A DNA stretch of 64,000 nt, taken from an uncultured Bacteroidota bacterium (GTDB taxonomy: Bacteria; Bacteroidota; Bacteroidia; AKYH767-A; 2013-40CM-41-45). Below the pieces are notes generated by a model that ran no database searches, was not told the DNA's origin, and was given only the letters and a program-made list of their open reading frames with translations. Within the stretch, counting starts at the first letter, position 1. Every line of letters begins with the position of its first letter. The position numbers were made by a program, and so were the translations under genes. Shown in pieces: positions 1 through 64,000 of this stretch. The stretch covers positions 92,574 through 156,573 of the forward strand of contig CALMQM010000103.1 of the NCBI GenBank assembly GCA_937871435.1, written 5' to 3'.

Positions 1-1381
1 TGACTTTACCATGATTCAGTACTTTACTCACAAACATCGGTCGGACCATCCTGCCATTGTTGGCTACAGCATTATAAAACGTGAGCGTTTGCAACGGTGT
101 AAGTTTGGATTCATAACCGATAGAGATCCATGGAAGTGATAGTCCGGACCAGCTTTTATCTGTTACACTCTTGATGAATGGCTGACCTTCTCCCTCAATC
201 TGCAGTCCGAGTTTTTCTGAAAGTCCGAAAGACTTCAGTCTTGAAATGAAAGCTTCAGGATTCTTCAGGTAGCGCTGATAAATAACACGAGAGATCCCAA
301 CGTTGGAAGAACTTTCAAACGCCTGCTGAACAGAAAGCTTTGGAGATTTCGGTGGATGCGCATCTTCCATCTTCTTACCGAAATACACAGAAGTACCGTT
401 GCCAACATTGATGCTGTCGTTGAGATCCACCAGTCCGTCTTCGAATGCTGCCATGAGTGACGCCAGTTTGAAAGTGGAACCGGGCTCGGAAGCTTCGGCA
501 ATCGCGTAATTAAAATTCTCTACATAATCTCCATCCTTGTTTCTTGACAAATTCGCGATGGCTTTGATGGCGCCGGTAGAAACCTCCATCAATACCGCGC
601 ATCCATGATCCGCATTGTGTTCGCGCAGGTGTTGTTCCAGAGAATGTTCCGCGACATCCTGAATATTGATATCCAGAGTTGTCATTAAATCATTCCCGTC
701 GCGTGGTTCTACTTCATCTTTGTCGCGCACCGGCATTTTTACGTTGCCGCTGATTCGTTGCATCAAACGCTGTCCGCCCACACCCTGCAAATCGGAGTTG
801 AAAGAGGCTTCTACTCCTACCGGTTTGATATCGCGAACTGTTCCGATTGTCCGTGAAGCGAGGTGGCCAAATGAAAGCTGACGCATGTTTTTTTCGTCCA
901 CGATCAATCCGCCTTTGTTACGACCCATTCGGAGAATCGGAAATTTTTTGAGCTGTTGTAATTCTGAGAAGCTCACATTTCTCTGCAACAAATAATATCT
1001 GTTGCGTTCAGCTCTTGCTTCTTTTATTTCATGATGATAGTCCTGCCAGGATTTATCTTTAAAAAGCGCAGCCAGTGCCTGCGCGAGTGAATCTACTCCG
1101 GCATTAAAAACTTCGTCAGTAACCGCAGTGGCACGGGTATCGAAACGGATATCATAAATCGGAACAGAAGTGGCAAGCAAGCTTCCGTCATCTGAAAAAA
1201 TATTTCCTCTGGATGCTTCAATTGGCTCGAAAGACAAAGTCATGCTGTCCTGCTTCGCGCGCCATTCGTCTCCCTGAACAAACTGTATTCTCACAATCTG
1301 CACGATGATGGCAAGACCCATCACACAGATCAGCAAAAAGGCGAGGTAAATCCTCCAGAGAATGTCTTTTTTTACTTCCAT
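1..1381 (-). CDS. ftsI: Penicillin-binding protein, FtsI/PBP3 type (3' end cut by window edge)
   Basis: Septal peptidoglycan transpeptidase of the division machinery, anchored in the inner membrane. Translating the minus strand from the ATG at 1381 gives 460 residues with no stop before the window edge. A hydrophobic segment lies at about residues 7-30. A dimerisation-domain signature, RGNIFSDDGSLLA, follows. The active-site S-T-F-K tetrad starts at Ser302 in the context EPGSTFKLASL, and an SSN triad follows about 55 residues later. The KTG motif and C-terminus lie outside the window. It starts 14 bases after ftsL in the order mraZ-rsmH-ftsL-ftsI, which fits FtsI better than an elongation PBP. 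Family assignment is firm; the FtsI role rests on gene order. Confidence 0.93.
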   Translation of the reverse strand, partial: MEVKKDILWRIYLAFLLICVMGLAIIVQIVRIQFVQGDEWRAKQDSMTLSFEPIEASRGNIFSDDGSLLATSVPIYDIRFDTRATAVTDEVFNAGVDSLAQALAALFKDKSWQDYHHEIKEARAERNRYYLLQRNVSFSELQQLKKFPILRMGRNKGGLIVDEKNMRQLSFGHLASRTIGTVRDIKPVGVEASFNSDLQGVGGQRLMQRISGNVKMPVRDKDEVEPRDGNDLMTTLDINIQDVAEHSLEQHLREHNADHGCAVLMEVSTGAIKAIANLSRNKDGDYVENFNYAIAEASEPGSTFKLASLMAAFEDGLVDLNDSINVGNGTSVYFGKKMEDAHPPKSPKLSVQQAFESSSNVGISRVIYQRYLKNPEAFISRLKSFGLSEKLGLQIEGEGQPFIKSVTDKSWSGLSLPWISIGYESKLTPLQTLTFYNAVANNGRMVRPMFVSKVLNHGKV

Positions 1382-1395
1382 GTTCTTCAGCCGGA

Positions 1396-1806
1396 TTACT
1401 TTTTGGTACGGACTGGATCTGTAACTACTATCATTCGCGGAGGTTCTGTCGTTTCCTTGATGTTTTCAGATTCCAGGGCTCCGGCCACCTGTGATTGCCG
1501 GCTGTTATTCATCAACATGGATTTGGTGGAAATATATTCCGCTCTCTTTTCTTTCAATTCTGTTTTGGTGTGATCAATTTCACGAATCACTCTTTCCGCA
1601 TAATAACTGTTGGCGATGTAGCCAATGATGAGCAGTGTGACAAAGAGGATAAAAGGCATCGCATGAACAATCTGGTTCCTGTCAAGAACCCCGAAAACAT
1701 TGACCAGTTTCACCAGACGGCGCGCCGGACGCGATGAACGCTTTTTCGGTTTGGGTGACGGAGCCGGCTCTTCCTGCACTTCGTCCTTGAGTTTGTTTTC
1801 TGCCAT
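1396..1806 (-). CDS. ftsL: FtsL-like division protein
   Basis: Small bitopic protein of 136 residues. It has a basic, proline-rich cytoplasmic N-terminus (residues 1-45), a single membrane segment (about 48-68, ILFVTLLIIGYIANSYY), and then a charged region likely to form a periplasmic coiled coil (about 70-100, ending near RAEYISTKSML). This is the architecture of FtsL, which bridges the division complex to FtsI. Sequence conservation in FtsL is low, so the call leans on topology and on its place between rsmH (3 bases upstream) and ftsI (14 bases downstream). The C-terminal 35 residues look disordered. Confidence 0.85.
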   Translation of the reverse strand: MAENKLKDEVQEEPAPSPKPKKRSSRPARRLVKLVNVFGVLDRNQIVHAMPFILFVTLLIIGYIANSYYAERVIREIDHTKTELKEKRAEYISTKSMLMNNSRQSQVAGALESENIKETTEPPRMIVVTDPVRTKK

Positions 1807-1809
1807 AGA

Positions 1810-2721
1810 CTAAATCCGTTCTGCAATTCTCAGCTTTGCACTTCTCGCCCTCGGATTGCGAGAAATCTCAGCTTCACCGGCCTCCACCGGTTTTTTTGTT
1901 AATGCCCGAAACGGCACTTGTATGTTGTTTCCAAATAAATCTTTCTCAGTCTCTCCTTCGAATTTCCCTCTGGAGATAAAATTTTTAACCAGCCTGTCTT
2001 CTAAAGAATGATAAGACATCACCACCAATCTGCCTTGTTGACCAATCACTTCTGAAGAACGAAGCAGTAACTCCTTCAATGCATTCAACTCATCATTCAC
2101 TTCAATCCGTATTGCCTGAAACACTTTCGCGTAATACTGCGATTCGTGTTGTTTATCTACGCAGGAAGAAATTCTCTCTTTGAAATCATCTATCTCTTCA
2201 ATCTTCCTTTCTTTTCTTATCTCCGCTATTTTTCTTGCCAGACTGCGTGCATTTCTCACTTCACCAAATTCCGACAGCAACCGAAGCAATTCTGATTCGG
2301 GATATTCATTCAGCACTTTTGCGGCTGTCAGATCAGACTTTCTGTTCATGCGCATATCCAGTGGCGCATTGAAGCGGATAGAAAATCCTTTTTCCGCTTC
2401 ATCGATCTGATAGCTTGAAATCCCGAGATCTGCAAGCAATCCATTCACCGGCAGCGCATCGAAATAGCGCAGAAAGTGACGGATGTAGCGATAGTTGTGT
2501 CGCACCAGCGTAAATCGCTTATCAGCTATCGCGTTTTTCTGCGCATCCTCGTCCTGATCAAAAGCGATGAGCCTTCCTTTAGGTCCGAGTCGTTTCAGAA
2601 TTTCCCGGCTATGACCACCGCCACCGAAAGTGACATCGACATAAATTCCGTCAGGCACAATCCGGAGCGCATCCACACATTCCTGTAAGAGCACGGGATC
2701 ATGATACGTCGTCATCGTCAC
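1810..2721 (-). CDS. rsmH: 16S rRNA m4C1402 methyltransferase RsmH (MraW)
   Basis: S-adenosylmethionine-dependent N4-methylation of C1402 in 16S rRNA. The 303 residues are a normal length. The N-terminus HDPVLLQECVDAL, the SAM-binding loop DVTFGGGGHS (about residues 29-38), LIAFDQDEDA, LLADLGISSYQ and the late VMSYHSLEDRLVK block are diagnostic of the MraW family. Its start overlaps the mraZ stop by about 23 bases, so the two are probably translationally coupled. A second ATG two codons in (2715) is equally possible. ftsL follows after 3 bases. Confidence 0.97.
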   Translation of the reverse strand: MTMTTYHDPVLLQECVDALRIVPDGIYVDVTFGGGGHSREILKRLGPKGRLIAFDQDEDAQKNAIADKRFTLVRHNYRYIRHFLRYFDALPVNGLLADLGISSYQIDEAEKGFSIRFNAPLDMRMNRKSDLTAAKVLNEYPESELLRLLSEFGEVRNARSLARKIAEIRKERKIEEIDDFKERISSCVDKQHESQYYAKVFQAIRIEVNDELNALKELLLRSSEVIGQQGRLVVMSYHSLEDRLVKNFISRGKFEGETEKDLFGNNIQVPFRALTKKPVEAGEAEISRNPRARSAKLRIAERI

Positions 2722-3169
2722 GTTGCTTCTTACCCATCACATCCTCCGCCAACTGCGCGAAGTCTGATGATTCATCCTTCATCATTCTTTCGTATTCGGC
2801 CTGCGACCAGATTTCAATCCGGTTCCCATATGCAAAGAGCACAATGTCTTTTTCAATACCGGCAAAATCAGCGAGTGTCTTTGGCAACAACAAACGGTTG
2901 GTTGCATCGAGCTCTATCTCTGTTGCTCCCCGGTTGAACTTCCTGATGAACTCACGATTCTTCCGCACGTACAGGTTCAACTCATTCACTTCTTCACTGA
3001 TCTTCTCCCACACCTTCTTGGTATAAATAATCAGGTGCTTTTCAATTCCGCGATGCACAACGAAATGCTTTTGCTCTTTCGCCGGGATTTGCTTCTTCAA
3101 AGCAACCGGCAACAGAAAACGCCCTTTCGCATCAATCGTACATGGAAACTCTCCGATATACCCCGCCAT
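2699..3169 (-). CDS. mraZ: Transcriptional regulator / cell-division protein MraZ
   Basis: DNA-binding AbrB/SpoVT-fold protein that usually represses its own dcw operon. The two internal repeats each carry the MraZ signature: DAKGRFLLP near the N-terminus and DATNRLLLP in the second half. I place the start at the ATG at 3169 (MAGYIGEF), giving 156 residues, close to the family norm. An upstream in-frame GTG at 3232 would add 21 residues, but that stretch is the operator repeat, so it is rejected. mraZ is first in the mraZ-rsmH-ftsL-ftsI operon. Confidence 0.95.
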   Translation of the reverse strand: MAGYIGEFPCTIDAKGRFLLPVALKKQIPAKEQKHFVVHRGIEKHLIIYTKKVWEKISEEVNELNLYVRKNREFIRKFNRGATEIELDATNRLLLPKTLADFAGIEKDIVLFAYGNRIEIWSQAEYERMMKDESSDFAQLAEDVMGKKQRDDDDVS

Positions 3170-3206
3170 CGCTGAATTTTTGGATGCGCTAATGTAGAAA
3201 ATAAAT

Positions 3207-3234
3207 TCCCACTTTCTACCACTTTCTACCACTT
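3207..3234 (-). promoter_or_regulatory. MraZ operator: three GTGG repeats at 10-base spacing
   Basis: Read on the minus strand, GTGG occurs three times with a spacing of exactly 10 bases (plus-strand CCAC at 3209-3212, 3219-3222 and 3229-3232), twice as the full unit GTGGTAGAAA. It lies 38-65 bases upstream of the mraZ ATG. Helically phased TGG/GTGG repeats in front of mraZ are the known MraZ recognition pattern, so autoregulation is inferred. Confidence 0.75.
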
Positions 3235-3545
3235 TGTTGAAAACTTTCTGAACCCCGCTACTGGCAAGGCTTTCAGAGGGTGCGAAGGAGTCATTTCCAA
3301 AAAAATTGGACCGTAAAATGGCCTACAACCAGGAAATTTTTACCTGCCGTGGGAGTTTGTGGAAGTGCCGGAAAGAGGTGAAAAGCCTCACATCAACAGC
3401 TATTTAGATGAAGATGGATGCAACATTTTTTGTTTTCTGAGATTCTTCTTTGAAGATGATCAGAGAAACTGACATCTGCGAGTCGAACATTCATCCGGAA
3501 CTTCACATTTTTCTTTTTTTCTCTACATTTGGAAAAACAATTCTT
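3233..3545. other. Divergent intergenic region, mraZ / hydrolase
   Basis: About 310 bases without a convincing gene. It holds the outer edge of the MraZ operator, a second pair of GTGG words 10 bases apart on the plus strand (3349-3362), and a TAnnTTTG box (3524-3531) for the rightward gene. An open frame on the plus strand begins upstream at 3450 but looks like leader sequence rather than protein. Confidence 0.5.
3524..3531 (+). promoter_or_regulatory. Bacteroidota -7 box TACATTTG
   Basis: Matches TAnnTTTG exactly and ends 14 bases before the hydrolase ATG at 3546, implying a leader of about 10 bases. No clear TTG was seen at -33. Confidence 0.45.
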
Positions 3546-4319
3546 ATGCGTTACGAAATCAAACGCGAAAACAATTTCCAATACATCGAAGAAGGAAATG
3601 GCCCGCCATTAATCCTCCTCCATGGATTGTTCGGCGCACTCAGCAATTGGAAAGATGTCGTAGAGAAATTTTCGAAAGAGTATACAGTGGTTATCCCACT
3701 TATGCCCATCTACACTCTTCCCGTATTGAACACCAACGTGAAGGCTCTTGCTGATTTTGTCCACGATTTCATTTCCTGGAAACAATACAAAAACCCAATC
3801 CTCATTGGCAATTCTCTGGGAGGACATGTGACACTCGTCTATGTAAAGAAACATCCGGATACCATTTCTGCCATGGTACTTACCGGTAGCTCCGGCTTGT
3901 ATGAAAATGCAATGGGCGGAACTTTTCCAAAGAGAGAGGATTACAATTTCATTAAATCAAAAGTTGAATATACTTTCTACGATCCCAATACTGCTACCAA
4001 AGAACTGGTGGATGAAGTGTTTGGCATTGTGAACGACAAAGGAAAACTGATCCGGATTCTGAGTCTTGCAAAATCCGCGATTCGCCACAATATGAGCGAA
4101 GACCTGAAGGATATGACCATGCCTGTATGTCTGATTTGGGGTAAACAGGATACCATCACACCACCGGATGTCGCGGAAGAATTTCACCGCTTACTTCCGA
4201 AAAGTGATTTATTCTGGATCGATCAATGCGGCCACGCTCCCATGATGGAACAAGCTGAACAATTCAACACTATCCTTCATGCCTGGCTGAAAAAATTACC
4301 TCCGGCAAAGAATTCCTGA
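3546..4319 (+). CDS. Alpha/beta-fold hydrolase
   Basis: Soluble serine hydrolase of 257 residues with no signal peptide. The catalytic triad is readable: Ser90 in the nucleophile elbow GNSLGG, Asp212 in WGKQDTITPP, and His240 in DQCGHAPMMEQ. The oxyanion-hole loop is LLHGLFGALSNW. The lid pattern is like that of meta-cleavage-product hydrolases and related esterases, but the substrate cannot be predicted. The start is the ATG at 3546, just after the -7 box; an in-frame ATG at 3450 would add 32 unlikely residues. ysxC follows after 29 bases in the same direction and is probably co-transcribed. Confidence 0.9.
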   Translation: MRYEIKRENNFQYIEEGNGPPLILLHGLFGALSNWKDVVEKFSKEYTVVIPLMPIYTLPVLNTNVKALADFVHDFISWKQYKNPILIGNSLGGHVTLVYVKKHPDTISAMVLTGSSGLYENAMGGTFPKREDYNFIKSKVEYTFYDPNTATKELVDEVFGIVNDKGKLIRILSLAKSAIRHNMSEDLKDMTMPVCLIWGKQDTITPPDVAEEFHRLLPKSDLFWIDQCGHAPMMEQAEQFNTILHAWLKKLPPAKNS

Positions 4320-4348
4320 TCTTTTCTCCCATTTCTCAGACCATCCCG

Positions 4349-4957
4349 ATGACTATTCGTGAAGCACGTTTTATTGCCAGTCAGACTACCTACACAAAAT
4401 GTCCGGAACCTGTGCTTCCTGAATATGCTTTCATTGGGAGATCCAATGTTGGAAAATCCTCATTGATTAACATGCTCGTCGGACGAAAAGGTCTGGCCAA
4501 AACATCTGGTACACCGGGGAAGACACAACTTATCAATCATTTTATTATTAATGAAAGCTGGTATCTGGTAGACTTGCCCGGATATGGATTTGCGCGTGTC
4601 GCGAAATCAGCGAAGGCCACATGGGATACCATGATTCGCGAATACCTGAATAAACGCAGCAACCTGATGACGGTTTTTATTCTGGTAGACATCCGGCTGG
4701 AACCGCAAAAAATTGATCTCGCGTTTATCCAATGGGTAGGAGAAAATAATATTCCTCTCGCTATTGTCTTTACCAAGGCGGATAAATTGTCCAAGCAACA
4801 GATTATGTATTCTGTTGAAGGATATAAAAAGGAATTAAAAAAAACCTGGGAAGAATTGCCGCTTCTTTTTATCACTTCTTCAGAAAAAAAAGAAGGCCGC
4901 GAAGAATTGCTTGATTACCTTGAAGCAACGAATTCGGTTTTTGTTAAACCTTCCTGA
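4349..4957 (+). CDS. ysxC: Ribosome biogenesis GTP-binding protein YsxC/EngB
   Basis: Essential GTPase of the TrmE-Era-EngA-YihA group, needed for late 50S assembly. The 202 residues show the G-motifs in order: G1 GRSNVGKSS (about 29-37), G2 region KTSGTPGKTQ, G3 DLPGYGFA, G4 TKADKLSK and G5 TSSEKKEG. The length is typical. It is 29 bases downstream of the hydrolase gene and converges on gldC, whose stop lies 23 bases away. Confidence 0.97.
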   Translation: MTIREARFIASQTTYTKCPEPVLPEYAFIGRSNVGKSSLINMLVGRKGLAKTSGTPGKTQLINHFIINESWYLVDLPGYGFARVAKSAKATWDTMIREYLNKRSNLMTVFILVDIRLEPQKIDLAFIQWVGENNIPLAIVFTKADKLSKQQIMYSVEGYKKELKKTWEELPLLFITSSEKKEGREELLDYLEATNSVFVKPS

Positions 4958-4980
4958 TTCGCCATTTCATTCCTCACAAT

Positions 4981-5316
4981 TTATTTCCCCGCGGATTTAG
5001 CAATCTTTTTTCCAAATGAATCAGCGAACTGCCTGATTTCAGCTGCCAGTTCCGCATCATTGGTAGAGCGCAGATAAGTATCTGCCATCGTTGCAAAATT
5101 TTCGTAAAAGAATCTTTTCATATCATCAACCAACATATCCTTCGTCCACAAATCAATACGCAACGTTGTATTATCCTTCGGATCCCAGATAGAAACCATG
5201 GTCGCTTTCGCCGGCTTCCTGCCTTCCACTCCGCTGTCAGAAGCCTCCCATTCCAATCGAGCCGGAATTTTGTCTTCATCCAGGGTTACAATAAATCTTA
5301 TCTCTGATGTTTTCAT
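4981..5316 (-). CDS. gldC: Gliding motility protein GldC
   Basis: Small cytoplasmic protein of 111 residues. The N-terminus MKTSEIRFIVTLDEDKIPARLEW and the internal TLRIDLWTKDMLVDDMKRFF match the GldC family of Bacteroidota. GldC supports gliding in Flavobacterium, but its biochemical role is not known. It follows gldB by 31 bases, the conserved gldB-gldC pair. It is often kept in non-gliding Bacteroidota, so it does not prove motility here. Confidence 0.9.
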   Translation of the reverse strand: MKTSEIRFIVTLDEDKIPARLEWEASDSGVEGRKPAKATMVSIWDPKDNTTLRIDLWTKDMLVDDMKRFFYENFATMADTYLRSTNDAELAAEIRQFADSFGKKIAKSAGK

Positions 5317-5347
5317 AATTCGTTGTACGTTTTAATCAGACAAAATT

Positions 5348-6388
5348 TTATTTTGCCGGTTTGTATTTAGATTCCTGAAAAATTTTCTGCAAATCTTTTT
5401 CTTCCATCAATTGCGACAATGAAATATCCGGATGATTCTCTGCATATGAGCGGATGATATTCCAGCCAATAAACTGTCCGATATTTCCCGGAGATTCCTT
5501 TGGAAAACCATTTGTAGTAGGTCCGTCATTTACATACTTCATCAGCAAATTCGGATCAGTAGTAAATAACAACTGTTGATCTACAAAGAATGACCATATT
5601 TTGGATTCATTTTCCCTGCACCAGGATAGTTGTGCAGAAGAGTATCCTATTTTCAGTGTGTCCGGTGCATCCGGAAATAGTTTTGATAAGGCATAAATAA
5701 TCCTGCCCTGAGAAATCATAGACTCAAGCATCTTGTATTGTCCGTCATCAGAAAGAAAATCACTCTGCAACCATCCTCTCAACGCATCGATCACCACATA
5801 TTCCTTTGTCATTTTGTTACGCAAATATTGAGGCAATGGAGGTTCAATGGTTGAGTAATATCTGTATGACGGACCGAGATACATATCCAATCCGATTCCA
5901 AGATGAGTAGAGTCTGCAACCACCGGATAAGAAAAACCCGAAAGCATTGTTACAATTTGCGGAACTGTCCTTGAAGGAAAATAATAGTGGTAATATTTAA
6001 ATGCTTCTGTCAACTGCTGTTTCGTTAATTCGTCGCTTCCAAATTCTTTTTCCATGTCCCTGTATACAGCCAATAAGTTGGTATCAGACACAAACTGCCT
6101 GAATCGATTCTGCATTAAGACTGAATCAGGGGAACCAAGACTTGTGATTTGAAAAGTGAACAAATCAAAAAAATCTCCATACTTCTCCTTGAGCTGAGTA
6201 AGGGAAGATCCCATGCGGCTTGTATCACATGCGAACAAATCCTTTTCAAACCTGCGAAAATCAAGTTTGACATCCACAGCGGATACATCCGGCTTCTGTG
6301 AGTTGTTTGTGCATGAAGTAATCAACAAACAATTGTATATAAAGGCAAAAAGGATAAGCGATCGAAACCGGTTATTTTTCATTAACAT
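5348..6388 (-). CDS. gldB: Gliding motility lipoprotein GldB
   Basis: Lipoprotein of 346 residues. The signal peptide ends in the lipobox LITSC with the lipidated Cys26, and the mature part opens with a KLDFRRFEKDLF block typical of GldB. The body resembles GldB throughout (for example the GIGLDMYLGPSY segment). GldB is required for gliding in F. johnsoniae; its mechanism is unknown. It diverges from a barrel gene at 6459 and stands before gldC. The ATG at 6382, two codons in, is an alternative start. Confidence 0.9.
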   Translation of the reverse strand: MLMKNNRFRSLILFAFIYNCLLITSCTNNSQKPDVSAVDVKLDFRRFEKDLFACDTSRMGSSLTQLKEKYGDFFDLFTFQITSLGSPDSVLMQNRFRQFVSDTNLLAVYRDMEKEFGSDELTKQQLTEAFKYYHYYFPSRTVPQIVTMLSGFSYPVVADSTHLGIGLDMYLGPSYRYYSTIEPPLPQYLRNKMTKEYVVIDALRGWLQSDFLSDDGQYKMLESMISQGRIIYALSKLFPDAPDTLKIGYSSAQLSWCRENESKIWSFFVDQQLLFTTDPNLLMKYVNDGPTTNGFPKESPGNIGQFIGWNIIRSYAENHPDISLSQLMEEKDLQKIFQESKYKPAK

Positions 6389-6458
6389 TGCATCTGGTTC
6401 GGGGTCAAAAATACCGAATTGACAGGCTCAGAATCACATTCACAAAAAAATTCTACAT

Positions 6459-7142
6459 ATGAGAAAAATTATTTTCCTCAGCTTAATGCTGATCAGCTCA
6501 TTCCCGATGCTGGCACAGGACGAAACAAATTTTCATTTTGGTCTGAAAGCCGCGCCATCCTTTGCCTGGCTTAGAACAGATTCAAAAGTTGCTTCTGCAG
6601 ATGGTTCCAAATTCGGCTTTAGCTACGGTTTAATGACTGAGTTCAATTTCACTAAACGTTACGCATTTGCCACCGGTATCGATGTCACTTACCGGGGTGG
6701 AAAACTGAAAAGTATTTATACAGTTCCAAATTCTTTAGGAACTGATTCCATTACCACTATTGAACAGGCAATTACACTTCAATACATCGAAATTCCGCTG
6801 ACTTTAAAACTCAAAACTAACGAGATCGGATACCTGACTTATTTTCTTCAGGTTGGAGTAGCACCGGGAATCAATATTCGTTCGCGTGCCGACAATAAAT
6901 TTACATCACAAAGTAATGGAAATACCGTAGCCTCTTCCGAAGACAAAGTTGACATCAAAGATGACATCAACTCATTTAACCTGTCCATGATCATCGGAGG
7001 TGGTGTAGAATATACACTGAGCGGTTCCACTACTTTATTACTCGGAGTGCAGTTTAACAATGGATTTCTGGACGTTGAAGACAGTAACGACCTGAAAGTA
7101 AACAGCAACTACCTGGCTCTTACCGTAGGAATATTATTCTAA
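6459..7142 (+). CDS. Outer-membrane beta-barrel protein (porin-like, PorT-type family)
   Basis: 227 residues with a signal peptide (cleavage after about residue 19, MLAQ). The rest is beta-rich: FHFGLKAAPSFAW, FGFSYGLMTEF, YIEIPLTLKLK and a C-terminal LALTVGILF with terminal Phe, the usual outer-membrane barrel ending. An eight-strand barrel of the outer-membrane beta-barrel family common in Bacteroidota fits. Resemblance to PorT is at fold level only, and I do not claim a T9SS role. An intrinsic terminator follows 20 bases after the stop. Confidence 0.8.
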   Translation: MRKIIFLSLMLISSFPMLAQDETNFHFGLKAAPSFAWLRTDSKVASADGSKFGFSYGLMTEFNFTKRYAFATGIDVTYRGGKLKSIYTVPNSLGTDSITTIEQAITLQYIEIPLTLKLKTNEIGYLTYFLQVGVAPGINIRSRADNKFTSQSNGNTVASSEDKVDIKDDINSFNLSMIIGGGVEYTLSGSTTLLLGVQFNNGFLDVEDSNDLKVNSNYLALTVGILF

Positions 7143-7153
7143 ATAAGGTTTAT

Positions 7154-7161
7154 TACCTTTG
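7154..7161 (+). promoter_or_regulatory. -7 box TACCTTTG in front of nadE
   Basis: An exact TAnnTTTG match that abuts the terminator hairpin starting at 7162. Transcription would begin near 7166, inside the hairpin, leaving a leader of about 30 bases before the nadE ATG at 7197. No obvious TTG at -33. Confidence 0.45.
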
Positions 7162-7196
7162 TCCCGGCCGATGAAGATTCGGTCGGGATTTTTTTT
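7162..7196 (+). terminator. Intrinsic terminator ending at the nadE start codon
   Basis: Ten-base stem (7162-7171 with 7179-7188, one G-T pair), seven-base loop, then eight T's to 7196. It ends the barrel gene. The nadE ATG starts at the very next base. Confidence 0.85.
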
Positions 7197-8852
7197 ATGC
7201 GAATTGCACTTGCACAGCTGAATTTTACCATCGGTGATTTTACGGAGAATGTCCGCAAAATGAAGGCCTCCATAGAGCAGGCCAAACAACAATCAGCCGA
7301 CCTCATCGTTTTTCCTGAACTGGCCATCTGCGCATACCCTCCTCGCGACTTTCTCGAATTCGAAGACTTTATCAGCAAAGCCAATCAAAGTACACTTGAA
7401 CTAGCCGCATCTTGTATTGGGATCACAGCCATCGTTGGTGCGCCAAGTGTAAATCCAAAGAAAGAAGGAAAAAATCTCTTTAACACCGCTTACGTATTGC
7501 GTGACGGAAAAATTATTGACGCGGTTCATAAAGCCTTACTTCCAAACTACGACATCTTTGACGAGTACAGATACTTTGAACCCAATCGTCAGTTTCATTG
7601 TGTAGAAATAAACGGAACGAAAATCGCTCTGACCATTTGCGAAGATTTGTGGAACGCAGATGATGATCCGATGTACACTCATTCACCGATGGACGATTTG
7701 ATTCGGGAACAACCACAGTTAATGATCAACATTGCCGCTTCGCCGTTTGATTATGGCCATGCGGAAAGCAGAAAAAATATTTTACTGAGAAATGTCCGTA
7801 AATATTCTTTGCCTCTTGTCTATGTAAATCATACCGGTGCACAAACGGAAATAATTTTTGATGGTGGTTCAGTCGCATTTGACTCCCAAGGTAATACAAC
7901 GTATGAACTGAATTATTTCCAGGAAGATTTTCAGGTAATAGATGTAGATCCTGCATCCGGGAATGCTACTGCTCTTACGCCATCAAATCCTTCCCAAAAA
8001 ATATCTCTTTCAAAAACTGAGCGCATCTACCATGCACTGGTAACAGGCATCGGAGACTATTTCCGGAAACAAGGATTTACGAAAGCCATTCTGGGATTAT
8101 CAGGAGGAATAGATTCGGCATTGGTGACCGTGCTTGCTACACGTGCTTTGGGACCTGAAAATGTAAAAGTACTGCTCTTGCCTTCTGAATTTTCTTCGGC
8201 TGGTTCAGTAGAGGATTCACTTCAATTGGTGAAGAACATCGGTGTACAACATGAAATTATTCCCATTGCTCCTTTATTCAAACAATATCTTGAAACTCTG
8301 AAACCTCACTTTGATAATCTGCCTTTCAATGTAGCCGAAGAAAATATTCAGGCTCGGATCCGTGGAGTATTACTGATGGCTATGTCAAACAAATTCGGAT
8401 ATATTCTGCTGAACACCTCTAACAAAAGTGAAGTAGCTGTCGGATACGGAACATTGTACGGAGATATGTGCGGCGGTTTGTCGGTAATTGGCGACGTATA
8501 CAAAACTGAAGTCTACGACATATGTAGATTCATTAACACAGAAAAAGAAATAATCCCTGAAGTAATTATCAACAAAGCACCTTCTGCTGAATTAAGACCC
8601 AACCAGAAGGATTCGGATTCTTTGCCCGACTATGCTGTTTTAGACGCTGTTCTTTATCAATATATAGAACAGCGAAAAGGACCAGCCGAACTGATTGCAA
8701 TGGGATATGACGAAGCATTGATCAGACGCGTAATGAAGCTGGTTAACACCAACGAATACAAACGTTACCAAACCCCTCCTATTCTTCGTGTCTCACCAAA
8801 AGCCTTCGGAATGGGTCGAAGATTGCCCATTGTTGGAAAATACCTGTCTTAA
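7197..8852 (+). CDS. nadE: Glutamine-dependent NAD+ synthetase
   Basis: Last step of NAD synthesis: amidation of deamido-NAD using ammonia released from glutamine. The N-terminal nitrilase-fold glutaminase domain (about 1-250) has the triad Glu41 (FPELAICAYPPRD), Lys112 (VHKALLPNYD) and Cys148 (LTICEDLW). The C-terminal synthetase domain has the ATP pyrophosphatase loop LSGGIDSALV (about residue 300), plus NTSNKSEVAVGYGTLYGDMCGG. The 551 residues are typical of the compact two-domain form. The start MRIALAQLNF is the family norm, so the start codon touching the upstream terminator is real. nadE close to gldBC is conserved in other Bacteroidota. Confidence 0.97.
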   Translation: MRIALAQLNFTIGDFTENVRKMKASIEQAKQQSADLIVFPELAICAYPPRDFLEFEDFISKANQSTLELAASCIGITAIVGAPSVNPKKEGKNLFNTAYVLRDGKIIDAVHKALLPNYDIFDEYRYFEPNRQFHCVEINGTKIALTICEDLWNADDDPMYTHSPMDDLIREQPQLMINIAASPFDYGHAESRKNILLRNVRKYSLPLVYVNHTGAQTEIIFDGGSVAFDSQGNTTYELNYFQEDFQVIDVDPASGNATALTPSNPSQKISLSKTERIYHALVTGIGDYFRKQGFTKAILGLSGGIDSALVTVLATRALGPENVKVLLLPSEFSSAGSVEDSLQLVKNIGVQHEIIPIAPLFKQYLETLKPHFDNLPFNVAEENIQARIRGVLLMAMSNKFGYILLNTSNKSEVAVGYGTLYGDMCGGLSVIGDVYKTEVYDICRFINTEKEIIPEVIINKAPSAELRPNQKDSDSLPDYAVLDAVLYQYIEQRKGPAELIAMGYDEALIRRVMKLVNTNEYKRYQTPPILRVSPKAFGMGRRLPIVGKYLS

Positions 8853-8889
8853 AATATGTGAATAAGATAAAAAAAGACAGTTTTTATGG

Positions 8890-8897
8890 TAAATTTG
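8890..8897 (+). promoter_or_regulatory. Possible -7 box TAAATTTG
   Basis: Exact TAnnTTTG match about 120 bases before the barrel gene at 9019. No good -33 element, and the leader would be long. Confidence 0.25.
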
Positions 8898-9018
8898 ATC
8901 AATCACTCTTACATTTACAGAATCAAAACGCATTTAATAATTTCGATCTGATCAATTCACTCAAATCCAAACGTTCACCTAACAAATTTTAATTATCAAC
9001 ACACTAATACATTCACAC

Positions 9019-9642
9019 ATGAAAAATCTCATCAGTTTAAAAAAATCATTCAAGCTTGCGCTTGCTTCTGTTGCACTTCTTGGTATGCAGGCAATTCCAA
9101 CTCACGTATTTGCTGCTGACCCTGCATTTGATCAAGGTTCCAATACTATTGGACTGGGAATTGGTTTTGGTCTTGGCTATAGTTACTACTCAGGTGCCAC
9201 AACTGCTCCAGCACTCGCTTTTATATATGATCACGGATTTTTTCCGGAAGTAGGACCTGGTACAATAGGTATCGGAGGTATCATCGGATATAAAACTGCC
9301 AAATATGATTATCCATATTCCGGTGGTTATTCCGCAAAATGGACAAATACCATTGTTGCAGTCCGTGGAACTTACCACCTGACTATCCTTGCAGAAAAAA
9401 ATAATAAGTTTGACCCATATGCAGGCGTTGTTCTCGGCTTGCGATTCAACTCATACAAAGACACCTATGATGACTATTTCTACAATACTTATGGTTATCA
9501 TTATGGAACATATAGCAGTACATCCATTGTCAGTGGAGCATTCATTGGAGCTAAATACAACTTCGCTGATGCAGTAGGTGCTTTCGCTGAACTGGGTTAC
9601 GATATTTGCTACGCGAAAATCGGAATCAACTTCAACTTCTGA
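9019..9642 (+). CDS. Small outer-membrane beta-barrel protein
   Basis: 207 residues with a long signal peptide (about 1-32, ending VFAAD). The mature part is rich in Gly and Tyr, with alternating beta-strand patterns (TIGLGIGFGLGYSYY; FDPYAGVVLGLRF; AFAELGYDI) and a C-terminal Phe, GINFNF. These are features of an eight-strand OmpW/OmpX-like barrel. Function is unknown. It stands alone, with a terminator directly behind it. Confidence 0.75.
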   Translation: MKNLISLKKSFKLALASVALLGMQAIPTHVFAADPAFDQGSNTIGLGIGFGLGYSYYSGATTAPALAFIYDHGFFPEVGPGTIGIGGIIGYKTAKYDYPYSGGYSAKWTNTIVAVRGTYHLTILAEKNNKFDPYAGVVLGLRFNSYKDTYDDYFYNTYGYHYGTYSSTSIVSGAFIGAKYNFADAVGAFAELGYDICYAKIGINFNF

Positions 9643-9665
9643 TTACAGAAATTCACAAACAAAAA

Positions 9666-9694
9666 AAGACTCGTCAATGACGGGTCTTTTTTTT
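9666..9694 (+). terminator. Intrinsic terminator of the small barrel gene
   Basis: Stem AAGACTCGTC with GACGGGTCTT (G-T pair allowed), three-base loop, then a run of eight T's. Confidence 0.8.
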
Positions 9695-9711
9695 GCCTTG
9701 CTCCACATAAA

Positions 9712-9736
9712 AAAAGCGTCCCATCGGAACGCTTTT
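9712..9736 (-). terminator. Intrinsic terminator of korAB
   Basis: Read on the minus strand: AAAAGCGT stem, nine-base loop, ACGCTTTT, followed by further T's. It lies 20 bases past the korB stop and is back to back with the terminator of the converging barrel gene. Confidence 0.8.
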
Positions 9737-9755
9737 GAAATTAACTTTTCAAAGA

Positions 9756-10790
9756 TTAATTGATTGTCCAGGTTTCACGACCACGAAGTAAAGCATCGAG
9801 GTCGCCGTCTCCTTTCTTACTCTTTGCTTCAGTCAATTGCTGTTGTAATTTCTCTTCATAGCAACCACGGTCCTCCACATAGAATACTCCGAATGGACGC
9901 GGCAAATGATTCGGATTTTTCGGATTGTCGAAGAAGCGGGAAAGAATTCCTGCTTTCACACGATCTCTCTCATCGTGTATCCAGCAATCATTCGCTGAAA
10001 CACCTTCGCCCAGATTTACAACAACCGGTGTGAATCCATCCAGTTTAATTCCTTTGTCACTGTTTTCTCCAAAGATCAAAGGCTTGCCACTTTCCATGAA
10101 CAGTGTTTCATTTTTCTTGGATGACTTTTCAGTAAATACTTCAAAAGCTCCATCATTAAACACGTTGCAGTTCTGGTAAATCTCCACAAAAGATGCGCCG
10201 CGGTGTTCATTGGCTCTCTTTAATATAGATTGCAAATGTTTTGGATCGCGATCCATGGAACGAGCTACAAAAGTCGCGTCAGCACCCATGCAAAGCGCGA
10301 TCGGATTGAATGGATGATCCACTGAACCCATCGGTGTAGACTTCGTTACTTTTCCTTCCTCTGAAGTCGGAGAATATTGACCTTTCGTCAAACCATAAAT
10401 TTCGTTGTTGAACAACAAAACATTGACATCAAAATTTCTGCGCAGCAAATGGATGGTGTGATTGCCGCCAATCGACAAGCCGTCACCATCTCCGGTTACA
10501 ATCCAGATGCTCAGATCCGGACGTGAGGCTTTCAATCCGCTTGCAATGGCAGTAGCTCTTCCGTGGATTGAATGCATTCCGTAAGTTTCCATATAGTATG
10601 GGAAACGGGAAGAACAACCAATTCCGGAAATGATAACTATGTTTTCACGCGCTATCCCTAAATCAGGGATAACTGTTTGTGCCTGCTTTAAAATAGAATA
10701 ATCACCACAACCCGGGCACCAGCGAACTTCCTGGTCAGTAGTAAGGTCTTTGGCGGTGAATTTTTCAACTGGAATGTTAGGATTTTCCAT
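9756..10790 (-). CDS. korB: 2-oxoacid:ferredoxin oxidoreductase, beta subunit
   Basis: Thiamine-diphosphate subunit (344 residues) of the enzyme that oxidatively decarboxylates 2-oxoglutarate to succinyl-CoA and reduces ferredoxin. Visible are the cysteine motif WCPGCGD (about residues 24-30), [11 protein letters not shown], the TPP/Mg motif [12 protein letters not shown] and [12 protein letters not shown]. It ends with a family-typical tail. korA lies 58 bases upstream. 2-oxoglutarate is the likeliest substrate from the family and the paired large alpha subunit, but pyruvate or branched-chain 2-oxoacids are not excluded. Confidence 0.92.
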
Positions 10791-10848
10791 GTTCTATCTC
10801 TGTGTTGTTTTTTTTGTTAGTGAATGTGGAGTGATCTCTGTACAAATC

Positions 10849-12693
10849 TTACTTCAGTGTTTCTTCAATCTTGCTGAAAATTTCTTCAGCACTGAAAGGC
10901 AATCCCTGAACTTTATTCAGGCCTTTCGCCGGAATAAGGTATTTGTCTCTGATCACTTTTATCAATTGTCCACAATTGAGTTCCGGAATCAATACATGTT
11001 CGAAGTTATACAACAGCTCACCCAGATTTTTAGGGAAAGGTTTGATGTAACGCAAATGTGCATGGCTCACATCATACCCTTGAGCTCTCGCCTTCAACAC
11101 AGAGCTTTTAATCGCGCCAAATGTGGAGCCCCATCCGAGAACAAGCATCTTTCCTTTGTTAGTTCCAACTTCAGGAACGATATCCGGAATGTAGTCAGCA
11201 ATCTTGTCAACTTTTGCTTCACGCATCCTTACCATAAATTCATGGTTCGCCGGATCGTAACTGATATTTCCGGTTTCGTGTTGCTTCTCGAGTCCGCCAA
11301 TACGATGCTCAAGATCTTTCGTTCCCGGAATCGCCCATGGACGGGACAATAACTCATCGCGTTTGTAAGGGAGGAATTTCGTTCCGTCTCCGGAAGCTTT
11401 CGCAAAATTTACTTTGATCTCTGCCAGATCTGATGAATTCGGGAATTGCCAGGGTTCTGCACCATTGGCAATGTAACCATCCGTCAACAAAATAACCGGA
11501 GTCATAGATGTCAACGCGATACGACATGCTTCATAAGCCATATGGAAACAATCAGATGGAGTTGCCGCAGCAATCACAGGAATCGGAGACTCTCCGTTTC
11601 TTCCGTACACTGCCTGAAGCAAATCACTCTGCTCGGTCTTGGTTGGCAGACCTGTTGAAGGACCGCCTCTTTGCACATTCACGATTACGAGCGGAAGTTC
11701 AAGCATCAAAGCCAGTCCCATAGCTTCTGTTTTCAGAGCAATACCGGGACCGGAAGAAGTAGTTACACCAAGTGAACCACCGAAACTTGCACCGATAGTA
11801 GAACAGATGGCCGCAATTTCATCTTCAGCCTGAAATGTTTTCACGCCGAAATTTTTATGTCTCGAAAGCTCATGAAGAATATCCGATGCAGGAGTGATGG
11901 GATATGTACCGCAGAAAAGCTGCAATCCGGATTTTCTGGAAGCTGCGATCAAACCCATCGCTGTTGCCTGATTACCCATGATATTGCGGTAAGTTCCGGG
12001 CTGCATTTTCGCGGGACCGATTTTATATCGAGTCGTAAATTCTTCACGTGTTTCAGCAAAGTTGTATCCGGCACGAAGAACATCAAGATTTGCTTTCAGG
12101 ATTTCCGGCTTCTTGCCAAATTTTTCATTGAGGAATTTCTCTGTGTGTTCCATCGGACGGTTGTACATCCAATAGAGAAATCCGAGAACAAACATATTCT
12201 TCGCGCGATCAATTTCTTTTGTTCCCATCCCGCTCTCCGCCAATGCAGCGCGTGTCATTTTGGTCACATCCATTTTGATCACACGGTAATTCTCGAGTGA
12301 ACCATCTTCCAATGCGTTCTGACCTTCCGGTATTCCGGCAAGACGGAGATTTTTAGGATCAAAACCATCCGTGTTGGCAATAATTATTCCTCCTTTACGA
12401 AGGTTCCTGAGGTTGGCTTTCAGCGCAGCGGCATTCATCACCACGAGAACATCACAAGAATCTCCCGGGGTAAAAATTTCCACACTGCCGAAATGCAACT
12501 GGTAACCTGATACACCGGCAAGTGTACCCTGCGGGGCGCGAATTTCAGCAGGGAAATCCGGAAATGTACTCAGGTCATTACCAAATAAAGCGGCAGTATT
12601 CGTAAACTGTGTTCCGGTCAACTGCATACCATCTCCGGAATCACCGGCAAATTTGATGATCACATTATCGAGAACTTCATTCTGACGTTCCAT
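10849..12693 (-). CDS. korA: 2-oxoacid:acceptor oxidoreductase, fused gamma-alpha subunit
   Basis: 614 residues. The N-terminal gamma domain (about 1-190; FAGDSGDGMQLTG, FPAEIRAPQGT) is fused to the pyrimidine-binding alpha domain (about 230-500; FCGTYPITPASDIL, FQAEDEIAAICSTIGAS, TTSSGPGIALKTEA, RGGPSTGLPTKTEQSDL). The C-terminal transketolase-like domain includes LVLGWGSTFGAI. This gamma-alpha fusion is usual for KorA in Bacteroidota. It works with KorB, encoded next. A TATCTTTG box lies 38 bases upstream of its ATG. Confidence 0.93.
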   Translation of the reverse strand: MERQNEVLDNVIIKFAGDSGDGMQLTGTQFTNTAALFGNDLSTFPDFPAEIRAPQGTLAGVSGYQLHFGSVEIFTPGDSCDVLVVMNAAALKANLRNLRKGGIIIANTDGFDPKNLRLAGIPEGQNALEDGSLENYRVIKMDVTKMTRAALAESGMGTKEIDRAKNMFVLGFLYWMYNRPMEHTEKFLNEKFGKKPEILKANLDVLRAGYNFAETREEFTTRYKIGPAKMQPGTYRNIMGNQATAMGLIAASRKSGLQLFCGTYPITPASDILHELSRHKNFGVKTFQAEDEIAAICSTIGASFGGSLGVTTSSGPGIALKTEAMGLALMLELPLVIVNVQRGGPSTGLPTKTEQSDLLQAVYGRNGESPIPVIAAATPSDCFHMAYEACRIALTSMTPVILLTDGYIANGAEPWQFPNSSDLAEIKVNFAKASGDGTKFLPYKRDELLSRPWAIPGTKDLEHRIGGLEKQHETGNISYDPANHEFMVRMREAKVDKIADYIPDIVPEVGTNKGKMLVLGWGSTFGAIKSSVLKARAQGYDVSHAHLRYIKPFPKNLGELLYNFEHVLIPELNCGQLIKVIRDKYLIPAKGLNKVQGLPFSAEEIFSKIEETLK

Positions 12694-12730
12694 ATGAATT
12701 GTATAGGGATTTGTTTAAAAAATAGGACTG

Positions 12731-12738
12731 CAAAGATA
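12731..12738 (-). promoter_or_regulatory. -7 box TATCTTTG for korAB
   Basis: Exact TAnnTTTG on the minus strand, giving a leader of about 33 bases. A TTG lies 26 bases further upstream, a little beyond the usual spacing. Confidence 0.5.
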
Positions 12739-12828
12739 GGAATTTTCGTGCATGTGTTTAGAGTCAACAGCCCTGAAAGCTATTAAAATCAGGAAAAAAC
12801 AGGCAACATGACAAGAATCACTTTTTCT

Positions 12829-13797
12829 TCAAATCCACTTTTGACCCAAAATATCATGGGCATGATAGGTAATGATAATACCAGCGCCGGCTCTTGCAAA
12901 GGCATACATATTTTCCATAACTATCCTTTGTTCATCAATAAAGCCCATTTTTGCAGCTGTTTTCACCATTGTATATTCCGCTGAAACGTTATAACAAGCT
13001 ACAGGCAGAGTTGTGTTCCTTCGCACCGCGCGAATGATATCAAGGTATGCCAATGCCGGCTTTACCATCACAATATCAGCACCTTCGGTTTCGTCAATTT
13101 TGGCCTCACGAACAGCTTCGCGCGCGTTGCGAAAGTCCATTTGATACGATTTACGGTCGCCTTTTCCGGGAGCCGAATCCGCTGCTTCCCTGAAAGGGCC
13201 ATAATATGCAGATGCGAATTTCGTAGCATAAGACATCAAAGCTGTATTTTCAAAATGATGTTCATCCAGTTTATTCCGGATGGCAAGCACGCGGCCATCC
13301 ATCATATCGCTTGGTGCAACCATGTCGGCCCCTGCTTCCGCGTGTTTCAGTGCCATGCGAGCCAAAATATCCAGGGTAGGATCATTCTGAACATAATCAT
13401 GATCCAGAATTCCGCAATGTCCGTGCGTAGTGTAGGCACAAAGACAAATGTCGGTGATGACATATAAATCATCTCCGAAATTCTTTTTCAATGCACGCAC
13501 TGCATCTGCAACGATACTGTGATCATCATATGCTGAATGCGCGTCTTCCGCCTTCTCTTCCCCTACTCCAAAAAGCAACACTTTATTGACTCCTATTTTC
13601 AGGCCTTTCTCTGCATCTTTCAGCAGAGTGTCTGTGGAGAAACGATGAATGCCTGGCATGGCTTCAATCGGCTGAGTGACATTTTTTCCCTTCGTGACAA
13701 AATAAGGATAGATGAACATATCCTTCGACAATCTTGTTTCGGCAACCATTTCGCGCACGATGGAATCCCGGCGCATTCTTCTTGGTCTGTGTAACAT
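12829..13797 (-). CDS. hemB: Porphobilinogen synthase (delta-aminolevulinate dehydratase)
   Basis: Condenses two 5-aminolevulinates into porphobilinogen. 322 residues. The zinc-type cysteine cluster DICLCAYTTHGHCGI is complete. The active-site region VAPSDMMDGRV and the Schiff-base lysine motif MVKPALAYLDI are present, and the protein starts with an RPRRMRR block typical of the family. It is downstream of hemCD on the same strand. No intrinsic terminator was recognised after it. Confidence 0.97.
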   Translation of the reverse strand: MLHRPRRMRRDSIVREMVAETRLSKDMFIYPYFVTKGKNVTQPIEAMPGIHRFSTDTLLKDAEKGLKIGVNKVLLFGVGEEKAEDAHSAYDDHSIVADAVRALKKNFGDDLYVITDICLCAYTTHGHCGILDHDYVQNDPTLDILARMALKHAEAGADMVAPSDMMDGRVLAIRNKLDEHHFENTALMSYATKFASAYYGPFREAADSAPGKGDRKSYQMDFRNAREAVREAKIDETEGADIVMVKPALAYLDIIRAVRRNTTLPVACYNVSAEYTMVKTAAKMGFIDEQRIVMENMYAFARAGAGIIITYHAHDILGQKWI

Positions 13798-13870
13798 TTT
13801 TTTAAATTTTTTCGGGAATAAATTCTTGTGTGGAAACAGACAATCCCTGTGAATGCAATATTTATTTGAA

Positions 13871-15454
13871 TTAATTATCCATTGACTTTCCGCTCATACC
13901 AAAAACCGCACGCACAATTCCTGCATCATCAAATGTATCCGGTTTTGTGAGTTTACGCACACCGAATTGTCGTAACGCATTGGCAGTAGCATCTCCCATC
14001 GCGATGATTTTTTGTTCCGGTGAAATTGTAAACCGCTCGAACCAGGCTTCAACATTTGACGGAGATGTAAACACAAACATATCAGCTACCGGCATATTAC
14101 CATCATTTTTTTTCTTCGTTTCGTACACCACCAGATCAATCACTTGTTCCGCTTTCACAAATTGCTGCTGAATGGAACGCATACTTCCCTGAGCCTGCGG
14201 AAAGAGCACCTTTCCGGAACCAACACGTGAAGCGAATTGCTTTCCCGTCATTTTTGTATCGGCTGAAGATCCGATAAAATCCGCGCGTCTTCCATACTTT
14301 CTCAATTCATCCGCAGTTGGTTTACCTACGCACGCGAATTTTTGAGCGTCGATTTTTGGTTTTTGTCTGAAAAAATATTTTACCGCTTGTTTACTGCTGA
14401 AAAATATCCATTCACAATCCAGAATACCTTGAAAAGGAACCGGCAATGTTTCAATCATGGCTTTGCCTTCCACCTGAAAATCCATTCCACTCAGTACATG
14501 ACTGAAATAACTATCCTGTCTTAAATCCCGCGTAATAAAAACACGGCAAGGTTTTACCTGTCCGATCTTTTCGACTATACGTTCTGCCATTCCTTCGAAA
14601 GAAGCAGACTCCATATATACTGAAACCGGTAATGCGTCCCAGCTTTTCGCTTTGCTGGCCCGCACCTGATATACTTCCTGTTCATCATTGTATTCAGCAT
14701 ATACTCCAACCGGCATCTGACATCCTCCCTGGAATAAGTTCAACACCTTCCGTTCAATACTGATGGTATTTGCAACTTGTGTATGATTCAGTTTCTGCAA
14801 TGTGGTATACAGGTCTTTATCGGATGAGCGAATTTGTATTGCCAATACACCTTGCGCGGGAGCCGGAATAAATTCTTTCGGATCAAGTTTCTCCACATGA
14901 AAATCACTCAAATCAAGTTCGAGTCGTTCCACACCGGCTGCAGCAATCAAAATTGCATCATATTGTTTTTCGCGAAGCTTATTTATTCTTGTTGGAACAT
15001 TTCCACGCAACTCTTTCAGTTGAATGTCGGGACGGAAAGCCATGAGCTGCGATTTTCTGCGGGCTGATGAAGTACCAACCTCTGCACCATACTTCAGCGC
15101 GAATTTTTTACTCTCATCCACCGACTCTTTTCGTATCAATAAAAGCTCCGATGGATCTTCTCTGTCAGAGACAGCGGCTATCATCAATTCTTCCGGGGAT
15201 TCAGTTGGTAAATCCTTATGTGAATGAATCGCAAGATCCGTGTCGCCATTTAACAAGGCTTCTTCAATTTCTTTGGTAAAAAATCCTTTTCCTTCGAGTT
15301 TATCGAATGATAAATGCTGGATCAGATCACCCTGAGTTTTGATAATTTTTATTTCACTTGCCAATCCTATCCCTTCTAACAAATCTTTTACAAAATTTGC
15401 CTGCCAGAGTGCGAGATCGCTCCCCCGTGTTCCGATTATTAATGGAGTACGCAT
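13871..15454 (-). CDS. hemCD: Fused hydroxymethylbilane synthase / uroporphyrinogen-III synthase
   Basis: 527 residues joining two successive heme enzymes. Residues about 1-300 are HemC: IIGTRGSDLALWQA, HSHKDLPTE, GTSSARRKSQL, RGNVPTRI, and the dipyrromethane-cofactor cysteine in FQGGCQMPVG. From about 310 the HemD fold follows (VFITRDLRQDSYF; IFFSSKQAVKYFF; VFTSPSNVEAWF; IIAMGDATANALRQFG). The start is the ATG at 15454 (MRTPLIIGTRG); an ATG at 15499 would add 15 hydrophobic residues. HemD is poorly conserved, so that half is called from fold pattern and position. Gaps are 87 bases to hemA and 73 to hemB. Confidence 0.92.
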   Translation of the reverse strand: MRTPLIIGTRGSDLALWQANFVKDLLEGIGLASEIKIIKTQGDLIQHLSFDKLEGKGFFTKEIEEALLNGDTDLAIHSHKDLPTESPEELMIAAVSDREDPSELLLIRKESVDESKKFALKYGAEVGTSSARRKSQLMAFRPDIQLKELRGNVPTRINKLREKQYDAILIAAAGVERLELDLSDFHVEKLDPKEFIPAPAQGVLAIQIRSSDKDLYTTLQKLNHTQVANTISIERKVLNLFQGGCQMPVGVYAEYNDEQEVYQVRASKAKSWDALPVSVYMESASFEGMAERIVEKIGQVKPCRVFITRDLRQDSYFSHVLSGMDFQVEGKAMIETLPVPFQGILDCEWIFFSSKQAVKYFFRQKPKIDAQKFACVGKPTADELRKYGRRADFIGSSADTKMTGKQFASRVGSGKVLFPQAQGSMRSIQQQFVKAEQVIDLVVYETKKKNDGNMPVADMFVFTSPSNVEAWFERFTISPEQKIIAMGDATANALRQFGVRKLTKPDTFDDAGIVRAVFGMSGKSMDN

Positions 15455-15541
15455 AAAGATTATGACAAATAAATTGGGCAAGGAAAAATACGGATACAAT
15501 CCAAAAACTTAACAAAAGATACGGAGAAAAAAACGGAAATA

Positions 15542-16843
15542 TTAATTTGACGTTTCAAGAATAATCTCCTTTGCCAAAACCATGGGCACACTGATGCATT
15601 TCTTTTCCATGTAATCCATCACTTTACCCAGCAATTCCTTTGATTTTTCATCCATCCCTTCAATCTCCTTGGCAAACACATCATTGAGTGCGCGATCCTT
15701 GATTTCACGGATTTTTTCAGGAACTTCTTTCATCTTCAACTCAAGTGATCGTGTTCTGTGCAAATGCCGGAATTCATGGATATTTTCATCAATGATTTCT
15801 TCCGCCGACATGAACTCCGATTGTCTTTCTTCCATGTTCTTTTCAGCGATGGAACGCAATTGGTTTATGTCGATGAGGGTAACAGCAAAATGATCCAACA
15901 CTTCCGGAGCAATATCCGCGGGGACCGCAAGATCAATTATAATCTTTTCATTGCTTTCGCCCTGCAAAAGCACTTCGTAGATTGGAGGAGTAATCACCGG
16001 TGTCGCAGAACCGGTACATGTAATCATCACATCGAACCCTTTTGAATAACTGGTCAATTCTTCCAGTGTATGCGCCGTTGCAACGATACTGTTACTCGCA
16101 GTTTGTTTTGCAAGGATCTCGGCATTTTTCAGAGTACGGTTAAAAATGGCGAAATTTTTAAACTCTTGCTTGACCAGATATTTAATCAGATTTGTATTTG
16201 TTTCTCCCGCACCTATAATTACGAATCGTGCATCTTTACTCAAATCATGCTCGCGCAATTTTCTTTCAGCAAGTGAAACAACAGAAACAGGATTGTTTGC
16301 AATTTTAGTTTCAGTATATACCTGTTTTGCTGTCGTGATTGTACTCTTCACTACAAGACGCAACAAGTCGCCAGTCAGTCCTTCCGCATTACACATATCA
16401 TATGCCTTGCGCACCTGGGTGATGATCTCACGTTCACCAACTACTAATGAATCCAGTGAGGAAGCAACACGGTAAACATGTCGCAAAGCCTCTTCTCCTT
16501 CATATACCTGCGCATGTTCTATGGCAAAATCCACTTCTTCCGCGGTCCAGTCAACTCGAAAATTTCGGAAAAATCGTTTGAGAAATTTTTTGTCGCAATC
16601 CAGATGTGTCGTAAAAATAAACTCGATCCGGTTGCACGTGGAAACATACAGTATTTCACTGATGTCAGTAGAGAATTTTAGAAATGCGAGACGTTCTTTG
16701 CGGTTTTCTTCGTGAAGGAAGAACCTGTTTAACTCTTTTAACGGAGTATGGCGATGAGTAAACGCTATGGTCTTTAACAGATGCAAAGGAATTTCGTGTT
16801 TTTCCGCGTGCAAAGGTCTCAACCATGAATTTTTATCTGTCAT
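15542..16843 (-). CDS. hemA: Glutamyl-tRNA reductase
   Basis: First committed step of C5-pathway tetrapyrrole synthesis, reducing Glu-tRNA to glutamate-1-semialdehyde. 433 residues from the ATG at 16843 (MTDKNSW); 19 more codons are open upstream but look non-coding. The catalytic cysteine is in LYVSTCNRIEF. The NADPH-binding part carries VIIGAGETNTNLIKYL, and SLDSLVVGEREIITQVRKAY is the family hallmark. The C-terminal helical dimerisation domain is complete. hemA opens the cluster hemA-hemCD-hemB; hemL is not in the window. Confidence 0.96.
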   Translation of the reverse strand: MTDKNSWLRPLHAEKHEIPLHLLKTIAFTHRHTPLKELNRFFLHEENRKERLAFLKFSTDISEILYVSTCNRIEFIFTTHLDCDKKFLKRFFRNFRVDWTAEEVDFAIEHAQVYEGEEALRHVYRVASSLDSLVVGEREIITQVRKAYDMCNAEGLTGDLLRLVVKSTITTAKQVYTETKIANNPVSVVSLAERKLREHDLSKDARFVIIGAGETNTNLIKYLVKQEFKNFAIFNRTLKNAEILAKQTASNSIVATAHTLEELTSYSKGFDVMITCTGSATPVITPPIYEVLLQGESNEKIIIDLAVPADIAPEVLDHFAVTLIDINQLRSIAEKNMEERQSEFMSAEEIIDENIHEFRHLHRTRSLELKMKEVPEKIREIKDRALNDVFAKEIEGMDEKSKELLGKVMDYMEKKCISVPMVLAKEIILETSN

Positions 16844-17101
16844 AGTAATGTCACGAGAGTTCCTGGATAAAATCATAGTTGTAAAGAAAGCGGACATCAC
16901 GGGCTTGCAACATGATACATGTCATGAACCACACGGAGAGATGTCAGGTGATGAAGTAAAGATCATCCCAGATTCTGGAGCAATGCTGATTGCTTGCTTT
17001 CGTTCATGATTTCGCCTAAATCGGCAATCCTTTGTCATGGAAATGTCATCGAAAAATTTGGTATAGAAATCACCGATGTTATATATATCAACCAAAAAAA
17101 A

Positions 17102-18526
17102 CTACTCTGCCTGTTTTATCGCTTCGTTAATTTTTTCTTCCAGCCACCTTACATCCGCAATTTGTCTCACCTCCTTTATTTCGGCCAGCAAAGAAACAAG
17201 CTTTTTAGAGTTGTTCATATCTCTCATCAGACGCACGATATATTTCACAAAATTCCGGTAAATCTTTCGCTGATAATCTGACACGAGTCTGTTCCTGCTC
17301 AGGAATGATCTGAAAGCGGAAGCGTGATAGAAAAAAGTTTCCTCTTCTTCCAGACTAAAATAAGCTTTTAGCAGAATTGCTCTGACATCCAATTGATAAT
17401 ACAAATCCGTGAATTCCACTTCCTGAAAAAGCCGCAAAGTTTCTCGGAAATTTTTCTGGAAAAAATACCAATTTGCGGTATTGTAGATCAACGCATTTTT
17501 TTGTTGCGAAGGTTCGAGGTATTTAATGTATTGCTCAATAAATTTTTGTACCCAGGAAAACTCTTTCATACGCAAGCCAATGGTTACAATATTCTTGTAT
17601 TCCCAGGGTGACATGGCTTCAGATCGCAACACCTTTTTATTTTGCAAACTCAATTTATAAATTTCAAAAAGGCGCTCTACAAATTCCGGTTTACCTAAAT
17701 TGATCTGCTTGATACAGAAATTTTTCAGGTACTGAACAATCTCCTTTTGCTCCTTCACAGAAAACATTTCTCCTTTATGAAGAATAAGCTCTTTTAACTT
17801 TTCAAAATGCTCAACATTCCCCGGCTCAGTCAATGTTAGATATACTGTACGGTAAAGTTCGATTGAAGGAATATTTTCGAGTGCCGGTTCTTTAGCAAGC
17901 CCTGCAACTTCTTCAATCAGGCGAGGTTTAGATTGACCTGCAAGTACATTCTGCGCGTTGATTTGCTCTGAAGCGAGTTGCAGTTTTCTTGCGACAAAAA
18001 ATCTATCAAGATCATCGATAATGGAATCGAAATTAAAACTGGCTTTTCTGGTCTTCTGTTGTGTCATGAATTCCAGTTCCAGCAATGCTGAATCGTGGTG
18101 GGCAAGCAATACACCTGAATCCTGTAGCCCGCTCTCCAACACTGATTTTAACTCTGATGAAACAAACTGAAATGATTTACCGCATTGTCTTTCCTTCAGC
18201 GCTCTTTGTTTTTCCAAAAGAAAATTGCGCGGCGATTGCTGCATGTATTTGTGCGTGACAAAATTTTCAAGATGCTTTGTCAAAGCAGAGAGGAGATAGC
18301 GAAAATATTTGTCATCATATTTTTTTCCGGGATACAAAGAGGAATAAATCAGGCCACGATCTTCAGGAATTTCACCGTTGTTAATCCAGATTTGATGGTA
18401 ATAGTCAAAGAGCAAAACAAGTTCCTGATCCTCATTGAAAAACGGAGAACTCAGGTATTTTTTTGCCCTGTTGTAATCGTGCCCGTCAAAAGAAGCCAGA
18501 AGTTCGGATAATTTACTTTTTGTCAT
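17102..18526 (-). CDS. Helical protein of unknown function
   Basis: 474 residues with no signal peptide, membrane segment or recognised catalytic motif. It is strongly alpha-helical and charged, with aromatic-containing helices repeating throughout (KYFRYLLSALTKHLENF; NALIYNTANWYFFQKNFRETLRLFQEVEF; YQRKIYRNFVKYIVRLM), resembling a degenerate TPR or other alpha-solenoid. A scaffold or protein-interaction role would fit, but that is a guess. It starts 226 bases from the divergent T9SS cargo gene and ends about 260 bases from the hemA start. Similar long helical hypothetical proteins occur in other Bacteroidota. Confidence 0.75.
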   Translation of the reverse strand: MTKSKLSELLASFDGHDYNRAKKYLSSPFFNEDQELVLLFDYYHQIWINNGEIPEDRGLIYSSLYPGKKYDDKYFRYLLSALTKHLENFVTHKYMQQSPRNFLLEKQRALKERQCGKSFQFVSSELKSVLESGLQDSGVLLAHHDSALLELEFMTQQKTRKASFNFDSIIDDLDRFFVARKLQLASEQINAQNVLAGQSKPRLIEEVAGLAKEPALENIPSIELYRTVYLTLTEPGNVEHFEKLKELILHKGEMFSVKEQKEIVQYLKNFCIKQINLGKPEFVERLFEIYKLSLQNKKVLRSEAMSPWEYKNIVTIGLRMKEFSWVQKFIEQYIKYLEPSQQKNALIYNTANWYFFQKNFRETLRLFQEVEFTDLYYQLDVRAILLKAYFSLEEEETFFYHASAFRSFLSRNRLVSDYQRKIYRNFVKYIVRLMRDMNNSKKLVSLLAEIKEVRQIADVRWLEEKINEAIKQAE

Positions 18527-18657
18527 ATTTTAAATGTCTGGCAAATTACACTATTTGTGTATATATAAATGATCAATACATCAAATTAACGGTTTTTTAG
18601 GCATTTTTTCGATAATAATCCAAATAAACATTATCCGGCAAATGCCAATATTTGTAA

Positions 18658-18689
18658 TTGTTATTAAAGACACGAAAAGCCTATGTTTG
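18658..18689 (+). promoter_or_regulatory. Promoter: TTG, 21 bases, TATGTTTG
   Basis: The TTG at 18658-18660 and the exact TAnnTTTG box at 18682-18689 have suitable spacing for the Bacteroidota primary sigma factor. The leader to the ATG at 18753 would be about 58 bases. Confidence 0.5.
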
Positions 18690-18752
18690 TAATGCTGTAA
18701 TTGTATTCTTTGGAAGGCCAGTAAAATCTCTCAAATCAATTAACCTTCAGTC

Positions 18753-20909
18753 ATGAAAAAAAACTTCTACTTCTTCTTCAGCGCACTGACTATTTTCCTT
18801 CTGTCTTTCCAGGCAAAAGCTTCGCACGACATGGGTGGAGATCTGAGCTATACGTGGCTTGGAGGAAATATCTATCGTTTTGAACTCAACATGTACCGTG
18901 ATTGCTCCGGGATTCCTGCGGCAACTTCTGTTACATTATCTATAACTTCTGCTTCCTGCGGTATCAGCAGAGGAGTTCAGATGGATACTGTTCCGGGAAG
19001 CGGACAGGAAATCACCCCAATTTGTCCGGGAGTACAAACCACATGTAACGGTGGTACTACCATGGGTGTGCAGAAATACACTTATGCGGTAATAGATACA
19101 CTTCAGGGCAACTGCAGCGATTGGGTTTTCTCTGTTTCTGATTGTTGCCGTAACGCCGCGATCACCAACCTGAGCGCAGCATCCAGTTTTGGTATATATA
19201 TTCAGGCAACACTCGATAACCTGAATTTTCCATTCAACAACTCTCCTTCATTTGCAAATGACCCAGTAGTCTTCTTATCAGCAGGAAGTTCTCACACAAT
19301 CAATAACGGAGCTCATGACATTGATGGCGACTCGTTAATGATCACTCTCGCTCCTGCTCTGGATAACCTCGCGACTACCATTCCTTACATGCCTGGTTAT
19401 TCCTATACTAACCCAATACTTTCTGCTCCTGCGATGAATATCAATCCTTTTACAGGAGATATTTTCGTAACTCCGACACAACCGGATGTAGATGTAGTGG
19501 TATATACTGTGAATGAATACCGTGGAGGACAATTAATCAGTTCCGTTTCCCGCGACATTCAGGTAATTATTTCCAATTCGACAAACAATCTGCCTACACT
19601 TTCAGGTGTCAATGGATCCGGAAATTACGTAACCAGCGTTTGTGCCGGAAATACATTGCAGTTTACCATTGCGAGCAGCGACCTTGACCTGACTGACAGT
19701 TCATCCATCTCACTAAGTTCTCCTTCCGGATTGAATGTTAGTTCTACATCCTACGGAGCACAACAGGATTCAATTCTTGTTACAGTTGTCACCGACACAA
19801 CAATGATTTCAGCTCAGGCATATCTTGTGTATGCAAACGTGAGCGACAATGCTTGTCCATTCCATGGACAACAACAATATGCGTTTGAGATTTATGTGAA
19901 TGCCTGCAGTCAGGATGTATGGCCGGGTGATGCAAACTCAGATCTTACATGCAATTTATACGACCTTCTTCCTATCGGACTCGCGTACAATGCCAGTGGA
20001 CCTGTACGTGCAGGTGCTTCAACTGCATGGACTGCACAAGCGGCAACAGATTGGGGCCAAACATTTGCCAGCAGCGTAGATTACAAACACGCTGATTGCA
20101 ATGGTGATGGAATAGTAGACGCTAATGACACAACGGTAATCGGTATCAATTATGGCCAGACTCACCCCCTGCGTCTGGCCCCGATTCCGTCTGTTGATGC
20201 GATCAACAACATGTACCTCATCGCCAGCCGTGATTCTGCAGGCCCGAATGACAGTTTCACTGTTCAAACACTTCTGGGAAGTCCTGCCAATCCGGTGAAT
20301 GCTGTTTATGGTATTGCTTACCGTATTGAATTTGATCCTGCAATAGTTGATTCAACTCTGAGTACTTTCCAGTTTGTAAATTCATCACTCGGTACACCAG
20401 GATATGATCTTCTCACTTTTGTGAGACCAAACTGGTCCGCCGGTTTCATTGATGCGGCAGCCGTTCGCACGGATCATGTCAATGTTTCAACCGACTCTCT
20501 CATTTCACTGTTTGATGTAGTAATCATCGACAATGTTTCTGCCCGCCTTGTATGTAATTTCAATCTTAGCGGTATCCGCGGAGTATTAAGTGATGGAACA
20601 ATTGAGAACTTCATGCCTGTAGATGATTCTGTAAGTGTAGATAATTCAACTACCGGAATTTATACAAACGCGGAAGCTTCAAGGTTGTATGTCTTCCCGA
20701 ATCCTGCGAAAGAAACGGTTTCCTTGTATTCAAGAAATACGATTGATCAGGTTCGAATCCTGGATCTGACAGGTAAGGAAGTGATGAATGTTCTGCAATA
20801 TCATTCTGGTCAACGTCTTGATGTCAGCCATCTCCCTCAGGGCTGTTATATTTTACAAACTAAAAATGCTTCCGGAGCTCAACAAAGTGTTTTAAGTATT
20901 TCACGTTAG
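18753..20909 (+). CDS. T9SS cargo with dockerin-like repeats and a possible cohesin-like domain
   Basis: 718-residue secreted protein. A signal peptide (about 1-23) is followed by a beta-rich N-terminal region opening SHDMGGDLSYTWLGGN, with many cysteines (about 24-180), and then Ig-like segments. At about 390-475 two EF-hand-like loops, GDANSDLTCNLYDLL and DCNGDGIVDANDT, are spaced as in dockerin type I. The next stretch (about 490-630; VYGIAYRIEFDPAIV, LISLFDVVII) has the beta pattern of a cohesin. It ends in a T9SS type A sorting domain (LYVFPNPAKETV ... LPQGCYILQTK). Surface attachment or release by T9SS is expected; the ligand is unknown. A terminator follows. Confidence 0.8.
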   Translation: MKKNFYFFFSALTIFLLSFQAKASHDMGGDLSYTWLGGNIYRFELNMYRDCSGIPAATSVTLSITSASCGISRGVQMDTVPGSGQEITPICPGVQTTCNGGTTMGVQKYTYAVIDTLQGNCSDWVFSVSDCCRNAAITNLSAASSFGIYIQATLDNLNFPFNNSPSFANDPVVFLSAGSSHTINNGAHDIDGDSLMITLAPALDNLATTIPYMPGYSYTNPILSAPAMNINPFTGDIFVTPTQPDVDVVVYTVNEYRGGQLISSVSRDIQVIISNSTNNLPTLSGVNGSGNYVTSVCAGNTLQFTIASSDLDLTDSSSISLSSPSGLNVSSTSYGAQQDSILVTVVTDTTMISAQAYLVYANVSDNACPFHGQQQYAFEIYVNACSQDVWPGDANSDLTCNLYDLLPIGLAYNASGPVRAGASTAWTAQAATDWGQTFASSVDYKHADCNGDGIVDANDTTVIGINYGQTHPLRLAPIPSVDAINNMYLIASRDSAGPNDSFTVQTLLGSPANPVNAVYGIAYRIEFDPAIVDSTLSTFQFVNSSLGTPGYDLLTFVRPNWSAGFIDAAAVRTDHVNVSTDSLISLFDVVIIDNVSARLVCNFNLSGIRGVLSDGTIENFMPVDDSVSVDNSTTGIYTNAEASRLYVFPNPAKETVSLYSRNTIDQVRILDLTGKEVMNVLQYHSGQRLDVSHLPQGCYILQTKNASGAQQSVLSISR

Positions 20910-20930
20910 TTTTTCGTTTGATTGATTTGA

Positions 20931-20968
20931 GATCCTCCCGGTGTAGAAGGCCGGGGGGATTTTTTTTA
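20931..20968 (+). terminator. Intrinsic terminator
   Basis: Stem ATCCTCCCGG with CCGGGGGGAT (one G-T pair), eight- to nine-base loop, then a run of T's. It follows the T9SS cargo gene by about 20 bases. Confidence 0.85.
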
Positions 20969-21085
20969 TACTGACAATTCAAATGGAGCTTCAATGAGAA
21001 GATTTTGCTACGATCTTACATACAGTTCAGATAAACACATGTAAGAAGAAATCAGCCAGGCAATTCAAAATCTCCATTATCCAAA

Positions 21086-21093
21086 TACCTTTG
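21086..21093 (+). promoter_or_regulatory. -7 box TACCTTTG
   Basis: Exact TAnnTTTG match upstream of the aldo/keto reductase. It favours the ATG at 21172 (leader about 74 bases) over an in-frame ATG at 21091 that lies on the box. No clear -33 element. Confidence 0.4.
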
Positions 21094-21171
21094 TTTCAAT
21101 CTTTCTTGCACCGTTTTTTCCGGTCAGAGAAATCAACAAGATCAATATTTATAATCAGAAAACTCAGTTCA

Positions 21172-22155
21172 ATGGAATACAGAAAACTTGGTAATTCCGG
21201 AGTCCGGATAAGTGCATTGTCCTTAGGATCCTGGCTCACCTTTGGTAAATTAATCAGCAATGAAACAGCAGAAGAATTGATGATCACCGCATACGAAGCC
21301 GGTATCAACTTTTTTGATAATGCTGAAATTTACGCGAGGGGAAAATCAGAAATTGTCATGGGCGAAATTCTTCACAAACAAAATTGGGACAGGAGTTCAT
21401 ACCTGGTTTCCAGCAAAGTATTTTTCGGAACCGGAGATGCGAAACCGAATCAGAATGGTTTATCCAGAAAACATGTCGTGGAAGGTTGTCATGCTGCTTT
21501 GAAGAGATTACAAGTTGAGTATCTCGATTTTCTATTCTGTCACCGACCCGATGAACAAACGCCCATTGAAGAAACAGTGTGGACCATGCACAACCTGATT
21601 CAGCAGGGAAAAATTTTATACTGGGGAACTTCCGAATGGAATGCATCAGAAATCATGGAAGCTCATCTGGTAGCCCGGCAGCATCATCTGATCGCACCTG
21701 TCATGGAACAACCACAATACAACATGTTCACCCGTGAGAAAATGGAAAAGGAATTTCTACACCTGTTCACACACCATGGATTAGGAACAACAATTTGGTC
21801 TCCTCTGGCTTCCGGCATTCTTTCAGGCAAATACCTGGATGGATTTCCGGATTCAACGCGATTGGGAGCGGCCGGTTTGGAGTGGTTAAAGGATCGTTGG
21901 TATCGTGAAGACCTCTTAGGAAAAACAAAAAAAATTAAAGCAATTGCTGATGAATTAAACATCAAACTTCCGCAGTTGGCTCTTGCCTGGTGTTTGAAGA
22001 ACCCTTATGTAAGTACAGTTATTCTTGGTGCTTCAAATGTCAATCAACTGAAAGAAAACCTTCATGCAACAGAAGTACAATCTTTATTGACGGAAAATGT
22101 CATGGAGGAGATTGAAAAGATCCTGCAGAACAAACCGGTTCAACCGGAATATTAA
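21172..22155 (+). CDS. Aldo/keto reductase
   Basis: NADPH-dependent carbonyl reductase with a TIM-barrel fold, 327 residues, cytoplasmic. The catalytic tetrad is intact: Asp49 and Tyr54 in FFDNAEIYARG, Lys82 in SSKVFFG, and His124 in FLFCHRPDEQT. The overall pattern (YRKLGNSGVRISALSLGSW; TIWSPLASGILSGKY) matches the branch that includes the voltage-gated K+ channel beta subunit and YghZ-like reductases. The physiological substrate is unknown. The start is MEYRKLG at 21172. It stands alone between two terminators. Confidence 0.92.
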   Translation: MEYRKLGNSGVRISALSLGSWLTFGKLISNETAEELMITAYEAGINFFDNAEIYARGKSEIVMGEILHKQNWDRSSYLVSSKVFFGTGDAKPNQNGLSRKHVVEGCHAALKRLQVEYLDFLFCHRPDEQTPIEETVWTMHNLIQQGKILYWGTSEWNASEIMEAHLVARQHHLIAPVMEQPQYNMFTREKMEKEFLHLFTHHGLGTTIWSPLASGILSGKYLDGFPDSTRLGAAGLEWLKDRWYREDLLGKTKKIKAIADELNIKLPQLALAWCLKNPYVSTVILGASNVNQLKENLHATEVQSLLTENVMEEIEKILQNKPVQPEY

Positions 22156-22162
22156 TCAATAA

Positions 22163-22191
22163 AAAAGGGGTCCGAATTTCGAACCCCTTAT
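22163..22191 (-). terminator. Terminator of the act-cox operon
   Basis: AAGGGGT / ACCCCTT stem with an A/T-rich loop. On the minus strand the stem is followed by TTTTTT, 20-odd bases past the coxA stop. On the plus strand the tail is only partly T-rich, so it may also stop the converging reductase transcript. Confidence 0.8.
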
Positions 22192-22212
22192 TATATAAAA
22201 TTCTATCCGGAC

Positions 22213-24030
22213 CTAAACTTCGCCCGGCAGATTCGACTTGGTCGTTTCTGAATAAGGAACAATTTGAGGAATGAAGTCATCGTCAGCACCTGGTTTACCA
22301 TAGTCATAAGCCCATCTGTGTACAGTTGGAATTTCACCCGGCCAGTTTCCATGCAAATGTTCAACAGGAGCTGTCCATTCAAGTGTATTAGATCCCCAGG
22401 GATTCTGAACGGCTTTTTTACCACGGCTCATACTATAAAAGAAGTTGACTACGAAAATCAACTGTGCCAATCCACCCAAAATTGCGAATACGCTGATCAG
22501 TGCGTTAATATTTAATGCTGCATCAAATCCTTCGTAAGCTGTGTAAGCATAATAACGACGAGGTGCTCCTGACAAGCCAACAAAGTGCATTGGGAAGAAT
22601 GTTCCATAGACTCCAACAATCGTGAGCCAGAAGTGGATATAACCTGCACGTTTATTCATCATTCTTCCAAACATTCTCGGGAACCAATGATAGATTCCGG
22701 CAAACATTCCAAAGATGGCGGAACTACCCATTACAATGTGGAAGTGAGCCACCACGAAATAGGTATCATGAATATTGATATCCAAAGCGGAGTCTCCAAG
22801 AATGATTCCTGTAAGTCCGCCGGAAATAAAGAACGATACAAGACCTATCGCAAACATCATCGCCGGCGATAGTACAATGTTCGCACGCCATAATGTTGCG
22901 AGATAATTGAACACTTTAACCGCGGAAGGAATCGCTACAAGCAATGTCGTAAATACGAACACGGATCCAAGGAATGGATTCATTCCTGTGATGAACATAT
23001 GGTGTCCCCAAACAATGAACGACAAGAACGCGATAACGAGCATGGAACCGATCATGGCTTTGTATCCGAAAATCGGCTTACGACTCTGCGTTGAAATTAC
23101 TTCTGACGCAAGACCGAGAGCCGGCAGAAGAACGATGTATACTTCAGGGTGACCAAGGAACCAGAATAAGTGTTGGAACAGAATCGGGCTACCACCTGAA
23201 TGAGCCAATGGCGCACCATTGATAAAAATATCAGACAGATAGAAGCTGGTTCCAAAACTACGGTCAAACAAAAGCAACAATGCAGCTGCGAACAATACAG
23301 GGAAAGAAAGAATACCAAGAATTGCAGTGATCAGGAAAGCCCAGATTGTCAAAGGCAAACGAGTCATGCTCATTCCTTTTGTACGCAGATTGAGAATCGT
23401 CACAACGTAGTTGATACCACCCAACAATGCTGATGCGATGAACATCACCATACTGATAAGCCAGAGTGTCATTCCAAGTCCGGAGCCGGGTATTGCCTGA
23501 GGCAACGCTGAAAGCGGAGGATAAATTGTCCATCCTGCTGAAGCAGGACCAGCCTGAATGAACAACGAAGCAGTCATGATCGCACAGGAAATGAAAAAGA
23601 ACCAGTAGGATAACATATTCAGAAATCCTGAAGCCATATCGCGTGCTCCGACCTGCAATGGAATCAACAGGTTACTGAATGTTCCGGACAATCCTCCAGT
23701 TAATACGAAGAACACCATGATGGTTCCGTGGATTGTCACCAAAGCGAGATAGAAACTTGGATCAAGTCTTCCATCTTTTCCCCAATGTCCAAGAACAGTT
23801 TCCAGGATGGCGAATTTTTGATTCGGCCAACCTAACTGTAAACGGAAGATGAGCGACATAAACATCGCCAGCAGCGCCATGACAATTGCTGTCACAAGGA
23901 ACTGCTTGGAGATCATTTTATGATCCTGGCTGAACACATATTTCGTCCAAAAAGAATCGTGGTGTTCGTGATCATGATGATCATGCCCCGCATGGGAATC
24001 AACTGCATGATCGTGGGAATGGGTAGACAT
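22213..24030 (-). CDS. coxA: Cytochrome c oxidase subunit I (A1-type)
   Basis: Catalytic heme-copper subunit, 605 residues with about 12 membrane helices. Seen: a low-spin heme ligand region TIHGTIMVFF; GHPEVYIVLLPALG with the His-Tyr cross-link pair and the glutamate of the D channel; WGHHMF with the CuB histidines; the K-channel lysine in FGYKAMIGSM; and DTYFVVAHFHIVMG with the heme a3 and a ligands. These place it in the A1 class. The first 25 residues are unusually histidine-rich. It is the last gene of the operon. Subunits III and IV are not in this window. Confidence 0.96.
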   Translation of the reverse strand: MSTHSHDHAVDSHAGHDHHDHEHHDSFWTKYVFSQDHKMISKQFLVTAIVMALLAMFMSLIFRLQLGWPNQKFAILETVLGHWGKDGRLDPSFYLALVTIHGTIMVFFVLTGGLSGTFSNLLIPLQVGARDMASGFLNMLSYWFFFISCAIMTASLFIQAGPASAGWTIYPPLSALPQAIPGSGLGMTLWLISMVMFIASALLGGINYVVTILNLRTKGMSMTRLPLTIWAFLITAILGILSFPVLFAAALLLLFDRSFGTSFYLSDIFINGAPLAHSGGSPILFQHLFWFLGHPEVYIVLLPALGLASEVISTQSRKPIFGYKAMIGSMLVIAFLSFIVWGHHMFITGMNPFLGSVFVFTTLLVAIPSAVKVFNYLATLWRANIVLSPAMMFAIGLVSFFISGGLTGIILGDSALDINIHDTYFVVAHFHIVMGSSAIFGMFAGIYHWFPRMFGRMMNKRAGYIHFWLTIVGVYGTFFPMHFVGLSGAPRRYYAYTAYEGFDAALNINALISVFAILGGLAQLIFVVNFFYSMSRGKKAVQNPWGSNTLEWTAPVEHLHGNWPGEIPTVHRWAYDYGKPGADDDFIPQIVPYSETTKSNLPGEV

Positions 24031-24118
24031 TATAGCCTTGTTTATTGACGTTATTGTATCTCTTCAATTACCACTCATTGTAAATTTCCGCAATTCGACA
24101 GATGAGCTGGTAAAAATC

Positions 24119-25174
24119 TTATTTGGATGCAACTATTTTTCCATTTTGAACAGTCCCGGCAGCAATTTTCACTGTATCTGCAGTGTTCGCTGAAGGTGCA
24201 GGAGCAGGTTCAGGTCTTGCAAACACATATTGCTGTTCCTTGTACCACTTTTTAAAATCTTCCGCAGGTTCAATCACCATTTTCATTTTCATCATGTAAT
24301 GGGCAACGCCACAGATTTTATTACAAAGAAGAACATAATCAAACTTCGGATTGCCTGTAATTAATCGCATGCTATCAGTGGTGATGGTAGGCTCAACAAA
24401 AAATTCGGTTGTCATACCGGGTACGCAGTTCATCTGAGCACGCAAGTGGGGGAAATAGGCACTATGAATAACATCTCTTGAATGGAATTTAAAGATCACT
24501 TTAGACCCAACAGGCAAATGAAGTTCACGGGTAATTTTATCGTCTTTTCCATTTTCATCTGTCGAATCAACACCCAGTTGATTGTCGTCTGTGATTAGCT
24601 TGAAATTAGAATGCCCCAACACATTATCACCACCGGCGTATCGCGCAGTCCAGTCAAATTGTTTACCGTAAACTTCTATCACCATAGCATCTTTGGGAGC
24701 AGGAGCAGTGATGTTAATCCACAGTTTCAACCCATACACAATCAATCCCATCAACACTACAGCAGGTATAACAGTCCAGATAAATTCGAGTTTATGATCA
24801 ACCGGATAGAAGAATGCTTTTTGTCCTTTTTTGTGTTGGTACTTCCAGGCAAAATAGAAAAGTAAGATCTGAGTAATGAAGAAGACAACAATGATCAGTG
24901 CAAAGTTTATATACAGATAGCTATCTGTAAGTGCTCCATGTTTGGATGCAGCTACAGGCAGAAGATATTTCTTCGCGTCAATGGTAAAATAAATCATGCC
25001 CAGCATTCCAATAACGAGGAACCACAAAAACAATCGGCCATTGATCCGGTTGTCTTTGTCTGTAATTTCTTCATCCTCGCCCCGCAGGTCCCGTACCAAT
25101 TCCAGTACCCGCATGAGTCGCCAGATGGTTACCGCAGCCAGCGCAATTACGATCAGTGTCAGTAGCTTTATCAT
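24119..25174 (-). CDS. coxB: Cytochrome c oxidase subunit II
   Basis: CuA-bearing subunit that accepts electrons from cytochrome c or directly from ACIII. 351 residues. It has an N-terminal membrane segment and then two helices (about 50-125, including LFLWFLVIGMLGMIYF and YINFALIIVVFFITQILLFYF). The cupredoxin domain begins near EVYGKQFDWTARY. The CuA site is complete: His in DVIHSAYFPH and CNKICGVAHYMM. There is no fused C-terminal cytochrome c domain, unlike caa3 subunits of some phyla. The C-terminal tail is rich in Ala/Pro. It lies 43 bases after actF and 88 before coxA. Confidence 0.95.
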   Translation of the reverse strand: MIKLLTLIVIALAAVTIWRLMRVLELVRDLRGEDEEITDKDNRINGRLFLWFLVIGMLGMIYFTIDAKKYLLPVAASKHGALTDSYLYINFALIIVVFFITQILLFYFAWKYQHKKGQKAFFYPVDHKLEFIWTVIPAVVLMGLIVYGLKLWINITAPAPKDAMVIEVYGKQFDWTARYAGGDNVLGHSNFKLITDDNQLGVDSTDENGKDDKITRELHLPVGSKVIFKFHSRDVIHSAYFPHLRAQMNCVPGMTTEFFVEPTITTDSMRLITGNPKFDYVLLCNKICGVAHYMMKMKMVIEPAEDFKKWYKEQQYVFARPEPAPAPSANTADTVKIAAGTVQNGKIVASK

Positions 25175-25217
25175 GGAAATCTATTATCCTTTTAATTCTG
25201 TTCTTAAGCGAATATTA

Positions 25218-26396
25218 TTAAATGTGATGGTGCAAACTCTCTTGCAGCATTGGATGGTGTTTTGGAACCAGTGTAGCCTGAGACAATTCCCGGAGAGTAC
25301 TCCAGAAGAATAATCCGAGATATCCGATCATTGTTCCGAATTCAATAAATCCAAGATGCCAGTCTTTGCCCATAATTCCCGGAGTAACCATCATGAATAC
25401 ATCCAGCCAGTGACCAAGGATGATGATGATTCCGCCAACCCAGAGGATACCTTCCTGACGTTTCGCGTCACGTGTCATCAAAATGAGGAACGGAGCACAG
25501 AAATTAATCAGGAGATTGGCTACCCAGAGTGTTCTGAATTGTTCCCAGCGCAATTGATAGTAAACTACCTCCTCAGGAAGATTCGCGTACCAGATAAGCA
25601 TGAACTGAGAAAACCACAGGTAAGTCCAGAATACAGAGAAGGCAAACATGAATTTACCAACATCGTGCAAATGGTTTTCATTGATATGATTCATATATCC
25701 GCGTCCACGCAGGTACAAAACAAACAATGCCATCATAGCGAGTCCGCTCACAAACAATCCGGCAAATGTATACCAGCCATACAGAGTAGAAAACCAATGC
25801 GCATCAATTGACATAAGGAAATCCCACGCGGATGTAGATGATGTTACCGCGAAAAACACAATGAAGATTGCAGACAATACAACACTGCGCTTGTAATGCT
25901 CAATGTTTCCATCCTGATCTTCTGCCAGTGAATGTTTTCTCAGTGCCATTGTGAAACCGATCCAGATCAATGCATAAGCAACAATGCGGACGATGTAAAA
26001 TGGAAGATTCAGGAATCCGCTCTTTCCTGCAAGGATAGCATCGTATTCCGGACTTGCTTTGTCATACAATTCAGCATGTGTCCAAAGATATAAATCGTGG
26101 TGACCGAATATAAAAATGAGAATCATCCCGGCCATACCGTATTTCAAAAATCCTCCCATGGCTTCAGGAACTCGTTTGATTCCAACAGCCCAGCCGGCCT
26201 GTGCCACATAATTGAATGCGACAAAAAATGTTCCGGCAAGAGCCATCGCTGTAAAATAAAAATTATTCTGCAGCAAAGTCGCCCAGGTACGGGTACTGTC
26301 GCTCATGAATCCCATCACAATTGCAACCACACCGATTGCCATCATGACCAATGGGACCATCTTATTATTTTTGGTAAGCTCGTATTTTCTATCCAT
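25218..26396 (-). CDS. actF: Alternative complex III subunit ActF
   Basis: Integral membrane quinol:cytochrome c oxidoreductase subunit, 392 residues with about ten predicted helices (for example MVPLVMMAIGVVAIVMGF; GLFVSGLAMMALFVLYL; FWTYLWFSQFMLIWYANLPEE). Polar residues in WIGFTMALRKHS and LYGWYTFAGLFVSG are typical of the ActF family. In known ACIII structures ActF sits beside ActC in the membrane and contributes to the assembly. It lies 30 bases downstream of actE. Confidence 0.92.
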   Translation of the reverse strand: MDRKYELTKNNKMVPLVMMAIGVVAIVMGFMSDSTRTWATLLQNNFYFTAMALAGTFFVAFNYVAQAGWAVGIKRVPEAMGGFLKYGMAGMILIFIFGHHDLYLWTHAELYDKASPEYDAILAGKSGFLNLPFYIVRIVAYALIWIGFTMALRKHSLAEDQDGNIEHYKRSVVLSAIFIVFFAVTSSTSAWDFLMSIDAHWFSTLYGWYTFAGLFVSGLAMMALFVLYLRGRGYMNHINENHLHDVGKFMFAFSVFWTYLWFSQFMLIWYANLPEEVVYYQLRWEQFRTLWVANLLINFCAPFLILMTRDAKRQEGILWVGGIIIILGHWLDVFMMVTPGIMGKDWHLGFIEFGTMIGYLGLFFWSTLRELSQATLVPKHHPMLQESLHHHI

Positions 26397-26426
26397 CGTA
26401 ACGAACGTTGTAGCGTAGAATTAAAA

Positions 26427-27074
26427 TTACATTTTTGCCGGAGCGGCATTTTTTGTTGAATCAACTGCCACAGCAGCAGTACCTGCAGGTGCCTGCATGG
26501 TTTGTACATACATAATGATCATCCAACGCTGTGAAGCAGTAAGCTGTGAAGCATGTGAACCCATCATGTTTTTTCCAAACTGTGTGGTATGAAACATTTT
26601 TCCTTCCGGAAGATTTTTCAGCAATTCTGAATTGTATGCCGGCGGTTTAGGACCATTTCTTTGTACAACAGGACCGTCCCCCTGACCTTTTTCACCATGA
26701 CAAATCAGGCAATAGTTCTGATACAATCTTTTGCCTTCATCCATGTGCGCGACTGTCTTTTCCAGTGGATTTTTCAGTTCAACACCTGCCTGTTCATACC
26801 CTTCAGGAGTATTTGGATACGGATAAGGCATTCTGTCCATATCCGTGAAGATTGCATCCCCTCTTGCAATGGTACCCTGAACAGGCTGACGCGCAGTCAT
26901 ACTGTCTGAGAAATTCGGATTGGATGAATAGGTCTCGTAAGAAGGAGAACGGTACATGTTCGGCATGTACTCAACACCCGGCTTCTTCGGATCATCGTTA
27001 CTACACGATGATGTCATGGCTATGGCCACAACCGGGATCATATATTTAAGGATTTTATTCATGGATCTGCTCAC
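26427..27074 (-). CDS. actE: Alternative complex III subunit ActE, monoheme cytochrome c lipoprotein
   Basis: 215 residues. The signal peptide ends in the lipobox TSSC (Cys24), so the protein is lipid-anchored on the periplasmic face. One heme c site, CLICHGEKGQGDGP, lies near residue 121, with GKNMMGSHASQL a likely source of the axial methionine. It passes electrons out of ACIII. Its ATG overlaps the actD stop in an ATGA arrangement, so coupling is likely; the ATG at 27062 is an alternative start. The Ala-rich C-terminal tail looks disordered. Confidence 0.93.
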   Translation of the reverse strand: MSRSMNKILKYMIPVVAIAMTSSCSNDDPKKPGVEYMPNMYRSPSYETYSSNPNFSDSMTARQPVQGTIARGDAIFTDMDRMPYPYPNTPEGYEQAGVELKNPLEKTVAHMDEGKRLYQNYCLICHGEKGQGDGPVVQRNGPKPPAYNSELLKNLPEGKMFHTTQFGKNMMGSHASQLTASQRWMIIMYVQTMQAPAGTAAVAVDSTKNAAPAKM

Positions 27075-27604
27075 GAAAATTGCATGGAATTTAACAGTAC
27101 ATCAGAAGCACCGGAACCCTTGATGAATCCTGCCACTTCATTCACTTTCGATTCATCCTTCACATCTACATGAAGAACAAATTTATCATCAGTCAGCCTC
27201 GGATGCGGGATAGGTGCGGTAACACCCGGAAGAATTTTACTGCGTAATAAGAAGGTCAATGCCATTCCATGAGCCGCGCAAAATACAGTCAGCTCGAATG
27301 TTACCGGGATGAACGCAGGGAGGTTAAGATAAAACATGAAGTTCGGCTTACCACCAATGTTGATCGGCCAGTCATAAATCATCATATACCAGGTCATCAA
27401 TACCGCAAGCGATGTACCTGTGATTCCATACATAAAAGCTGCAATGGAAATACGGGTACGGGGTACTCCGATCAATCCATCCAGTCCATGGATTGGAAAC
27501 GGGCTCTGCACATCCTTGCAAACAACCCCTTTTTGTTTCAAGACAGGTATTGCTTCCAGCAATACTTCCTCGTCATCGAATATTCCGTAGATTCTTTTTG
27601 CCAT
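27071..27604 (-). CDS. actD: Alternative complex III subunit ActD (DUF3341)
   Basis: 177 residues with two membrane segments (about 55-75, FMYGITGTSLAVLMTWYMMIY; and about 90-122, FIPVTFELTVFCAAHGMAL) forming a hairpin. The N-terminal part YGIFDDEEVLLEAIPVLKQKG and the C-terminal domain with LHVDVKDESKVNEVAGFIKGSGA are the DUF3341 pattern. It is a structural subunit without cofactor. It starts 2 bases after actC and overlaps actE by 4. Confidence 0.92.
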   Translation of the reverse strand: MAKRIYGIFDDEEVLLEAIPVLKQKGVVCKDVQSPFPIHGLDGLIGVPRTRISIAAFMYGITGTSLAVLMTWYMMIYDWPINIGGKPNFMFYLNLPAFIPVTFELTVFCAAHGMALTFLLRSKILPGVTAPIPHPRLTDDKFVLHVDVKDESKVNEVAGFIKGSGASDVLLNSMQFS

Positions 27605-27606
27605 GA

Positions 27607-28989
27607 TTACAGGATTCCTTTCTTCTTATACTGTGTACTCACTTTCTTCATGATCGATTTCAACTCTGCAAGAGCGATTACCGGAAAGACACGAGAGAAT
27701 ATGAGGAACAAAGTGAAAAACAAACCAATCGTACCAACGAAAATACCCACTTCGATATAGGTTGGAGAATACATCACCCAACTGCTCGGAAGGTAATCGC
27801 GGTGAAGAGAAGTAACGATGATTACAAATCGTTCAAACCACATTCCGATATTCACGAAAATGGAAATCACGAATGTTGCCATTACGCTGGTACGGATTTT
27901 TTTGAACCAGAAAAGCTGTGGTGTGATTACGTTACATGTCATCATACTCCAGTATGCCCACCAATACGGACCGAAAGCACGGTTTTGGAACGCATACGAT
28001 TCATACTGAACTCCGGAATACCATGCGATAAAGAACTCGGTGATATAAGCTACACCCACAATAGATCCTGTGAGAATAATAATCTTGTTCATCAATTCGA
28101 TGTGCTGATTCGTGATGTACTCTTCCAGATTCAATACTTTTCTGGCAATGATCATCAGGGTCAACACCATCGCGAAGCCGGAGAAAATCGCACCGGCAAC
28201 GAAATAAGGCGGGAAGATTGTTGTATGCCATCCAGGAACGATGGAAGTCGCGAAGTCAAAGGATACGATGGTGTGTACAGAAAGTACAAGTGGTGTCGAC
28301 AAACCAGCGAGTACAAGAGACACTTCTTCAAAACGGTGCCAGTCACGCGCTGTACCTTTCCAACCGAATGAAAGTAATCCGTAGATGAATCTCTTGGTAG
28401 GATTCACACAACGGTCACGCACTGTTGCCAGGTCAGGCAATAAACCGAGATACCAGAATACCAGAGATACGGAGAAGTAAGTAGAGATCGCAAATACGTC
28501 CCAGAGAAGAGGCGAATTGAAGTTCACCCACAGGGATCCGAACTGATTCGGCAACGGAAGCATCCAGTAGTCGAGCCATGGACGTCCAGTGTGGAAGAGC
28601 GGGAATAAACCTGCGCATACAACAGCGAAAATGGTCATCGCTTCTGCTGAACGGTTAATTGACATTCTCCAACGCTGACGGAACAGCAACAAGATCGCGG
28701 AGATCAGTGTACCGGCGTGACCAATACCGATCCACCAAACGAAATTGGTAATATCCCAGGCCCAGCCTACTGTTTTGTTTGCACCCCAGCTTCCGATTCC
28801 GGTACCGATGGTATAGGACAGGCAGGTAATTCCCCAAATCATTGTCGTAAAGGCAATGATGAAAGATACCCACCAGTATTTGTTTGCCTTCCCTTCAATC
28901 GGACGGCAAATTTCTTCCGTCATTTGGTGGTAGGTCTTGTTACCGAGAATTAACGGATCCCGGACGGCCGATTCATGATTACCGCTCAT
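27607..28989 (-). CDS. actC: Alternative complex III subunit ActC (NrfD/PsrC-like)
   Basis: Quinol-oxidising membrane subunit of the NrfD/polysulfide-reductase family, 460 residues with about ten helices. Family landmarks are WWIGIGHAGTLISAILLL, HTGRPWLDYWMLPLPNQFGSLWVNFNSPLLWDVFAI, SVHTIVSFDFATSIVPGWHTTIFPPYFVAGAIFSG and WFERFVIIVTSLHRDYLPSSW. The menaquinol site is formed near its periplasmic side beside ActB. It lies 39 bases after actB and 2 before actD. Confidence 0.95.
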   Translation of the reverse strand: MSGNHESAVRDPLILGNKTYHQMTEEICRPIEGKANKYWWVSFIIAFTTMIWGITCLSYTIGTGIGSWGANKTVGWAWDITNFVWWIGIGHAGTLISAILLLFRQRWRMSINRSAEAMTIFAVVCAGLFPLFHTGRPWLDYWMLPLPNQFGSLWVNFNSPLLWDVFAISTYFSVSLVFWYLGLLPDLATVRDRCVNPTKRFIYGLLSFGWKGTARDWHRFEEVSLVLAGLSTPLVLSVHTIVSFDFATSIVPGWHTTIFPPYFVAGAIFSGFAMVLTLMIIARKVLNLEEYITNQHIELMNKIIILTGSIVGVAYITEFFIAWYSGVQYESYAFQNRAFGPYWWAYWSMMTCNVITPQLFWFKKIRTSVMATFVISIFVNIGMWFERFVIIVTSLHRDYLPSSWVMYSPTYIEVGIFVGTIGLFFTLFLIFSRVFPVIALAELKSIMKKVSTQYKKKGIL

Positions 28990-29028
28990 GTTGTTGAAAC
29001 AGGTTTTCTGAAAATATTTTTCAGTTGA

Positions 29029-32000
29029 TTACGCTTCTTTTCCTTCTTCTATATTTCTGACTTTCGTCTGATAGTACACATTTGGTTGAACATTCAGCTC
29101 ACCAAGGAGGTGGTAACTGCGTTCTTCAGGTTTCCACATTTTATTCAGTACGCTGTCAGGGTTGTTGTAATCACCAAAGGTGATCGCATGTGTAGGACAT
29201 GACTGAGCACAAGCTGTGTTGACTTCGCCATCGACCAGTTTGCGTCCTTCTTTTTTCGCAGTCAGCTTTCCTTCCTGCAAACGCTGAACACACATAGAAC
29301 ATTTCTCCATGACACCGCGGGAACGAACCACTACATCCGGGTTCAGAACCATTTTGCCCAGATCATCATTCATATTGAAATCAAACTGCGCGTTGTCAGA
29401 ATATTGGAACCAGTTGAATCGGCGAACTTTGTACGGACAGTTGTTCGCACAATAACGTGTTCCCACACAACGGTTGTATGTCATTTGGTTCAGCCCTTCA
29501 GAACTGTGGCTGGTCGCGATTACAGGACAAACAGTTTCGCAAGGAGCATGCGCGCAATGCTGACACATGATCGGCTGGAATACTACGCGTGGCATATCAC
29601 TCGGATCTTCCATCTTCTTGATATCCCCGCTCTCGCCTTCTTTCGGATCTGCATCGCTGCTGTAATAACGGTCGATACGGATCCAATGCATTTCACGACT
29701 TCTGTTCACCTCATCTTTACCGACAACAGAAACGTTGTTCTCTGCTGTACAGGCAACAACACATGCACCACAACCGATGCAGGAATTCAAATCAATTGAC
29801 ATTCCCCAATGGTGATTGCCTGAATCAAAGTCGGCCCACAGGTTCAATTCTCCTGCTTTCTTCTTAACTTCTTCTCCTTTGCCGGTTCTCACAGTCAACA
29901 TTTCTTCTTCGTTGCCCGCGCCCGGATTTTTAATGTATTCAGCAAGAGTGGTTTCTTTCACAATTGCGCGACCCATCATAGTATGGTGAGTCTGTGTAGC
30001 TGCCAGCATGTAATCATCATCCGCAGTCTTCTGTACATCCACTCCGCTAACGTACATGGAAAGATTTCCTCCGGACATTGAACAGAAAGGATAAGCATTT
30101 ACACCACGGTTATCCGCTACTTTACCGGCAACTGTACGTCCATATCCAATGGCGAGAGAAGCAGTTCCCGGTGTTTGTCCGGGTTGAATTACAACCGGAG
30201 CTTTCACAGAAACAGTACCTGCTTTTACAGTCACCACATTGCCCTGCTTCCAACCTTTTTCGCGTGCATCTTTTGGAGATACTGCGAGGTAGTTGTCCCA
30301 CGTAACTTTTGAAATCGGATCCGGCAATTCCTGCAACCACGGGTTGTTGGACTGTTGACCATTTCCCATTCCTACTTTCTCATATATCACGAGTTCGATT
30401 CCGGTGCTGTTCATTTTACTCAATGCATCAGCAGCGGCATTGAGATTGGCGGCACTCTTATAATTTTTTGCTACTGCAGCAGGTGTTTCAAAGACTCCAT
30501 CCTGGAGTACTTTGTTCCAACTGCCGGAAGCTTTAGAGAAAACACTGGCATTCCAATATGCTGCCATGTAATCATGGAAGTTGCTTGAATTTCCTGCCCA
30601 AAGCAAAAGACTTTCCTGTGCCTGGCGGGTTGAAAACAATGGAGAAATGGTAGGCTGACCGATGGAGTAAACTCCGTTGCGGGGTTCAGCATCGCTCCAG
30701 GATTCCAGTGCATGATGATCAGGACATACATACTGGCAAACTGCAGATGTCTCATCCGGACGATCAGCAAATGATACTGTCAATTCCACTTTCTTCATGG
30801 CATCCGCGAATGCAGTACCAGAAGGTAAAGTGTAGACTGGATTAGAATTATAGACAAACAAAGCTGCAACTTCGCCTTTGTTCATTTCATCGAGGAACGC
30901 AGTCAGGTCTGCATCAGATCCCTGACGCAGATTATTGGCGTTATCCAGATCAATTGTAGTTCCGTAATTCTCCAATAATGAATTTATACCATTCACGATA
31001 TTCTGAATGGCAACATTATTAACTCCTGAAACAACAAGTGATTTGCCTTTGTTAGCGATCAATTCTTTCGCAGTTGCAGCAACTTTTTTAGAAGTTTCTG
31101 CATCCAATGAACCGGCTGCAATGGCAGCAGATCCTGTTGCCACGGCAACAGCATTGTATAAGGAAGCAGCAACTGCACCTTGTTGGGACGGTTTCACACC
31201 GATACGAACATCTGCATTACTTCCGGTAACCGATAATGCTGATTCGATTTGAATGTGGCGAGACATTTCCTTTTTGCCGTCATTCAACTTACGAGTGATA
31301 GCATACTGACGCGCGTGCTCGATTGGTGACACCCAGTGTACTAGGAAGTCAGCATCGAGAGAAACGATCACATTTGCTTTATCAAAATTATAGGAAGGAA
31401 TCGCGTTTACACCAAAACTCTCCTGGTTAGCCTGACGCATTGCAGACGCGGATACCGCATCGTACATGATGTGTTTTGTAGTAGGATATTTGGCAGTAAA
31501 ATCAGCTATCACTTTTTTAGTAGACGGACTGATAATGGTAGAAGACAAAATTCTGATCTTTCCACCTTTGGCAGCAATTGAAGTTAATTTTTCAACGATT
31601 GCCTGATCATTCGTTGCCCAGGTAGAAGGGTTCCCTTTTGCCAATGGAGATTTGTGACGGGCACTGTCATACAAAGAAAGAACACTGGCCTGAACTCGCG
31701 CATTCACCCCGCCTTTAGTCAATGGATTCAGTGTATTCCCTTCCAGCTTAATCGGACGACCTTCACGTGTCTTCACGATCACGCTGCAATAATCGTATCC
31801 ATCAAAATAACTGGATGCATACCAGTTCGCGATACCCGGTGTGATTTGATCGGGACGAATGAGGTATGGAATTGTTTTACGAACAGGGGCTTCACAAGCC
31901 GCGAGGGAGGCAGCTGCTACACTAAAGCCGAGAAACTTCAGAAAATCCCGACGGGGCGTGGTGTTCACATCCTGAGCTTTCTTCTCGATAGCATGATCAA

Positions 32001-32094
32001 GAGGAAGCGGCTCAAAGAATTCGTTGTTTTTCAACCGGACGAACTCCGCATCGTTGCGAAGTTCTTCAACACCTTTCCAGTATTTTTTGCTCAT
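29029..32094 (-). CDS. actB: Alternative complex III subunit ActB, molybdopterin-like and iron-sulfur fusion
   Basis: 1021 residues on the periplasmic side. A Tat motif, TPRRDFLKFLG (twin Arg48-49), is followed by an LAAC lipobox-like stretch near Cys67. Residues about 70-720 resemble a molybdopterin oxidoreductase but carry no obvious metal-ligand Cys/Ser site. The C-terminal ferredoxin domain binds several clusters: CIGCGACVVACTAEN, CQHCAHAPCETVCP, CVGTRYCANNCPYKVRRFNW and CSMCVQRLQEGKL with a later CAQSCPTHAI. It carries electrons from quinol at ActC to the ActA hemes. It follows actA by 75 bases. Confidence 0.95.
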   Translation of the reverse strand: MSKKYWKGVEELRNDAEFVRLKNNEFFEPLPLDHAIEKKAQDVNTTPRRDFLKFLGFSVAAASLAACEAPVRKTIPYLIRPDQITPGIANWYASSYFDGYDYCSVIVKTREGRPIKLEGNTLNPLTKGGVNARVQASVLSLYDSARHKSPLAKGNPSTWATNDQAIVEKLTSIAAKGGKIRILSSTIISPSTKKVIADFTAKYPTTKHIMYDAVSASAMRQANQESFGVNAIPSYNFDKANVIVSLDADFLVHWVSPIEHARQYAITRKLNDGKKEMSRHIQIESALSVTGSNADVRIGVKPSQQGAVAASLYNAVAVATGSAAIAAGSLDAETSKKVAATAKELIANKGKSLVVSGVNNVAIQNIVNGINSLLENYGTTIDLDNANNLRQGSDADLTAFLDEMNKGEVAALFVYNSNPVYTLPSGTAFADAMKKVELTVSFADRPDETSAVCQYVCPDHHALESWSDAEPRNGVYSIGQPTISPLFSTRQAQESLLLWAGNSSNFHDYMAAYWNASVFSKASGSWNKVLQDGVFETPAAVAKNYKSAANLNAAADALSKMNSTGIELVIYEKVGMGNGQQSNNPWLQELPDPISKVTWDNYLAVSPKDAREKGWKQGNVVTVKAGTVSVKAPVVIQPGQTPGTASLAIGYGRTVAGKVADNRGVNAYPFCSMSGGNLSMYVSGVDVQKTADDDYMLAATQTHHTMMGRAIVKETTLAEYIKNPGAGNEEEMLTVRTGKGEEVKKKAGELNLWADFDSGNHHWGMSIDLNSCIGCGACVVACTAENNVSVVGKDEVNRSREMHWIRIDRYYSSDADPKEGESGDIKKMEDPSDMPRVVFQPIMCQHCAHAPCETVCPVIATSHSSEGLNQMTYNRCVGTRYCANNCPYKVRRFNWFQYSDNAQFDFNMNDDLGKMVLNPDVVVRSRGVMEKCSMCVQRLQEGKLTAKKEGRKLVDGEVNTACAQSCPTHAITFGDYNNPDSVLNKMWKPEERSYHLLGELNVQPNVYYQTKVRNIEEGKEA

Positions 32095-32169
32095 TGGTCT
32101 TGGCTAATATTTGTTGATGTTTCGGAAAAAATTTTCTTGTGAGAAATTTTTCCGGACATTAAACTGATC

Positions 32170-33408
32170 TTAATAATGGCAACGCGCACATTCTAATCCA
32201 CCGATAGTTTGAACTGTCAGCAAAGAATCCGCACCGTATTTAGCAAGTAATTGTTTGTGGAAATCGTTGTAGTAAGCGTTACCTTCCATTTTCACCTTAG
32301 TAGTACGGTGACAATTGATACACCATCCCATTGTAAGTGGTGAGTACTGACCCGCTACAGTCATGCTGTCCTGCACCGGACCGTGACATGTCTGACAAGC
32401 AACTTTACCTACAACTACGTGTTGCGCGTGGTTAAAATAAGCGAGATCAGGAAGATTATGGACGCGGACCCATTGGATAGGCTTAGGATTTGGTCCGTAT
32501 GTTCCTTTGTCAGGATCGTAATCCAGCGCTTTATAAATTTTTGCAATTTCAGCGGTACCTGTTTCAGGGCCTTTACGAACATATTTGTGACAGTTCATAC
32601 ACACGTTCGCTGAAGGGACACCTGCAACTTTTCCACGCTCCGCACCGCTGTGACAATAAATACAAGGTATTTGCATTGTACCTGCGTGCAATTTGTGAGA
32701 GTACGCAATAGGCTGTTCCGGAGTATAACCCTGAGAAATACCAATTGACATCAGAGAATACCAACCTTTTACACTTCCGTAAAGAGTGAGGAATATCAAT
32801 ATGACAGCAACCAGTTTCTTGTTGTTACGCAACCAGAAAATTGTCGATTCCTTGCGTGTCATCGGTGCGGGCTCAGGAAGACCTTCTTTGTGACGCACAG
32901 TACGAGCAAGTGTATGCTGAACTTTTCCCAGAACAGAACTCAACAACCAAAGTATCGCGATAGCAATCAACAAATACATCCAGATCGGCTGTTGTTCTTC
33001 AACAGGTGCAGTACCTCCCGGAGTAGTTCCTGCAACTGGAGTTTCAGGTTTTTCTTCCTCCGCTTTTACGTAAGCCAGAATAGCTTTGATCTCTTCATCC
33101 TTCAAACCGAATGAAGGCATGGCTACTTTGTTGTTCTCATTGAAGATTTTTACTGCGTATTCATCTCCGCTCTTCACTACAGACTGTGAATTTTTGATCC
33201 ACTTCAACAGCCATTCTTCCGGACGACGCTGAGCTATCCCTTTAAGGGCTGGCCCAACCATCTTTTCTTTTACGGCATGGCAGGATGCACAGTTGTTTTT
33301 GAAAAGCGCTTCACCATCTTGTGCATTTGCAACGGTGAATGAAAAGAGCGCGAGAGAAAATACAGTGACAAGGAACGTAAAGTACCTGGTAATGTAGCGG
33401 TTGCTCAT
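32170..33408 (-). CDS. actA: Alternative complex III subunit ActA with an extra N-terminal cytochrome c domain
   Basis: 412 residues with six CxxCH heme sites. After the signal peptide, a monoheme class I cytochrome c domain (about 30-120) has CASCH (Cys40, His44) and the axial Met97 in VAMPSF. A membrane segment (about 140-162, IWMYLLIAIAILWLLSSVLG) leads to a second one (about 198-217), and then the pentaheme part with CIYCH, CMNCH, CQTCH, CINCH and the C-terminal CARCH. ActA is the electron exit of ACIII. The fused cytochrome could act as a tethered carrier to the oxidase encoded downstream. It is the first gene of the operon. Confidence 0.94.
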   Translation of the reverse strand: MSNRYITRYFTFLVTVFSLALFSFTVANAQDGEALFKNNCASCHAVKEKMVGPALKGIAQRRPEEWLLKWIKNSQSVVKSGDEYAVKIFNENNKVAMPSFGLKDEEIKAILAYVKAEEEKPETPVAGTTPGGTAPVEEQQPIWMYLLIAIAILWLLSSVLGKVQHTLARTVRHKEGLPEPAPMTRKESTIFWLRNNKKLVAVILIFLTLYGSVKGWYSLMSIGISQGYTPEQPIAYSHKLHAGTMQIPCIYCHSGAERGKVAGVPSANVCMNCHKYVRKGPETGTAEIAKIYKALDYDPDKGTYGPNPKPIQWVRVHNLPDLAYFNHAQHVVVGKVACQTCHGPVQDSMTVAGQYSPLTMGWCINCHRTTKVKMEGNAYYNDFHKQLLAKYGADSLLTVQTIGGLECARCHY

Positions 33409-33864
33409 GTTGGTTTAATTAGCGCGTTCGTTCAGAACGTGTAAGGCAAAAAACGAAAACCGATGACCTCTGAGGCGGTCATCAAATTGTCAGTTTTTTG
33501 AATGGGTGCAAATTTATTAGAAACAACATTTCAGGAAAGAATTTGTGAAAAAAAATTTAAAATGAGCTTCTTATTGGACACATTCTGTTTTTATTCCCGA
33601 AAGCTTTTAACCTCAAATCGGTACATTGACCATTTTTAACGGGGTCAGGACATTGCGAAAATTCTTGGTAGAACCCATTGTATGCCATTGCCATAAGCTT
33701 GAACAATAGAATCATTCTAAATAAATAAATTGTTAATTGATAATTTTCATTTATGAGAAATTCTTGGGGAAGAAATTTATCGAAAAATAATTTCCTTGAT
33801 AATCAATTATATAAAACAAGAGTTTTTACGAAGAAAATTGATTGTATCCTAAAAAAACACAGTC
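33409..33864. other. AT-rich intergenic region upstream of the act-cox operon
   Basis: About 455 bases without a convincing gene. A plus-strand frame at 33753-33941 runs into the neighbouring gene and has no family features. The region holds a possible -7 box for the operon and, near 33726-33748, an AATTGTT/AATTGAT/AATTTTC stretch with a seven-base period. Confidence 0.5.
33509..33516 (-). promoter_or_regulatory. Possible -7 box TAAATTTG for the act-cox operon
   Basis: Exact TAnnTTTG on the minus strand, about 100 bases before the actA ATG. No -33 TTG at the expected distance. Confidence 0.35.
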
Positions 33865-34617
33865 TTACCCCTTTATCAACTTGTATAACAAAGGCTTACT
33901 TGGACTGGCATCATTTTCAAACGAGGCAATTTGCAAATTGAGAAGATAAGTTCCATCCTTTATTTCATCTGGAACATAAATCAATTCGGTGATCGTTGCA
34001 TTGGTTCTCGGAGATTGCGGATAACTCCAGAACTCATGGTGGGCCAATAATTTACCTCCATCTTCTTCTCTGTCCACCGAAGGCAGATCCAGTAATAAAT
34101 GATCAATCCCGCATTCACGTATATAAGCTGCCGCATCGTGATGCAAATAAGCAGGATTGGTTCCGGAATACTGCCTGTGTAATTTAACATCCGGATTAGG
34201 TCTGGTTCGAATGATCAACGCTTCAGGCTGTTTTTCCGCCAGTGCTTTCTGAATATGTTCCTTTTTAATGATATGATCTTCAAATACTGTTTGAGGTGTG
34301 ATTGAAATCAATTCGGCCAGAAAGAAAAATTGTTTCAGACTCTGATTAATGGTATGGCCTTCTTTTGAAATATGCCCTACGCATTCGGTGTGTGTTCCAT
34401 TGCCATGTGGATTGAAAAGAATATTGTTCACGTTACAGGATCCACCCTGGCTGACATCTCCGATAAAATTACCGGCCCGAAATGGCTCCATCCTTACCGG
34501 CGGAACATAAAATGCATTCACATTTACCTCGCCCGCACGCAATGGAACAGATATATCATGCGGTTGAGATAAATCAACACGAAATAAATTTCCGTTGATC
34601 ACACAGCTTACTACCAT
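33865..34617 (-). CDS. Cyclase-family metal-dependent hydrolase (kynurenine formamidase-like)
   Basis: 250 residues, cytoplasmic. It carries the cyclase-family metal motif as HGNGTHTECVGH (about residues 71-82), with DLSQPHDISVPL at the N-terminus and LLLDLPSVDREEDGG further on; family members are typically built around HxGTHxD-type motifs. The family covers arylformamidases (kynurenine pathway) and other amide hydrolases. No tryptophan-degradation genes are adjacent, so the substrate is open. It runs alone between the act operon promoter region and the large beta-helix gene. Confidence 0.82.
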   Translation of the reverse strand: MVVSCVINGNLFRVDLSQPHDISVPLRAGEVNVNAFYVPPVRMEPFRAGNFIGDVSQGGSCNVNNILFNPHGNGTHTECVGHISKEGHTINQSLKQFFFLAELISITPQTVFEDHIIKKEHIQKALAEKQPEALIIRTRPNPDVKLHRQYSGTNPAYLHHDAAAYIRECGIDHLLLDLPSVDREEDGGKLLAHHEFWSYPQSPRTNATITELIYVPDEIKDGTYLLNLQIASFENDASPSKPLLYKLIKG

Positions 34618-34651
34618 AATCAGGAACTGAGAAATAGAGCGAGGAAGGTAG

Positions 34652-34673
34652 GAAAAAAGTAAGATTACTTTTT
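34652..34673 (-). terminator. AT-only hairpin over the stop codon of the beta-helix gene
   Basis: AAAAAGTAA and TTACTTTTT form a nine-base perfect inverted repeat with a two-base centre. On the minus strand it includes the stop codon and continues into T's. The lack of G-C pairs makes termination strength doubtful. Confidence 0.35.
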
Positions 34674-37600
34674 AATCAATTTGGTAACAAATTGTTCTCC
34701 TTCAAAAATCAGATGCACAAAATAAACACCCGAAGACAAATCTGCCGACAATGGCAATTCCAGTGTTCGACTTCCTCTGGATAAGAAGAGATCATCATGG
34801 TAAATTACTTGTCCAACAGAATTTTCTACCTGTACCATCATTTTACCTGCTTCATTGGTTTGAATGTACAGTTCAGGATCAGATACAAATGGATTCGGTG
34901 ACGCGGCAATCAGCTCAAAAGTTTTTGCGGAATTAAACAGTACTACTACTGCTTCCGATTCCCGCGACTGACCATCAAAGTCAACCTGACGAAGTTTATA
35001 ATAATTTTTACCCTGCACAGGCTTATCATCTACAATCGAATAATTGCTTTGCTGAGTGGTGTTACCATGACCGGGAACAAATCCTATTCTCTCATAGCCA
35101 TAAACTCCTGCACGCTCACGCGCGGCATATACTTCAAAATAATCGTTGTTGATTTCGGATGAAGTTGCCCAGGAGCAAAGTACTGACGACTTACCGTTTT
35201 TCTCAGCAGTGAAATAAAGTAATTCAACAGGCAAAGGAGACGGTCCGTTTCCTGCACCTGCAAATCCACTGAAAGAAGAAAGTCCATCCCTGCGTGCGCC
35301 TTGCAAGCTGCCTGATGCAATTGAATACATAGAGATTCCTGTATTCACACTGATATCTGCTCCATCATGTGTGCCATAAGTAGTTCCCCATGCACCCTGA
35401 CCAGTACTGTCAGGAACCGCGACACTGGGGCGCTTCAGCAGTCTTAATTCAGACCCTGTCAATCCATCCATAGCCTGCAGATTAAATCTGTCTCCTGCGC
35501 ATTCTATACTGTAATCCACCGGTCCAAGTGCGCCCGGGAAAATAGAAGGATCACCGTTCACATTCGATCCGTTATTCTCCTGGAAATCCCAATAGAAATC
35601 TCCCACCATATCAATTTCGTGGTTGAGACATGTCGTTGCAGTCTGTCCTCCCTGATCATCTATTTCAAAAGGATTGCCGCAGCCATGACCGGTATTTCCA
35701 ATGAAGATACCATCCACCACAAAGTTGTTGTTGTTGTTGAGATAAGTTCCTACGAGGTAATTGTTATTGGTATTTGAAGCAAATTGTACCAGAGACGGGC
35801 AATAAAAATAATCTCCTACTACTCCACTGCCTCCAGTAGTGCGGAATCCCAGCGGATAGAGATATTCATTTTTCGTTCCTGTATTAATTATTTTCCTGTT
35901 AATACGTCCTTCAAAAAATCCATTGCGTGTGTTCTGCGCAGCGATAGTTTGACGAGTCACACAACCGGGATCATCATTGAGAAGTGTAATGGTTTTGAAA
36001 TTCACACCGGTATTTTCGTTTGCATCATAAGTACCACCATTGCGCGAAAGCAATACGCCATTGGTAAAATCCATAGCATACAAAATATTCAGATTCCCTT
36101 GCAAAATGGCTTCATGACGATTCGATGCAACTCCTGTAGGTTGTGTTTTATTTATTCTCAATCTGCAGATTGTTCCGGGGTAAGTTCCGCTTGAATTACG
36201 GATATCGAGAATCTGTTGTTGAGTTGTACTCGCAACATCTATCAAACCTTCGGTGATGGCACCACCTGCTGTGGCACCTGTACAACTGCAGGTTCCGTTG
36301 ATGGTGATATCACCTGTTGCGGTAAGTGTATAAGTAGCAAGATCAATGGTGGCACTTTTTGCCGGTACTGCATTTTGCTGAACCGTAAAATTATTAATGG
36401 TCACATTTCCGCAACCTACTCCGGCCTGCAACAAAGGATAATTGGGTGAGTTGTCTTTGATAACAACATCGGAGGTAGCAATAGGAACCGCTTCCCGGTC
36501 CCAGTTACATGGCTCACACCATTTATTGTCTACTGATCCCAACCATGTATACGTTGACCCTGCAATGCTTCCCGGATCAAACTCATCAGCACCAATATCA
36601 ACACAGGAAGGTCGTGTGAAAACATCAATGTCATCCGTTACAGTTGGCGAGAGGGAAATTCCTGCATTACGAACATTGTAGTCAGAAGTATGTAAATCCG
36701 TCGCAGAAGTAAATGCAACAGTAGCTGATTTAGATGCAGTCACCGGATCACCTCCGCCACAGGTCGCATTCCAGATAGTAAGCGTTGCGCAGTCGGCACC
36801 CGAATAATTTGCCAGTGGCGCAGCGGAAGTATACAACAGGTTATTTGTTCCCTGAGCAGCGGAATATGCAGGAGATGAACTTCCAGACATACGTATGGCA
36901 TAGTGTTTCCCTGAACCTCCACTCCGTTCATTGTAAAAAATATTATTCTTCAACAAAAGCAATGTGGAGCTCGTGTTGTAATTGTAAGCGTAAGTATTGT
37001 CTGAACCTGAAGGAGAACCAAGAATGCGTACAGAATTGAAATAGGAAACTCCTGAACCGGCAACATGCTCAATACCGTTGATGGTTAAATCATTGTTTAA
37101 ACCGCTGCCCAGACTGATGAAATTATTATAGGCATTACATTGATTCACATTTTTCAAAGTCAGACCGGAAATCAATGAAGTATTTGTAGAACTGCTTATA
37201 CTCAATCCGTAGATCCAGCATTTTGATATCGTACTAATATTGGAAGCACCGCCCTTACAAAAGATTCCGCGAATTTGAACAGAGCCCGTAGCGGCAGTAT
37301 TAGACAAATTATAGACTGTATCCTGCGCGATAGTCGTTGCTGCAGTTCCGGCAATAGGAATATCCAATATTCCCACAATGCTGGCTTGTTCATCCACACC
37401 TGTATTAGCACCACTGACCGTGATATTCTGCACTTTATTTCCTGTGATGGAAACAGCGAACAATGAAACTGTATTGTGTATTCCAACAATGTTTGCGTTT
37501 CGATGAACTGAATTAATACTGTTTGCAGTTGAAGAGCCCACAGAGTTTGAGCTAATCGTAATGGCACCCCCTGAAGAACTGTTATAGATGCCTACAAAAC

Positions 37601-38924
37601 CGATTCTGTCACCTACACCTGATCCGGGTGATGGAAATGTAATTGCTATCCCTCCGATTTTATTGCCGGTAATTGATTCAGCACCGGTATTCCCGGCTAC
37701 AAAGATTCCTGCGGCAGGAGCAATCGCTGTAAACACTGAATTATTCGTGGATTTAATTTGAATACTGTTTGTACCGGTCACAGATCCGATTGTATTGCCG
37801 GTAATATTGGTTGGGCCATTTTCCACATAGATCCCATAAAAAATCCCTGATCCGGCTGTTCCTGAAGACCGGCTGCTTGTCAAATCGTATCCGCCAATTA
37901 CGTTGTTGGAAACAGTGGAAGTAGATCCGGCAACGGTGTTGATGATGATCGCCTGTACAGAGCCTGCAAAATTGGAAACACTGTTTGTGATCACCGTATA
38001 TCCTGTTCCTGCCGAGTTTGCAAAACCGCAATAATTACCCGAGACTGTATATCCAGTTCCTGCCTTGATGACAATGGCACTGTATGTATTCGCCGGATAC
38101 GGATTTCCACTGATGTTCAGAGTAAGAGTGTTTGTCTGATAAATTCTGTTGTTCGTAATACTCCAGGCAGAACTTCCGGTGAAAGCATATACGCCTGCGC
38201 TCATTTGTCCGGATGAATAATAATCGTGAATGGTATTTCCGCTAATTATGATTCCGCTGTTGTCTTTGCCGGCAACAGTATTGTGACTTTTAATATAAAT
38301 TCCGGGAAGAGATGCCCCAACCGGTCCAAGATCATTATTGGAAATTGTATTGTTATCGTTTCCGACCCCTGCACCTGCCAGCGAAAACCAAATGACAGAT
38401 CCATCTGCGGCTGCATTGTACACTCCGAGAGATGACCCTAGAATCGTGCAATTGGTTATCAGGTTATTTGTGGCATCGTTGACAAATTTGATTGTTGCTG
38501 CCTGATTGGAGGTACTGCTATTACTGATTGTAAGTGAATTCCCTCCTGAATTAAGACCGTTGATTGTTACATTGTCGGCACCGTTCAACTGAATCAGCGG
38601 CCCGGCAACGGCACCTGTAATTGATCTTGCAGCTCCACCGACAGGGGAAATTGTGAGACTGGTCCACACACCGGCACTCTGGATCAGGGATGCAGTTCCC
38701 GGCTCAACTATATTGGCAGAAATGGAAATTGTAATGACAAGTGCATTCTGAGGTCTTGCATTGATTGCCGTAAACGCTGCGGTTAATGTTGCATACGCAC
38801 CATTTGGTGTTAACGGATTAGCCCCCGCGACCGTCACCTGACCAGATGATTGCAAAGAAAAAAACAAGGCACAAACAAAGAAAAGTAGCTTTATTTGAGA
38901 CTGTTTGAATATATATCTACTCAT
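34665..38924 (-). CDS. Large T9SS-secreted right-handed beta-helix protein
   Basis: 1419 residues. Signal peptide (about 1-29, ending SSGQ). Residues about 50-750 hold many short repeats rich in N, S, T and G, with recurring ITGN/ISNN turns (ITNCTILGSSLGVYN; ISGNTIHDYYSS; ITGNKIGGIAI), the pattern of parallel beta-helix/pectate-lyase-like folds. A YTWLGSVDNKWCEPCNWD segment, common in Bacteroidota surface proteins, starts a second part. The C-terminal T9SS type A sorting domain is complete (IAASPNPF ... LSSGVYFVHLIFEGEQFVTKLIKK), preceded by an LPVELLYFTAEK linker module. An adhesin or polysaccharide-binding role is plausible. No catalytic motif was identified. Confidence 0.85.
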   Translation of the reverse strand: MSRYIFKQSQIKLLFFVCALFFSLQSSGQVTVAGANPLTPNGAYATLTAAFTAINARPQNALVITISISANIVEPGTASLIQSAGVWTSLTISPVGGAARSITGAVAGPLIQLNGADNVTINGLNSGGNSLTISNSSTSNQAATIKFVNDATNNLITNCTILGSSLGVYNAAADGSVIWFSLAGAGVGNDNNTISNNDLGPVGASLPGIYIKSHNTVAGKDNSGIIISGNTIHDYYSSGQMSAGVYAFTGSSAWSITNNRIYQTNTLTLNISGNPYPANTYSAIVIKAGTGYTVSGNYCGFANSAGTGYTVITNSVSNFAGSVQAIIINTVAGSTSTVSNNVIGGYDLTSSRSSGTAGSGIFYGIYVENGPTNITGNTIGSVTGTNSIQIKSTNNSVFTAIAPAAGIFVAGNTGAESITGNKIGGIAITFPSPGSGVGDRIGFVGIYNSSSGGAITISSNSVGSSTANSINSVHRNANIVGIHNTVSLFAVSITGNKVQNITVSGANTGVDEQASIVGILDIPIAGTAATTIAQDTVYNLSNTAATGSVQIRGIFCKGGASNISTISKCWIYGLSISSSTNTSLISGLTLKNVNQCNAYNNFISLGSGLNNDLTINGIEHVAGSGVSYFNSVRILGSPSGSDNTYAYNYNTSSTLLLLKNNIFYNERSGGSGKHYAIRMSGSSSPAYSAAQGTNNLLYTSAAPLANYSGADCATLTIWNATCGGGDPVTASKSATVAFTSATDLHTSDYNVRNAGISLSPTVTDDIDVFTRPSCVDIGADEFDPGSIAGSTYTWLGSVDNKWCEPCNWDREAVPIATSDVVIKDNSPNYPLLQAGVGCGNVTINNFTVQQNAVPAKSATIDLATYTLTATGDITINGTCSCTGATAGGAITEGLIDVASTTQQQILDIRNSSGTYPGTICRLRINKTQPTGVASNRHEAILQGNLNILYAMDFTNGVLLSRNGGTYDANENTGVNFKTITLLNDDPGCVTRQTIAAQNTRNGFFEGRINRKIINTGTKNEYLYPLGFRTTGGSGVVGDYFYCPSLVQFASNTNNNYLVGTYLNNNNNFVVDGIFIGNTGHGCGNPFEIDDQGGQTATTCLNHEIDMVGDFYWDFQENNGSNVNGDPSIFPGALGPVDYSIECAGDRFNLQAMDGLTGSELRLLKRPSVAVPDSTGQGAWGTTYGTHDGADISVNTGISMYSIASGSLQGARRDGLSSFSGFAGAGNGPSPLPVELLYFTAEKNGKSSVLCSWATSSEINNDYFEVYAARERAGVYGYERIGFVPGHGNTTQQSNYSIVDDKPVQGKNYYKLRQVDFDGQSRESEAVVVLFNSAKTFELIAASPNPFVSDPELYIQTNEAGKMMVQVENSVGQVIYHDDLFLSRGSRTLELPLSADLSSGVYFVHLIFEGEQFVTKLIKK

Positions 38925-38969
38925 TCAGAAGGCTTTGTAAAAACTCAAATCAGGCGAGTTTAGAATCTT

Positions 38970-38977
38970 CAAAAATA
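38970..38977 (-). promoter_or_regulatory. -7 box TATTTTTG
   Basis: Exact TAnnTTTG on the minus strand, 46 bases before the ATG of the beta-helix gene. No clear -33 element. Confidence 0.4.
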
Positions 38978-39077
38978 GGGAATAGACCTGAATTTATCTA
39001 TTATTATAATGTAAAATCATTGTAAATCTTCGTGATTTCTACATTTAATATGTTGATAGCCACAAAGCTTGGGTGAA

Positions 39078-39788
39078 TCAACTTAAAAGTTTGGCGAAAA
39101 AGTAAGCAGCCGCGGCTGCAAGCAATCCAATCATGGTTGTCCGCAAAGCTCCTTTCAATGGTTGCTGGCCTGTGGCCTTGCTTTTAAAGTATCCGAAAAA
39201 CATCAGACATACAACGGTAATGATTGCAGAAATCAACAAGCCGGAATGCGGGGTATCTGTAAAAAAATATGCTGATAAAGGAACTATCCCGCCAACGATA
39301 TAAGCTAAACCGATATTTCTTGCACTTTGTCTCGCACGACGGATATCCGGTTTTTCCAGACCGAGTTCAAATTTCATCATGAACTCTACCCATTTATCCG
39401 GATCTTTTTCCATTTCATTCATGATTGTCTCCTGAGATTCCGGCGACAATCCGTAATTGGCAAAAATTTCTTTCACCTCTCTTCTTTCCGTTTCGTAATG
39501 TGTTTTTATTTCTCTGTATTCTCTTGCAAGCTCGGAATCGTAATGTTCTATCTCAGTTTTTCCGGCCAGGTAACCACCCAAGCCCATTGCGATTGAACCT
39601 GCAACTATCTCTGCGAATCCTGCTGTGATAATGATCGCATTACTGCTCACTGCACTACTCAATCCGGCTGCTAATGCAAACGGAACAGTTAATCCATCTG
39701 CCATCCCGATCACAATATCCCTGACCGTTTCAGTTTGTTCAAAATGTTCTTCCTGATGATGATGATGATGAGTTGCTGTCTCTGACAT
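39078..39788 (-). CDS. VIT1/CCC1 family metal transporter
   Basis: 236 residues. The N-terminal membrane part (RDIVIGMADGLTVPFALAAGLSSAV, then a GSIAMGLGGYLAG helix) is the signature of the iron/manganese transporter family. A soluble acidic and basic helical insertion follows (about 80-150, with ETIMNEMEKDPDKWVEFMMKFELG), as in bacterial members with a metal-binding domain. Three C-terminal helices complete it. The N-terminus carries five consecutive histidines. Iron or manganese export is likely. It is divergent from the cysteine desulfurase gene. Confidence 0.88.
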   Translation of the reverse strand: MSETATHHHHHQEEHFEQTETVRDIVIGMADGLTVPFALAAGLSSAVSSNAIIITAGFAEIVAGSIAMGLGGYLAGKTEIEHYDSELAREYREIKTHYETERREVKEIFANYGLSPESQETIMNEMEKDPDKWVEFMMKFELGLEKPDIRRARQSARNIGLAYIVGGIVPLSAYFFTDTPHSGLLISAIITVVCLMFFGYFKSKATGQQPLKGALRTTMIGLLAAAAAYFFAKLLS

Positions 39789-39850
39789 TTTATTGCGATG
39801 AAAATTATTTTGTAAAAGTAGAAAATGTTTCGGTTTCGGGTTGTTGGTTG

Positions 39851-39899
39851 TTAGGTATTAGGTATTAGGTATTAGGTATTAGGTATTAGGTATTAGGTA
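39851..39899. repeat. Heptanucleotide tandem repeat, TTAGGTA x7
   Basis: Seven perfect consecutive copies of a seven-base unit lie in the divergent region between the VIT-type transporter and cysteine desulfurase genes. About 20 bases further on, CACGAAA occurs twice in tandem (39921-39934), again with a seven-base period. Confidence 0.97.
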
Positions 39900-39981
39900 A
39901 ATGGAATTAAGAACTATTAACACGAAACACGAAACAAAAAACGAGGAACCAAATTCATTCTTCCCTTTTACCAACAAACCT

Positions 39982-39989
39982 TACCTTTG
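39982..39989 (+). promoter_or_regulatory. -7 box TACCTTTG for the cysteine desulfurase
   Basis: Exact TAnnTTTG match. It overlaps the in-frame TTG at 39987, which therefore cannot be the start codon, and gives a leader of about 32 bases to the ATG at 40026. Confidence 0.45.
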
Positions 39990-40025
39990 AATGAAGAACA
40001 ATCATACGGACAATTTCAAACTGTC

Positions 40026-41174
40026 ATGCCGATTTATTTAGATTATAACTCTACGACGCCTGTTGATCCGCTTGTTCTGGAAGCAATGTTGCCTTACTTC
40101 AAAGAGAAGTTTGGAAACGCGGCAAGCAGTACTCATGCATATGGTTGGGTAGCCGAACAAGCGGTGGATGATGCGCGACAACATATAGCAAAACTGCTGA
40201 ATGCTGAATCCAATGAAATTGTTTTCACCTCTGGCGCCACGGAAGCTATTAACCTTGCTTTAAAAGGAGTATTTGAAGCATACAAAAGCAAGGGAAATCA
40301 TATCATCACTGTATCTACTGAACACAAAGCTGTTCTGGATACCTGTTCCTATCTTGAAAAGAACGGAGCCCGGATAACACTGTTACCAGTTCAACCGGAT
40401 GGATTGATCCAACCTGAAGAACTCCGCAAACATTTGACAGACAAAACAATTTTAGTGAGCGTCATGTTTGCGAACAATGAAACAGGTGTGATTCAACCGA
40501 TTCGTCAACTTTCTGAACTGACCCATGCTGGAAAAGCGTTGTTCATGAGTGACGCAACACAGGCATGCGGGAAAATACGTGTTGATGTGGAAGAAGAAGG
40601 AATTGATTTGCTTCCATTTTCTTCACACAAATTATACGGGCCCAAAGGTTGTGGTGCCTTGTACGTTAGACGAAAAAATCCCAGAGCGAAACTACTTGCG
40701 CAAATTCATGGTGGCGGACATGAAAATGGCTTGAGAAGCGGAACACTCAATGTTCCCGCTATTGTCGGATTTGGAAAAGCCTGTGAATTGGCAGCAAGCA
40801 GAATGTGGGAGGATAGCAGCAGAATAAGTGTATTGCGAACTCAACTCGAACAAAATCTGCTCGACCTTGGCGGAGTCGCTGTCCAGGGAAACACCCGGCA
40901 CCGGCTGCCGAATACCAGCAATCTCTCATTTACCGGCTGCTCAGCTTCCGTACTTATTAAAGAGTTGTTTGACATTGCCGTTGCAACAGGCAGTGCATGC
41001 ACATCCGCTTTGCCAGAACCCTCACATGTCCTGAAAGCTATGGCTGTCCCGGATGATGTGGCGTTTTCTTCTTTGCGTTTTTCATTGGGAAGATTTACAA
41101 CAGCTGAGGAAATACAGACAGCTATTGACAAAATCAGCAAAGCATACATGCGATCACGCTCTCAAAATGAATAA
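40026..41174 (+). CDS. Cysteine desulfurase, IscS/NifS type
   Basis: PLP enzyme that takes sulfur from cysteine for iron-sulfur clusters or tRNA thiolation. 382 residues from the ATG at 40026 (MPIYLDYNSTTP). Lys202 in SSHKLYGPKG is the PLP lysine. The catalytic Cys325 sits in the short loop TGSACTSALPEPSHVL, which marks group I (IscS/NifS) rather than SufS. GATEAINLALKG and FANNETGVIQP are conserved. No iscU or other isc gene is adjacent, so its partner is unknown. Confidence 0.94.
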   Translation: MPIYLDYNSTTPVDPLVLEAMLPYFKEKFGNAASSTHAYGWVAEQAVDDARQHIAKLLNAESNEIVFTSGATEAINLALKGVFEAYKSKGNHIITVSTEHKAVLDTCSYLEKNGARITLLPVQPDGLIQPEELRKHLTDKTILVSVMFANNETGVIQPIRQLSELTHAGKALFMSDATQACGKIRVDVEEEGIDLLPFSSHKLYGPKGCGALYVRRKNPRAKLLAQIHGGGHENGLRSGTLNVPAIVGFGKACELAASRMWEDSSRISVLRTQLEQNLLDLGGVAVQGNTRHRLPNTSNLSFTGCSASVLIKELFDIAVATGSACTSALPEPSHVLKAMAVPDDVAFSSLRFSLGRFTTAEEIQTAIDKISKAYMRSRSQNE

Positions 41175-41573
41175 TGATTCATTTTTAAAATCCTTTACAT
41201 TTCAAGTTCGTCTAATCAAACATCATAATTCTGGTCCACCTGAATCAGTCAGGGCACCATAAAATAAAATTCAAGACTCCTCACTTCAACAAACACAATG
41301 AAAGTGCAGAGTCTAAATGACAATTTATCCTGAATAACAAATCTGCGATGTCAGGGTCATTCCTTATCGTTGCAAGACAGAACATTTTCCCTGACAGATT
41401 TTTCGGAAAGATTCCTACAAACCCCCATCACGATGACTTTCCCATGTCCCGAACCAAAAAAATTCTTCTTTTAAACACACGCTGACTTTTATCATAAATC
41501 CGACTGATTCATATCATATTCAGATTTGTGTTTCATTGGTAAACTCGTATCCTGAACCTGAAGAGTAAATTTT
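41175..41573. other. Intergenic region before the small regulator
   Basis: About 400 bases without a recognisable gene. It contains an imperfect hairpin at 41232-41259 followed by A/T-rich sequence, perhaps a weak terminator for the cysteine desulfurase, and an eight-base perfect inverted repeat TGTCAGGG/CCCTGACA (41350-41357 and 41390-41397). Confidence 0.45.
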
Positions 41574-41786
41574 ATGAATAATGACAAATTTCTGTATCAG
41601 CTTGGATCCAAGATCAAAGCTATTCGCAGTGAGAAAAACATGACACAGCAAGTGCTTGCCAAGCGTTGCGGATTTGAAAAATCAAGTTTATCCCGGATTG
41701 AATCGGGTCAAATTAATATCACCGTACTCACTCTGAAAAAAATTGGTCGGTCTTTAAAAACGCCGATTGTTCACTTTTTCAAATAA
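41574..41786 (+). CDS. Small XRE-family helix-turn-helix regulator
   Basis: 70 residues, essentially one Cro/C1-type DNA-binding domain. LGSKIKAIRSEKNMTQQVLAKRCGFEKSSLSRIESGQINITVLTLKKIGRSL carries the expected helices, with the recognition helix around KSSLSRIESG (about residues 36-45). There is no effector domain. The gene is monocistronic with its own terminator. Its targets are unknown; nearby inverted repeats in the upstream region are candidates. It is not accompanied by a toxin-like gene. Confidence 0.85.
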   Translation: MNNDKFLYQLGSKIKAIRSEKNMTQQVLAKRCGFEKSSLSRIESGQINITVLTLKKIGRSLKTPIVHFFK

Positions 41787-41820
41787 TCGGATAAAGAGAC
41801 TTTTTCAGAAGAGAAGACAA

Positions 41821-41885
41821 AGCTCATCGAAGTATTGGAATAGGGGGTTTAGAAAATTTCAATACTGTAAATGAGCTTCTTTTTT
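41821..41885 (+). terminator. Terminator of the XRE gene
   Basis: Two seven-base pairings stacked in one arm: AGCTCAT with ATGAGCT and AGTATTG with CAATACT, around a 22-base loop, followed by a T-rich run ending 5 bases before the stop of the converging gene. Confidence 0.6.
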
Positions 41886-41889
41886 GAAA

Positions 41890-42726
41890 TTAATCAAGAA
41901 TCACAATTCTTGAAATTTCGCTTCTGCTTTCTCCTGTTTCATAAAACAAAAAATACAATCCGGCTTTCAGTCCTTCGCGGTTGATGTTGACGGAAGAAAG
42001 TCCTGAACTACCGACTTCTTTTACACAACGACCCAATTGATCTGTAAAGACCAGTTTCCCGATTTTACCTGAATACAAATCCGGAATTGCAATGGATGCA
42101 CTGGAAGTAAATGGATTTGGGCTACAGTTTAAAGAAGTTGATTTTTGCGGACCATTGCTTATTCCAACCGGATCCAAACTGATCAGAATATTGTCTGCTG
42201 AATATGTACTCCATGCGGCTCCGATGGTTTTATATTTCAACGCGATGAAGGCGCTGTCAGCAACAAAAGGAACAGTAATTATTGTATCCAGCCATTGGAA
42301 CTGGGGTTGCATATAAGACAATGAACCGATCACTGTAAAGTTTCCAAGGAGTGGGTCCTGATTCGTTGAACTAAATAACACCTCAAAATTATCCGGAAAG
42401 GGAGTACTAAAACCGCTTGTATTTACTTTCAGAGCTACCGTTCCTGTGGAAGAGAAATTCATGGCAGGTGAAACAAACCAATCGACAACAGTATCTGTTG
42501 ATGCACCGCCAACGTTGTAATCATGACTAACACATTGACCGGAAAAACCTCCGCCTGAATATCCCCAACTGTATTGGCTTAGGACACCAGTACGGTAAAT
42601 ATTCCATCCGGCTTTTTCAGCCGGAGAATCGAATCCTGTAGCGTAAGGAAGTGTGAGACCCTGGGATTTTACCGAAGTAATAAGAATGAACTGAATACAT
42701 AAAAGCGGGAGTAATTTTTTTTTCAT
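41890..42726 (-). CDS. T9SS cargo with a choice-of-anchor J-type domain
   Basis: 278-residue secreted protein. Signal peptide about 1-21 (ending SVKSQ). Residues about 25-185 form a jelly-roll-like beta domain of the choice-of-anchor J / cleaved-adhesin kind (LPYATGFDSPAEKAGWNIY; VVDWFVSPAMNFSSTGTVALKV; ADNILISLDPVG). A T9SS type A sorting domain follows (LNCSPNPFTSSASI ... LKAGLYFLFYETGES). It is short for a T9SS cargo and has no second domain, so it may be a simple surface lectin or adhesin. No catalytic motif is visible. Confidence 0.82.
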   Translation of the reverse strand: MKKKLLPLLCIQFILITSVKSQGLTLPYATGFDSPAEKAGWNIYRTGVLSQYSWGYSGGGFSGQCVSHDYNVGGASTDTVVDWFVSPAMNFSSTGTVALKVNTSGFSTPFPDNFEVLFSSTNQDPLLGNFTVIGSLSYMQPQFQWLDTIITVPFVADSAFIALKYKTIGAAWSTYSADNILISLDPVGISNGPQKSTSLNCSPNPFTSSASIAIPDLYSGKIGKLVFTDQLGRCVKEVGSSGLSSVNINREGLKAGLYFLFYETGESRSEISRIVILD

Positions 42727-43005
42727 TTTCTGATTCTTTAAGTGTTACATCTTATTTCAGGAGGATACTTTAAACAACAAAGACACGAACATGCCTCTCC
42801 TTTTTCAAACCAAAATACACCTTAAATTTCAATCTGATTCTTTGTTTTAAAACATTAACATGTCGGTGATTTATTCCTCTAAATACTATTTACAAAAAGT
42901 TCGATTGTATCTAAAGAAGGATCTCAAAAAAAGTAATCAAAAATCAAGTCAGCTAAATACATTCATTCGAAGGAAACAAATAGAATGAAGCAATGATTGG
43001 TATAA

Positions 43006-43869
43006 TTATGCGCCTTTGGTTTCTATCGCAACATTGTCAATCAGCCTGACAGCACCTATTTTGACAGCGGTAAATACTCTCACATCAGGAAACTGATACC
43101 AATCTCCAGCCGGTTGGAGTGACACGGAATCCGCAATGGTGAGATATTCAACTTTCATGAGTTTATTTTTTTCAATCATGGTTTTGGCATTAAGGAGTAT
43201 TTCCTCCACACTGTGATGAGACCAGTTATCCCGGATAAAAAATAATGCTTTGGAAATGCGTGCAGCTTCTGTTCTTTCGGTTGGGCTGAGTAACATGTTT
43301 CTGGAACTCATTGCCAATCCATCGGATTCCCGAATGGTAGGACAAGGAACAATTTCCACGGGCAGATTCAATTGACTGGTCATGGTGCGTATAACAGCAA
43401 GTTGCTGAAAATCCTTTTCACCAAAATACGCGGCATCCGGTTGAACAATCCGGAATAAATTAGCGACTACCTGCATCACACCTTTAAAATGTCCGGGGCG
43501 ATGACTTGCTTCCATCACATGATCCAACACTCCCAATTGGATATCAGGAACAGGAGGCAATTGACCTTCCGGATACATTTCGTTCACAGAAGGTGCAAAA
43601 ACCAGATCGGCACCAACTTGTTCTAATTTTCTGAGATCAGCATCCATTGTGCGTGGATAGTTTTTCAGATCGTCCGGATTATTGAATTGGGTCGGATTAA
43701 CAAAAATGCTGACTACTATCCGGTCAGTTTCCTGCTTCGCTTTTTCCACCAATTTCAGATGACCCTGATGTAAAGCCCCCATTGTAGGTACAAAGCCAAC
43801 CTTTAGACCGGATTTTTTCAATGAAGCAATTTCAGAGCTCAGGAGGCTTTTATTATCAATAACTTGCAT
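43006..43869 (-). CDS. panC: Pantothenate synthetase
   Basis: ATP-dependent condensation of pantoate with beta-alanine, in the CoA pathway. 287 residues. It has the nucleotidyltransferase motif FVPTMGALHQGHLKLVEKA, FVNPTQFNNPDDLKNYPRT, YFGEKDFQQLAVIRTM and SDGLAMSSRNMLLS, all family hallmarks. The start is given as MQVIDN at 43869; an in-frame ATG at 43878 would add three residues. It diverges from the GT5-like gene at 44072. panB and panD are not in the window. Confidence 0.96.
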   Translation of the reverse strand: MQVIDNKSLLSSEIASLKKSGLKVGFVPTMGALHQGHLKLVEKAKQETDRIVVSIFVNPTQFNNPDDLKNYPRTMDADLRKLEQVGADLVFAPSVNEMYPEGQLPPVPDIQLGVLDHVMEASHRPGHFKGVMQVVANLFRIVQPDAAYFGEKDFQQLAVIRTMTSQLNLPVEIVPCPTIRESDGLAMSSRNMLLSPTERTEAARISKALFFIRDNWSHHSVEEILLNAKTMIEKNKLMKVEYLTIADSVSLQPAGDWYQFPDVRVFTAVKIGAVRLIDNVAIETKGA

Positions 43870-44011
43870 TAATACCATAAATATTGTTTATATTATCATT
43901 CTCAAATTTTATTACATCATCCTTTTATGCCTAATTATCAGAACATTAAGCTAATAATGCATTAAAATTTCAATAAAAACTGCAATTTTCCGCTATCAGG
44001 ACTTGCAACTA

Positions 44012-44042
44012 TTGAGTGATACTCTTATTATCCGTATCTTTG
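44012..44042 (+). promoter_or_regulatory. Promoter: TTG, 20 bases, TATCTTTG
   Basis: TTG at 44012-44014 and an exact TAnnTTTG box at 44035-44042 with canonical 20-base spacing. Predicted start near 44047 and leader about 25 bases to the ATG at 44072. This is the best promoter in the window. Confidence 0.62.
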
Positions 44043-44071
44043 CATGCCAAATTAATAAATCCGATCTGTAA

Positions 44072-44908
44072 ATGAAGAAAGCGAAAGTTTTATTTATTTC
44101 CCAAGAGATCACTCCTTTTCTGGATGTGACAGAAGTATCGAATATCGCCCGGTTTCTTCCTCAGGGCGTTCAGGAAAAAGGGAAAGAAATCAGGACTTTC
44201 ATGCCACGCTTCGGTTTGATCAATGAGCGCAGGAATCAACTGCACGAAGTGATCCGCTTATCCGGCATGAACCTGATTATAGACGATTCAGATCACCCTC
44301 TGATTATCAAAGTTGCCTCGATCCAAAGTGCGCGGATGCAGGTATACTTCATCGACAATGAAGAATATTTCCAGCGCAAGATGGTTTTTCGTGATGCAAA
44401 GAAAAAATTCTACAAAGACAATGAAGACCGCATGGTATTTTTCTGTCGCGGTGTACTTGAGACAGTCAAGAAGCTTGGCTGGGCTCCGGATGTGATTCAT
44501 TGTCATGGTTGGATGACTTCCTTGATTCCTTTCTTTGTAAAGACCGGGTATAAAGACGAACCGATGTTCAAGAACTCCCGTGTTGTTTATTCCAGCTATT
44601 TGCAGGATATGGAAGAAACTTTCAGTCCGAACTTTACAAAGAAGCTAAAGATGGATGGAGTTTCAACTGATGACATGAAGCTCTACAAAGATCCCACGAT
44701 GGCAAATATTCACATTGCAGCCATGAAGCTGAGTGATGGTGTGATCAAAGGTTGCGATACTAAGAATGCGACTGTAGAATCTTATCTTAAAAAATCCAAT
44801 AAACCGGTATTAGAATATAAACCCTTTGACGACGAAGGAGCATTTGTGAACGCCTGCTCTGATTTTTATGATGAATTGCTGGAACAGGAACCCGTTCTCC
44901 AAGACTAA
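44072..44908 (+). CDS. Degenerate glycogen-synthase-like N-domain protein (GT5 N-terminal domain only)
   Basis: 278 residues resembling only the N-terminal Rossmann half of GT5 glycogen/starch synthases (VLFISQEITPFLDV ... FMPRFGLINERR ... VDVIHCHGW-like APDVIHCHGWMTSLIP). The ADP-glucose-binding KxGG motif expected after the ExxP stretch is replaced by FLDVTEVSN, and the HNL-type block by VVYSSYLQD. The C-terminal glycosyltransferase half is absent. It is therefore probably not a polymerising enzyme. Related short proteins occur next to panC in other Bacteroidota. The next gene starts 1 base after its stop. Confidence 0.82.
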   Translation: MKKAKVLFISQEITPFLDVTEVSNIARFLPQGVQEKGKEIRTFMPRFGLINERRNQLHEVIRLSGMNLIIDDSDHPLIIKVASIQSARMQVYFIDNEEYFQRKMVFRDAKKKFYKDNEDRMVFFCRGVLETVKKLGWAPDVIHCHGWMTSLIPFFVKTGYKDEPMFKNSRVVYSSYLQDMEETFSPNFTKKLKMDGVSTDDMKLYKDPTMANIHIAAMKLSDGVIKGCDTKNATVESYLKKSNKPVLEYKPFDDEGAFVNACSDFYDELLEQEPVLQD

Positions 44909-44909
44909 T

Positions 44910-46286
44910 ATGAAGATAAATTTTGCGGCAGGCCAGGCCTTCCGAATTTTCCGAAAAACCACCAACAATCCCAAGCAAAATTTCAACACTATTTCCTCCA
45001 CACTTTCGTGGAGGAAATATTTTTTTCTGGTATCTATAATTGCCGGGATCGCTCTGGTTCCTGCATGTAAAGACCCGGAAGAAATAGGACTTGGGATAAT
45101 TCCAGGATCAGATACTCTCGGACTCTCCTTATCTGATACGAGTACTATCTATACTCGTACTGTGCTTGAAGATACATTGCGTACCGATGAATTGTCGGTT
45201 GAATTACTGGGCAGTGTATACGATCCTGTTTTTGGAAAACACCAGGCTGCCATCTATGCTCATACTGTATTAGCCGGCGTACCAAATTTCAACGGAGTCA
45301 CGCATGCCGATTCGCTTGTGCTCACACTATTTTACAGTGGTGCTTACGGAGACACATCCCTTACACAAACTGTGAATGTGTACCGCATGACGGAGGATAT
45401 GGAATTCGACAGCGTGTATTATTCGAATAAAAATTTCAGCTACGATGCGGTACCTCTTGGAACGCAAAATTTCAAAGCCTGGCCAAATCACACCGTAGTT
45501 GTTGGAGGAGATACACAGTCTGCACAGCTTCGTATACCATTGAGTCTGGCTTTAGCAGATTCAATCATGGCATTGTCGGGTGGAACAGAATTATCAACCT
45601 CAGACAATTGGAATGCATATTTTAAAGGACTATACATCAAAACTGATGAAGCCACTGTATCAGGCACAGGATGTATTGCCTATTTCAATTTTCTCACTTC
45701 TAAAATGACCTTGTATTATCACGGAACGGACACTGTGGCAAGAACCTATTCATTCACATTAGCCGGCGCACGTGTAAACTCATTTTCACACGATTACACA
45801 GGGACAGATATAGCTGCACAAATCGCGGATTCAAATGCAGTAGATTCTCTGGCATATTTACAATCGATGGCGGGTGTAAAAACTAAAATTTCATTCCCTT
45901 TTCTGAAACATTTTACTGATTCCGGCAGTATTGTAGTGAATAAAGCCGAGTTGACCATTACTGCTCAGGCAGGTACGCCATTGGATTATCCGGTACCATC
46001 CCGAATTCTGGTTGTGGCCCTTGATTCTGTCGGAGGAACATATTTTCCGATAGATTACTATGAAACCGGAGGATATTTCGGTGGAAGTATCAATGCGGAT
46101 GGAAGAACGTATACCTTTAACCTGACGCGACACATTCAGCGGATCCTGGATGGGCAGGTATCAAATGACGGACTTTATGCAGTGGTATTCGGATCAGCGG
46201 TTCAAGCCAACAGGCTGATCATGGGAAGCGGTAAAAATGCCGACTACCGGATGAAACTGAAATTATATTATACGCATCTCCCTTAA
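44910..46286 (+). CDS. DUF4270 domain lipoprotein
   Basis: 458 residues. The N-terminus is long and basic (about 34 residues) before the hydrophobic signal YFFLVSIIAGIALVPAC with lipobox Cys53, then KDPEEIGLGIIPGSDTLGL, the opening of DUF4270 proteins. The body is beta-rich with repeated DSLVLTLFYSG-type strands. Likely anchored to the outer membrane; function not known. The start is the ATG at 44910, 1 base past the previous stop; another ATG at 44868 lies inside that gene. glmS follows after 70 bases. Confidence 0.85.
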   Translation: MKINFAAGQAFRIFRKTTNNPKQNFNTISSTLSWRKYFFLVSIIAGIALVPACKDPEEIGLGIIPGSDTLGLSLSDTSTIYTRTVLEDTLRTDELSVELLGSVYDPVFGKHQAAIYAHTVLAGVPNFNGVTHADSLVLTLFYSGAYGDTSLTQTVNVYRMTEDMEFDSVYYSNKNFSYDAVPLGTQNFKAWPNHTVVVGGDTQSAQLRIPLSLALADSIMALSGGTELSTSDNWNAYFKGLYIKTDEATVSGTGCIAYFNFLTSKMTLYYHGTDTVARTYSFTLAGARVNSFSHDYTGTDIAAQIADSNAVDSLAYLQSMAGVKTKISFPFLKHFTDSGSIVVNKAELTITAQAGTPLDYPVPSRILVVALDSVGGTYFPIDYYETGGYFGGSINADGRTYTFNLTRHIQRILDGQVSNDGLYAVVFGSAVQANRLIMGSGKNADYRMKLKLYYTHLP

Positions 46287-46356
46287 TCCCTGAAAAGGAG
46301 TTTTATTCAAATCAACAACAGGGAATTTTTAGTACACAAATTCTTATTCTAAACCT

Positions 46357-48198
46357 ATGTGTGGAATTGTAGCTTATATCGGAAAAAGGGATGTATACCC
46401 AATCCTGATTAAAGGACTCCAAAGACTCGAATACCGTGGGTATGACAGTGCCGGTATTGCCATTTTGAATGGTGATTTGAAAATTTTTAAGAAAGCCGGT
46501 AAGGTGAGTGACCTTCATGCTTTCGCGAAGGATAAAGATACTTCAGGACATATCGGAATGGGACATACCCGTTGGGCAACACACGGGGAACCAAATGACA
46601 GAAACGCGCATCCGCATTATTCACAAAGTGGAGCTTTTGCAATCATTCACAATGGAATTATCGAGAATTATTCTTCGATCAAAGCTGAGTTAAGCAAGCG
46701 TGGTCATATTTTCAAAAGTGATACGGATACAGAAGTGTTGGTACACCTGATAGAAGATATTTTCGAACATGGGAATGTCACACTTGATGAAGCGGTACGA
46801 CTGGCATTGGGAGAAGTGATCGGAGCATATGCTATCGTTGTTCTCTCCAAAGATCATCCGAATGAACTGATTTGCGCGCGTAAAGGAAGTCCGATTGTAT
46901 TGGGAGTAGGAAAAGAAAAAGGCGAATTCTTTGTCGCTTCAGATGCTACGCCAATCATTGAATATACCAATAATGTAATTTACCTGAATGACGGAGAAGT
47001 AGCGTACATCAACAATGGTACGCTTACGGTAAAGACCATCGAGAATCAGGTGAAGACACCATACATCCACGAACTGGAAATGAAACTCGAACAACTTGAA
47101 AAAGGTGGTTTCGAGCATTTCATGATGAAAGAGATTTATGAACAACCACGTTCCATCTGGGACAGTATGCGAGGTCGTATTGATGCGACCAAAGGATTCC
47201 TGCGTATGGGCGGTGTGGCGGAGTATGAAAACAAATTTTCCAACGCGAAAAGAATTCTCATCATCGGCTGCGGAACTTCATGGCATGCAGGATTGGTAGC
47301 GGAATATCTTATCGAAGATCTTGCGCGCATTCCGGTGGAAGTGGAATATGCTTCGGAATTTCGGTACCGTAATCCGATTATCCACGAAACAGATATTGTA
47401 ATTCCTATTTCACAATCAGGAGAAACAGCGGATACACTTGCGGCAATTGAATTGGCAAAATCAAAAGGTGCTACAATTTTCGGAGTATGTAATGTAGTTG
47501 GCGCATCTATCCCGCGTGCAACACATGCCGGGGCCTACACTCATGCAGGACCGGAAATCGGAGTAGCTTCCACCAAAGCTTTCACGGCGCAGGTGACAGT
47601 ACTCACACTGATCGCTCTACAGATTGCTCATCACCGTGGAACAATTACAGACTCACGTTATCATCAGTTGATGAACGAACTGGAGGCAGTTCCCGCCAAA
47701 GTAGAAAGAGTGTTGAAGACCAACGATCAGATCATGAAACTTGCGGCAAAATTCAAAGACGCACGTAACTTCCTTTATCTGGGACGCGGATATGGATTTC
47801 CTGTAGCTCTGGAAGGCGCGTTGAAACTAAAAGAGATTTCCTATATCCATGCCGAAGGATATCCTGCTGCTGAAATGAAACACGGTCCGATTGCATTGAT
47901 CGATGCCGAAATGCCGGTGGTTGTGATTGCCAATAAAAACGAGACCTACGAAAAGGTTGTCAGCAATATTCAGGAAGTAAAAGCAAGAAAAGGAATCATC
48001 ATTGCCATTGTTACCGAAGGAGACACTGTCGTGAAAGGTCTGGCCGATCACGTCATCGAAATCCCGGAGACTGACGATGTCCTGATGCCTCTTGTTTCAG
48101 TTGTTCCTTTGCAGCTTCTGTCTTATCACATCGCGGTGCTTCGTGGCTGCAATGTGGATCAGCCGCGTAATCTCGCGAAATCCGTGACGGTGGAATAA
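46357..48198 (+). CDS. glmS: Glutamine--fructose-6-phosphate aminotransferase (isomerizing)
   Basis: Makes glucosamine-6-phosphate, the entry to peptidoglycan and LPS amino sugars. 613 residues. The N-terminal Ntn glutaminase domain starts MCGIVAYIGKRD with the nucleophile Cys2 (Cys1 after Met removal), then YRGYDSAG and GHTRWATHGEP. Two SIS domains follow (GCGTSWHAGLVAEY; PISQSGETADTLAA; EGALKLKEISYIHAEGYPAAEMKHGP). The C-terminal DQPRNLAKSVTVE is the standard ending. No glmS ribozyme-like leader was noticed in the 70 bases upstream. Two terminators follow. Confidence 0.98.
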   Translation: MCGIVAYIGKRDVYPILIKGLQRLEYRGYDSAGIAILNGDLKIFKKAGKVSDLHAFAKDKDTSGHIGMGHTRWATHGEPNDRNAHPHYSQSGAFAIIHNGIIENYSSIKAELSKRGHIFKSDTDTEVLVHLIEDIFEHGNVTLDEAVRLALGEVIGAYAIVVLSKDHPNELICARKGSPIVLGVGKEKGEFFVASDATPIIEYTNNVIYLNDGEVAYINNGTLTVKTIENQVKTPYIHELEMKLEQLEKGGFEHFMMKEIYEQPRSIWDSMRGRIDATKGFLRMGGVAEYENKFSNAKRILIIGCGTSWHAGLVAEYLIEDLARIPVEVEYASEFRYRNPIIHETDIVIPISQSGETADTLAAIELAKSKGATIFGVCNVVGASIPRATHAGAYTHAGPEIGVASTKAFTAQVTVLTLIALQIAHHRGTITDSRYHQLMNELEAVPAKVERVLKTNDQIMKLAAKFKDARNFLYLGRGYGFPVALEGALKLKEISYIHAEGYPAAEMKHGPIALIDAEMPVVVIANKNETYEKVVSNIQEVKARKGIIIAIVTEGDTVVKGLADHVIEIPETDDVLMPLVSVVPLQLLSYHIAVLRGCNVDQPRNLAKSVTVE

Positions 48199-48232
48199 AT
48201 ATCTTAACCAACTTGCTTTCAAAGCAGGTTTG

Positions 48233-48260
48233 AATGGAATTTTATTTGATTCCATTTTTT
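48233..48260 (+). terminator. First terminator after glmS
   Basis: AATGGAAT / ATTCCATT stem, eight-base loop, then TTTTTT, about 35 bases past the stop. Confidence 0.7.
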
Positions 48261-48287
48261 CCACTTAAGTGAACGCTTTAAATCATC

Positions 48288-48320
48288 AAAGCCTGAACGT
48301 AAACCGTTCAGGCTTTTTTT
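48288..48320 (+). terminator. Second terminator after glmS
   Basis: AAAGCCTGAACG / CGTTCAGGCTTT perfect 12-base stem, five-base loop, then a run of T's. Confidence 0.9.
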
Positions 48321-48373
48321 GTAGGCATCAAATATTTTTTCAATTTCTAAACATAGCTTACAAGGAAATCGTA

Positions 48374-48381
48374 TACCTTTA
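48374..48381 (+). promoter_or_regulatory. Possible -7 box TACCTTTA
   Basis: One mismatch to TAnnTTTG, 25 bases before the ATG at 48406. No -33 TTG. Confidence 0.3.
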
Positions 48382-48405
48382 ATAGACTATTGCATATTCT
48401 CTACC

Positions 48406-50865
48406 ATGAAAAAAACACTTTTTAGTCTTCTTGTTTTTTTGAGTTTGTACAAGATCAATTTCGCGCAGACACATTGGGAAAAAATTTATCCGGGTTTACC
48501 GATTAGAAATCCCGGCAATCTTGATATTACACAAATTGATGGAGGCTTTGTTTTTTGTGCAACATCCAATCAAAACCACTTCCTTCTAAAAGGTGATTCT
48601 CTTGGAAATACAGTCTGGTCGAGGAGTTTTGATCACACCGGAACAAATGAATTTACGGCAGCTGTTGCGCATGAAGGCGATTCAGTGATTGCATTTATCG
48701 GTTCGGAATACAATGCATACGAGTGGCAAGCAGTGATCGGCAGATGTGATTTGAATGGCAATATCATTAACTATTTGCCATATCCTGTGTTTGACGGATG
48801 GGGAACTACTGGTATGAATATCCAACCGAATGGATTGGGAGGGTACAATTTTCTTATTTATGAAGACGGATACACGTCAGACAACCATGTTTATCTGAAC
48901 TATTCTCAAATCGTGGGATATGATGGAGAAGATATCGGATTGAACGGGATGTCATCCAATCGTTTTGGCGAAACTTTTATGGCAGTCAACAGTTATTTTC
49001 TAACAACCGAATATCACATCAGGAGCAATACAGGACTCGATTTCCTGTTTCAGAATCAGACTTTACCGGATGCAATCGTAGCGACGAACGATAGTGCATG
49101 CATGTTGATTGCTTCAAACGGAACATTTGAATTAAGAAAAATCAATACAACTGGTGTCATAGACTGGAGCAGAACATACGCGGACAGTTCATTTCTTTTA
49201 TCCGCAAAAGATATCAAACAACGTCCGGACGGTAACTATTATATGCTTTGCACAGAAGGAAATGTCGCAGGACAAACTTGCATTTTCCTGATGGAAACAA
49301 CCGAAAACGGAGACAGTTTGTGGAGCAGGAAATTTTATGGATATGGAAGAGCATCCGCAATTAATTTGCGATTGTATGATGATGGCGACCTGATAATTTT
49401 TGGTGAATCTGACGGAGACCCCTATGTAATCCGAACTGATTCTGCCGGACAAATCAATCCGGTTTATTCAATTAATGGTCCGGGTCATGAATACTGCGCA
49501 GGAGATACCATCACACTTAATATAACACCGGCAGCTTCCTCCTACCATTGGTCAAGCGGAGAAACAACACAAAGTATTCAAGTGACGCAGTCAGGAGGAT
49601 ATACAGCACAGGTTACAGACGGAACAGGTCAGCTTTCAAATACAGGTATGTATGGAGTAGACATGGATCCTATTCCGGTAGCTGATATTGCATCCAGTTC
49701 CAGCATTTCTGTTTGTTCGAATGACACGCTACGGAACAATTCCCTGCAACACCATTCATTGACGAATTTATGGTATAAAGATGGAGTGTTCATTTCAGGT
49801 GATTACTACGTAATTGTTACTCAATCCGGAATGTACAAACTGATTCAAAGTAATAATTGCGGATCGGATACTGACTCGGTGTATGTCAATGTGAATTCAC
49901 TTCCCGCACAACCTTTCATAACGGCTTTACCGGATGAGTATTTTTGTTCCGGTGAAACTGTTACGCTTGTTGCACATGGTGCTGATACAACTTTTCAGTG
50001 GAACTATTCTCTTGATTTAGCTTCACCTGTGGTTCTGTTAAATTCAAGCAATGATTCAATTGATGTAAATCAGGGAGGTATATATTACTCCCGTGATATA
50101 AATTCAAACGGTTGTGTTTCCGTGGCCAATTACATTAATGTTTATGATGTGACAGCATCACCTCAGGTATACACTGTTGGAGATCTTAGTTTCTGTACCG
50201 GTGACTCTGCGGAATTGTTTGGAGGTCTGATGGGCGCAGATGCTCATTATCTCTGGTCAAATGGAGACACTACGTATAATACCATGATTAAACAAACCGG
50301 TTGTTATCATTTTTATGGCATCAACAGATGGGGCTGCTCCGTTAATAGTGATACGGTATGTGTAACAGCCTTTCCACTCCCGGACATCAATCTGGGCAAT
50401 GATACTTTGTTGTGTGTAGGCAATACTATTCAATTTGATGCCGGTCAGGGCTACTCCTATTACATCTGGCAGGATGGAAGTAACGGAGAGTTTTTCACGT
50501 ATACACCGGTGCCGGATGATACTGCAGATTTTTGGGTGTATGTGGTTGATACCAACAATTGTTCATCTTCAGATTCAGTAAGGGTAATTTCTGATTTCTG
50601 TTCCGGTGTAAGTTCTGTCATTCAATCATCTTATGTGTATTTGTATCCTAATCCGAATACCGGTCTGTTGCATTTTTTGAGTAACAACAATGATGAATTT
50701 GAAATGCTATTGTATGATTTCACCGGCAAAGTCATTCTTAAAAAGAAAATTCAGCATTTCAGTCAATGCTTAGACCTGAGTACATTGAATTCAGGAGTGT
50801 ACACGTATCAAATCCGGAAATACGATGGAAGTATTCAAAAAGGTAAGATCACTTTGACGAAATAA
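48406..50865 (+). CDS. T9SS cargo with Ig-like/PKD-type repeats
   Basis: 819-residue secreted protein. Signal peptide about 1-20 (ending INFAQ). Residues about 21-360 look like a beta-propeller-type module with repeats such as LKGDSLGNTVWSRSFDHTG and LFLMETTENGDSLWSRKFYG (delta-60-type repeat pattern). Then come several Ig-like repeats beginning with a cysteine motif (YCAGDTITLNI; FCSGETVTLVAHG; FCTGDSAELFGG; LLCVGNTIQFDAG). A T9SS type A sorting domain ends it (VYLYPNPNTGLLHF ... LNSGVYTYQIRK). No enzyme motif is visible. Confidence 0.85.
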   Translation: MKKTLFSLLVFLSLYKINFAQTHWEKIYPGLPIRNPGNLDITQIDGGFVFCATSNQNHFLLKGDSLGNTVWSRSFDHTGTNEFTAAVAHEGDSVIAFIGSEYNAYEWQAVIGRCDLNGNIINYLPYPVFDGWGTTGMNIQPNGLGGYNFLIYEDGYTSDNHVYLNYSQIVGYDGEDIGLNGMSSNRFGETFMAVNSYFLTTEYHIRSNTGLDFLFQNQTLPDAIVATNDSACMLIASNGTFELRKINTTGVIDWSRTYADSSFLLSAKDIKQRPDGNYYMLCTEGNVAGQTCIFLMETTENGDSLWSRKFYGYGRASAINLRLYDDGDLIIFGESDGDPYVIRTDSAGQINPVYSINGPGHEYCAGDTITLNITPAASSYHWSSGETTQSIQVTQSGGYTAQVTDGTGQLSNTGMYGVDMDPIPVADIASSSSISVCSNDTLRNNSLQHHSLTNLWYKDGVFISGDYYVIVTQSGMYKLIQSNNCGSDTDSVYVNVNSLPAQPFITALPDEYFCSGETVTLVAHGADTTFQWNYSLDLASPVVLLNSSNDSIDVNQGGIYYSRDINSNGCVSVANYINVYDVTASPQVYTVGDLSFCTGDSAELFGGLMGADAHYLWSNGDTTYNTMIKQTGCYHFYGINRWGCSVNSDTVCVTAFPLPDINLGNDTLLCVGNTIQFDAGQGYSYYIWQDGSNGEFFTYTPVPDDTADFWVYVVDTNNCSSSDSVRVISDFCSGVSSVIQSSYVYLYPNPNTGLLHFLSNNNDEFEMLLYDFTGKVILKKKIQHFSQCLDLSTLNSGVYTYQIRKYDGSIQKGKITLTK

Positions 50866-50883
50866 TCTCTTGAGAAGCAAATA

Positions 50884-50918
50884 AAAAAACCGGGACGAAA
50901 ATATGTTCCGGTTTTTTT
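50884..50918 (+). terminator. Intrinsic terminator after the T9SS cargo gene
   Basis: AAAACCGGGA with TTCCGGTTTT (G-T pairing at the loop end), A-rich upstream arm and T-run downstream; active in principle on both strands. Confidence 0.85.
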
Positions 50919-51150
50919 ATTGCATAGAAACTTATGAAGTTTATATAAAGATCATTCTTTGACAAAATCGCCTGAAAATCCATTTTCAAGTCTTGCAAGC
51001 GACAAGCATAGAAAATATAAAATTGTTTGGATTCTAAAGGATTCTGAAGCAAATATGAGAATGTGGAATCTTGTTAAAATCTTCTGCATTTCAGGGGAAT
51101 TATTTTTCATTGATTTCGTTACATTCGTCAACTTCATATTCTCTAAACAA

Positions 51151-51966
51151 ATGAAACTATTGAAACACTATCTCCTGCTGGCAACAGCCCTGATTACAGG
51201 TGTAAGCAGTTACGCCCTCAATCCTTCCAAGGAATACAAGACCAAACCGGAAAAGTATGGAATGACATACAAAGAAGAAAAGGTAGCCACCAAGGATGGG
51301 GCGACATTAAATGCCTGGTTTTTTGATTCTCCGAAAAAGACATCCAACTGGATGGTCATTAGTGGAAGTGGAGACGGAAATATGGCAGACAACATTGAAA
51401 TTGCCGGACAGTTTCTTTCCGCCGGATGGAATGTTGCTTTGTATGATTACCGCGGTTATGGTTCAAGCAGTGAGTTTGCGATTGATGCGGATACTTACAT
51501 CTATCCACAGTTTTTGAATGATTTGAATGCTATGCTGGATTATCTCAGAAAGTCAAGAGCCATCATGAAATTTGATTTGTACGGTCAGAATATCGGTGCT
51601 GGTATTTCTCTTGGTGTTGGCGCAAACCGTCCGGAAACCAGAAAAATTATTGCTGATGGTCCATGGACAGGACTTGAAATCATGAAGAAAAAATTCAAAG
51701 AGAAAAAATCAAAGGATCTGATTATTCCATTTGGTTTTGACAAGAATTATGAACCGATGTATGCTTGCGACCGCACACGCACGAGTTTAAAAGGTGTGAT
51801 GCTCATCGTTTCTCCTCAGGATGAAATGTTGAATCCGAACGATATGAAGTTACTCAAATGTGTGTCTCAGACCTATGTGGTGAACGCCAGTCCATCGAAT
51901 GCTGAAAATTTCAACACAGACAAGAACGCGTATTTTGAAAGAGTGAATAAATTCCTGAATCAATAA
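51151..51966 (+). CDS. Secreted alpha/beta-hydrolase-fold protein lacking the catalytic serine
   Basis: 271 residues from the ATG at 51151, with a signal peptide about 1-22 (ending SSYA). The fold is clear: WMVISGSGDGNM (oxyanion-side loop), ALYDYRGYGSS and YGQNIGAGISLGVGANRP. The nucleophile elbow reads GQNIG, with Asn147 where the family has Ser. An acid residue is present (Asp224, SPQDEM), but no histidine appears in the position usually near the C-terminus. It is therefore probably not an active serine hydrolase, and may bind a ligand or use other chemistry. An earlier in-frame ATG (50959) would add 64 residues ahead of the signal peptide and is rejected. Confidence 0.8.
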   Translation: MKLLKHYLLLATALITGVSSYALNPSKEYKTKPEKYGMTYKEEKVATKDGATLNAWFFDSPKKTSNWMVISGSGDGNMADNIEIAGQFLSAGWNVALYDYRGYGSSSEFAIDADTYIYPQFLNDLNAMLDYLRKSRAIMKFDLYGQNIGAGISLGVGANRPETRKIIADGPWTGLEIMKKKFKEKKSKDLIIPFGFDKNYEPMYACDRTRTSLKGVMLIVSPQDEMLNPNDMKLLKCVSQTYVVNASPSNAENFNTDKNAYFERVNKFLNQ

Positions 51967-52053
51967 TCCGGATATTCAATTTGAGATAAACTTTCAAAAT
52001 CAACTAAGAAAATTTTCTGCCGGATAGAATTCCTGATCAAAATTTTCCACAAT

Positions 52054-52090
52054 AAAAAAAGGTTTGCAGAAATATCTGCAAACCTTTTTT
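52054..52090. terminator. Bidirectional terminator
   Basis: AAAAAAGGTTTGCAGA with TCTGCAAACCTTTTTT is a 16-base perfect stem around a four-base loop, placed between converging genes. It has a T-run on both strands. Confidence 0.92.
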
Positions 52091-52105
52091 TATGGAAATT
52101 TTTAT

Positions 52106-52366
52106 TTATGCCATTGACTCTTCGTCCTCCCGTATTGCTCTCACCTCGCGTATTTCAGGTACACTTCTTAAGATTGCCTGTTCAATTCCGGCTTTGAGTG
52201 TCATTGCACTCATACTGCAAGAACTGCATGCACCGTGAAAACGCAATCGGACAACCATATCGTCGGTGATATCAACAAGAGACACGTTGCCATTATCAGC
52301 TTCGAGATAAGGGCGAAGTTGGTTCAAAGCTGATTCAACGCGGGAAAGAAGAGATTGATCTTGCAT
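52106..52366 (-). CDS. NifU C-terminal domain (Nfu-type) iron-sulfur protein
   Basis: 86 residues, one Nfu domain: LNQLRPYLEADNGNVSLVDI and the cluster-binding HGACSSCSMSAMTLKAGIE with its CxxC motif. It carries or delivers [4Fe-4S] clusters. The start is MQDQSLL at 52366; a GTG at 52390 adds eight residues and is less likely. It lies 60 bases downstream of the mrp/apbC gene, the usual pairing of a P-loop scaffold with an Nfu carrier. Confidence 0.92.
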   Translation of the reverse strand: MQDQSLLSRVESALNQLRPYLEADNGNVSLVDITDDMVVRLRFHGACSSCSMSAMTLKAGIEQAILRSVPEIREVRAIREDEESMA

Positions 52367-52426
52367 TTTATAATGATTGAATAAATTCACTCCAGTGAAC
52401 AGTAATTTTGATTTTCACAATGATGA

Positions 52427-53530
52427 TCAATAAGCGGTAGCGGAAACTCTTTGGGTAGGAGCTTTTTCAGCATTCCGGATTGCAACCTGTCGCACGATAT
52501 TATCCACAACTTCATCGAAAGCACCGGACACAGGTGAATGGTCATCAAGGGCAATCGGAATACCTGTATCTCCGCCTTCGCGAACACTTTGTACAAGAGG
52601 AATTTCACCCAGGAATGGCACGGACAATTGAGCAGCCATATTTTTCGCGCCTTCTTTGCCAAAGATGTAGTATTTATTTTGGGGAAGTTCTGCCGGGGTG
52701 AAGTAAGACATATTTTCAATCAAGCCGAGAACAGGAACATTGATCTGTGGCATCTGAAACATACTGATTCCTTTGCGTGCATCTGCAAGTGCCACATGTT
52801 GCGGGGTGCTTACAATGACAGCTCCGGTAAGTGGTACTGCAGAAACGAGAGTGAGATGAATATCACCTGTTCCGGGAGGCAAATCAATGAGCATATAATC
52901 CAATGCTCCCCATTCAGCATCACTGACCAATTGATTCAGTGCTTTGGAAGCCATAGGGCCGCGCCAGGGAATGGCCTGATTCGGATCGACAAGCATCCCA
53001 ATTGATAAAACTTTTACTCCGTATTTTTCCAATGGAACCATGTAGGTCTTTCCGTCCTTTTCATTCACAAATAATTTTTCGTGTTCAAGTCCGAACATAA
53101 TATGTTGCGAAGGACCGTAAATGTCGGCATCGATCAATCCTACGCGTGCTCCTTTCCTGGCCAGTGCCACTGCCAGGTTTGCGGCAACTGTTGATTTACC
53201 AACTCCACCTTTACCTGAAGCTACAGCGATAATGTTCTGAACATCCGGAAGGACAGGCTGATTTGATCCGCGCATGCTGGACGTTCTGGAAGTCATATTC
53301 ACAGTTACATTTGCTTTCTCGTCGACAAAATGAACAATTGCGTTGACGCAAGCATTCCGGATCAGATCTTTTAAAGGGCAGGCAGGAGTGGTGAGTACAA
53401 CTGTAAAGCTCACGTTCAAACCATCAATGGCAATATCTTCCACCATCTTCAATGTGATGAGATCTTTTTTTAGATCCGGTTCAATCACATTACGCAATGC
53501 ATCGGTAACTTGGTCTATTGTAATAGGCAT
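52427..53530 (-). CDS. apbC: Iron-sulfur cluster carrier ATPase, Mrp/ApbC/NBP35 family
   Basis: 367 residues. The N-terminal DUF59/MIP18 domain (about 1-80; VTDALRNVIEPDLKKDLI, TTPACPLKDLIRNAC) precedes the P-loop ATPase domain with the deviant Walker A AVASGKGGVGKSTVAANLA (about 105-123), LIDADIYGPSQHIMFG and MLIDLPPGTGDIHLT. The CxxC usual near the C-terminus of many family members was not found. The start is the ATG at 53530 (MPITIDQV), 14 bases past a predicted transcription start. Upstream of the Nfu gene. Confidence 0.94.
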   Translation of the reverse strand: MPITIDQVTDALRNVIEPDLKKDLITLKMVEDIAIDGLNVSFTVVLTTPACPLKDLIRNACVNAIVHFVDEKANVTVNMTSRTSSMRGSNQPVLPDVQNIIAVASGKGGVGKSTVAANLAVALARKGARVGLIDADIYGPSQHIMFGLEHEKLFVNEKDGKTYMVPLEKYGVKVLSIGMLVDPNQAIPWRGPMASKALNQLVSDAEWGALDYMLIDLPPGTGDIHLTLVSAVPLTGAVIVSTPQHVALADARKGISMFQMPQINVPVLGLIENMSYFTPAELPQNKYYIFGKEGAKNMAAQLSVPFLGEIPLVQSVREGGDTGIPIALDDHSPVSGAFDEVVDNIVRQVAIRNAEKAPTQRVSATAY

Positions 53531-53548
53531 AGGGTAAATTCTTACCTG

Positions 53549-53556
53549 CAAAGGTA
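53549..53556 (-). promoter_or_regulatory. -7 box TACCTTTG for apbC-nfu
   Basis: Exact TAnnTTTG on the minus strand, followed by CA. Leader about 14 bases to the ATG at 53530. No clear -33 TTG. Confidence 0.5.
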
Positions 53557-53611
53557 CAAAGAAGCAAGGGATTCGCGAGGATTTTGGAGCTTTTGAGGCT
53601 GGCAGAATTGC

Positions 53612-53965
53612 CTATTCGAGCCTTAATTCGACGGCAGGATCCCAAAAAAGACGAGAAAAAGCTACCACCTGATCATTTTTGATTTTAACCCCTTCTTTTT
53701 CCAATAATTCTTTCATCCGAGTAGGTGTACCAAAATGGTGTTTGCCGGTCAACACTCCCACTCTGTTCACCACACGATGGGCAGGTACTTTTGGCTTCAC
53801 CACATGGGCATTGTTCATAGCCCAGCCGACCATTCTTGAGGAGCGGGTGGATCCGAGATATTTAGCGATAGCTCCGTAAGAAGTCACACGCCCTTTCGGA
53901 ATGAGCCGTACAACCGCGTAGACCTGATCGAAAAAGGATTCGAGGGTTGGTTTTTGATTGGCCAT
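53612..53965 (-). CDS. Alkyltransferase-like protein (MGMT fold, no acceptor cysteine)
   Basis: 117 residues covering the C-terminal DNA-binding half of O6-alkylguanine-DNA alkyltransferases (FFDQVYAVVRLIPKGRVTSYGAIAKYLG; RMVGWAMNN). The active motif PCHR is PAHR here (Ala62), so it cannot accept an alkyl group. Alkyltransferase-like proteins of this kind flag alkylated bases for nucleotide excision repair in organisms where they have been studied. It starts 33 bases before the end of trmB upstream; the two may be co-transcribed. A true MGMT is encoded at 62516-63013. Confidence 0.9.
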   Translation of the reverse strand: MANQKPTLESFFDQVYAVVRLIPKGRVTSYGAIAKYLGSTRSSRMVGWAMNNAHVVKPKVPAHRVVNRVGVLTGKHHFGTPTRMKELLEKEGVKIKNDQVVAFSRLFWDPAVELRLE

Positions 53966-53998
53966 GAATCAGATGAAAATTGAGAACAAGAATGGAAT

Positions 53999-54661
53999 TT
54001 ACAAGGAGAATTTAAGATAACAAATATTCAGTCCTTCTTTGAGCCAGATTTTTTCGTAGGTGGTTTTGATGGAAAGGACATCGTCCGCGTATTCGCTTTG
54101 ATACAAATGATCGGTCTGAACTTCGATTTTTAAATTTTGTTCACGGATCACATCGAGTGTGAAGTCGTAGAGAAAGCGGCTGTCGGTTTTGAGGTTGACA
54201 AATCTTCCGGGTTTCAGAAATTGTCTGTACAAAGAAAGGAATCGTGGCGAGGTAAGTCTTTTGTGATCGTGACTTTCACGAAGATGCGGATCAGGAAATG
54301 TGATCCAGATTTCGTCGATTTCATCGGGGCCAAAGAAGGATGCAATATTTTCTATCTGAATACGGAGAAACCCGACATGTTTCATGTTGTTCTCCAGAGC
54401 GGTTTTTGCACCGCGCCACAAACGTGCACCTTTCCAATCTATTCCGATAAAATTTTTCTCCGGAAATTTCTCAGCAAGATTTACCGTATACTCTCCTCTT
54501 CCACAACCCAACTCGAGCACAATGGGTGCGGAGTTATGAAAAAAATCCTCATGCCATTTTCCTTTCAGGACATGGTCAGGCGAAGGATATGTTATGTACG
54601 GCTGGACGAGGTTTTGGAAAGTAGCATTTTCCGCAAATCGTTTTAATTTATTCTTGCCCAT
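53999..54661 (-). CDS. trmB: tRNA (guanine-N7-)-methyltransferase TrmB
   Basis: Methylates G46 of tRNA with SAM. 220 residues. The SAM loop LELGCGRGEYTVNLA (about 50-64), FIGIDWKGARLWRGA, and the substrate motif WITFPDPHLRESHDHKRLTSPRFL are diagnostic; the usual PKKRHHKRR segment appears as HLRESHDHKRL, as in other Bacteroidota. It precedes the alkyltransferase-like gene in the same direction. Confidence 0.94.
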   Translation of the reverse strand: MGKNKLKRFAENATFQNLVQPYITYPSPDHVLKGKWHEDFFHNSAPIVLELGCGRGEYTVNLAEKFPEKNFIGIDWKGARLWRGAKTALENNMKHVGFLRIQIENIASFFGPDEIDEIWITFPDPHLRESHDHKRLTSPRFLSLYRQFLKPGRFVNLKTDSRFLYDFTLDVIREQNLKIEVQTDHLYQSEYADDVLSIKTTYEKIWLKEGLNICYLKFSL

Positions 54662-54702
54662 ACTTCTTCCAAGCAGCAGGTGATAATTCTCCCTACAAAA
54701 AT

Positions 54703-56355
54703 TTATCTGACTATTTGAAGTGGAAATGTTTTTTGTCCCTGATCATCCGTTAGCTGGACGAAATAAAATCCTTCCGGAAGATTCGCAACATTGTATTGAG
54801 AAACCTGATTATTCTGTTGCCATAGTTTTACACACTGTCCGGTAGCAGAAAATAATTTGATTTCCGCGGATTTAGCAAAGGGCAATTTAAGAGTAAAGGA
54901 ATTTTGCACCGGATTCGGGAAGATAGAAATTCCGGAAGCCTGAATATTTTTCATACCCACTCCCAGGAAACCATCCACTGAAATATTTTGAACGTAAATA
55001 TCGGTAGAAACTCCGCTGCGGGTATCCTGCCATGCAAGAACAACCTGATTGTTCTTTTCTTCCGTTAGAGTAGCATTGCTTTTAATACTGGTAATACTTG
55101 AAACAGGGAGCAAAGGAGTTGACCAAACAAGATTTCCGCTTGTGTCAATCAATGCAGCAAAGTAAGTACTCGGTTGTGTGACTAAATCTTCCGCACAGGT
55201 AATGATAAATCCGCGGTGCGTGCGAACAGCATTCAATTGTGAAAAAGAATTCGATGTAGAAGCAAGAAGTGCTCCATTACTTCCGAATAAAAGATTGCCA
55301 TTGACATCGATCTTCTGTGCATATAACTCTGTAGATGTGGTGTAGAATGCATAAATGTTTCCTGCATCATCCTGCGCGGAGGCGATATTTCCCAAAGCAA
55401 GTGACCCGGCAACAGCGACAACATTTTGTCCGTTAGCGGCGAGTAGGGAATTTCCACCCGCATCAATATGCTGAACAAATCCGTCAAGGTAAAAACTTCC
55501 GCCGTGTGAATCCATCCATGAAACGATGCAGCCTTCATTTCCATCAGCGCTTGCATTCATGGTGAGAAAATTCGGTACCGCTCCTGCAGATTGAAAATCG
55601 ATATTGGAAGCCCAGAGAGTTTGTCCACTCAGACCAAATTTATTAATCGACAAAGCTGTCTGAGAAGCATTGAAGGAAGCGTTCGCTCTTTTAAAGACCA
55701 GGTAAAAACTGGTATCATTACACAAAGCCAATCTGGGTACACTGTAAAAGTGCATCGCGCTGCCGGTATGATCGTAATGTAAAAACGCATTCAGGCCCCA
55801 CATTCTGGTACCGTCACGGGAAATTCTTTGCAAATAGATACCTGTAGAATCTTCACTTTGCCAGCCGATGATTGTGGTTGAATCCGGCATGGGTAAAATT
55901 TGCGGGGCTGCGTCAAAGGCTGCTCCGAAAGACAATTGCAAACCACTGTTTCCCCAAACAAGGTTGCTGTCAGGGGAAATACGTGAGGCAAAAATATCGG
56001 CATTCCCTGTTCGTGAATCCTCCCAGGCAACGATAGCATGATTGGTTGGATCTATTGCAGTAGCATAAAAGGTGGTGTAAGTTTGTGTGTGATCGTCATC
56101 GCTGACCAGCTTACCGCTGCTTCCCCATTGAGCATATCCCTGTGCATCTACTTTTTGCATGTACACACTGTATCCGCCACCGTTTGGCAAGCGGTAACTG
56201 ATATAAGTATTTCCCGAACTGTCAGCAACAGCGATTGGATCGACGCATTCCTGTCCCTGAGCGGCAAGTGTGTTGATCATCGGATCATTGACCCATTGTG
56301 CGTTAGAGATTTGCACGATGCTAAGCAGAAAAATTAGAGTAGAGATTCTTTTCAT
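54703..56355 (-). CDS. T9SS cargo, repeat-type secreted protein
   Basis: 550 residues with a signal peptide (about 1-19, ending ISNAQ). The mature part has beta-propeller-like repeats, each with a tryptophan and an acidic turn (VYMQKVDAQGYAQWGSSGKLVS; HAIVAWEDSRTGNADIFASRIS; NNQVVLAWQDTRSGVSTDIYVQNIS). It ends with a T9SS type A sorting domain (ISIFPNPVQNSFTLKL ... LPEGFYFVQLTDD). Probably a surface or released binding protein. No catalytic residues recognised. It lies 41 bases downstream of the trmB start region with no shared direction problem, but is likely its own transcript. Confidence 0.83.
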   Translation of the reverse strand: MKRISTLIFLLSIVQISNAQWVNDPMINTLAAQGQECVDPIAVADSSGNTYISYRLPNGGGYSVYMQKVDAQGYAQWGSSGKLVSDDDHTQTYTTFYATAIDPTNHAIVAWEDSRTGNADIFASRISPDSNLVWGNSGLQLSFGAAFDAAPQILPMPDSTTIIGWQSEDSTGIYLQRISRDGTRMWGLNAFLHYDHTGSAMHFYSVPRLALCNDTSFYLVFKRANASFNASQTALSINKFGLSGQTLWASNIDFQSAGAVPNFLTMNASADGNEGCIVSWMDSHGGSFYLDGFVQHIDAGGNSLLAANGQNVVAVAGSLALGNIASAQDDAGNIYAFYTTSTELYAQKIDVNGNLLFGSNGALLASTSNSFSQLNAVRTHRGFIITCAEDLVTQPSTYFAALIDTSGNLVWSTPLLPVSSITSIKSNATLTEEKNNQVVLAWQDTRSGVSTDIYVQNISVDGFLGVGMKNIQASGISIFPNPVQNSFTLKLPFAKSAEIKLFSATGQCVKLWQQNNQVSQYNVANLPEGFYFVQLTDDQGQKTFPLQIVR

Positions 56356-56480
56356 GACTCGATATTTGGAGCACGAAATGTACGTCTTTTCACGGACTTG
56401 AAACAGGATTCCCGAGGAAGAATTTCCCGGAAAACAAATTCTGAATCCATGGTTCTTTCATTGACAATGCATAAATGAAA

Positions 56481-56509
56481 TTGGCAAAATAAATTTTCCA
56501 GTACCTTTA
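56481..56509 (+). promoter_or_regulatory. Promoter: TTG, 18 bases, TACCTTTA
   Basis: TTG at 56481-56483 and a box one base off TAnnTTTG at 56502-56509. Predicted start near 56514, only about four bases before the ATG. Confidence 0.45.
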
Positions 56510-56517
56510 GATTCTAA

Positions 56518-57513
56518 ATGCAGGAACAAAAGCGGATTTTAGTAGCAGTATTAGACTGGGGCCTGGGGCACGCTACACGCTGTGTTCCATTAATAAAAAA
56601 ACTCATACAGGAAGGACACATTGTTGTGGTGGCGGCTGGTGGCAAAGCGGCGGATTTTTTAAAAATTGAATTTCCCGATTTAGAGATAATTCCTTTAAGA
56701 GGATATGGAATTCGTTACTCTACCCTATTGCCCATGTCATTGATGATGCTTTTACAATCACCTAAAATTCTATTTCATATCGTTCGTGAACATTTTTGGC
56801 TTAAAAAAATTATTCAAAAACACCGGGTCAACTCTGTCATTTCAGACAATTGTTATGGTTTATGGAACAACCGGATTGAGAGTATTTTTATTACTCATCA
56901 GTTTATGATAAAATGTCCGGAAGGAATGAAATGGCTGGAACCTGCTTTGCATTCAATCGTAAAGTGGTTTGTTTCACGGTATGATGAATGCTGGATTCCG
57001 GATGTCGCAGGTGAAAATAATCTGAGCGGGGATTTGTCTCATAAATTTCCACTGCCTGAAAACGCCAGATTTATAGGTAATTTATCGCGATTCGGATTTG
57101 AAGAAAATAAATTATTTGAAAAATCAGTTTACGATGTGTGTGCCATAATCAGCGGGCCGGAACCGCATCGTACAAGATTTGAAAAAAAGTGCCTGGAAGT
57201 TTTAAAGAAACAATCAGGAAAATCAATTTTGATTCTTGGCAAACCGGGAAATATATCCGTGAGTGAATCCCGGGAAAATATTCGGATTGCATCGCATCTG
57301 AATACAGCTGAGATGCAGTACGTTTTATTGAATGCAAAACATATCATTTGCAGATCCGGTTACTCCGGAATAATGGATTTAAGGAAACTACAAAAAGGAG
57401 CTTACCTCGTCCCTACTCCCGGGCAAACTGAACAGGAATATCTCGCTGGTTACCTTGACGGCAAATTTGGTTTTAAAATGGTAAAGGAATTAGAAGAGAT
57501 CAACCTGGAATAA
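56518..57513 (+). CDS. GT28/MurG-like glycosyltransferase
   Basis: 331 residues, cytoplasmic or membrane-associated, GT-B fold. The N-terminal half has VLDWGLGHATRCVPLIKKLIQEGH (glycine-rich loop with His, as in MurG/GT28 proteins), and SVISDNCYGLWNN. The C-terminal half holds AIISGPEPHRTRFEKKCLEVL and CRSGYSGIMDL plus LVPTPGQTEQEYLAGYL, the nucleotide-sugar-binding region. Acceptor and sugar are unknown; members of this group are often found near envelope genes in Bacteroidota. The predicted leader is nearly absent. Confidence 0.85.
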   Translation: MQEQKRILVAVLDWGLGHATRCVPLIKKLIQEGHIVVVAAGGKAADFLKIEFPDLEIIPLRGYGIRYSTLLPMSLMMLLQSPKILFHIVREHFWLKKIIQKHRVNSVISDNCYGLWNNRIESIFITHQFMIKCPEGMKWLEPALHSIVKWFVSRYDECWIPDVAGENNLSGDLSHKFPLPENARFIGNLSRFGFEENKLFEKSVYDVCAIISGPEPHRTRFEKKCLEVLKKQSGKSILILGKPGNISVSESRENIRIASHLNTAEMQYVLLNAKHIICRSGYSGIMDLRKLQKGAYLVPTPGQTEQEYLAGYLDGKFGFKMVKELEEINLE

Positions 57514-57542
57514 AAAATTCCTGATTCTTGTTTGAATAAAAA

Positions 57543-58052
57543 TCAACGAGTATTGAAAATGTATTCAGGAGTGGTGATCGTATTGCTTTGGTGTAATGCA
57601 CGATCATAGATAAAGATATCGTACTTCATTGTATCGTTCACCAAAGCGAGCGGAAGGTTGAGTTCACGAAGTATATCTCCTTTTAGCGCTTTGTTCTTGC
57701 CATCCGGTGTGAGGTATGGAATCCTGGAGCTTACAGGAGTATCAAGTGAATTCCACACACCATTTTGCTTGATGAACATTTTCACAATAAAATTATTGTA
57801 GTACGGACTGGTTGGATCATCGAAGATTGGATCATTCTCACCAGACTCTTTGCTTTTGTAACCGATATCTCCATCTCCATCAGTAAAAGAAATTGTTACA
57901 TACAGATACTCATCAAATCCCTGTTGATCCTTGGTCGTATACGCGCTCTTATATTGGATTGCCGGAATAATCGGATATTCCTCAGGTTTCTTGCAGGAGT
58001 GGGTCACAATTCCTGCAAATACCAACAAAGCAAAAATGCGTAAGTACTTCAT
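57543..58052 (-). CDS. Lipoprotein with an acidic DGDGDIG motif
   Basis: 169 residues from the ATG at 58052. Signal peptide ends in VTHSC (lipobox). The mature protein is small and beta-rich with the motif FTDGDGDIGYK, often seen in uncharacterised Bacteroidota lipoproteins and possibly a calcium site. Function unknown. Its ATG lies 62 bases from the divergent carbonic anhydrase gene, so the promoters overlap. The in-frame ATG at 58109 would put 19 residues before the signal peptide and is rejected. Confidence 0.75.
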   Translation of the reverse strand: MKYLRIFALLVFAGIVTHSCKKPEEYPIIPAIQYKSAYTTKDQQGFDEYLYVTISFTDGDGDIGYKSKESGENDPIFDDPTSPYYNNFIVKMFIKQNGVWNSLDTPVSSRIPYLTPDGKNKALKGDILRELNLPLALVNDTMKYDIFIYDRALHQSNTITTPEYIFNTR

Positions 58053-58114
58053 GGTTACAATTGAAAGGCTAAATTTACAAAATATTTGAACGAAATTTTC
58101 ATCAAGCAAATTTT

Positions 58115-58624
58115 ATGGCACTTCTGTTACCGGTCAAAGGGATTCATCCGAAAATTGGAGAAAACTGTTTTTTAGCACCAAACGCAACCATTTTAGGTGA
58201 TGTGATTATGGGAGAAGGATGCAGTGTTTGGTTCAATGCTGTGGTTCGTGGCGACGTCCATTCCATTCGTATTGGGAACAAGGTGAATATTCAGGATGGA
58301 GCGGTCGTTCACTGCACGTATCAGAAAGCGGGAACAGTGATTGGAAACAATTGCAATATCGGACACAATGCCCTTGTGCATGGATGTACTTTGGAAGACA
58401 ATGTATTGATCGGAATGGGCGCCATTGTGATGGATCATGCTGTTGTTGAATCCTTCAGTATTGTAGCAGCCGGAGCAGTCGTCCTTGAAAAAACCCGTGT
58501 TGAATCCGGTTTTATTTATGCCGGATCACCCGCCAAAAAAATCAAAGCCATTTCCGCAGAGCAAAGAAAACTGCTCGAAGAGCTTGCAGGAAGATATGAG
58601 ATGTATGCGGGGTGGTTGATGTAG
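58115..58624 (+). CDS. Gamma-class carbonic anhydrase family protein
   Basis: 169 residues of left-handed beta-helix hexapeptide repeats (IGENCFLAPNATILGDVIMGEGCSVWFNAVVRGD). The three zinc-ligand histidines are in place: His66 (AVVHCTY), His84 and His89 (IGHNALVHGC). Members hydrate CO2 or act as transferases of unknown substrate; in most genomes the activity is not proven. The stop codon touches a tandem repeat at 58624-58679. The gene converges on murI. Confidence 0.92.
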   Translation: MALLLPVKGIHPKIGENCFLAPNATILGDVIMGEGCSVWFNAVVRGDVHSIRIGNKVNIQDGAVVHCTYQKAGTVIGNNCNIGHNALVHGCTLEDNVLIGMGAIVMDHAVVESFSIVAAGAVVLEKTRVESGFIYAGSPAKKIKAISAEQRKLLEELAGRYEMYAGWLM

Positions 58625-58679
58625 GTTGATGGTTGATGGTTGGTGGTTGATGGTTGGTGGTTGGTGGTTGGTGGTTGGG
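58624..58679. repeat. Heptanucleotide tandem repeat, GGTTGAT/GGTTGGT x8
   Basis: Eight consecutive seven-base units, alternating GGTTGAT and GGTTGGT with a final GGTTGGG. It begins on the last base of the carbonic anhydrase stop codon, in the region between two converging genes. Confidence 0.95.
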
Positions 58680-58722
58680 TGACTGAATTTCTAATTTCAC
58701 ATTTTACAATCACTCTTCAGTA

Positions 58723-59556
58723 TTACATCCAAATTTCCTTTTTCTCAAGATGGATTTTGTTTTTGAAAAAGAAGCGGGTGCTTTCTTCGAAGGATTTGGT
58801 GAAATCAGAGACGTAGAAATGATGTATTGGTTTTCTTTTTGGAGAAAGGAGTTTTTCCTTTTTCAGAATGGTTTTGACTGCTTCGGCAACCACACCTGCT
58901 GAATCAACAATATCCACACCCTTCTTGTAATACTCCTCCACTTCTTTTTTAATCAAAGGATAATGAGTACAGGCCAGAATGAGCGAATCAATTTTTGAAA
59001 GTTTTCGGCTATCCAGGTAAGAAGCGATAACAGTCCGGCTGATTTTGTTGTTGAAAAAACCTTCTTCAATCATAGGGGCAAGCAATGGTGTAGCTAAAGA
59101 AGCAACTTGTGTTTGCTTATTCTTTGCATGAATTTTTTTCGCGTAAATATCACTCTTGATAGTACCCTTAGTTCCGATAACACCAATTTTATGATGCGCA
59201 TTACCATGCGTAACATGTTCCACCACTGGATCAATCACATTGATTACAGGAACCGCTCCACCGACAAAATCTTTCACTGTTTCGTAAGCCAAAGCAGAAG
59301 CGGTATTGCATGCGATCACAATCATTTTACAATTCTCTTTGAGAAGAAATTGTGAAATTCTGATAGCATAATATTTAATTGAATCCGGCGACTTATCACC
59401 GTATGGCAGATGGGCTGTATCTCCAAAATAGATGAGCGATTCATTCGGCAACACTTCCTGAATTGCATTTGCAACAGTCAGTCCGCCAATTCCCGAATCA
59501 AAAACACCAATGGGGCGGGTTGCCGGTGAAAGAACTTGTTTTTTCCTGGTAGTCAT
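58723..59556 (-). CDS. murI: Glutamate racemase
   Basis: Makes D-glutamate for peptidoglycan. 277 residues from the ATG at 59556. The signature GVFDSGIGGLTVANAI, the catalytic Cys in VIACNTASALAYE and the second in LILACTHYPLIKKEV are intact. An upstream in-frame ATG (59622) would precede the promoter box and is rejected. A -7 box ends 8 bases before the ATG, giving a near-leaderless message. Confidence 0.96.
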   Translation of the reverse strand: MTTRKKQVLSPATRPIGVFDSGIGGLTVANAIQEVLPNESLIYFGDTAHLPYGDKSPDSIKYYAIRISQFLLKENCKMIVIACNTASALAYETVKDFVGGAVPVINVIDPVVEHVTHGNAHHKIGVIGTKGTIKSDIYAKKIHAKNKQTQVASLATPLLAPMIEEGFFNNKISRTVIASYLDSRKLSKIDSLILACTHYPLIKKEVEEYYKKGVDIVDSAGVVAEAVKTILKKEKLLSPKRKPIHHFYVSDFTKSFEESTRFFFKNKIHLEKKEIWM

Positions 59557-59563
59557 AGGTTCA

Positions 59564-59571
59564 CAAAAGTA
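59564..59571 (-). promoter_or_regulatory. -7 box TACTTTTG for murI
   Basis: Exact TAnnTTTG on the minus strand. Predicted start about 3 bases before the murI ATG. No -33 TTG seen. Confidence 0.45.
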
Positions 59572-59684
59572 AAACTCCTGTGTGAACTTTAAACGGTCGA
59601 CCTTAAATTTTATTATGATCAAAATTGCATAACAGCAATGTCAGACTCAAACAGGTTTTTGAATCTGACTACTCTCATTCAATG

Positions 59685-59710
59685 AAAAAAAACCGGCCAA
59701 ACCCAACCGG
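59685..59710 (-). terminator. Terminator of the DUF5916 gene
   Basis: CCGG arms around a G/T loop with possible G-T extension, followed by eight T's on the minus strand, just past the stop at 59721. Confidence 0.5.
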
Positions 59711-59720
59711 AACGAAGGAA

Positions 59721-62183
59721 TTAAACGTTCTTTTTGGAGAAGGTCTTTTTCACATTCAGGTAGTCAATATAATACAGAAGTTTTACTGAAAAACTATTCA
59801 GTTGATCCGCAGCTAATGTGTTGTCAAGGTTTTTGAAATATGGACGAATCAAATCCTCCCTCACATCCTGAACACTATTTTTCCACACAACATTTAATTC
59901 TGATCCGGGAGCAAACCTCCAGGAGTATACCATGTCCACATTGAACAGATTAAAATTAATGTTGGTATTGCCTGCAAACGAATTATTTTTTTCCAGATCA
60001 CCACTTGTCAACAGAGTGTAATACTCTTTATCATCGACATTTGAAAAATAATGACGGGTGCGAACTTGTATACCCATTGAGTTGTTGAAAGTATACTTGA
60101 TGCTGAGAATATTTTCCACCGTATTTCGGTTACGTTTTGCAAACAAAATATCTCCTGTATTTTCATCAGTAGTTGCATAGCCGGCATAATTGATACGTGG
60201 GCCAAGAATGCTTTCCAGACTGACTGCCAGATGATCATTGAATCTGAAATTCTGATACAAATCAAAATCATATCCCCAACCATTGAAACGATCTTTATCT
60301 TTTATATAATAAAAAATACTCACGTAATATTTTTTCGAATAATTGGTTGACAGGTTTACTCCTATTCCTCGATGAGGCAATTCATGGTAAACCCGTCCGG
60401 ATGCGCGCGGTTCATAAAAGTCGTTCACCTGAACAGGATTAATATCAATGTTAACATTGAGACTCCACAGGTTTTTGAATTGAGTATAATTCCACACGTA
60501 CAAATTATAACTCTGAAAAGCCCGGGGTAAATACCTTGAGAGATACCACATTCCAATGCCGGTATTGTTTCTGTTGAACCAGGAGCTTGGCTTGAAGATA
60601 TTGTAACTCATATCCAGTCCATGGTCAATTTCGTTATTATTGGAAAGAATTCCCAGATCATTCGGATCGTATTTATCATCCCACAAATACTCATTGAACA
60701 TGATGGTGAATTTCCCGCTCGTTTTTCCTACGGCGACATTGTAATGGTAACCTGCATTCAGTTTGCCGTCGAAGTTGTATTGCCTGCTGGTTGCAGCTTT
60801 TCCGGTGAGTGTATAGGTATTTGTTTTATCATTGAAAGAAAACATCCCTGCAGTAAGATTCGCGTCATAGGTGGAGCCATTGCGCATAACATTGGTATTG
60901 ATAAATGTAACTGAAGAACTGTTTTTCAATGCCTGGTCAAACACAAGTATATTGTAATTGGTCAAAGGCTGTGTTTCCACTTCGCGTTTTTGATTTTCAG
61001 TACTCTCCAAAGTTGCATACATAGGTCGGGTAACAGCATTGAACACACCTATGCCCAGACCTCCGCTTGTTCGTCCTGAAATTTTTGTCGCGTTGAGTAA
61101 TTTTGATTCAGTAGGATTCTTGATCACACTTTCATTTGAAGCTGCTTCATTGTAAGGCTTGTCGAAATTAACCGGTAGTCCTCCTATTCTTCGGGAATAA
61201 AAAAAGCCTCCTTTGTTGAATAACTCAATTCCTTCCGTAAAGAATCCCCGATTCTCATTGTACCGAATTTCAAAAGGAGAAAGATTGAGAATTCTGTTAT
61301 CTGATTGTACCTGTCCAAAATCCGGAATGAGGGTCATGTCAAGGGTGAAGCTCTGGCTGATTCCATATTTCAGATCCATACCTCCGTTAAAGTTCGTATT
61401 GGTGTTTTTCAATCCGGGTGTGTTGTATGGATAGTGATCAAGGTATGCTGAAATATATGGAGACAAAGACAGACGTACAGGAGGTTTAATATTTTTTACT
61501 TCGTCCATCTCCCCCCACTGTGTGAGAAAACCATTCACTGTTGGATCAACAGTGTTCCAGAACATTTGCTGACTGGACACATCTCTGGTACGCATAAAAT
61601 TCACAGCCCACTTTTGTACATCTTTTTTCGGGAAGCGAAGTGCGGAATAAGGAATTCTCAGTTCCGCATACCAGTTATTCCCATCAATACGTGTGGAGCT
61701 TTCCCATACGGCATTCCAGCTTGGGTCCTCGACGTTATTTTCTGCCGCATAGCGGGCATCAAATTGCACTCCGGATGGTGTCACAAAGAAACCGTATCCA
61801 CTTTGCCTTTCATTGTAAGGATCGAAAAAAACTGCAAACATATCAGCGCTGCCGATATTGTCGCGTGTACTTAATTCATGGTGAATACTGTCCGGAGAAA
61901 CATCGTGCATACAGGCTGCGACATAAACCGCCAGATCATCGTAGGAAATATATACTTCGGTAGAAAGATCATCACGTTCAGAACGGCCTGCAACGGGTTT
62001 GGTTTCTGTGAATCCTTTTACTACACATGAGGAGTGCCAGCAACTGTCGTTGAGGATTCCATCAATTTTTGGTGCATGATTGATTCTTTCAGCCTTTAAT
62101 ATCCGTCTCAAATTATCAGCAGAAACTTTAGCTGAACTGAATAAAATCAGGCAGGAAACAAACAGAAGGAGAAGTCTTTTCAT
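59721..62183 (-). CDS. CBM9-like domain plus DUF5916 outer-membrane barrel protein
   Basis: 820 residues with a signal peptide (about 1-22, ending KVSAD). Residues about 30-210 are a CBM9-type module (KIDGILNDSCWHSS; FFDPYNERQSGYGFFVTPSGVQFDARYAAE; RIPYSALRFPK). The remainder is DUF5916, many amphipathic strands ending FSVKLLYYIDYLNVKKTF, the shape of a 20-odd-strand barrel (LDMTLIPDFGQVQSDNRILNL; NRGFFTEGIELFNKGGFFYSRRIGG). A role in carbohydrate binding or uptake is possible. No TonB box was found. Confidence 0.88.
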   Translation of the reverse strand: MKRLLLLFVSCLILFSSAKVSADNLRRILKAERINHAPKIDGILNDSCWHSSCVVKGFTETKPVAGRSERDDLSTEVYISYDDLAVYVAACMHDVSPDSIHHELSTRDNIGSADMFAVFFDPYNERQSGYGFFVTPSGVQFDARYAAENNVEDPSWNAVWESSTRIDGNNWYAELRIPYSALRFPKKDVQKWAVNFMRTRDVSSQQMFWNTVDPTVNGFLTQWGEMDEVKNIKPPVRLSLSPYISAYLDHYPYNTPGLKNTNTNFNGGMDLKYGISQSFTLDMTLIPDFGQVQSDNRILNLSPFEIRYNENRGFFTEGIELFNKGGFFYSRRIGGLPVNFDKPYNEAASNESVIKNPTESKLLNATKISGRTSGGLGIGVFNAVTRPMYATLESTENQKREVETQPLTNYNILVFDQALKNSSSVTFINTNVMRNGSTYDANLTAGMFSFNDKTNTYTLTGKAATSRQYNFDGKLNAGYHYNVAVGKTSGKFTIMFNEYLWDDKYDPNDLGILSNNNEIDHGLDMSYNIFKPSSWFNRNNTGIGMWYLSRYLPRAFQSYNLYVWNYTQFKNLWSLNVNIDINPVQVNDFYEPRASGRVYHELPHRGIGVNLSTNYSKKYYVSIFYYIKDKDRFNGWGYDFDLYQNFRFNDHLAVSLESILGPRINYAGYATTDENTGDILFAKRNRNTVENILSIKYTFNNSMGIQVRTRHYFSNVDDKEYYTLLTSGDLEKNNSFAGNTNINFNLFNVDMVYSWRFAPGSELNVVWKNSVQDVREDLIRPYFKNLDNTLAADQLNSFSVKLLYYIDYLNVKKTFSKKNV

Positions 62184-62515
62184 ACAATGGGATCAATGCA
62201 AAGACGGTTTTACCCAAAGGGATTTGTACCGGAAAGGCTGAGTTTTGGAGTAAATTAACGAAAGGATTCGGATAATCCATGTTAAAGAAAAGTGAAAGAT
62301 GAAGACAGTCTGTTCAAAATGTTGTTCATCGGCTTTGTTATCCCGACTTCCCACATCTTCATTCTAATATTTCGAAAATTTACCCTTGCTAATTCATTCA
62401 GGGAAGATGTTTTTTTTCTCATCCTTCGTTTTAATTATGGATAAAGACAAAATCCAAAAAAAAAGATTTCTGAATTTAGATGTGTCGACATTTTTTCGCT
62501 CTATCTTTACCCTGC
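62184..62515. other. Divergent intergenic region, DUF5916 / ogt
   Basis: About 330 bases. No reading frame is supported; an in-frame stretch at 62480-62515 precedes the ogt start. A TATCTTTA box (62502-62509), one base off consensus, ends 7 bases before the ogt ATG. Nothing else stands out. Confidence 0.5.
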
Positions 62516-63013
62516 ATGACAACAAGCGCATTCATAGATTCACCTCTTGGATGGATAGAAATTCAATGTACCGAAGAAGCGATATGTATGGTCAGCTTTC
62601 GGAATGAAAGACCTATATCACACGAGCAGACCTCAGTTCCCGACATTTTGCAAAAATGCATAGGCGAGTTGAAAGATTTTTTTAATGGCAAACTGAGACA
62701 GTTCACTGTTCCAGTTATTCAACCGGGCACGGATTTTCAACAGAGGGTTTGGGCTGAATTGATGAAGATTCCCTATGGGGTAACTGTCAGTTATCTTGAG
62801 CTTTCCAAACGAATCGGTGATGTAAAAGCGATACGTGCAGTAGGAACAACGAATGGAAAAAACCAGGTAGCCATACTCGTGCCTTGTCATCGTGTAATCG
62901 GTAGCAATGGTACACTCACGGGTTATGCAGGAGGGTTGTGGAGAAAGCAGTGGTTACTGGAACATGAATTAAAAATCAAACACGGATATAGTGGTATTGT
63001 GTTCGTGGATTAA
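62516..63013 (+). CDS. ogt: Methylated-DNA--protein-cysteine S-methyltransferase
   Basis: Suicidal repair of O6-methylguanine by transfer to its own cysteine. 165 residues from the ATG at 62516 (MTTSAFIDSPLG). The acceptor Cys124 is in the LVPCHRVIGSNG motif, and DNA-binding helices precede it (KIPYGVTVSYLELSKRIGDVKAIRAVG). The C-terminal GYAGGLWRKQWLLEHE completes the family pattern. It has no fused Ada regulatory domain. It converges on a dnaE-family gene. Confidence 0.95.
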   Translation: MTTSAFIDSPLGWIEIQCTEEAICMVSFRNERPISHEQTSVPDILQKCIGELKDFFNGKLRQFTVPVIQPGTDFQQRVWAELMKIPYGVTVSYLELSKRIGDVKAIRAVGTTNGKNQVAILVPCHRVIGSNGTLTGYAGGLWRKQWLLEHELKIKHGYSGIVFVD

Positions 63014-63062
63014 TGAGTTTTTTTTCTTTTGATTCTCAAATTAATTATCTGAGTTTTTTTTC

Positions 63063-63087
63063 GCGCAAAGGCGCAAAGAGCGCAGAG
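63063..63087. repeat. Short GCGCAAAG repeats
   Basis: GCGCAAAG occurs twice in tandem, followed by AGCGCAGAG, between converging genes. CGCAAAG-type repeats of this look occur between genes in many bacterial genomes. Confidence 0.6.
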
Positions 63088-63104
63088 ATTTCAAAACAAT
63101 TTTT

Positions 63105-64000
63105 TCAGGACTGAATAATGTGACCTGTAGAAATCGATTTCAATGGCCGGTCATCGCGGCCCATGGTTTCGAGTTTTTCAAGACCGGTAACGGTGATGCT
63201 GCAGAAACCGAATTCCTCATCGACTTTTCCTTTGATGAGATATGTCCCGCGACCGCGGAAAGGGAATTGCTCCACCACTTTTGGGAAATGAGTGGTATCG
63301 AAAAAAAATCCGTTGAGGTCGAGAAAAGTACCAAACATCATCGTTTCACGTTTCACCGTACTGGTATATTTGATGGTAACGAGATAACCGACAATGCTAA
63401 TTATTTTACCTACATATTTCGGAAGGTCTGATGCGAGAAGGTCGCTCGCAATCGGATCGCGGAGCAATGCAAAAGGTGAACACAAAGGGAAGCCGAGTAT
63501 TTCGATTTCATCCATTGCATCATCAAAGGTTCCGTGGTGCAGTTCGGGTAATTGAAAATCTTTCACACCGACATCAAACAATTCCGGTTTAGCTTCCGAC
63601 TTTTTCTGAGCTCCCAGAAGGATATGAATATCCCAGAGCAGTTGTTTTTTTGTTCTGCCGGTAAACCGGAATGCTCCGATGCGAATAAGTATACGCAGTT
63701 GTTCTACTGCAATGCTTACACGTTTGGTAAAATTCATCAAATCGCTGAACTCGCCATTGCGTTGACGTTCCTCGAGGATTTGTTCTGCCACTTTTTTCTC
63801 CAGCTCACCAAGGTGAATAAAACCAAGATAGATATTGTCTCCGTAAATGGTTGTCAGGTATACGCTTTTATTTACGCAAGGAGCATGGACGACAGCTCCC
63901 GACATACGGGCTTCGTGTACATAAAATTCCGTCCGGTAAAAACCTCCGAAATTATTGATGACACCAACCATGAATTCTTTCGGGTAGTGGGCTTTCAGGT
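63105..64000 (-). CDS. DNA polymerase III alpha-subunit family protein, C-terminal part
   Basis: C-family replicative or translesion DNA polymerase. About 297 residues are visible; the frame stays open to the window edge (codons for LKAHYPKEF precede MVGVINNFGG). Visible parts are the end of the polymerase/HhH region (LGELEKKVAEQILEERQRNGEFSDLMNFTKRV, GAFRFTGRTKKQLL), then an OB-fold (YVGKIISIVGYLVTIKYTST, GTYLIKGKVDEEFGFCSITV). The C-terminus is short and lacks the tau-binding tail of DnaE1, so a DnaE2-like or second DnaE is possible. The catalytic aspartates are outside the window. Confidence 0.85.
   Translation of the reverse strand, partial: LKAHYPKEFMVGVINNFGGFYRTEFYVHEARMSGAVVHAPCVNKSVYLTTIYGDNIYLGFIHLGELEKKVAEQILEERQRNGEFSDLMNFTKRVSIAVEQLRILIRIGAFRFTGRTKKQLLWDIHILLGAQKKSEAKPELFDVGVKDFQLPELHHGTFDDAMDEIEILGFPLCSPFALLRDPIASDLLASDLPKYVGKIISIVGYLVTIKYTSTVKRETMMFGTFLDLNGFFFDTTHFPKVVEQFPFRGRGTYLIKGKVDEEFGFCSITVTGLEKLETMGRDDRPLKSISTGHIIQS

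Follow-up and report, generated by a model that had tools for sequence, protein, structure and literature searches.

We propose, with moderate confidence, that GT5-N, a truncated glycogen synthase-like protein, is a phylum-wide non-catalytic pseudoenzyme that would act by binding, was inherited in a bam operon and may serve a basic cellular task that does not depend on the outer membrane. Its gene lies in the 64,000-nucleotide stretch of DNA analysed here (the window; Table 1). The open reading frames and Pfam agree with an earlier note on this DNA in describing an N-terminal GT5 half that ends one base before a DUF4270 lipoprotein gene, and the neighbours named there, divergent panC and downstream glmS, were recovered by their domains. 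The one-base gap between the two reading frames stands because no in-frame usual start codon other than the one at 44910 lies between the end of GT5-N and the codon of the lipobox cysteine (45066-45068); counted from this start, the leader of the window lipoprotein is 53 residues and unusually long. Sigma-70 matches near 44003 are weak, the promoters of the phylum being of a different type. As a separate observation, the region is flanked by secreted proteins, encoded at 41890-42726 (minus strand) and 48406-50865 (plus strand), whose C-termini resemble, by eye, type IX secretion sorting domains.

Table 1. Features of the locus in the window and of the comparison locus L117.
Feature	Coordinates	Strand	Remarks
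panC (pantoate-beta-alanine ligase)	43006..43878	-	PF02569 335 bits; divergent neighbour
GT5-N	44072..44908	+	278 aa; PF08323 164 bits; stop TAA 44906-44908
bamH orthologue (DUF4270 surface lipoprotein)	44910..46286	+	PF14092 186 bits; ATG 44910
Hairpin, possible attenuator	44990..45026	+	12-bp perfect stem then seven T
glmS	46357..48198	+	SIS and GATase domains; downstream neighbour
L117 locus	3110-7435	reverse	intact GT5-gmhB-bamH-bamG-rpiB order

GT5-N retains the fold of glycogen synthase and has lost the parts associated with catalysis. Residues 5 to 225 match positions 1-214 of 239 of the Pfam Glyco_transf_5 model with a score that exceeds the gathering score of 22.7 bits and passes the GT5 superfamily test, and Pfam detects nothing C-terminal to this match. 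The protein fails the cut-offs of the models TIGR02095 (107 versus 328 bits) and PRK14098 (173 versus 754 bits). The absence of the second domain and of the KxGG motif, claimed in the earlier note, is borne out by the Pfam result and by the alignment, in which the KxGG position of the window protein reads D-V-T-E. In aligned columns the glycine pair is lost in 164/164 short GT5 homologues and K-x-G-G/S is kept in nine of the ten full-length forms; a plain K.GG regular expression gives false matches in ten short forms, the aligned columns of which lack the glycine pair. The second histidine of the HxH motif is variable among short forms. Twenty residues are invariant in GT5-N across classes, indicating that the protein is under selection for something, and a neutral relic was considered and rejected, the protein being too conserved. 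The structure prediction suggested in the earlier note gave a confident AF2 model (pLDDT 88.5) with the fold of a starch synthase N-domain, for which the best Foldseek match is starch synthase 4 (6gne, TMq 0.70) and matches 1-17 are all glycogen or starch synthases. Judged from its sequence, GT5-N is very probably inactive as a glycosyltransferase, and the loss of catalytic parts suggests that it works by binding a metabolite or a protein rather than by catalysis. The protein starts, by inspection, without a signal peptide and is predicted to be cytoplasmic.

GT5-N shares homology and the N-domain fold with GlgA of the PRK14098/TIGR02095 type, and is related to GlgA-type full-length proteins occupying the same gene order in other classes. 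It differs from GlgA in lacking the C-domain and KxGG, and in residing in a genome without GlgC, the ADP-glucose pyrophosphorylase, above the cut-off (best 61 versus 425 bits), which has instead a GT3-type glycogen synthase (PF05693), the likely glycogen synthase here. Combined, these three absences make an ADP-glucose enzyme or sensor unlikely, and for the same reasons the sugar-nucleotide binding supposed in the earlier note is doubtful; the ADP-glucose sensor was considered and rejected for lack of a glgC above the cut-off. Plants offer a parallel in STARCH SYNTHASE5 (SS5), a starch synthase-like protein without a GT1 domain that acts in starch granule initiation. Like GT5-N, SS5 consists of a GT5 domain that lacks the catalytic partner half and is kept as a non-enzymatic protein, but organism and setting differ and the likeness is an analogy only, nothing indicating that the two truncations share an origin. 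The bacterial fragment itself has been noticed before: according to the available text of a review, Bacteroidetes use a GT3 glycogen synthase and keep only a GT5 fragment (PMC11046441), which is very probably the same gene. That text devotes one sentence to conservation in Bacteroidetes and says nothing on gene context, function or distribution, nor on a connection with bamH.

We assign the DUF4270 gene of the window to the BamH family on the basis of its profile, single copy, acidic lipobox and the gene order of its relatives, the identity having first come from the NCBIfam family name. Two papers from 2025 place BamH, a surface lipoprotein, in the extracellular canopy or dome of the BAM complex of Bacteroidota (PMC12611786, PMC12578637). 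In the available text of these papers BamH and BamG are reported as core BAM subunits that are essential in F. johnsoniae (PMC12611786), BamH is important in B. thetaiotaomicron and P. gingivalis, and O-glycosylation is reported on BAM subunits (PMC12611786, PMC12578637). Thus, of the pair that the earlier note had called uncharacterised, the description holds for the GT5 half, which is without a described function, but not for the lipoprotein. The window protein passes the Pfam gathering score of 27 bits. It belongs to the same family as the described BamH proteins, but reaches only 86 bits (E 2e-24) against the Flavobacterium-based NCBIfam model BamH_fj, under its cut-off of 420, and is known here from sequence. 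At the same gene-order position, the lipoprotein beside GT5-N in a Flavobacterium-type locus (L067) passes the BamH_fj cut-off with 598, and its match to the solved BamH chain 9n2d_C has E 5e-171. As a single-sequence query the window protein finds no match in the PDB, but a family profile (A2) built from 32 such neighbour lipoproteins finds 9n2d_C, 'Bam H', at E 2.8e-76, and also 9hjm_G. The lipobox cysteine, C53, is invariant in the A2 alignment and is followed in the window by K-D-P-E-E-I, CKDPEE being an acidic surface-export signal. A genome scan found only one DUF4270 gene in the window's genome, which also encodes BamG (403 bits, cut-off 250) and Omp85 proteins.

In the BAM literature, F. 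johnsoniae BamH is Fjoh_0823, inducible depletion systems used the fjoh_0824 promoter, and B. theta BamH is Bt4306. Fjoh_0824 is a candidate GT5-N gene. BT_4307, annotated 'glycogen synthase', is the putative GT5-N orthologue, judged by this annotation and by its number next to Bt4306. Glycogen storage has been argued from BT_4307 in at least one paper (PMC10797578). A cobalamin photo-probe enriched BT_4307 among 16 proteins in both screens (PMC8941943), a lead on the ligand, though of low weight because the list also holds proteins without a known B12 role.

Gene order was scored with local HMMs in 94 loci, 93 from a phylum-wide draw plus the window, comprising 49 loci of class Bacteroidia (window included), 35 short GT5 loci of other classes and 10 full-length GT5 loci. 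This carried out the synteny survey of panC, GT5-N, DUF4270 and glmS that the earlier note had proposed. Recurrence of that order in Bacteroidota, put forward in the note, was observed, the complete arrangement being present in 37/49 class loci. Its parts are not equally conserved, however. BamH lies next downstream on the same strand, in any setting, in 46/49 Bacteroidia loci and in 34/35 short loci of other classes, one of these 34 (L117) having bamH behind a gmhB-like gene, and the pair extends far beyond one family; in contrast, divergent panC (44/49) and downstream glmS (41/49) are features of Bacteroidia and occur in 0/45 loci of other classes. The short loci of other classes read GT5N-bamH-bamG in 33, GT5N-gmhB-bamH-bamG in one and GT5N alone in one, and in Bacteroidia bamG is no longer adjacent to the pair. 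Among the ten full-length loci, a gmhB-like phosphatase was recognised in nine and bamG in six; in three of these six the HMM recognised bamH, and in the others (L123, L124 and L127) an unrecognised lipoprotein of ~400 aa occupies the bamH slot between gmhB and bamG. Full-length GT5-gmhB-bamG, with bamH or a similar lipoprotein in the slot, is thus seen in L122, L123, L124, L126 and L127, and in L120 without a recognised gmhB. BamG calls were confirmed by a curated model and by solved BamG chains. In an independent set of 80 named loci bamH adjoins GT5-N in 71, and a contig end interrupts at least one of the others. In seven of the checked genomes with a broken pair, bamH adjoins bamG at another site. 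What is deeply conserved is the GT5-bamH(-bamG) linkage, which is far older than the link to panC and glmS. Upstream of the full-length GT5 in L118, L119, L121 and L125 we also observed a divergent protein of ~580-615 aa that resembles a lipoprotein and starts with a GGP-DKTPP-like sequence.

In a tree of the N-domain, the short forms from Bacteroidia and from several other classes fall into one clade (support 100/100), adjoining full-length proteins of which several stand in the same gene order; one of the full-length proteins, in L122, passes the GlgA cut-off (615 versus 328 bits). The tree was rooted by choice on the Chlorobia-like L125, in whose family only full-length GT5 forms are listed, and the direction from full-length to short is read from this root and from domain loss being simpler than gain. 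The L125 protein (6160-7623, reverse strand) is itself above the PRK14098 cut-off yet without KxGG. The short GT5 of L117 (288 aa) groups with full-length proteins of the GT5-gmhB-bamH-bamG order, apart from the short-form clade, and constraining it to that clade is marginally rejected (p-AU 0.043). L117 possibly represents a second independent truncation of the same gene.

GT5-N is close to universal in the class. Among 395 class genomes screened, 339 are of good quality, and GT5-N is present in 337 and BamG in 332 of these. The two good genomes without GT5-N (G289 and G319) are both fragmented and have same-genus relatives that carry it, so that the absences are probably assembly gaps. GT5-N is also kept in genomes whose bamH sits elsewhere, and in the class member G226, a single contig of 489,825 bp (0.49 Mb) and 21.8% GC. 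In G226 the gene (L252:16924-17778) is intact, lies between gyrB-like and eno-like genes and keeps 16 of the 20 invariant residues, the conserved first histidine of HxH being lost. Omp85 and BamG are absent in genome-wide searches of G226, and genome scans detected no DUF4270, panC, glmS or lpxA, B, C and D; peptidoglycan genes remain, with murC to murG, mraY, ftsW, ftsI, ddl, ftsA and ftsZ present. G226 resembles a symbiont that retained GT5-N while losing its outer-membrane machinery. Another reduced genome (G447, 1,114 kb) keeps divergent panC beside GT5-N and one Omp85, with BamG absent genome-wide and no DUF4270 in the 819.5 of 1,114 kb scanned (74%). Persistence of GT5-N in G226 without detected BAM, GlmS, PanC or LpxA-D argues that its job is separable from BAM and from amino sugars. 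Independence from BAM has its strongest support in this one reduced genome, with G447 in support, and so reflects few genomes.

The hairpin in the window begins ~80 bases past the GT5-N stop, inside the 5' end of the bamH reading frame, with a fold of -18.4 kcal/mol (z -5.9). Using as criterion a stem of at least 8 bp and a T-rich tail at the GT5-N/bamH junction, hairpins were found in 13/173 loci versus 0.2 expected from shuffles, and in none of four control regions. Several occur in unrelated lineages with unrelated sequences. The junction hairpin may be an attenuator that sets bamH expression below that of GT5-N in some species.

These observations can be arranged into the following mechanism. 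Full-length GlgA-type GT5 proteins head the GT5-gmhB-bamH-bamG order in several other classes. In the branch that includes Bacteroidia along with several more classes, the N-domain is all that is left, still heading bamH(-bamG), and its sequence is strongly constrained even though the donor-phosphate loop and the entire nucleotide-binding C-domain are gone. GT5-N would be a cytoplasmic protein that binds a metabolite or another protein, in a basic cellular role for which the outer membrane is not required. It would remain beside bamH because every growing cell requires both genes and they are transcribed together, the bamH part of the transcript possibly being trimmed by the junction hairpin in some lineages. 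A bolder form of this proposal, which we regard as possible and hold more tentatively, is that a half-glycogen-synthase pseudoenzyme serves most of the phylum as a core cytoplasmic protein, probably an essential one, and was recruited from the enzyme heading the ancestral bamHG operon. Such a protein would still be needed once the outer-membrane machinery is gone, for instance in the growth of the cell wall or in some other basic process, and might bind a nucleotide-like ligand, in line with the capture of BT_4307 by the cobalamin probe.

Long co-inheritance could conversely mean that GT5-N is functionally tied to BAM directly, the reduced genome alone having lost this tie. GT5-N would then head the bamH(G) operon because it assists or regulates BamH from the cytoplasm, acting in its expression, its targeting or its coordination with the glycosylation of BAM subunits. 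Adjacency across several classes and recurrence of the hairpin are consistent with such a factor, as are the glycosylation of BAM subunits and the reported essentiality of BamH and BamG as core subunits in F. johnsoniae (PMC12611786). We nevertheless consider it unlikely, as GT5-N is retained in G226 with Omp85, BamG and BamH undetected and in genomes with bamH elsewhere, and the available text of the two BAM papers does not name it among the co-purifying proteins (PMC12611786, PMC12578637). An ordinary housekeeping role, in which proximity to bamH reflects an old constitutive operon without a functional tie, has a similarly low probability. Unlinked GT5-N copies in several genomes point in this direction, as do panC and glmS, which adjoin GT5-N in one class without an obvious link, but the GT5-N-bamH pair has outlasted turnover of gmhB, bamG, panC and glmS, which is more than a neutral neighbourhood should show.

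The earlier note had favoured a degenerate sugar-nucleotide sensor or adaptor tying amino-sugar supply, through glmS, to the envelope. The frequency of downstream glmS in the class and the fold, that of a GT-B half, agree with it, but the linkage is confined to the class, binding is doubtful with KxGG, the C-domain and GlgC wanting, and GT5-N persists in G226, where no glmS, BAM or lipid A genes were detected; such a sensor is a poor explanation and improbable. That GT5-N is half of an active split glycosyltransferase, for which GT-B enzymes such as Alg13/Alg14 are precedents, is the least probable of all, since the KxGG glycines are lost throughout the short forms, the second histidine of HxH varies, the conserved first histidine is lost in G226, and the separate C-terminal partner envisaged in the earlier note was sought across the window's genome among GT5 C-halves without finding an orphan, the best matches sitting within two full-size glycosyltransferases of 437 and 440 aa.

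The preferred reading, a binding pseudoenzyme with a basic function, thus builds on two known elements, the fragment from one review sentence and BamH, and its main new evidence is that GT5-N outlasts BAM, in few genomes. In the open-licence literature searched, we found neither the link between GT5 and bamH nor the glgA-gmhB-bamH-bamG order described, nor any report that GT5-N outlasts BAM; the word 'glycogen' is absent from the main text of both BAM papers (PMC12611786, PMC12578637), and no entry on essentiality of the GT5-N gene was found in main texts on P. gingivalis or B. theta. Databases label GT5-N 'glycogen synthase', very probably wrongly on the evidence presented here. The protein is nearly universal and strongly constrained in a class of major medical and ecological importance, and heads the gene pair of a recently described BAM subunit that is essential in F. 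johnsoniae. Expression or deletion of bamH at its native locus involves the upstream GT5-N gene and, in some species, the junction hairpin. As GT5-N is kept even in a minimal genome, its function would bear either on BAM biology or on a basic process that nobody has linked to it.
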